Made by a program: the position numbers and the translations under genes. DNA of 22,019 bases, taken from a virus. Below, piece after piece: positions 1-22,019 of the stretch. The notes under the pieces are model-generated. The model ran no database searches. It was not told where the DNA came from and saw nothing but the letters and a program-made list of their open reading frames with translations. The number at the start of each line of letters is the position of its first letter. Position 1 is the first letter of the stretch. Location of the stretch: positions 1 to 22,019 of the IMG/VR virus record IMGVR_UViG_3300044516_001285; one strand, given 5' to 3'.

Positions 1-1543
1 GATTACCATCAGTTAAATTCCATCCAAATTGTTTTGCTACAGAATATAATAATTCATTAGGCATTCCTAATTTAGGATTTTCTTCTCGTTTATTTGTTTT
101 AGACATATGATTAATATACGTATAAAGTATATCATAATGATGTCCTAACATATTAACAAATGTAGATAATTCTTGATTATTTACATCGTAACGAATATAT
201 TCTGGAATAGTATAAACTAATGCATTAATATTCAATGAATCATATAATGAAGCGGTAGCAATTAATTTATTATACCAAGTATTAAATTCCGTACTAGTTG
301 TAGTTGAAATTGTATATGGTATTGTAGAATTTGTTTTTGGAACTGGAGTAATATAACTACCGGTTATCTGAGTTACATTCGGAGATTCGTGAGGAATTTC
401 ATATGTAGCTAATATAGAAGATGATTGATAATATAAATACTGCTCAAATGCATCAAAGCCGCTGATTAAATTTGTTTTAGTTAACTCATAATCAGCTGCA
501 TTTGTTGTTGCAACACTTCCTGATAATTCAGACACAACTAACGATTGCGATGTATAATATTCTAGTAATCCTAATTTATATCTAAAATTTTCTAAACGTT
601 CAACGGCTGAACTATAAAATACAAAGTTATTGAAATCTGAATAATCAATATTCAGTTTAACTCCTGATAAACTTCCTGAAAAATATGCATCAACAATTTG
701 TTGAGATGTTTGAACTGATGACCCTAATAAGTCATTCCAGTTTTTCAATCCAGTTTCAGTTGACGTATTATATGAATAATTTGCTTGCCAATTTGGATTT
801 GAAAGTTTATTAAATTTTTTAATTGACTGTGCTGGTTGAATAGCAACATTATCAATGTATGGACTTTTTAATTCTTCTACAACCCAACACTTAAAATTAA
901 CGTCGATTGTATTAGGTAATGGCTCATATAATTTAATATATACATATTCTCCTATTACAACACTATTAACAAACATTAAAGTTTGATTTCTACTAAAATT
1001 TAAAACGTAAGTCTTATGAAATTCCGTAGAAGTATGATTAACTGTTTGTATATAAGTTGTTAATTGTTTTAAGAACTCTGCATTATCTTCATCAATAGCA
1101 CGTAAACGTAACTCAGTTCGGTCCGGAGATATTTCGTCAATTCTTAAATGTTGTTGTTCATAACTACCAATTAAGTTTTTAAAAAAGTTAACTGCAATTT
1201 TAAAATTTCCTGCTGTTAATTTTAATTTTTCAAATTCACTATATAAATCAATTGCAATTGGCTTGCTAGGTAATTTGATTGTTTGGTTAGTTATTTTATC
1301 TTTATATTGTGGTATTTTTGTTCGTAGTTGTATCTTATGATTACCAGTTATCCAAGAATCTCCTGCGTATACATGAAGCTCTGTACGCAAATCATTTGTT
1401 GCGCTAGTAATTTGTGGAACCTGTGAAATACGATTAGTTGCAGAATAGCTTAAAAGATCAGTTTTTGATTTTTCTAAACGTGTTGCTGAAACAGATTTAG
1501 TTGCAGTTTGTATTTGCTCGATATTTTTATATTGTGTAATCAT
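1..1543 (-). CDS. Large phage structural protein, 3' end outside window
   Basis: This frame opens with ATG at 1543 and stays open to the window edge, giving about 514 residues and no stop, so it is the N-terminal part of a larger protein. It begins MITQYKNIEQIQTATK and is rich in Ser, Thr, Asn and Tyr, with several SGS/TGS turns, as in beta-rich virion proteins. Near the edge it reads LSTFVNMLGHHYDILYTYI and then NELLYSVAKQFGWNL, which resembles stretches I recall from large unassigned tail proteins of Bacteroidota phages. Its ATG overlaps the stop of the upstream gene (ATGA), so translation is probably coupled. Position at the end of the gp25-gp6 run suggests a baseplate or tail-fibre attachment protein (T4 gp6 is followed by gp7), but no homology to gp7 is claimed. 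Confidence 0.8.
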   Translation of the reverse strand, partial: MITQYKNIEQIQTATKSVSATRLEKSKTDLLSYSATNRISQVPQITSATNDLRTELHVYAGDSWITGNHKIQLRTKIPQYKDKITNQTIKLPSKPIAIDLYSEFEKLKLTAGNFKIAVNFFKNLIGSYEQQHLRIDEISPDRTELRLRAIDEDNAEFLKQLTTYIQTVNHTSTEFHKTYVLNFSRNQTLMFVNSVVIGEYVYIKLYEPLPNTIDVNFKCWVVEELKSPYIDNVAIQPAQSIKKFNKLSNPNWQANYSYNTSTETGLKNWNDLLGSSVQTSQQIVDAYFSGSLSGVKLNIDYSDFNNFVFYSSAVERLENFRYKLGLLEYYTSQSLVVSELSGSVATTNAADYELTKTNLISGFDAFEQYLYYQSSSILATYEIPHESPNVTQITGSYITPVPKTNSTIPYTISTTTSTEFNTWYNKLIATASLYDSLNINALVYTIPEYIRYDVNNQELSTFVNMLGHHYDILYTYINHMSKTNKREENPKLGMPNELLYSVAKQFGWNLTDGN

Positions 1544-2784
1544 TCTTCTTGTTCCCAACGTTGTGCATCTGCATCCCATACAAATGTTGCAATTTGATTA
1601 CCATCTGTATCATAATATGGCCTAGTCTCACCACTTATTCCTGGTTCTCCATATGGAGGATATGTTTCATCAATATCTTCCGACACATTACCCATTGGAT
1701 TACTAGCAGAAGTTTGTGAATTATCTAAAGTATATTGTGGTAATGATATTAATTGACCGTTACGCTTTTCAAATATATCTGTAAATGTAGTTCCTGCATT
1801 TGTTACTTCAACTAATATACAATTATCACTAAATGAATAAACACCAGTACCTATATCTCCATTTAATGATGGCGTTGTAGGGATATCAATAACATCAATT
1901 TTCCAATAACAATTCGGTGTTAATACCCAAGACCTAGCACCAGCTTGAACTTCGATAAAATACATATCATATGCCGCAGCATCATTAAATATATCAACTA
2001 CATATTCAAGTTGAAAGAATGGATATTCATTTCCACCAAATATACCATTAGACTCAGATCGTACTCTATAAGTAGTTCCTGTTGATCTCCATGCTTCTGG
2101 CATATTACGACTGATAGTCATATTAAATCCTACAGCATCATCTTGGTTTTCACTTGTAAATTGTGCTTGTATTGAAAATTTAAGTGTTTTATTTTTAGCA
2201 CGTAATGCTTCTAATATTTCCGGCGTAATTGTATATGATCCAATTTCAGATTGTTGTCCACCCGCAAACGGTAATCTACTGTAGCCGGCATAAAGATCTC
2301 CGCCATTCGTAAACCAAGTATCAGAATATGATGTTGCAATTCTCTGATATCCTTGTGGTTGTCCCTGTGCATCAATCGCAGCAGGAATTGTATATCGCGC
2401 TGCAATAGTATCAGATTCAAAATCTAAATCTATAACTAAATCTTCAACATCAGCTGATGGTTTAATTGTTACTGGGAATTTATAATATTGAAATCTAGTA
2501 TCTAAAACTTTTAAAGCTGATTTAGTAGTTATTAATTCAGCTACTGGATCAATAATTAACAATGGGTTCGTAGTAGAAGATTCTTGCAGTACAATATTGC
2601 CTGCACTATCTCTTGGGATAACGGATTCATTATTTGAAATATACGTTAATCCATCAGTACGGTACCGAGCTTGTTGATCAGCTGTAATTGGATCTAAAGT
2701 TAATTGTCCTAAATTTATTGGCGTAGTTTCCAATACACGACGAATTAACTGAATATCTCCTTTTAAATTGTTTTTATTTACCAT
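1540..2784 (-). CDS. Putative baseplate/tail structural protein, unknown family
   Basis: The 414-residue product is not one I recognise. There is no signal peptide or membrane segment. Most of the chain looks beta-rich, with many short hydrophobic strands broken by Gly, Asn, Ser and Thr. An acidic, Pro- and Gly-rich stretch (ETYPPYGEPGISGETRP) separates the body from a short tail, FVWDADAQRWEQEE. The start at 2784 overlaps the stop of the DNRLRE-like gene (TAATG) and its stop overlaps the ATG of the next gene, so all three are probably translated as a coupled set. Placement between baseplate-type genes is the only functional clue; a tail or baseplate accessory role is inferred from context. 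Confidence 0.85.
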   Translation of the reverse strand: MVNKNNLKGDIQLIRRVLETTPINLGQLTLDPITADQQARYRTDGLTYISNNESVIPRDSAGNIVLQESSTTNPLLIIDPVAELITTKSALKVLDTRFQYYKFPVTIKPSADVEDLVIDLDFESDTIAARYTIPAAIDAQGQPQGYQRIATSYSDTWFTNGGDLYAGYSRLPFAGGQQSEIGSYTITPEILEALRAKNKTLKFSIQAQFTSENQDDAVGFNMTISRNMPEAWRSTGTTYRVRSESNGIFGGNEYPFFQLEYVVDIFNDAAAYDMYFIEVQAGARSWVLTPNCYWKIDVIDIPTTPSLNGDIGTGVYSFSDNCILVEVTNAGTTFTDIFEKRNGQLISLPQYTLDNSQTSASNPMGNVSEDIDETYPPYGEPGISGETRPYYDTDGNQIATFVWDADAQRWEQEE

Positions 2785-3902
2785 TATCTGACTACTTTAA
2801 AATAAATGTCATTGTCGATATACTGCTCAGTGAACCCATCTTTGATTTTTATTTCTAAACGATATGTTCGCTCAGGCATAAAACCATTCATATCTAGGTA
2901 GATGTAATTACTAGTAGAATCGCAACTTACTTTATTATAAATATTGTCATACGGAATTATAGCTTCATCTGTTGCTGCATCATAAACCGCATAATAAGTA
3001 GTTGTTGGTAAATATTTTATAGTCTCTATAGGGAAAAGATTAGTTGGAGATTTTCTAGGATATTTATCGCGAGCGTAAATTCTAATTTTTGCAATCTCAG
3101 TATCTTTATATGTTGGTTTTACTTTAGTGTATACAACATATGATTCTAAATCAACTGACGTCAATGATCCCGTTGTAAACGCACTATTATCAAAGTACAT
3201 TGTTAATCTAGGAACATATATTGTGTGGGTATCTCTACTAAAATATCTAATGTATCCTTGAATATTAGTATCAGCTTCATCAGAATCCGATAGCTGCAAT
3301 AAAAATCCATTATTAGGAATACTAGCTCCGCCACTACCGCTCATCCAAATTTTTACTGAATCAGTTACATCTAAATTAATATCAGTTGTTTGATATGAAA
3401 ATGATTGTGAATTAATAAGACCAGCTGTTGACCCAGCACTTGCTGACTGAAACATCCAACTACCTCCAGCCCCAGAACCTGAAATATATAATGTACTAGA
3501 TCCAATTTGTTGTTGCTGACTTGAAGAAACCCATAATGACCCAGAATATGGTCCATTCCAAGTTACACCATCGATGGTATTCGATATTGAGTCACCAGTA
3601 CCATTTATCCAATTTTGAGCTACTAATTTAGAATGAATAGAATATTCAGATGGCAAATTTTTAGCATATGATGTATATAACTGCAATATAAATTTACAAT
3701 CATTTACAGTTTTTCCATATAATGATAATGATTCTGAAATTTCAGTCATATCAAATTTTATAAGGCTTCTAGATTTTAATAAAGTGTCGCCTTCAGTATT
3801 AAATTTTTTGCCAATTTCTAGTACTTGATCTAATCCATAATTTTTAGTTGGATTTGATTCAAATAAGGTTGCATCTTTTTCTGCATAAAATATTCTAAAC
3901 AT
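2784..3902 (-). CDS. DNRLRE-like beta-sandwich structural protein
   Basis: This is a 372-residue protein. Residues 6-55 read YAEKDATLFESNPTKNYG, then a gap, then SLIKFDMTEI. Near 112-120 there is GVTWNGPYS, near 177-188 LDVTDSVKIWMS, and near 197-203 NNGFLLQ. This series (DATL...NYG...L.KFD...W...VT..V..W...NNGF) is the pattern of DNRLRE carbohydrate-binding-type domains found in secreted bacterial and archaeal surface proteins. The part after about residue 245 is a separate beta-rich domain. An AAGGA-like ribosome site stands about 9 bases before the ATG. It lies directly downstream of gp6, so it is probably a virion protein, perhaps one that touches surface polysaccharide. The family call is from motif memory and is moderately firm; the role is inference. 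Confidence 0.8.
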   Translation of the reverse strand: MFRIFYAEKDATLFESNPTKNYGLDQVLEIGKKFNTEGDTLLKSRSLIKFDMTEISESLSLYGKTVNDCKFILQLYTSYAKNLPSEYSIHSKLVAQNWINGTGDSISNTIDGVTWNGPYSGSLWVSSSQQQQIGSSTLYISGSGAGGSWMFQSASAGSTAGLINSQSFSYQTTDINLDVTDSVKIWMSGSGGASIPNNGFLLQLSDSDEADTNIQGYIRYFSRDTHTIYVPRLTMYFDNSAFTTGSLTSVDLESYVVYTKVKPTYKDTEIAKIRIYARDKYPRKSPTNLFPIETIKYLPTTTYYAVYDAATDEAIIPYDNIYNKVSCDSTSNYIYLDMNGFMPERTYRLEIKIKDGFTEQYIDNDIYFKVVR

Positions 3903-3912
3903 TTATTATTCC

Positions 3913-5793
3913 TTAATAGTTGACTACGCGTCCTTTAATATCTTGATTTGGAAATTTAACTTCAAAGATGCTAGGATCTAATGAAGGATAAATTATTCCA
4001 TTTTTTGTCGCTGTTTGTAAATCATAAACATTACCAGAATAATTTAAGTCAGTTTCATATAAATTTGAAATCTTAACTCCTACAACTGATTGAACGCCTT
4101 TAACATTTGCAATTAAATTAGTAATATCAGATTTTATAATAGGTTGGTTTATTTGCCATTTATCAACATTAAAATGATCACGTAATGAATTAATACATTT
4201 TAATAAAACTTCATTACTATTATAATTAGACAATACTGAAATTTCGAAATCAATTCCTATGTTAATAATAAATGCATCTTTTATATTAATAGCATCTGTT
4301 AACATACGATAATAATTTAAGTATGTTTTTAAATTTTCTTTAACTGCTAAATTTAATTCAGTTAATTGTTTTGATGCATTGAATCCTAAAACATACATAT
4401 TCATTGCCAATGGATTAGCAATCTTTGTTTCTTGATAATCTTGTTGTGAAATTTGATCATCTGGCACAATGTAAGCTTTTGCTACACTACCAAATTTTGA
4501 TGGCATAGAATAAGCTCGAATAATATAATCATCTCTAGTTACCAAACGATTCTGTGTCGCAAAATTTGCTAAAGCATTATTTTTTATATCTTGCAAACTG
4601 TCTGATGTTTTAGCTCCTGTTGCTGGTTTCGGATTCGTAACAGCTACTGTATTCTTAACGAAATTTACAACACCTGCAGATATCGAAGAATTAACATCAT
4701 CATTAAATGCAATAAAGTCAACCTCAGTAAGTTCTCCAGCTGGGACATTATCTGTTATACCATTTCCAATTGTATATGTTACAGTTAATGTAGTATTAGA
4801 CGGAGCTTGACCGTAAGTTCTAGTATATAAAAAGTTAGACGGATCTATATCAACATCTAAATTCTTTCTAAAACCAGCTAAACCATTTCCAACATTATCC
4901 GGATTTGGAATTATTTCTTCATCATTATTATCTGATATACCTGACCCGAACTGCATTTCTAAACGATTATCACTTCTTAATCTTGTAATAAAACGTTTAG
5001 ATGATTTACGAAGTTTTAATAAACTAGGAGAAGATGAACGATACTGACTTAACTCAGGATCATTTTCTGCCAAATTTGGTACTGCTTCAAAAATAGTGTC
5101 TTGAGCTAAATATGGAACTTCATACCAATTATCACCATCAGACTCAGTAACTGATATAATTTCAATTACATTAGATTCTGGTAAAACTACTTTGTCATAT
5201 GCAATTGGTGAATTAAATGTAAACTTTGCTGTTTTTACTTCACCCGAAACAGCCCGTGCTGTTTTCTTTAATAAATAATATGTAGGTGTTTTAGTTATAG
5301 GATCACTTTCATATATTGTTACTTCGGTATTATCAATACTAGAAGAATATGAAAAGTCAATTGAATCCAACGTTCTAAATACAGCAGCACCAGATTTTTG
5401 TTTTATACGGAACCCAGGGTTTATTGATAATGCATAATTATAATCAGGTCGAACATTATTTCCCGTGCCAATTGCTGGAACTAAATGAAATACATTCAAA
5501 TCTACATATGCAGGAACAACGTTGCTTGGATTATAACCCAACGTTTTTGCAATATCATATATATTACCTCGTTCGGATGCTTGTTCTAATAAAGATTCTT
5601 TTAAATTAGTATCTGCATAAAATGATAAAACATCGCCTACATAAGAAGCTAATTCAATAAATAACATCCCAGGAGATGATTCATTGAAATCTGTATATGT
5701 ATTTGGAAAGTATTGTTTTGTAAACTCTATTAGATTGTTTCTAAATTGTCCAAAATCTTTTCCTAAATATGTTACATCTTTTTTTATTTCCAT
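3913..5793 (-). CDS. Baseplate wedge subunit, T4 gp6-like (baseplate J family)
   Basis: The 626-residue product matches the baseplate wedge protein gp6 of T4-like phages in size (T4 gp6 is about 660 residues) and in its N-terminal signature. Residues 35-90 hold DFNESSPGMLFIELASYVGD, then FYADTNLKESLLEQASERGN, then AKTLGYNP. In T4, gp6 dimers form the ring of wedges around the hub and carry the conformational change on contraction. The middle has the RLRSDNRLEMQFGSGISD type of strand usual in J-like proteins. The C-terminal third contains the ATQNRLVTRDDYIIRAYSMP stretch typical of this family. It is followed by the DNRLRE-like gene and preceded by gp25, as expected for a wedge module. AATAAGGTAAATAAA before the ATG is a plausible ribosome site. 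Confidence 0.95.
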   Translation of the reverse strand: MEIKKDVTYLGKDFGQFRNNLIEFTKQYFPNTYTDFNESSPGMLFIELASYVGDVLSFYADTNLKESLLEQASERGNIYDIAKTLGYNPSNVVPAYVDLNVFHLVPAIGTGNNVRPDYNYALSINPGFRIKQKSGAAVFRTLDSIDFSYSSSIDNTEVTIYESDPITKTPTYYLLKKTARAVSGEVKTAKFTFNSPIAYDKVVLPESNVIEIISVTESDGDNWYEVPYLAQDTIFEAVPNLAENDPELSQYRSSSPSLLKLRKSSKRFITRLRSDNRLEMQFGSGISDNNDEEIIPNPDNVGNGLAGFRKNLDVDIDPSNFLYTRTYGQAPSNTTLTVTYTIGNGITDNVPAGELTEVDFIAFNDDVNSSISAGVVNFVKNTVAVTNPKPATGAKTSDSLQDIKNNALANFATQNRLVTRDDYIIRAYSMPSKFGSVAKAYIVPDDQISQQDYQETKIANPLAMNMYVLGFNASKQLTELNLAVKENLKTYLNYYRMLTDAINIKDAFIINIGIDFEISVLSNYNSNEVLLKCINSLRDHFNVDKWQINQPIIKSDITNLIANVKGVQSVVGVKISNLYETDLNYSGNVYDLQTATKNGIIYPSLDPSIFEVKFPNQDIKGRVVNY

Positions 5794-5803
5794 TTTATTT
5801 ACC

Positions 5804-6238
5804 TTATTCTATTCTAACACTAGAAGCATCGCCAACGATCGTTATTGTATTCGTATCTAAATTATCCACTGAATAATTTATTGTTATTTGTATGTTGTGA
5901 ATCAACGTTGGATCATCCTCATTTGTGATAACGTCAATTGAGTCAATATTAATATAAGGTAACCAATAATTAACTGGTTCTTGTATCAATGTTTGTATTT
6001 GTGTTTTTAAACTAGATAAGTTTGGTTCGAAAATAATAGTTATTAAATTAGTTCCATATGTTGGTTGCATTACACGTTCGCCAATTCTGGTCAATAATAA
6101 CGTTTTAAGATTTTCTTTAGTTTGTATATCGGTTGTATATATAGGAGCAAATAATGATGCATTAGCAGAAAAGGATATACCTAATCCTACTTCATTTTGT
6201 TGAGTTACATCATTAATTGATTCTAAACGATATCCCAT
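5804..6238 (-). CDS. Baseplate wedge protein gp25-like (GPW_gp25 family)
   Basis: This 144-residue protein has the gp25 pattern. GLGISFSANASLFAPIYTTD at residues 18-37 is followed by ENLKTLLLTRIGERVMQPTY at 42-61 and GTNLITIIFEPN at 62-73. T4 gp25 (132 residues) joins gp6 and gp53 at the inner baseplate and is thought to start sheath assembly; the family also occurs in contractile injection systems. The gene lies immediately before gp6, the usual pairing. Its ATG overlaps the stop of the upstream 176-residue gene (TAATG), so expression is likely coupled. I see no missing family signature. Confidence 0.95.
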   Translation of the reverse strand: MGYRLESINDVTQQNEVGLGISFSANASLFAPIYTTDIQTKENLKTLLLTRIGERVMQPTYGTNLITIIFEPNLSSLKTQIQTLIQEPVNYWLPYINIDSIDVITNEDDPTLIHNIQITINYSVDNLDTNTITIVGDASSVRIE

Positions 6239-6768
6239 TATGCCATTCCTTTTTTCTTGTCAATCGCTTTCATCACTGCTGAATAGTCACGAGTCATTGC
6301 TGCTGCAACACTAGGGTCAACATCATATACCTTACCTGTTTCTGGATCTTCCATCACTTTAGGAGCTTGTGGAGCTAATCCTATTGAAGCTGCCATATTT
6401 TGACGCATCATACCAAAGCCCGCTGCATCTTTTGATGTCATGGTAATTTGATCATCATATGATTCATTCATCATATCAGAAAAACTATTCATTGCTAATG
6501 GTTGGTGTTCCATTAATGGGTCTGTATCATTTAAAACAGATGCCCATTTATTTTCTGCAAATACAGCTTTTTTTGTTGAAGTTTGTTTCGCAGCCGATGG
6601 TGGTGGGGTTCTGTGCCCAGGCATATTAGTTTTCGAAGGTTGTTTCATTTCTGAAATTGTAGGTTTTAAACCTTCTTTCAATATCTCAGTTAGTTCTTGT
6701 TTAATAACCGATCTTAATTCTTCTCGGACTATCTTTTTTAGAGCTAATATAAATGTTTTGTTATCCAT
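6238..6768 (-). CDS. Putative virion-associated protein with helical N-terminus
   Basis: This 176-residue product is not one I can name. Residues 1-36 look like one charged amphipathic helix (ALKKIVREELRSVIKQELTE). A Pro-rich linker near 50-60 and a Met- and Asp-rich middle follow. The C-terminal 40 residues are compact (DPETGKVYDVDPSVAAAMTR, then DYSAVMKAIDKKKG). The gene lies between the 283-residue coiled-coil protein and gp25, so a baseplate or assembly role is likely by context only. The ATG has no clear AAGGA upstream, but an ATATTTATA element begins 23 bases before it, suggesting that a transcript may start here. Confidence 0.8.
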   Translation of the reverse strand: MDNKTFILALKKIVREELRSVIKQELTEILKEGLKPTISEMKQPSKTNMPGHRTPPPSAAKQTSTKKAVFAENKWASVLNDTDPLMEHQPLAMNSFSDMMNESYDDQITMTSKDAAGFGMMRQNMAASIGLAPQAPKVMEDPETGKVYDVDPSVAAAMTRDYSAVMKAIDKKKGMA

Positions 6769-6782
6769 AGTACTTATTTTTA

Positions 6783-6791
6783 TATAAATAT
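6783..6791 (-). promoter_or_regulatory. ATATTTATA candidate phage promoter
   Basis: The motif reads on the minus strand and begins 23 bases before the ATG at 6768. It is one of seven same-orientation copies in gene-start gaps. The opposite strand reads TATAAATAT, close to the T4 late consensus, so direction needs a start-site map. Confidence 0.4.
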
Positions 6792-6796
6792 TGTAA

Positions 6797-7648
6797 TTAT
6801 AAATTTACGGGTTGTCCCCACGCAGTTGTATTAGGCTTAGGCCCATATATCTTTGATGATTGTATATCAATATAATAATCACCTATTTTACCTAGATCTC
6901 CTGCAGGAACACCTGGCGATTGGTATACTTTGCTAGGCGCTTCTTGTAATGACGTTAGCAAGCTTCTTTGTTGTATTAATAATGATTCAATTGAATCAGA
7001 TCGATCATCTAAATCAGACTCAGATACATTATCGTCATTATAGAATTTAGTAGCAACTAAATCATTATAATCATAATCATCACCCAATTGACCATCACCT
7101 AATAAGTTGCCCGGTAATTCAAAATCCGAATCTGTTTCACCACATGTAGCTGATACTTTATTAATAGCATTAGTTAGTGGCGGAACAATTGTTGCTAATT
7201 TAGATGTAAGTGTTGCTGGTATTGTTGAAAATTGATTCAACGATTCAATTGCATTAACAATTGTTGCATCTTGTATAGCCGTTAATTGTCCAGCAATAAA
7301 TGAGGCCGCAGTAATTGGATTACTCAACTGTGCAATTGATATTGCAGTTTTAATACCTTGCGCCACAGCTACAACTTGTTTAACCGTTTCAATTGTTTTT
7401 TGAATTTTAGGTATAGTTTCTTGAACTTTAGTAATTTGCTCTTGAACTTCAGCTAATTGATCTTTAATTTTTTTAACTCGCGGATCATCACATTGTGCAC
7501 TAGCTGGTAACTTAACCGAGTCTTCTACTGTTTTAGCTACTTGCTCAGCTAATTTGTCTGTTTGTGTATCAAGTTGTTTCATAACTTCTGAAACAGCTTT
7601 ACCTGGTAGTTTTGGTATAAAATCTAATGGTGGAACTACTGCACTCAT
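6797..7648 (-). CDS. Coiled-coil structural protein with tail-fibre-like C-terminal motif
   Basis: The product has 283 residues. After a Pro-rich start (VVPPLDFIPKLPG), residues 57-100 form a strong heptad-like helix (KKIKDQLAEVQEQITKVQET, continuing). A hydrophobic Ala/Ile/Ser-rich region follows at about 95-165. The last 43 residues contain GKIGDYYIDIQSSKIYGPKP and then WGQPVNL, which is the GDYYID..T..IYGPK..G.WG.P..L motif found at the ends of many phage tail-fibre and collagen-like proteins. Two cysteines (CDD near 53, CGE near 169) are present. It sits between the spike gene and the 176-residue gene, with AAGGA before its ATG. A baseplate or fibre component is the best inference. Confidence 0.85.
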   Translation of the reverse strand: MSAVVPPLDFIPKLPGKAVSEVMKQLDTQTDKLAEQVAKTVEDSVKLPASAQCDDPRVKKIKDQLAEVQEQITKVQETIPKIQKTIETVKQVVAVAQGIKTAISIAQLSNPITAASFIAGQLTAIQDATIVNAIESLNQFSTIPATLTSKLATIVPPLTNAINKVSATCGETDSDFELPGNLLGDGQLGDDYDYNDLVATKFYNDDNVSESDLDDRSDSIESLLIQQRSLLTSLQEAPSKVYQSPGVPAGDLGKIGDYYIDIQSSKIYGPKPNTTAWGQPVNL

Positions 7649-7656
7649 AACTTTCC

Positions 7657-8682
7657 TTATTTACTTAAATAATATTTTTGACTTAATAGATTTTGTAATT
7701 CTTGTTGAGCAGAAATTCTATTAGATTGATCTATAAATGTGCCAACCATTGTACCACACTGAATTGGCGAACTTAATTGGCTCAATATTTTTTGTAAGAC
7801 TTTTAATAAAACATCGCCATGCACCATATTAGATGCAGCTTCATCATTTCCTAGTTTTATATCTCCCGTAGTATTCAATATAATTGCACGAGGAGAATCA
7901 ATTACAACGATATCTGTTTTTGCTTTTAAAATAACACGGTCTGCTGTTCCAATAAATTGTGAGCTTGCAAATTGTGATTCATTTGGTAAAAAACAAGATA
8001 ATGAATTAGGCGAATTTTTATCACCTAATTTGAGTGTAGGTATATTTTGTGTGCTAGTTAAATAAACTGACGAAGCATCTTGTTCAATGTTTTCATTTAC
8101 AAATTGTTTGTTTGGTTTATTTATTCTGCCATTAGATATTATTATGATTGGATCACCTATAGCATTTGACTTCCAAACTGGTTCTACACTGTATTTACCT
8201 GCAGTATAATTAAGTGAACTACCAAAACGTATACTATTGCTCCAACGACCTTCTAATAAAAAATCTCCTTCATATGGTTGTAATGGAGATACAGATTTTT
8301 GATTAAATGTATATCCTGGTTTAATTGCATCAATTTGAGTTTGAGTCAAATCAGATGACATTCCGGGTAACATGTTTTCGTTAATTGACGAATGAACATC
8401 GATCGATGTTATGTAGTACCATTGCTCACGCCATCTAGATGGAGTTGATTGTTGATTAAATGTTTTATAAATCAAAACAAATTCTCCTACTAACGGAATT
8501 TGTTTCATATTGATATTAGAAGGCTTAACAATGAATTCTTTTTGGTTGTAATATTCACTGCAAGATCTAACTTTTAATGCAAATAAATTATTAACTGTAG
8601 TATTAGATTGATCCGCGGGAATATACTGATACGTATCATCGTATGCTAAAACTTCAGCTACGTCGAATTCAATATTACGCAC
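7657..8682 (-). CDS. gp5-like baseplate hub/spike protein without lysozyme domain
   Basis: The 341-residue product has an OB-fold-like N-terminal half. IPLVGEFVLIYK is followed by WYYITSIDVH and then PYEGDFLLEGRWSNSIRFGS; the last is the hallmark stretch of T4-like gp5/spike OB domains. Residues from about 240 on (ADRVILKAKTDIVVIDSPRA, then IILNTTGDIKLGND) are short repeated strands like the gp5 C-terminal beta-helix. No lysozyme domain is inserted, as in many marine T4-like phages. The start is GTG at 8682: an in-frame TAG lies just upstream, and AAGGA sits about 6 bases before the GTG, which decides the start. The gene overlaps the previous stop by 8 bases. It would form the central membrane-piercing spike. 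Confidence 0.9.
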   Translation of the reverse strand: MRNIEFDVAEVLAYDDTYQYIPADQSNTTVNNLFALKVRSCSEYYNQKEFIVKPSNINMKQIPLVGEFVLIYKTFNQQSTPSRWREQWYYITSIDVHSSINENMLPGMSSDLTQTQIDAIKPGYTFNQKSVSPLQPYEGDFLLEGRWSNSIRFGSSLNYTAGKYSVEPVWKSNAIGDPIIIISNGRINKPNKQFVNENIEQDASSVYLTSTQNIPTLKLGDKNSPNSLSCFLPNESQFASSQFIGTADRVILKAKTDIVVIDSPRAIILNTTGDIKLGNDEAASNMVHGDVLLKVLQKILSQLSSPIQCGTMVGTFIDQSNRISAQQELQNLLSQKYYLSK

Positions 8683-9109
8683 CTGGTTCCTTCTCTAATT
8701 TACTTTTTACGGCCGTAATACGCTCTTGTAATGCAATATCTTCTTGATCGATTGAGTCTAGTTCATCTTCTAACTCAGCAGTCATTGTTTTCTCAGCAAT
8801 CTTCATTAATTGCTGTTTTTCTTCTTCACTTAACAAACCGTCTGCTCCTGCAATTGTTTGTTTTGTAGAAATAAAACGTTGAACGATAGCAGTAAGTTTA
8901 ACGAGGTGATCGTCATTCTTAACTGCTACGTCTAAGTATTCTTTTATCAGTGGCACTATAACCGTTGCATCTGATGCATTACGGATAAGTGGCTGAAGCT
9001 GTGATATAAGTTGGTTGATTTGTCTATCTTTCTTTTTAGAATTGTGATAGACATCGGACATTAAGTCAGCAAAAGATGTGCCTTTAAATATTTCATCATT
9101 CTTGTCCAT
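8675..9109 (-). CDS. Conserved T4-like phage protein of unknown function
   Basis: This is a 144-residue, largely helical protein. Residues 8-75 include FKGTSFADLMSDVYHNSKKK, then QINQLISQLQPLI, then IVPLIKEYLDVAVKNDDHLV. This pattern recalls a small conserved protein encoded near the baseplate genes of T4-like marine phages, so I treat it as part of the T4-like core set. Its function is not known to me. The C-terminal half (SEEEKQQLMKIAEKTM onward) is a charged coiled coil. Upstream are an AAAGGA ribosome site and an ATATTTATA element, so it may open the transcript that runs into the spike and wedge genes. A chaperone or assembly role would be a guess. Confidence 0.85.
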   Translation of the reverse strand: MDKNDEIFKGTSFADLMSDVYHNSKKKDRQINQLISQLQPLIRNASDATVIVPLIKEYLDVAVKNDDHLVKLTAIVQRFISTKQTIAGADGLLSEEEKQQLMKIAEKTMTAELEDELDSIDQEDIALQERITAVKSKLEKEPGA

Positions 9110-9125
9110 ATCGTAAATCCTTTAA

Positions 9126-9134
9126 TATAAATAT
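9126..9134 (-). promoter_or_regulatory. ATATTTATA candidate phage promoter
   Basis: The minus-strand copy begins 25 bases before the ATG of the conserved 144-residue gene, followed by ATTAAAGGA. It starts at the last base of the sigma-factor stop codon. Confidence 0.42.
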
Positions 9135-9835
9135 CAAAAAGGCAGATTTACGAAGTTTGAACGTTCATATTCAAGGAATTTGTCTGTGTATATTTGTTTA
9201 AGTGTTTTAATGACACGTGTAATATTGTTTGTTTCTAATCCCGTACGCTCCCGGATAAAAATATACAACGCTTTTTTATTGAAGTCTTCAATGTTTTCTC
9301 GAGTTTCAAAAATATGAAGAATTGAGTCTGCAACATGTATATCTGTCCCATTCGAAAAAATGTAATTTAGATTGTCATAACAATATTCAATATACGCATC
9401 CATAAAATATTTTAACGTCTCACGCATTTCATCATTATGAATCTCTGTAATAATATTACGCTGTTCGTCAATGTCTAATTCCATTGTATCGGCTTTTAAT
9501 TTAGCATACGCTTTTTGATTTTCAGCAATCAAATAATTAAAAGATGTTCTAGTATAATAAGAATATGCTTTTCCAGAATCTGGCTTAAATTTATTTAAAC
9601 GTTCTGTTAAATATGTTACTAGATCTGTTTGTAAATCAACAAACGAAGAATCAATATAAGTTGGTTTAACTTTATTAATAAGATTTTCTGCTAACTTCAT
9701 GAAGGCCGGATAGATAAATCTTCGATAAATCTTTTCACGTTTTACTCGGTCATCTTCGATACCATTATATGCGGTAATCGCAAGGTCTGTTATTTTAGTA
9801 AAGTATACATTACTTTTTTTCTTGCGCTTCGCCAT
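9134..9835 (-). CDS. gp55-like late-transcription sigma factor
   Basis: The 233-residue product resembles T4 gp55, the sigma factor for late promoters. The best match is residues 63-115: SSFVDLQTDLVTYLTERLNK, then FKPDSGKAYSYYTRTSFNYL, then IAENQKAYAKLK. This parallels sigma region 2 in gp55 (LHNFDETKYKNPHAYITQ, then FNAFVQRIKKER). It is longer than T4 gp55 (185 residues). Residues 180-220 (ENIEDFNKKALYIFIRERTG, then LETNNITRVIKTLKQIY) look like a helix-turn-helix. The chain ends SNFVNLPF, a hydrophobic tail that could be a sliding-clamp contact like the C-terminal clamp-binding motif of gp55; this last point is inference. The ATG at 9835 lies inside the end of the upstream membrane protein gene (26-base overlap). 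Confidence 0.88.
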   Translation of the reverse strand: MAKRKKKSNVYFTKITDLAITAYNGIEDDRVKREKIYRRFIYPAFMKLAENLINKVKPTYIDSSFVDLQTDLVTYLTERLNKFKPDSGKAYSYYTRTSFNYLIAENQKAYAKLKADTMELDIDEQRNIITEIHNDEMRETLKYFMDAYIEYCYDNLNYIFSNGTDIHVADSILHIFETRENIEDFNKKALYIFIRERTGLETNNITRVIKTLKQIYTDKFLEYERSNFVNLPF

Positions 9836-10106
9836 CGAATAAATCTTTTAGTTCTGTTATTGTTTCTTTCAACATCTGGAATGTTGTTCCTGCTTCATCT
9901 TCTGCTTCAAAAGAACCTAAACGGTCAATTTCTTGCATCGTGTTATATGAATCTTCAATTTTACCAAACATATATGTATTAGTAACTTCAAGCTCTTCAA
10001 TATATTCTTGTGCTTCTGCTAATGCTCCCGCTAAATAATAAGCACGATACATAAAATAAGCTGCACTTCCAAACAGAATGGAACATACTATATATAATAT
10101 AATCAT
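9810..10106 (-). CDS. Small membrane-anchored conserved phage protein
   Basis: The protein has 98 residues from the ATG at 10106. A TTG two codons earlier (10112) overlaps the previous stop and is a less likely start. Residues 2-24 form one membrane segment (IILYIVCSILFGSAAYFMYR). A helical region follows with EYIEELEV, then IDRLGSFEAEDEAGTTFQML, then KETITELKDLFDG. The pattern D..G.FE.DDE.G..F...K..I recalls a small protein encoded near gp55 in T4-like cyanophages. It probably sits in the inner membrane with the helical part in the cytoplasm. It overlaps the sigma gene downstream. Function is unknown. Confidence 0.8.
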   Translation of the reverse strand: MIILYIVCSILFGSAAYFMYRAYYLAGALAEAQEYIEELEVTNTYMFGKIEDSYNTMQEIDRLGSFEAEDEAGTTFQMLKETITELKDLFDGEAQEKK

Positions 10107-10108
10107 AA

Positions 10109-10894
10109 TCAATCGTTATTAAATGCTCCAAAGATACTTGATATATCTGTTAAGGCTTGTTCAACATTTGGATTCGATTCTGCTAAGTTTTTCAATCCAT
10201 TACTTTTTGTAGCTTTTGACTTTTCAACTACCGGAGCAGGAGTGCCGTCTTTTAAACGTTTCCAACGCTCATACTCAATAATTGATGCCATATGATCTGC
10301 ATGGTGCAAAATAACCGGTAAATTTGTTTTTAATTTTGCTTGGGGCGCACGAGCAACAAAGTATGGTTTATTTGCATCATCATACATTCCATCATGAATC
10401 TTAATTGCTTGATATTCATTCCAAGTCATCTTAACTCCATATTCTTGTAACAACCAAACTGATAGGTCCGGTACCATTGCAAATGGAATTGCTGAATTGG
10501 TTTTATAAAGTTTACCTTGATTTTTTCTATGCCAATCCGAAGTTTCAACTTGATATACTTCATTGCCATCGCCTGGGAAACCTGCTTTACCTAAATCGTG
10601 GTGCATTGCTGCAAACATCATTTCTTCAAGAGTATATCCAGACATATCTGCACCAGCAGCACTCCACGTGGCATGAAGTGATTCAACACAATCCATAACA
10701 CGAAGTACGTGGTCAACATATCCTCCGGCAAATGCATTATGAAAATGTTCCATTGAAGAAGCTGGCATAAATACCATTCTTTCTTCAAACATATCATACA
10801 TTTTATTTAATGCATCTTTACGGGTTGGAAACAATGTGTTAACACGATTGCGATATTCTTCCCAATTTGATTTTATTTTTTCTGCTTCTAACAT
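10109..10894 (-). CDS. HD-domain metal-dependent phosphohydrolase
   Basis: The 261-residue protein has the HD-domain ligand set. HNAFAGGYVDHVLRV lies at 52-66 (His62 is the first metal ligand candidate), AAMHHDLGKAG at 95-105 with the His99-Asp100 doublet, KIHDGMY at 165-171 and ILHHADHMAS at 195-204 with the terminal His/Asp. Similar HD proteins are common next to the transcription and baseplate genes of T4-like phages. Family members hydrolyse nucleotides, (p)ppGpp or cyclic nucleotides, and the substrate here cannot be told from sequence. The C-terminal 50 residues are a Lys-, Ser- and Asn-rich extension. Its stop lies next to the start of the small membrane protein gene. AT-rich sequence with TAATATTATAAT lies 15-30 bases upstream of the ATG. 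Confidence 0.9.
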   Translation of the reverse strand: MLEAEKIKSNWEEYRNRVNTLFPTRKDALNKMYDMFEERMVFMPASSMEHFHNAFAGGYVDHVLRVMDCVESLHATWSAAGADMSGYTLEEMMFAAMHHDLGKAGFPGDGNEVYQVETSDWHRKNQGKLYKTNSAIPFAMVPDLSVWLLQEYGVKMTWNEYQAIKIHDGMYDDANKPYFVARAPQAKLKTNLPVILHHADHMASIIEYERWKRLKDGTPAPVVEKSKATKSNGLKNLAESNPNVEQALTDISSIFGAFNND

Positions 10895-10922
10895 AAATTA
10901 GTTTTACTAATATTATAATGAA

Positions 10923-11090
10923 TTATTTTTTGATTTCCAATTTTTCTCCGTTAACTAATCGTTGGGTACATTGCCAACAAGTTACCGAAGTTGCATTGTT
11001 ATCAACTCGTTCACAGATGTTATCACAATATTTACATTGTAATTTTTTAAACCCACGTTGATTGGGAGCAAGTCTTGCTTTTTTTGCCAT
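10923..11090 (-). CDS. Zinc-ribbon microprotein
   Basis: I found this 55-residue frame by reading the gap. It starts MAKKARLAPNQRGFKKLQ, with ATG at 11090 and TAA at 10923. Cysteines fall at 19, 22, 26, 38 and 41; CKYC (19-22) and CWQC (38-41) form a two-knuckle zinc ribbon spaced by 15 residues. The N-terminus is basic, so nucleic acid or RNA polymerase contact is possible. It fills the space between the HD gene and the 59-residue gene on the same strand. Such tiny zinc-ribbon proteins occur near gp55 in T4-like phages, but I cannot assign a role. Confidence 0.75.
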   Translation of the reverse strand: MAKKARLAPNQRGFKKLQCKYCDNICERVDNNATSVTCWQCTQRLVNGEKLEIKK

Positions 11091-11104
11091 AAATTAAAGT
11101 TTAA

Positions 11105-11284
11105 TTATTCGCGATCAATATAATAACGGGCTGAATCTAATTTCTTTAAAGCTCTTGACAAATTGTCTAGAGCAGATTCTTTATCTATTTTACCCTCTTC
11201 TAACATTTTGCCAGTAACTCTAACAATTTCTCGAGCATCTTCGATATCGTCTGTAATTTTTGCTTTGAATTTGTAATGTGCCAT
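11105..11284 (-). CDS. Small helical protein, unknown
   Basis: This is a 59-residue frame with ATG at 11284 and TAA at 11105. It begins MAHYKFKAKITDDIEDAREI and ends LKKLDSARYYIDRE; it is charged and almost wholly helical, with no cysteines or membrane segment. AAAGGAAATAAAGTT before the ATG gives a good ribosome site, and the ATATTTATA element at 11302-11310 suggests its own promoter just after the uvdE stop. It is followed by the zinc-ribbon gene. I do not recognise the family; a small regulator or inhibitor protein is only one possibility. Confidence 0.75.
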   Translation of the reverse strand: MAHYKFKAKITDDIEDAREIVRVTGKMLEEGKIDKESALDNLSRALKKLDSARYYIDRE

Positions 11285-11301
11285 AACTTTATTTCCTTTA
11301 T

Positions 11302-11310
11302 TATAAATAT
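11302..11310 (-). promoter_or_regulatory. ATATTTATA candidate phage promoter
   Basis: The minus-strand copy begins 26 bases before the ATG of the 59-residue gene and is followed by ATAAAGGAAATAAAG. It sits right after the uvdE stop. Confidence 0.42.
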
Positions 11311-12338
11311 TAAGATTCTAAAATCAATGCCCTATTTTGAGTGCATTCTACGCCTACACGCATCAAAGCCTGCTCTTTTGCCTTTGCTTCTACCATAATA
11401 TCTAAATCATCAACGCCATAAGACTTTGGTAAGTCTAAAATAAAGTCAGCATGAGCCTGTTCTTTGATCTTGGTAAATTCTTTGTATTGTTTGTGGAAGG
11501 TTGGATAATCTTCAATGTTATCCATAGAGATACCATGATGCTCAAACATACGTTCTACCATGGTTTGATACTCTCTACGACGAGATTCTGAATAATGGGT
11601 ACATTGAGTCACACCATGCTTCTGCCAAGTGCTACGAGCCATCAAAAAGGCTTCTTCTTCAGACAAATCACCGGTATTGAAAGTGTGGTGCCAATAATCA
11701 AATGTAATTGGAATATCAATTTGAGAATGAACACGCTCATATAAGTCACGCACTGAATACATTGATGCCTTGTCATCATTCTCGATAACTAAACGAGCTT
11801 TGCATGAATCTGACAAACGATCGTAATTTTGCAACCAACGCTCAATTGTAGCATCTTTGTCGCCATAAGTAGAACCAATATGAATATTGATCTTGTTTTC
11901 AAAGCTAGGAGCAAAGCCCATCATATCAAATAATTCAGAATGGCGTTCTAAACTAACCAAACTATTATCAACAACATGGTCTTGCGGACTACCTAGAATA
12001 TGAAATGGACCAGGGTGGGTTGTAATGCGATGGTTATGAGCCTTAGCATAATCACCTGCTGCACGAAGATGTTGTGCAATTTCTGCAATCTGCGGAAGTT
12101 CTTCTAGGCGATAATGATTCCACCTAGGAAATAATTCTGAACCCAAACGAAACAATGTAATGCCATTTGCTTCATTCCATTCTAGAATAGTTAACAAGTC
12201 ACGGGCATTTGCTAATGCAATCTCGCCGGCCAATTGTAAACCACCTTGTTGAAACTTTTTGTCAATCATTGTTCGACCTGTGCGAATATTTTTTGCACTC
12301 AACTCTGTGTTGATGCAGGCATAACCGAATCTTATCAT
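11310..12338 (-). CDS. uvdE: UV damage endonuclease (UvdE/UvsE family)
   Basis: The 342-residue protein is a UvdE-type TIM-barrel endonuclease, which nicks DNA 5' to UV photoproducts and abasic sites using a metal cluster. It begins MIRFGYACIN, the family's first strand. Candidate ligands and motifs are TTHPG (His108), NIHIGS (His153), LVIENDD (Glu186), FDYWHH (Asp214, His217) and CTHYSES (His248). Length is within the usual range. It stands at a divergent boundary, 83 bases from the plus-strand gene at 12422. Its coding sequence looks richer in G+C than the structural genes (28 of 60 in 12001-12060 against 12 of 60 in 4201-4260), which may point to later acquisition. It would repair virion or intracellular phage DNA. 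Confidence 0.93.
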   Translation of the reverse strand: MIRFGYACINTELSAKNIRTGRTMIDKKFQQGGLQLAGEIALANARDLLTILEWNEANGITLFRLGSELFPRWNHYRLEELPQIAEIAQHLRAAGDYAKAHNHRITTHPGPFHILGSPQDHVVDNSLVSLERHSELFDMMGFAPSFENKINIHIGSTYGDKDATIERWLQNYDRLSDSCKARLVIENDDKASMYSVRDLYERVHSQIDIPITFDYWHHTFNTGDLSEEEAFLMARSTWQKHGVTQCTHYSESRRREYQTMVERMFEHHGISMDNIEDYPTFHKQYKEFTKIKEQAHADFILDLPKSYGVDDLDIMVEAKAKEQALMRVGVECTQNRALILES

Positions 12339-12409
12339 ATATGGATTTTTTTATATTATATGAAAAATAATTCATAAACACAAAATTAAAATGCTTTTTT
12401 ATTAAACTA

Positions 12410-12418
12410 ATATTTATT
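12410..12418 (+). promoter_or_regulatory. Near-copy of ATATTTATA motif before cargo operon
   Basis: ATATTTATT ends 3 bases before the ATG at 12422. That is much closer than the other copies, so if it acts as a -10-like element the message would be nearly leaderless. No AAGGA is present before this ATG. The 83-base gap also faces uvdE on the other strand. Confidence 0.3.
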
Positions 12419-12421
12419 AAT

Positions 12422-13546
12422 ATGATACAATTAAAATCATTATTCAATGAACAAGGAGCTGTAATGCGACAAGGGCCATCTGACCCTAACGCAATAAAAG
12501 GGGCATTTAATGCACAGCGAATTGCTCAACAAATATATGATGCAAAAGGCACTTTTTCAGATGATGAAGAAAAAGTAATGCCAGCAATACAAGCAATAAA
12601 AAATACCAAACAATATATTGAAGTTAATAAAGAATTACAAAAATTAACTGGCGGTCGTGGGATGGGTGAATATCTAACTAGTTTTTTAGATATCAATCCG
12701 AGATTAATGATTGCTAGTTATTTATTACAATTTATACCTGCAAACCAATGGGGCTGGACAATTAAAAAAATAGTTCCATGGAATGACTTTAGAACAGTAG
12801 CACAAAACGATCCGAGTATATATGATAAATGGAAAGCTGGTGAAACTAGTATAGGAGAAGAAAAAGCTCTTATTAAATTGATGAATGGTCCATATAAACA
12901 AGCTTGGTCTAAATGGAGTTCATTATCAGCTGGGGAACAATTGAATGCTTGGTGGAAAGATAATGGACATACAGTTTTAACAGTATTACAAATCGGCACA
13001 GCATTTCTCCCGGTTATAGGATGGGCAGTGTCAGCAGGTATTGGATTAATTGATGCAAATGAATATCGAAAAGAGGGCGATCCTAAAACAGCTGGACTTG
13101 TTGCTTTATTTTCAGTGATGCCAGGTATTGGTAAACTTGTACAAAAAATACCTGGAATGAATCAATTAGGCAAAAAAGGAATGTCACTATTAGCTAAAAA
13201 ATTGAGTATAGCAAAAACTACGGCTGTGAAATTTTCAGCTGTTGAAATGGAAGTTATCAATGAATTAGCTAAAAATAATATCTTTATCAAACAACAAATT
13301 GAAGTGTTCTTAAAAACAGGAATTGCTAAAAGTGCAAAACAAGTTGCTGCATCAAAGGCAAAATCATATGTAAAATCAGGATTACTTAATTTTGCAAAGA
13401 TTGCTGCTCCAGTAGGAGGCGCATTAGGTGTTGCAGCAGGATATAATTATACATACGATTCAGCAACAGCAGCAACGCCAGAACAAATACAACAACAATT
13501 GTTACAAGATTTGGATCAATTATATAAACAAGAAATGAAAAAATGA
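12422..13546 (+). CDS. Putative internal virion protein with leader, annexin-like module and hydrophobic core
   Basis: The product has 374 residues. It opens MIQLKSLFNEQGA; SLFNE at 6-10 resembles the Leu/Ile-x-Glu sites cut by T4 prohead protease gp21, so a mature N-terminus at Gln11 is inferred. Residues 37-90 (KGTFSDDEEKVMPAIQAIKN, then YIEVNKELQKLTG) match the GTDE...I..IK...QY..VN..L...TG pattern of annexin-like helical repeats. Residues 183-240 are hydrophobic and Gly/Ala-rich (TVLTVLQIGTAFLPVIGWAV, then SAGIGLIDANEYRKEGDPKT), similar to pre-toxin linker regions in bacterial polymorphic toxins. A second hydrophobic patch is near 325-340. ATG at 15 (12464) follows a strong AAGGAG but would drop the leader, so 12422 is preferred. 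It is coupled to the next gene by ATGA. Confidence 0.8.
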   Translation: MIQLKSLFNEQGAVMRQGPSDPNAIKGAFNAQRIAQQIYDAKGTFSDDEEKVMPAIQAIKNTKQYIEVNKELQKLTGGRGMGEYLTSFLDINPRLMIASYLLQFIPANQWGWTIKKIVPWNDFRTVAQNDPSIYDKWKAGETSIGEEKALIKLMNGPYKQAWSKWSSLSAGEQLNAWWKDNGHTVLTVLQIGTAFLPVIGWAVSAGIGLIDANEYRKEGDPKTAGLVALFSVMPGIGKLVQKIPGMNQLGKKGMSLLAKKLSIAKTTAVKFSAVEMEVINELAKNNIFIKQQIEVFLKTGIAKSAKQVAASKAKSYVKSGLLNFAKIAAPVGGALGVAAGYNYTYDSATAATPEQIQQQLLQDLDQLYKQEMKK

Positions 13547-14277
13547 GTAACTCAAAACAATCATTAAATGAATTAAACCCATTGGAATATGCAGCAGTTA
13601 TTTCCATAGGTGGATTAGCTATAAAAGGCATTGCTGCAGTAATTGCCAGAAAACTAGCAAAAAAATACGGCGTATTGGAACGTGGAAAAACATTGTTATC
13701 TTATATGTGGAACCGTAATAAATTAAAGGCAGCTGGAGTAACAGATAATGAAATGGGTGCTTTATATGCAAATGGCGGAGCAGCTATAGTTGATTTAGGC
13801 AAACAATTTACAAAAGAAGTCTTTGAGAAAGTTAAAGCAGGTAAAATAACTCCAGAACAAGCAATTAATGATTTAGATGGTATTATTCCTGAATCTGCTA
13901 GACAGGATTGGCTGAAAAAATTTAAAACAATTGCACCTGCAGGAGCGAAGGCAGGATCATCAATATTGAAGGCTACATATAGTAAAATAGTCGGACCTGC
14001 AGTTACTAAAGATGTAATGGAAGCAGCTCTTACTAAGGTATATGGAGCTGAAGGTCTTGCTAAGGCTAAACGTGCATATCAAGTATATTTAGATCAATAC
14101 AATGCCGGCAAATTAGTAGTACCATTTAAAAATAAATCTATATTTCCCAATATAGATGATTGGACTGCTGCTACTGGATGGAAACCTAAAAATCCTAATT
14201 TAGGATTCAATGACAAATTAATGCAACAAAAAAGTGCATATCGTTGGCATAAACTTATATGGACATTACATCACTAA
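13543..14277 (+). CDS. Putative internal virion protein partner, unknown family
   Basis: The 244-residue product overlaps the upstream stop (ATGA), so the two are probably made together. It begins MSNSKQSLNELNPLEYAAV. LNE at 8-10 could be a protease site but is weaker than in its neighbours, since the next residue is Leu. Residues 16-36 form a hydrophobic, membrane-like segment (YAAVISIGGLAIKGIAAVIA), followed by a basic stretch. The rest is helical, with GKITPEQAINDLDGI near 106-120, and ends in an aromatic basic tail (YRWHKLIWTLHH). I do not recognise a family. Pairing with the 374-residue protein suggests a membrane-interacting injected pair; this is inference. Confidence 0.75.
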   Translation: MSNSKQSLNELNPLEYAAVISIGGLAIKGIAAVIARKLAKKYGVLERGKTLLSYMWNRNKLKAAGVTDNEMGALYANGGAAIVDLGKQFTKEVFEKVKAGKITPEQAINDLDGIIPESARQDWLKKFKTIAPAGAKAGSSILKATYSKIVGPAVTKDVMEAALTKVYGAEGLAKAKRAYQVYLDQYNAGKLVVPFKNKSIFPNIDDWTAATGWKPKNPNLGFNDKLMQQKSAYRWHKLIWTLHH

Positions 14278-14290
14278 GTTATATAATGTA

Positions 14291-14299
14291 ATATTTATA
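14291..14299 (+). promoter_or_regulatory. ATATTTATA candidate phage promoter
   Basis: The plus-strand copy begins 41 bases before the ATG of the 200-residue cargo gene, in the 54-base gap after the 244-residue gene. Confidence 0.42.
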
Positions 14300-14331
14300 T
14301 TTAAAATAGAAAAAACATTCAAAAGGAAATT

Positions 14332-14934
14332 ATGATTAAATTAAAAAACATATTACAAGAAAATATGCGTAGCTTCGGAACTAAGAATTTATTAACCGAA
14401 CAAGGAGCAGCTATTGAATTAATAGGTATGCCTCAAGTTAAAGCTGCAACGCAATTCTTTAAAGCAGCATATGATAAGCAAGTACCTGCTCCTAATTACA
14501 TATTAGGACAATATTATTTGAAAACAAACCCGACAGATTTTAACGCTGACGTTCGTAAAAATTATTTCGGTAAAGTTTTAGGTTTTGGACTAGTTCGATT
14601 CGGTACAATGACTATACCATTGTTAACCAATGGCGCGCAAGACGAAGGCGGATCATTTCAATTTAACCCGGACCAAGTTACCCCGCAAGGGTATGACCTA
14701 GCATGGAAGGAATTGAGATTCTACTCGGAACCTTTTGGTCCTGTACCTAAAGATTCCGCAGGCATGGCGAACAAAATTAATGCAGCATTTAATCAAATAC
14801 CATTAAAAGATATTCAAGCTATGTATGCTGCAACAAAGAATAAATATAACGCGCAAATTGTAGCATTCAAAGCATCGAAAGCTCCAGTATTAGCATTATT
14901 GACAGGAAATGCTAAAGCTTTCTACGGAGTATAA
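14332..14934 (+). CDS. Leader-bearing virion cargo candidate, paralogue 1
   Basis: This is a 200-residue protein. Residues 1-23 form a leader, MIKLKNILQENMRSFGTKNL then LTE. It shares the E-N-M-(x)-R/S-F-G-T-K-N-L core with the next proteins and ends in LLTE|QGA. The body from residue 30 on is paralogous to the next gene: MPQVKAATQFFKAAYDK, then YILGQYYLK, NQIPLKDIQAMY and a final LLTGNAKAFYGV. No known domain or catalytic motif is apparent and there is no membrane segment. ATATTTATA at 14291-14299 and AAAGGAAATT before the ATG give transcription and translation signals. I infer a scaffold-targeted internal protein whose leader is removed on maturation. Confidence 0.8.
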   Translation: MIKLKNILQENMRSFGTKNLLTEQGAAIELIGMPQVKAATQFFKAAYDKQVPAPNYILGQYYLKTNPTDFNADVRKNYFGKVLGFGLVRFGTMTIPLLTNGAQDEGGSFQFNPDQVTPQGYDLAWKELRFYSEPFGPVPKDSAGMANKINAAFNQIPLKDIQAMYAATKNKYNAQIVAFKASKAPVLALLTGNAKAFYGV

Positions 14935-14947
14935 ATAAAAGTAAAAT

Positions 14948-15004
14948 ATGAAGAATCTTTTATCAGAAAATATGATGCGATTTGGAACTAAGAATTTATC
15001 TGAA
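14948..15004 (+). repeat. Shared 57-base leader-coding cassette, copy 1
   Basis: The first 19 codons of the 203-residue gene match copy 2 at 54 of 57 bases, and the three differences are silent. Outside this stretch the two genes are not alike. This points to a mobile or recently copied leader module. Confidence 0.85.
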
Positions 15005-15559
15005 TCAAACATTAGAAACATTAATAAATCTTTATTAACTGAAGGGGAAGTTGATTTAATGAAACTTCCGCAAGTTGCCGCAGCAACAAAATTCTTTAAA
15101 GCTGCGTGGGATAAGCGAGTTCAAAAACCTAGTTATATATTAGGTCAATATTATTTAAAATCTGATCGAGAAACTAACTTCGAAACTGCATATCGTTATA
15201 TGGGAAGTGTAGTTGGTTTTAAATTAGCTAGATTCGGAACCTTAGTATTACCAGTTCCAGATTTATATATGGGTGGTAGATGGCAATTTGAAGGTACTGG
15301 AGCAAATGGTCCAATCGGCTTCAGTCAATTAATGTGGGATACTTCAGCTATAACTATAGAACCAAATATAAAGCCAGCTGATGCAGCAGCTTGGATCAAT
15401 GAGGTATTTAATCAAATGCCACTTAAAGATATCCAAGCATTATATAATGCTTCGCCAGGAAAACCAAAATATGATACATATATTGCACAGTTAAAAACAG
15501 CAACAACTCCAATTAAGCCATTACTAACTGGCAATGCTAAAGCATTCTTTGGTGTATAA
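14948..15559 (+). CDS. Leader-bearing virion cargo candidate, paralogue 2
   Basis: This 203-residue protein starts 13 bases after its paralogue. Its first 19 residues, MKNLLSENMMRFGTKNLSE, are identical to those of the gene at 16281. The leader continues to SLLTE|GEV (Glu32), giving three Leu-x-Glu sites (LLSE, NLSE, LLTE). The body aligns with the 200-residue neighbour over LPQVAAATKFFKAAWDKRV, YILGQYYLK, VVGFKLARFGTLVLP, NQMPLKDIQALY and LLTGNAKAFFGV. The middle (about 95-125) differs most. No enzyme motif is visible. A hairpin terminator follows 22 bases after the stop. Function is unknown; internal virion cargo is inferred from the leader. Confidence 0.8.
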   Translation: MKNLLSENMMRFGTKNLSESNIRNINKSLLTEGEVDLMKLPQVAAATKFFKAAWDKRVQKPSYILGQYYLKSDRETNFETAYRYMGSVVGFKLARFGTLVLPVPDLYMGGRWQFEGTGANGPIGFSQLMWDTSAITIEPNIKPADAAAWINEVFNQMPLKDIQALYNASPGKPKYDTYIAQLKTATTPIKPLLTGNAKAFFGV

Positions 15560-15580
15560 ATAAAAAATATATAATGTAGG

Positions 15581-15607
15581 ATAGGGGCTTTAATTAGCCC
15601 CTATTTT
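15581..15607 (+). terminator. Hairpin terminator between convergent genes
   Basis: ATAGGGGCT at 15581-15589 pairs perfectly with AGCCCCTAT at 15596-15604 across a 6-base TTAATT loop, and a T run follows (15604-15607). It lies 22 bases after the plus-strand stop at 15559 and just before the minus-strand stop at 15609, so it can end plus-strand transcription. The minus-strand side has no immediate T run and is weaker. Confidence 0.8.
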
Positions 15608-15608
15608 A

Positions 15609-16151
15609 CTATTCGATAAAACATTGTGCACATTCCACATCGATGTTAATATTATTAAAGGTTAATACCGACCAAGTGTCTGAAAAATCTTTAATCATAA
15701 TAACATGATCAATTAAATCTGGAATACCGGTATTATATAATTCTAAGATTTCAATTGTCTGAATATTATTTTTAAAATCATTAACATCTAAACTAAATTT
15801 TCCTACAATTTTCCTAGTATGATTAAATGTTGCTGTTAAGACCTCATCTGCATTTTTATCTGACATATAATCGTATCCATTAGAAAAATACATTGTGTCT
15901 GGAATTAATTTAAAGTATCCATGATTCCATTTAGTAAATCGATCATATGCTGAAATAAATGAATCTTTAATACTAGATTCTAATTTATTAACACGGCCGG
16001 AAACAACCATATTTCTAACGTGTGCTCCTGTATATTCAATACCGTAACGGTCTAATACTGCATTTTCAACTTCATTTAACATCGTAAATGTTATTTGCGA
16101 ATATGTAACAGAATTAATTGCAATGGCTAATACTAATAATAACTTTTTCAT
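15609..16151 (-). CDS. Secreted protein with signal peptide, unknown (moron-like)
   Basis: The 180-residue protein begins with a clear signal peptide, MKKLLLVLAIAINSVTYSQ, with likely cleavage after the SQ seen in many Bacteroidota exported proteins. The mature part (about 160 residues) is mixed alpha/beta, with FSLDVNDFKNNIQTIEILEL near 118-137 and CAQC near the C-terminus (two cysteines, possible disulphide). No family is recognised. It is the only minus-strand gene between plus-strand cargo genes. It has its own AT-rich upstream region and a terminator just past its stop, so it looks like an independently expressed cargo gene. Export to the periplasm or surface and modification of the infected cell are inferred, not shown. 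Confidence 0.8.
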   Translation of the reverse strand: MKKLLLVLAIAINSVTYSQITFTMLNEVENAVLDRYGIEYTGAHVRNMVVSGRVNKLESSIKDSFISAYDRFTKWNHGYFKLIPDTMYFSNGYDYMSDKNADEVLTATFNHTRKIVGKFSLDVNDFKNNIQTIEILELYNTGIPDLIDHVIMIKDFSDTWSVLTFNNINIDVECAQCFIE

Positions 16152-16245
16152 CTCTTTTTAATTTAACTGATTAACTATTTAATTATACTATATAATAAGA
16201 AGAATAATTCATGAATCCAATCTATATGGTATTTTAATTTTGCTT

Positions 16246-16254
16246 ATATTTATA
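16246..16254 (+). promoter_or_regulatory. ATATTTATA candidate phage promoter
   Basis: The plus-strand copy, continuing as ATAAAG, begins 35 bases before the ATG of the 206-residue cargo gene. It lies in a divergent gap, where it is the clearest signal facing the plus strand. Confidence 0.45.
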
Positions 16255-16280
16255 ATAAAGAATTTTAAAACAAGGAAAAT

Positions 16281-16337
16281 ATGAAGAATCTTTTATCAGA
16301 AAACATGATGCGATTTGGAACTAAGAATTTGTCTGAG
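16281..16337 (+). repeat. Shared 57-base leader-coding cassette, copy 2
   Basis: The first 19 codons of the 206-residue gene match copy 1 at 54 of 57 bases (AAT/AAC, TTA/TTG, GAA/GAG are the only changes). The genes differ fully downstream. Confidence 0.85.
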
Positions 16338-16901
16338 GCAGCTCAGAAAGAATTAGTTATAAAATCAATTATGGAAACTATTGAACAACATGGATTATAT
16401 AATGTAATTCGTAAAAAATTATCAGAACAAACAACAGTAAAACCAGGTGCAAAGGTAAATGTTGATTCACCAAGTAAAGGCCTAGTAGCAATGCCAGTGC
16501 CTACGGATTCAAAAACACAAGGTATGGCATCTAAAATTATCGGTGGCATAATGAAAGCAACAGGCGGAATTGATGATAATAAAACAGTACAAAGTTTAGT
16601 ATATTCAATTAAAACACCGGAACTATATTATGCATGTTTATATATGGTTGCACATTCTCCTGCAGTTAAAGCAAATTATGGTTTTAATTTTAGTACGGTT
16701 TGTAACATGTTAGGACAAGATATGACCCATGCAGCTGGTGCGAAAGGCGCATATGCTCCAGGTAGTAGAATTAAAATGGATTCTCCAGGTGCAATGGTTG
16801 CAAAAGCAACAGGCTATGAAGGTATGTATAGAGATATCGAACGTCACTTGCAACAATTCAATTTAGAGGAAGAATTACCAACAGAAAAAAATAATGCTTA
16901 A
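16281..16901 (+). CDS. Leader-bearing virion cargo candidate with annexin-like module
   Basis: The product has 206 residues. Residues 1-19 (MKNLLSENMMRFGTKNLSE) are identical to the leader of the gene at 14948. The leader region continues as a helix to RKKLSE|QTT (Glu49). After a Pro- and Lys-rich linker (51-80), residues 93-148 hold a predicted helical module: ATGGIDDNKTVQSLVYSIKT, then YACLYMVAHSPAVKANYGF. It resembles the annexin-like unit of the 374-residue protein (G...DDE..V...I..I). The C-terminal part (HLQQFNLEEELPTEKN) is acidic. ATATTTATA at 16246-16254 and AAGGAAAAT before the ATG are the signals. It ends at a strong bidirectional terminator. Confidence 0.8.
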   Translation: MKNLLSENMMRFGTKNLSEAAQKELVIKSIMETIEQHGLYNVIRKKLSEQTTVKPGAKVNVDSPSKGLVAMPVPTDSKTQGMASKIIGGIMKATGGIDDNKTVQSLVYSIKTPELYYACLYMVAHSPAVKANYGFNFSTVCNMLGQDMTHAAGAKGAYAPGSRIKMDSPGAMVAKATGYEGMYRDIERHLQQFNLEEELPTEKNNA

Positions 16902-16905
16902 ATAA

Positions 16906-16940
16906 AAAAAAGCCCCTTCCTAATAAGTTGGGGCTTTTTT
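16906..16940. terminator. Bidirectional hairpin terminator
   Basis: AAAAAAGCCCC at 16906-16916 pairs perfectly with GGGGCTTTTTT at 16930-16940 over a 13-base loop. The A run on one side and T run on the other make it a working rho-independent terminator on both strands. It separates the plus-strand gene ending at 16901 from the minus-strand gene ending at 16958. Confidence 0.88.
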
Positions 16941-16957
16941 ACTGTTATATAACTAAA

Positions 16958-17155
16958 TTATTTAATTCTTCGAATAACTTTTCTTGCTAATAATGGGATT
17001 GTAATCGCTAAAATTGCAATTGATAAGATATTCAAATCATACAACCATCCTTCAAACAATGGGCCTTGACCTTTTGCTGGAGTTTGTGTAAAAATTGTGA
17101 ATACTACTAATTTAAAAAATAATGCTGCTGCAAATAAAACTACTAACTTTTTCAT
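16958..17155 (-). CDS. Small membrane protein, unknown
   Basis: This is a 65-residue protein with two hydrophobic segments: residues 4-24 (LVVLFAAALFFKLVVFTIFT) and about 43-58 (ILSIAILAITIPLLA). They are separated by a Gly/Pro-containing loop (TPAKGQGPLFEGW). It ends in the basic tail RKVIRRIK. The first segment could be a signal peptide rather than an anchor. It stands alone between a bidirectional terminator and an 84-base gap, so it may have its own promoter. Size and topology fit a small inner-membrane or lysis-related protein, but nothing in the sequence proves this. Confidence 0.65.
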   Translation of the reverse strand: MKKLVVLFAAALFFKLVVFTIFTQTPAKGQGPLFEGWLYDLNILSIAILAITIPLLARKVIRRIK

Positions 17156-17239
17156 AACTCTTTAATTTTAATTAATAACTCTTTTATATTATTATAATAA
17201 GAAATTAATTAATCAATTCCAACCGAATCTTAGAAAAAG

Positions 17240-17824
17240 TTAATCTTTTTTTACGAATCCATTTAAAAAGTCTCGTTGCTTTTGAATTGCAACATCTAAC
17301 TCTGTTGGCTCTGCAACTTTTCGTTTTCTTGTATTATTTGCAGTGTTTCTTGCAGCGCTAGATTTAGTATCCACTTTTGTGCTAGATCGTTTGGATCTTG
17401 CTTTTGTATCTTTAACAATAATACTTGTAGAATCTGATCCGCTTTCTCTACTATCAGCTGCGATTTTAGTTGCTGACCCTCCGGTGATAATAGAAACTGT
17501 TTTAATTGGTCTTGATTTGGGTTGATTTCGCTCGGTTTCAATGCGTCTCGTGAGTTCGTCTTGTCCAATTGACTTTGTGGTTTCATAAAGGATGTATCCA
17601 ACGCTATACGACGTCTTTTCGTTCTGAATCTCCATACCACACGGATAATTCGTTTTATCAACTGATTGAACCGTATATTGAATACCCCAACCAACTTTTT
17701 TAAATTTAGTAACATAACCACATTGTTTTTGACCCATCCAAGAAAAGAAAACCGCTGCTCCTGATTGGAACTGCGGCTTCTCAAATTTTTTCTGAACGGC
17801 ATCTGTTATTTTTTGTTTTGCCAT
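17240..17824 (-). CDS. Basic phage protein, unknown
   Basis: The 194-residue product has an N-terminal globular half (FQSGAAVFFSWMGQKQCGYV at about 19-38, then VGWGIQYTVQSVD) whose strand pattern suggests an SH3-like barrel. A low-complexity Ser-, Thr-, Lys- and Arg-rich tail (about 120-170, including KARSKRSSTKVDTKSSAA) follows, with a short helix at the end (IQKQRDFLNGFVKKD). The basic tail could bind nucleic acid. An overlapping frame on the same strand (17296-17802) is its shadow and lacks its own start signals. It is directly downstream of the 146-residue gene. No family is recognised. Confidence 0.75.
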   Translation of the reverse strand: MAKQKITDAVQKKFEKPQFQSGAAVFFSWMGQKQCGYVTKFKKVGWGIQYTVQSVDKTNYPCGMEIQNEKTSYSVGYILYETTKSIGQDELTRRIETERNQPKSRPIKTVSIITGGSATKIAADSRESGSDSTSIIVKDTKARSKRSSTKVDTKSSAARNTANNTRKRKVAEPTELDVAIQKQRDFLNGFVKKD

Positions 17825-17830
17825 TTGATT

Positions 17831-18271
17831 TTAATTAGTGCATATAACTGATACCTGATTGATTATATTAAATACCCTTAGATATCTAGTAATTTTATCA
17901 CGCTTAAACATTTTCTCCATTTCTTTATCTCTACGAAGAATATATCCAGACTCAAAGAAACGATATACAATTTGCCGTACTGATCTGATACTATTAGATT
18001 CAACCATTATATTTTCATCATCTATCATGACTTCAACATAATCAGCACCGGCCGGCAATTGTTTAGGACGTTCATCATATTGAGCAGATTCAACTAATGA
18101 TTCTTTAATCATATCAAATACGCGTCCTAAATCAATTCCTTTTGATTCTCGGATCAAAGCCCCTTCATACAATTCAAACAAGAATTGCATTTTTTCAGCT
18201 TTTGGAAGTTTTTTGAAGTAACTATATTCTGCATAGTTAACTTGCATTGTATCAAATACTGATTTCATCAT
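17831..18271 (-). CDS. Helical phage protein, unknown
   Basis: This is a 146-residue, mostly helical protein beginning MMKSVFDTMQVNY (two adjacent ATG codons, so the start could be 18271 or 18268). The middle has a beta pair (YVEVMIDDENIMVESNS), and the C-terminal third (SVRQIVYRFFESGYILRRDK, then EMEKMFKRDKITRYLRV) is basic. No motif that I know is present. Its start lies inside the 3' end of the 59-residue gene (20-base overlap), so it is likely translated from the same message. Function is unknown. Confidence 0.75.
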   Translation of the reverse strand: MMKSVFDTMQVNYAEYSYFKKLPKAEKMQFLFELYEGALIRESKGIDLGRVFDMIKESLVESAQYDERPKQLPAGADYVEVMIDDENIMVESNSIRSVRQIVYRFFESGYILRRDKEMEKMFKRDKITRYLRVFNIINQVSVICTN

Positions 18272-18431
18272 TACGCACCTGTTTTATTTCAAATAAACTT
18301 ATAACTGCGTCAAGTGGCAGTCTTTTAATTTCCATGACCATAGTCTGGGCTTCATCTAAGTTATTTGCATTTACTCGGCCAATAACTTCTCTTGAAGAAT
18401 CTGATTTATAATAATACACATACGTTGTCAT
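18252..18431 (-). CDS. Small alpha/beta protein, unknown
   Basis: This 59-residue frame was read directly, with ATG at 18431 and TGA at 18252. It begins MTTYVYYYKSDSSREVIGRV and continues with helix-rich LDEAQTMVMEIKRL and a final strand (AVISLFEIKQVR). A strand-helix-strand arrangement is likely. An ATATTTATA element at 18451-18459 lies 20-28 bases before the ATG in the same orientation as at other starts. It overlaps the start of the next gene by 20 bases, which supports it as real. Function is unknown. Confidence 0.65.
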   Translation of the reverse strand: MTTYVYYYKSDSSREVIGRVNANNLDEAQTMVMEIKRLPLDAVISLFEIKQVRNDEISI

Positions 18432-18449
18432 AAGCGTGCCTATATTTTA

Positions 18450-18842
18450 TTATAAATATAAACCTAGCTCATATCCTTTGATAGCTGAGTTAAGTGAATC
18501 ATTCAATGTTTCGAATAATTTTCCAATTTCCATTCTAGTTAGCATAAATACACGCCCTTTAATAGAAACTTCAAATGTCTCAGTTTTAGCAGTACGTTCT
18601 GCATATAAATTAGTAGACAATGTTCCTATTGATTTCGTATAAGAAATTAAATCTTTATAACGCATAGGAATCGAAGTGGTTACTACGTGTAGTGAACCCA
18701 TTGTTACATTCATTGGATCTTCCCGGAAGACTTCTGCAGAAATTTTAGATTCGAATGTAAAATCTAAGTCTGCCCATGTATTGCCGTAACGATTTCTCAT
18801 TTTGTCGCTAATAGCCCATGGTTGATTGATACTTGTTGTCAT
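18450..18842 (-). CDS. Phage protein, unknown
   Basis: The 130-residue product begins MTTSINQPWAISDKMRNRYG. It continues with beta strands (DLDFTFESKISAEVF, then NVTMGSLHVVTTSIPMRYKD, then TFEVSIKGRVFMLTRME) and a C-terminal helix (KLFETLNDSLNSAIKGYELG). There is no membrane segment or cysteine. It follows the methyltransferase gene closely on the same strand (5 bases). The family is not recognised and no function is proposed. Confidence 0.75.
   Translation of the reverse strand: MTTSINQPWAISDKMRNRYGNTWADLDFTFESKISAEVFREDPMNVTMGSLHVVTTSIPMRYKDLISYTKSIGTLSTNLYAERTAKTETFEVSIKGRVFMLTRMEIGKLFETLNDSLNSAIKGYELGLYL
18451..18459 (-). promoter_or_regulatory. ATATTTATA candidate phage promoter
   Basis: The minus-strand copy begins 28 bases before the ATG of the 59-residue gene at 18431 and is followed by ATAAAATA. 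It overlaps the last codons of the upstream 130-residue gene. Confidence 0.4.
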
Positions 18843-18847
18843 TTTTG

Positions 18848-19507
18848 TTAGAATTTATAAATTAATACTGTATATACGTCATTTGCGTAGTTATGTCGAA
18901 TTGTTACATATCGATATTTTTCAATCAACATATCCATCACTAAACCAGGATGTACATAAAAGAATCCTTCGTGGTGTTGGTTGTTAATTGGCGACAATAA
19001 ATTAAATGCTACTACAGAACCAGCTGCATCATACATTAACTCAATGTCATTGAATAATTTTTGAAGATCTTTATCTTCAGTATCACATCTTCGTTGTGTG
19101 AATACCCCCGATGCTACTACCCAATCATATGTATTTAGTTTGACAGGTGGTTTCTCAAAAGCTCCGGTGATGATATCATATCCATATTTTTGTTTAGCTA
19201 AATCTGCCATTAATGGATTATGATCAATTCCAGTATATGGAGGATGTTCTCCATAAAAATCATTAATGAAGTTACACATATCCGCTCTACCACATCCGAT
19301 GTCTAAAATTGTTTGTGTAGGCAAATATCCTACTAATAAGTTTTGAAACAAATAATGTTGTTCATTTGTATCATGATATCCTACTGGCTTTGGACTATAT
19401 AACATATAATCTAAATCAGTCGGTTGTAAGCCATCCCAATACTGTTTCGTTTCGTCTGGGGCATCAAGGATACTAGTTATCTTGTTTTGTATATCTTCTT
19501 GTTTCAT
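18848..19507 (-). CDS. Class I SAM-dependent methyltransferase
   Basis: The 219-residue protein has the Rossmann-type motifs. Motif I is ILDIGCGRAD at 67-76, an acidic residue after the second strand is in YTGIDHNPL (Asp95), and YDWVVASGVF at 127-136 takes the place of motif IV/post-II. VVAFNLLSP at 165-173 and VLIYKF at the end fit the later strands. The substrate cannot be told: there is no DPPY/NPPY motif of DNA adenine methylases and no Pro-Cys motif of cytosine C5 enzymes. Small-molecule, protein, or cap/glycan-type substrates are open. The ATG overlaps the upstream stop (ATGA). Confidence 0.9.
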   Translation of the reverse strand: MKQEDIQNKITSILDAPDETKQYWDGLQPTDLDYMLYSPKPVGYHDTNEQHYLFQNLLVGYLPTQTILDIGCGRADMCNFINDFYGEHPPYTGIDHNPLMADLAKQKYGYDIITGAFEKPPVKLNTYDWVVASGVFTQRRCDTEDKDLQKLFNDIELMYDAAGSVVAFNLLSPINNQHHEGFFYVHPGLVMDMLIEKYRYVTIRHNYANDVYTVLIYKF

Positions 19508-19794
19508 CTTTGTCTGTGAATTCGATTAGCAATACGTTCTTTATTTTGATGTTTTCTTTCGTCCGACATCATTTTCTTTAAAGGATGTGTACGATTCATG
19601 TTACGTTCGGTACGTGCGGTTAAAAGTGCATTATTCCAAGCTTCTTCAATCGTATCACAATCTTCTAGTAAAAAAACATCATTCAAGTTCTGTTCTTGCC
19701 ATTCAATAAAGTAATGTCCGGAAGGCGACACTGATAGCATCGCCCCTGGATATTGTTTTTTTACTTGTTTTTGTATGGTTTCGAGTTTAATCAT
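19504..19794 (-). CDS. Small basic phage protein, unknown
   Basis: The protein has 96 residues from ATG at 19794, which overlaps the previous stop as TAATG; a TTG two codons upstream is less likely. The first half folds as strands and a helix (MIKLETIQKQVKKQYPGAML, SPSGHYFIEWQ, CDTIEEAWNNALLTART), a layout like small alpha/beta domains with a GHYFIEW strand. The second half is very basic (MNRTHPLKKMMSDERKHQNK, then ERIANRIHRQR) and may contact nucleic acid. It is coupled to the methyltransferase gene downstream. No family is recognised. Confidence 0.75.
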   Translation of the reverse strand: MIKLETIQKQVKKQYPGAMLSVSPSGHYFIEWQEQNLNDVFLLEDCDTIEEAWNNALLTARTERNMNRTHPLKKMMSDERKHQNKERIANRIHRQR

Positions 19795-20093
19795 TACCAA
19801 GAAGCTTTACCTGCAGAATTAGCATCTAAGTGTGGAAGTTGTTCATTTGCTACTAACTCTTTATATGGTATAGTAGAACGAATCATTTCAGTATCACACA
19901 ATTTAGCAGTTAATGCTTTATTAATGAAAGTTTTAGCACTATTCGATGTTCCTATCATTACTAATGCTGATCGACTCTCTAATAAGATGTCATATACTGA
20001 TAATTTGTTGATAATTCGTTTTGCTAAAACGACGCCTAATTGATTTTTGTCTTCTGTTGTGACAATTACTTCATCTCCTGCCTTGAATGCCAT
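19794..20093 (-). CDS. Small phage protein with KOW/SH3-like start, unknown
   Basis: The product has 99 residues. Residues 1-30 (MAFKAGDEVIVTTEDKNQLG, then VVLAKRI) have the F..GD.V.V......G.V spacing of KOW/SH3-like small barrels. The rest is helical (SNSAKTFINKALTAKLCDTE), with a polar C-terminus. Its ATG overlaps the stop of the DUF4494-like gene, and its stop overlaps the ATG of the next gene, so this is a tight four-gene run ending in the methyltransferase. Function is unknown. Confidence 0.75.
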   Translation of the reverse strand: MAFKAGDEVIVTTEDKNQLGVVLAKRIINKLSVYDILLESRSALVMIGTSNSAKTFINKALTAKLCDTEMIRSTIPYKELVANEQLPHLDANSAGKASW

Positions 20094-20263
20094 TATTCTA
20101 AGATTTTGATGATTTTACTAGCAGTTACTGATTTAACTTCAAAGTCAAATGTATATCCGGTAAAGTCTTCTACTAGATAAGTTTCTGTAACTTTTTTGAT
20201 TTTCACTCCTTTCGGCGTGTCTACTTCATCCGTTAGTTGGATTTTTGCTGTGTAATAACTCAT
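20093..20263 (-). CDS. Short DUF4494-like protein
   Basis: This is a 56-residue frame with ATG at 20263 and TAA at 20093. It reads MSYYTAKIQLTDEVDTPKG, then VKIKKVTETYLVEDFTGYTF. It resembles the first part of DUF4494, a Bacteroidota family of about 150 residues, with its W/Y..KV......G..KKVTE.YLVD core. If so, it is a short form that lacks the later DUF4494 region, since the frame stops after FEVKSVTASKIIKILE. The stop overlaps the ATG of the next gene (TAATG). The family link is from memory and is tentative; function is unknown in either case. Confidence 0.65.
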   Translation of the reverse strand: MSYYTAKIQLTDEVDTPKGVKIKKVTETYLVEDFTGYTFDFEVKSVTASKIIKILE

Positions 20264-20335
20264 TTTTATTTGTTTTTAATAAATACTATAACTTATTGAT
20301 AATATAAGAAAAAAATTTCGTGATTCAAATGAAAT

Positions 20336-21151
20336 TTACTTGTTTTTTTCTAGTTCTTTTTGCAAACGCTTTTGTGATCTATGAAATTCATATGATTGAC
20401 GAATGTGTTTAGCTGACAAATCGAAGTTAACTTGCAAATTATCTAAAATATCAGCAATTAAACGTTCTTTTTCGAATGTCGTTTTAGTATTTCTAAGCAT
20501 TGCATCAATAATTCGTTCTAGATGACGAATATATTGCTTTGGTAGTCGACGTAAAACTCTAGATTTTGAAATGTGTATTTCAACTTCTTGCTTTTTAGTG
20601 TCTTTTTTTTCAGAAATCAGCTGTTTTGCAACAGTAACTGTCTCTTTTAATACATCGCCATACTTAACAACCCACGCAACTTCCGGTGCTGGTGGAGCTG
20701 GAGGTGTTTCTTCGGCACCAGGAGTAGGAGCAGCGCCACCACCTGCGGCTCCTACCTGAGCTTTTTCTTTATCTGCGTCGCCTAATCCAGCAACATCATC
20801 TAATGATAATTGCAATTCCAATGTATAATCAGTATTTCTTCCGAATCCGGTATATGGAACTACTTTAATAATGTTATGTCGTATTAAACTTAAAAGAATT
20901 CCTGGAGTGATATTCAAATCAGCTCCACTTCTTGTTATGAATTCACGAACCCCAGCATCGCTAGGAGAATATAATATACCTAAATGACGCGAACCATATG
21001 CATCAAATTTACCTAAAAACTTTTCTTCTGCTGGCGTAAATGGTGAGTCTACTGCATCTTTCGGAGCGTTGTCGGTAACTTTTGCTGGCCCAGTTGCTTG
21101 TTCAGCAATTAGTGTGCGTAAAGTTTGTTGTATATTATATTTAGTTTCCAT
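20336..21151 (-). CDS. Leader-bearing phage protein, possible virion cargo
   Basis: The 271-residue product begins METKYNIQQTLRTLIAE|QAT. A 17-residue amphipathic leader ending in LIAE is strikingly like the FIAE end of T4 internal-protein leaders. Residues 38-120 look like an ordered helical domain (FTPAEEKFLGKFDAYGSRHL, then DLNITPGILLSLIRHNIIKV). An Ala/Gly/Pro-rich linker at about 132-155 joins it to a charged helical C-terminal domain (SKSRVLRRLPKQYIRHLERI, then HIRQSYEFHRSQKRLQKELE) that is strongly basic. It directly follows the Hc1-like gene (stop and ATG adjacent). An internal DNA-binding virion protein would fit, but this is inference. Confidence 0.75.
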   Translation of the reverse strand: METKYNIQQTLRTLIAEQATGPAKVTDNAPKDAVDSPFTPAEEKFLGKFDAYGSRHLGILYSPSDAGVREFITRSGADLNITPGILLSLIRHNIIKVVPYTGFGRNTDYTLELQLSLDDVAGLGDADKEKAQVGAAGGGAAPTPGAEETPPAPPAPEVAWVVKYGDVLKETVTVAKQLISEKKDTKKQEVEIHISKSRVLRRLPKQYIRHLERIIDAMLRNTKTTFEKERLIADILDNLQVNFDLSAKHIRQSYEFHRSQKRLQKELEKNK

Positions 21152-21336
21152 TATGCTGCTTTTGCTTCTGCTAATTGAGTTGAACGATATTTGCTAACTA
21201 ATTTTTTCATCTCATTAATTGATTTGCGAGCTCTAACGCCTGCAGCTTTAACTTGTTTTTCTTGAAAGCGATCATGGTTTTCTTTAAATGTTAACCAATG
21301 TGCTTCCATTGCTTCATAGATTTCTTGTGATGTCAT
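21151..21336 (-). CDS. Histone H1-like protein, Hc1 family
   Basis: This is a 61-residue basic helical protein. Residues 17-61 (FKENHDRFQEKQVKAAGVRA, then RKSINEMKKLVSKYRSTQLA) closely follow the Bacteroidota Hc1 pattern, FEAFAKDA..Q.EKGNKAAG.RARK.SL.LEKL.KEFRK.S...AK. The KAAGVRARK core at 30-38 is the clearest part. Members of this family bind and compact DNA. The phage copy lacks the long Lys/Ala/Pro tail of eukaryotic-type H1. AAAGGTTAAT precedes the ATG and an ATATTTATA element lies at 21354-21362. It could shape phage or host DNA, or be packaged; the location of action is not shown. Confidence 0.8.
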   Translation of the reverse strand: MTSQEIYEAMEAHWLTFKENHDRFQEKQVKAAGVRARKSINEMKKLVSKYRSTQLAEAKAA

Positions 21337-21353
21337 ATTAACCTTTATTTGTT

Positions 21354-21362
21354 TATAAATAT
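21354..21362 (-). promoter_or_regulatory. ATATTTATA candidate phage promoter
   Basis: The minus-strand copy begins 26 bases before the ATG of the Hc1-like gene. A second near copy, ATATTTATT, lies just upstream at 21366-21374. Confidence 0.42.
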
Positions 21363-21373
21363 ATTAATAAATA

Positions 21374-21568
21374 TCACACTTTAATAAAACGCTCCATAAA
21401 TGCATCTAAAGTGTAGCCTGCAGTTTCAATTGTATCATAACTAGTAAGTTCGATAACAATTTTACCTTTTTTCTCATAAATTTGTTGTATATGAGATTGA
21501 TTCACATAATGTACAGACTCAGACGCATCTGAACTAATTGATATAATACGTATGAAGTCTGTTTTCAT
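21374..21568 (-). CDS. Small beta-rich protein, FlbD-like in pattern
   Basis: This is a 64-residue protein. MKTDFIRIISISSDASESVH is followed by YVNQSHIQQIYEKKGKIVIE, then a final helix (TLDAFMERFIKV). The layout, IxV..IS....YVN.SHI..I......IVIEL.....I.T..SL..F..RF, recalls FlbD-type small beta proteins but not strongly enough to name it. GGAGATTAACA before the ATG is a good ribosome site. Its stop overlaps an AATAAATAT element upstream of the Hc1-like gene. Function is unknown. Confidence 0.7.
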   Translation of the reverse strand: MKTDFIRIISISSDASESVHYVNQSHIQQIYEKKGKIVIELTSYDTIETAGYTLDAFMERFIKV

Positions 21569-21570
21569 TG

Positions 21571-22019
21571 TTAATCTCCGCGGTAAATTGCACCCATATA
21601 TCCACGTGATGGATTTTCTCTATCATATGGATCAAAATCTGGTGATGTAGGTGTTTCTGGTCTAGGAGCTGCTGCTGGCTTTTTTGAATTTATATATTGC
21701 CATACTGCTATGTTCAATTTATATGCTTGATCAACAGTTAAATCAGTTAACTCAGCGCGACCAACTTTTTCTAAAAACTTTTTCACAAACGGCTCAGCAA
21801 TTGGATTTTGTTTAACAGCATAAGCAGTTCCTCGCAACATTGAGCCACCGCCTTGATCTGTACGAGCTAAACGATATGGATCTAAATCAATTAAATCTTG
21901 TGTGTCTGCTGGAACTTCATCCCAAGTAACATTGAGTAATGCGTCTGGATTTGGTTCTTTGGCTACGTATAACGCTTCCTTACGATCTTCAGGTGTCATT
22001 AAATCCCAAATGCGGTCAG
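21571..22019 (-). CDS. Unknown phage protein, probably 5' partial
   Basis: The frame is open from the window edge to a stop at 21571. The first ATG inside the window is at 21999 (142 residues), but the frame continues upstream without a stop as DRIWDLMTPEDRKEAL, so the true start probably lies outside. The start (WDLMTPEDR...WDEVPADTQDLIDLDPYR) has two Trp-Asp helical units, followed by GGGSMLRGTAYAVKQNPIAE, a helical part and a Pro-rich C-terminus (KPAAAPRPETPTSPDFDPYD). The Pro-rich tail is of the sort found in virion or linker proteins. No family is recognised. Confidence 0.7.
   Translation of the reverse strand, partial: DRIWDLMTPEDRKEALYVAKEPNPDALLNVTWDEVPADTQDLIDLDPYRLARTDQGGGSMLRGTAYAVKQNPIAEPFVKKFLEKVGRAELTDLTVDQAYKLNIAVWQYINSKKPAAAPRPETPTSPDFDPYDRENPSRGYMGAIYRGD

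Follow-up and report, generated by a model that had tools for sequence, protein, structure and literature searches.

An N-terminal leader with tandem gp21-type sites shared by unrelated, putatively head-packaged proteins of a T4-like phage

Leader-bearing genes in a variable gene island

The window analysed here is a whole virus contig of 22,019 bases. From end to end, it matches positions 37938-59956 of G008, a contig of 72,273 bases, at 100% identity. The larger contig encodes a terminase, a T4-type portal, an S77 (gp21) prohead protease, a gp22-like scaffold, and a gp23 capsid protein. As its capsid protein shares 57% identity with its counterpart in Flavobacterium phage immuto and 39% with the one in Rhodothermus phage RM378, we grouped the source phage with the Far-T4-like phages, to which it appears to belong by sequence; a T4-type gp23, an S77 protease, and a portal are likewise found in Far-T4 phages and immuto (Immutovirus). 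The host is probably a member of the Bacteroidota, which is also suggested by signal peptides ending in SQ (see below). The following features of the window are considered:

11310..12338, minus strand: left flank of the island, phage endonuclease gene (PHROG 8420 endonuclease, E=5.5e-41)
12410..12417, plus strand: ATATTTAT element upstream of gene 12422
12422-13546, plus strand: gene for a 374-aa protein; leader MIQLKSLFNE at 12422..12451, cut predicted after E10
13543..14277, plus strand: 244-aa gene inside the cluster; N-terminus MSNSKQSLNELNPLEY, no matching leader
14291..14298, plus strand: ATATTTAT element upstream of gene 14332
14332-14934, plus strand: gene for a 200-aa putative cargo protein; leader MIKLKNILQENMRSFGTKNLLTE at 14332..14400, sites LQE10 and LTE23
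14948-15559, plus strand: gene for a 203-aa putative cargo protein; leader at 14948..15043, residues 1-32 ending in LLTE, sites LSE7, LSE19, and LTE32
16246..16253, plus strand: ATATTTAT element upstream of gene 16281
16281-16901, plus strand: gene for a 206-aa putative cargo protein; extended 49-aa leader at 16281..16427 ending in KKLSE, sites LSE7, LSE19, IME32, and LSE49
17240..19507, minus strand: right flank of the island, genes for 194-, 146-, 130-, and 219-aa proteins with syntenic homologues in other contigs
20336..21151, minus strand: gene for a 271-aa protein; N-terminal METKYNIQQTLRTLIAE, then Q after the predicted cut, no ENM core

The flanking genes of this island are constant in several contigs, and its content is variable. 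The endonuclease gene of the left flank, UvdE-like as judged by eye, also borders the island in G001, G002, G004, and G011.

All five leader ends listed in an earlier note on this DNA were recovered, i.e., SLFNE|Q (12422), LLTE|Q (14332), LLTE|G (14948), KLSE|Q (16281), and LIAE|Q. Two corrections apply to the gene set: the distant gene at 20336-21151 is located on the minus strand, and the gene at 13543-14277 is leaderless and probably not a member of the family. A core, ENM-RFGTKNL-(S/T)E, had been ascribed to three of the genes. It is present in exact form, LLSENMMRFGTKNLSE, in 14948 and 16281, and as a variant, LQENMRSFGTKNLLTE, in 14332; the leaders of 12422 and 20336 are without it. The 12422 leader matches a short-leader class, M(I)(K/R)LKxLLxE, with Phe at position P3 and therefore a weaker site. 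The 271-aa protein, in which the ENM core is absent, is the weaker case for membership; its homologues retain the L/V-x-E-Q site.

Regarding the protein bodies, the products of 14332 and 14948 proved to be paralogues as proposed (51% identity), and the 14332 body contains no hydrophobic-x-E. In the 16281 protein, E49-Q50 is invariant in six relatives. This protein had been described as annexin-like, an assignment that found no support: it lacks a Pfam annexin match, its structure model (pLDDT 52) gave no PDB match, and an annexin repeat was found neither by profile nor by fold. Its relatives display a GxGTD motif only.

Leader architecture and occurrence across phages

A degenerate DNA pattern for ENMxRFGTKN retrieved at least 120 stretches from viral contigs, and another pattern that targeted the ENML form retrieved 84 stretches that partly overlap with the matches of the first. 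Within the fetched loci, the core was found 285 times, in 278 cases at the N-terminus, i.e., no more than 16 residues from a Met start, which is far beyond chance. After removal of identical proteins, the tag M-KN(I/L)LAENM-RFGTKNLSE formed the N-terminus of 194 non-identical proteins, which fall into at least 82 body groups without a blastp link between bodies; this number is conservative, since the second largest group is held together by an extended leader and not by the body. The pattern search thus bears out the earlier suggestion that different proteins have a leader with a tandem motif in common.

Two features outside the search pattern recurred in the first leader set, namely a flanking L at -2 (62/62) and a hydrophobic-x-E at +10 to +12 (54/62). 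Position P3 of the first site was hydrophobic in 82/82 leaders (always Leu in the first set, 62/62), a second hydrophobic-x-E followed exactly 12 residues past the first Glu in 70/82, and 54/82 had a third site within 30 residues. Later sites were mostly followed by Q, S, A, or D. The L/I-x-E sites are of the T4 gp21 type and flank the tag core, with another marking the junction between leader and body. Some proteins with different bodies share an extended leader, approximately 50 residues long, and in the 14332/14948 family one body type is combined with leaders that have at least three different lengths, whose LLxE at the junction does not vary. In the AlphaFold model of the 14948 protein, all residues up to 32 except residue 6 have pLDDT values below 50, and beyond this point the fold is mostly confident; we therefore placed the leader/body boundary at LLTE|G. 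Comparison of this fold with PDB and BFVD gave nothing below E=0.001.

Two further leader families were identified. In immuto (NC_055915.1), a phage available as an isolate, four genes (gp003, gp076, gp077, and gp092) carry not the ENM form but a parallel leader, MxNFDLKKFLVENKLTxNSKLLxE, whose Glu sites are 12 residues apart like those of the ENM leader, and which accompanies 41 body groups among the fetched loci. The second is the short-leader class mentioned above, which was found at 37/985 start Met residues vs 6/4320 internal ones. It was observed on approximately 32 proteins of seven contigs, including G008 60434-64805. Among these are proteins with lysozyme, M23, LysM, and GDSL domains, and some that look kinase-like by eye. 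For the members with lysozyme, M23, or LysM domains, a role in the tail or in lysis is possible, as is a false-positive match to the pattern.

None of 76 cargo representatives had a match in Pfam or PHROGs. When 50,697 phage records (INPHARED isolates) were searched by tblastn with the 23-aa leader, no ENM form was returned, a negative result that is meaningful because the immuto leader recovered its own phage in the same search (E=4e-8). The leader-core DNA pattern was absent from 84,980 bacterial and archaeal genomes. The leader had been noted as lacking a known description; consistent with this, a literature search for the motif string gave no match, the papers searched hold no description of the leader, and the passages searched of the Far-T4 paper (PMC4360716) mention no such leader.

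Protease genes, upstream element, and site depletion

The prohead protease presupposed by the earlier reading is encoded by the window-identical G008 and contains the GELDHP and SSRG motifs. Among the larger contigs with the ENM or the parallel leader, an S77 protease was found in 21/25 (10/12 plus 11/13), where the independent contig number is somewhat below 25 with G008/G009 and G004/G012 as probable near-duplicates. The capsid protein gp23 was likewise present in 21/25, and contigs without S77 (4/25) or gp23 may be fragments. The N-terminus of gp21 has its own LxE...LxE pair with the 12-residue spacing of the leader (7/7 contigs examined), QLV(K/R)E|(A/S) is conserved around residue 57 of gp23, and gp22 contains L/I-x-E sites above expectation. 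A conserved small protein is encoded between gp21 and gp22 (G008 11273-11722 and homologues); with its N-terminus LKKLYRDFFGLTE|(Q/A), it is likely another core protein that contains a gp21-type site.

Bodies exposed to such a protease are expected to avoid internal L/I-x-E. Relative to same-phage controls, the ratio of [LI].E was 0.62 in ENM-leader bodies (P=5e-5), 0.66 in parallel ENK-leader bodies (P=1.5e-3), and 0.51 in short-leader bodies (P=8.5e-5), with P values that treat sites as independent; the depletion is significant, yet not a total absence. The motifs [LI].D, [LI].K, E.[LI], and [LI]E were not depleted in the same body sets vs the same controls, and the contrast between [LI].E and E.[LI] reached P=1.6e-6 for the three leader sets pooled. 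As [LI]..E was also lowered (0.66) in two of the three sets, part of the [LI].E depletion may be due to fold or composition. For the short leader, depletion was obtained with the strict pattern; a loose pattern, which was only about twofold above background at N-termini, gave none. As a positive control, T4 IPI, IPII, and IPIII each contain exactly one [LI].E, located at the capsid-targeting sequence (CTS), which parallels the depleted bodies described here.

The ATATTTAT element is present in the 60 nt preceding 67/82 leader genes (82%) vs 19% of other genes, and among the latter it is found in forward orientation 174 times and in reverse 13 times. It also precedes the genes for portal, neck, and sheath (neck and sheath named by eye). 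We regard it as a putative late-gene element. The T4 late promoter TATAAATA showed no sense-orientation enrichment.

Proposed head loading and alternative explanations

The tandem sites, the conserved junction, the depletion in bodies, the upstream element, and the model with a disordered leader agree with the earlier reading of a capsid-loading leader, on the basis of sequences and models. We consider it very probable that the leader serves as a propeptide for capsid targeting, which gp21 removes and which is found on a large and variable cargo repertoire that would be ejected with the DNA. Late in infection, the leader-bearing proteins would be made alongside head and tail proteins. The leader, with its helical hydrophobic start and ENM-RFGTKN core, would bind the assembling prohead core, by which the cargo would become enclosed. 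The S77 (gp21-type) protease would then cut after Glu at the tandem L/I-x-E sites of the leader and at the leader/body junction, and the mature body, freed in the head, would be ejected into the host cell along with the DNA, like T4 internal proteins. Predicted packaging into the head and cleavage are well supported by sequence; core binding, actual cleavage, packaging, and injection are steps that we infer, and the cargo would presumably act on host defence or takeover. The few T4 internal proteins that have been characterised block Type IV restriction enzymes.

Alternatively, the leader-bearing proteins could be components of the prohead core or scaffold, which are cleaved and mostly leave the head or stay in it, without delivery to the host. 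The protease logic would then be that of T4 gp22 and gp67, and the upstream element is indeed common to leader, head, and tail genes. However, we regard this as unlikely, since the bodies are depleted of L/I-x-E and scaffold is enriched, the bodies at the syntenic island vary highly between phages, unlike core proteins, and at least one body has a confidently predicted fold. It is very unlikely that the leader targets the host membrane, the tail, or another phage compartment, with incidental L/I-x-E sites: an amphipathic leader start and the cell-wall hydrolase domains of some short-leader proteins would fit such a destination, but not the two gp21-type sites spaced exactly 12 residues plus a junction site, the motif-specific depletion in bodies, or the co-occurrence with S77. 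Scarcely credible is a spreading genetic element (promoter/ribosome site plus recombination patch) without function at the protein level, as, despite a 72-bp repeat (93%) that links 14932-15003 with 16266-16336 and includes the ribosome-binding region, and despite over-used ACT and AAG codons at two positions, 78/82 leader cores are distinct as DNA with a protein sequence invariant at several positions, and leader codon use otherwise varies about like the genome background, which points to selection on the peptide.

The preferred reading, a head-loading propeptide, was compared with known systems. T4 gp21 cuts after L/I-X-E, and a 10-residue CTS is enough for packaging (PMC9026906); T4 Ip1-3 have only the leader in common and are injected (PMC12373910). 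Unrelated internal proteins sharing a CTS are thus already known for T4 (PMC9026906, PMC12373910). Similarities to T4 IPI-IPIII include a short leader at the N-terminus that terminates in L/I-x-E (MKTYQEFIAE|A and ITE|A in T4), mutually unrelated bodies, and an encoded gp21-type protease. In contrast to the T4 CTS, which it does not resemble by eye beyond the amphipathic start and I/L-x-E, the leader described here has an invariant ENM-RFGTKN core, two to four sites, and a length of about 19-50 residues, and it is found on at least 82 body groups, whereas at least ten Ips are reported for T-even phages (PMC12373910). As it is not homologous to the T4 CTS, we classify the leader as a functional analogue and not as a homologous member. 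The ejection proteins of phiKZ, 201phi2-1, and SPN3US also belong to head proteins with N-terminal propeptides that a gp21-related protease cuts after Glu, often at several sites (PMC9026906, PMC10052503). However, their site is S/A-x-E or A-x-E, and their propeptides are usually long and do not form a tag common to many unrelated proteins. Novel aspects of the present work are the leader, its tandem sites, the repertoire size, and the two further leader families.

It is quite possible, if short of probable, that the ENM-RFGTKN core acts as a portable tag for head loading, which a dedicated receptor in the prohead core would recognise, with any new protein recruitable as cargo by 5' recombination; that the tagged proteins make up a very large set of anti-defence or takeover proteins that are injected and wholly undescribed; and that at least three unrelated tag families arose in T4-type phages. 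The tag provides a sequence handle for putative injected proteins whose bodies match nothing in Pfam or PHROGs, and the at least 82 body groups, listable from sequence alone, can be tested for counter-defence. A defined loading tag would also be a tool to study prohead assembly outside T4, and, if the reading is true, a large hidden set of phage weapons is exposed in T4-like uncultivated phages.

Regarding gene order, a variable gene array adjoins a DNA-repair gene in both systems, which applies to denV beside ipII/ipIII in T4 and to the endonuclease that looks UvdE-like here; denV and UvdE represent unrelated UV-repair families. Within the window, a convergent gene (15609-16151, minus strand) encodes a small protein with a Bacteroidota-type signal peptide ending in SQ and alternates with the cargo genes. 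The same alternation was observed in G001 (127021, 128374, and 129696), G011 (51485 and 52887), G004 (49242 and 51829), and G002 (32916), and the small signal-peptide proteins include one with a CAP domain and one with DUF2927. Adjoining the gene for the 271-aa protein, a 61-aa protein (21151-21336, minus strand) matches histone H1-like Hc1 (PF07432, E=1.2e-10). Furthermore, 36 bp at the end of the 16281 gene (16909-16944) are exactly matched upstream of gp22 (G008 10951-10986), possibly as a shared terminator hairpin.
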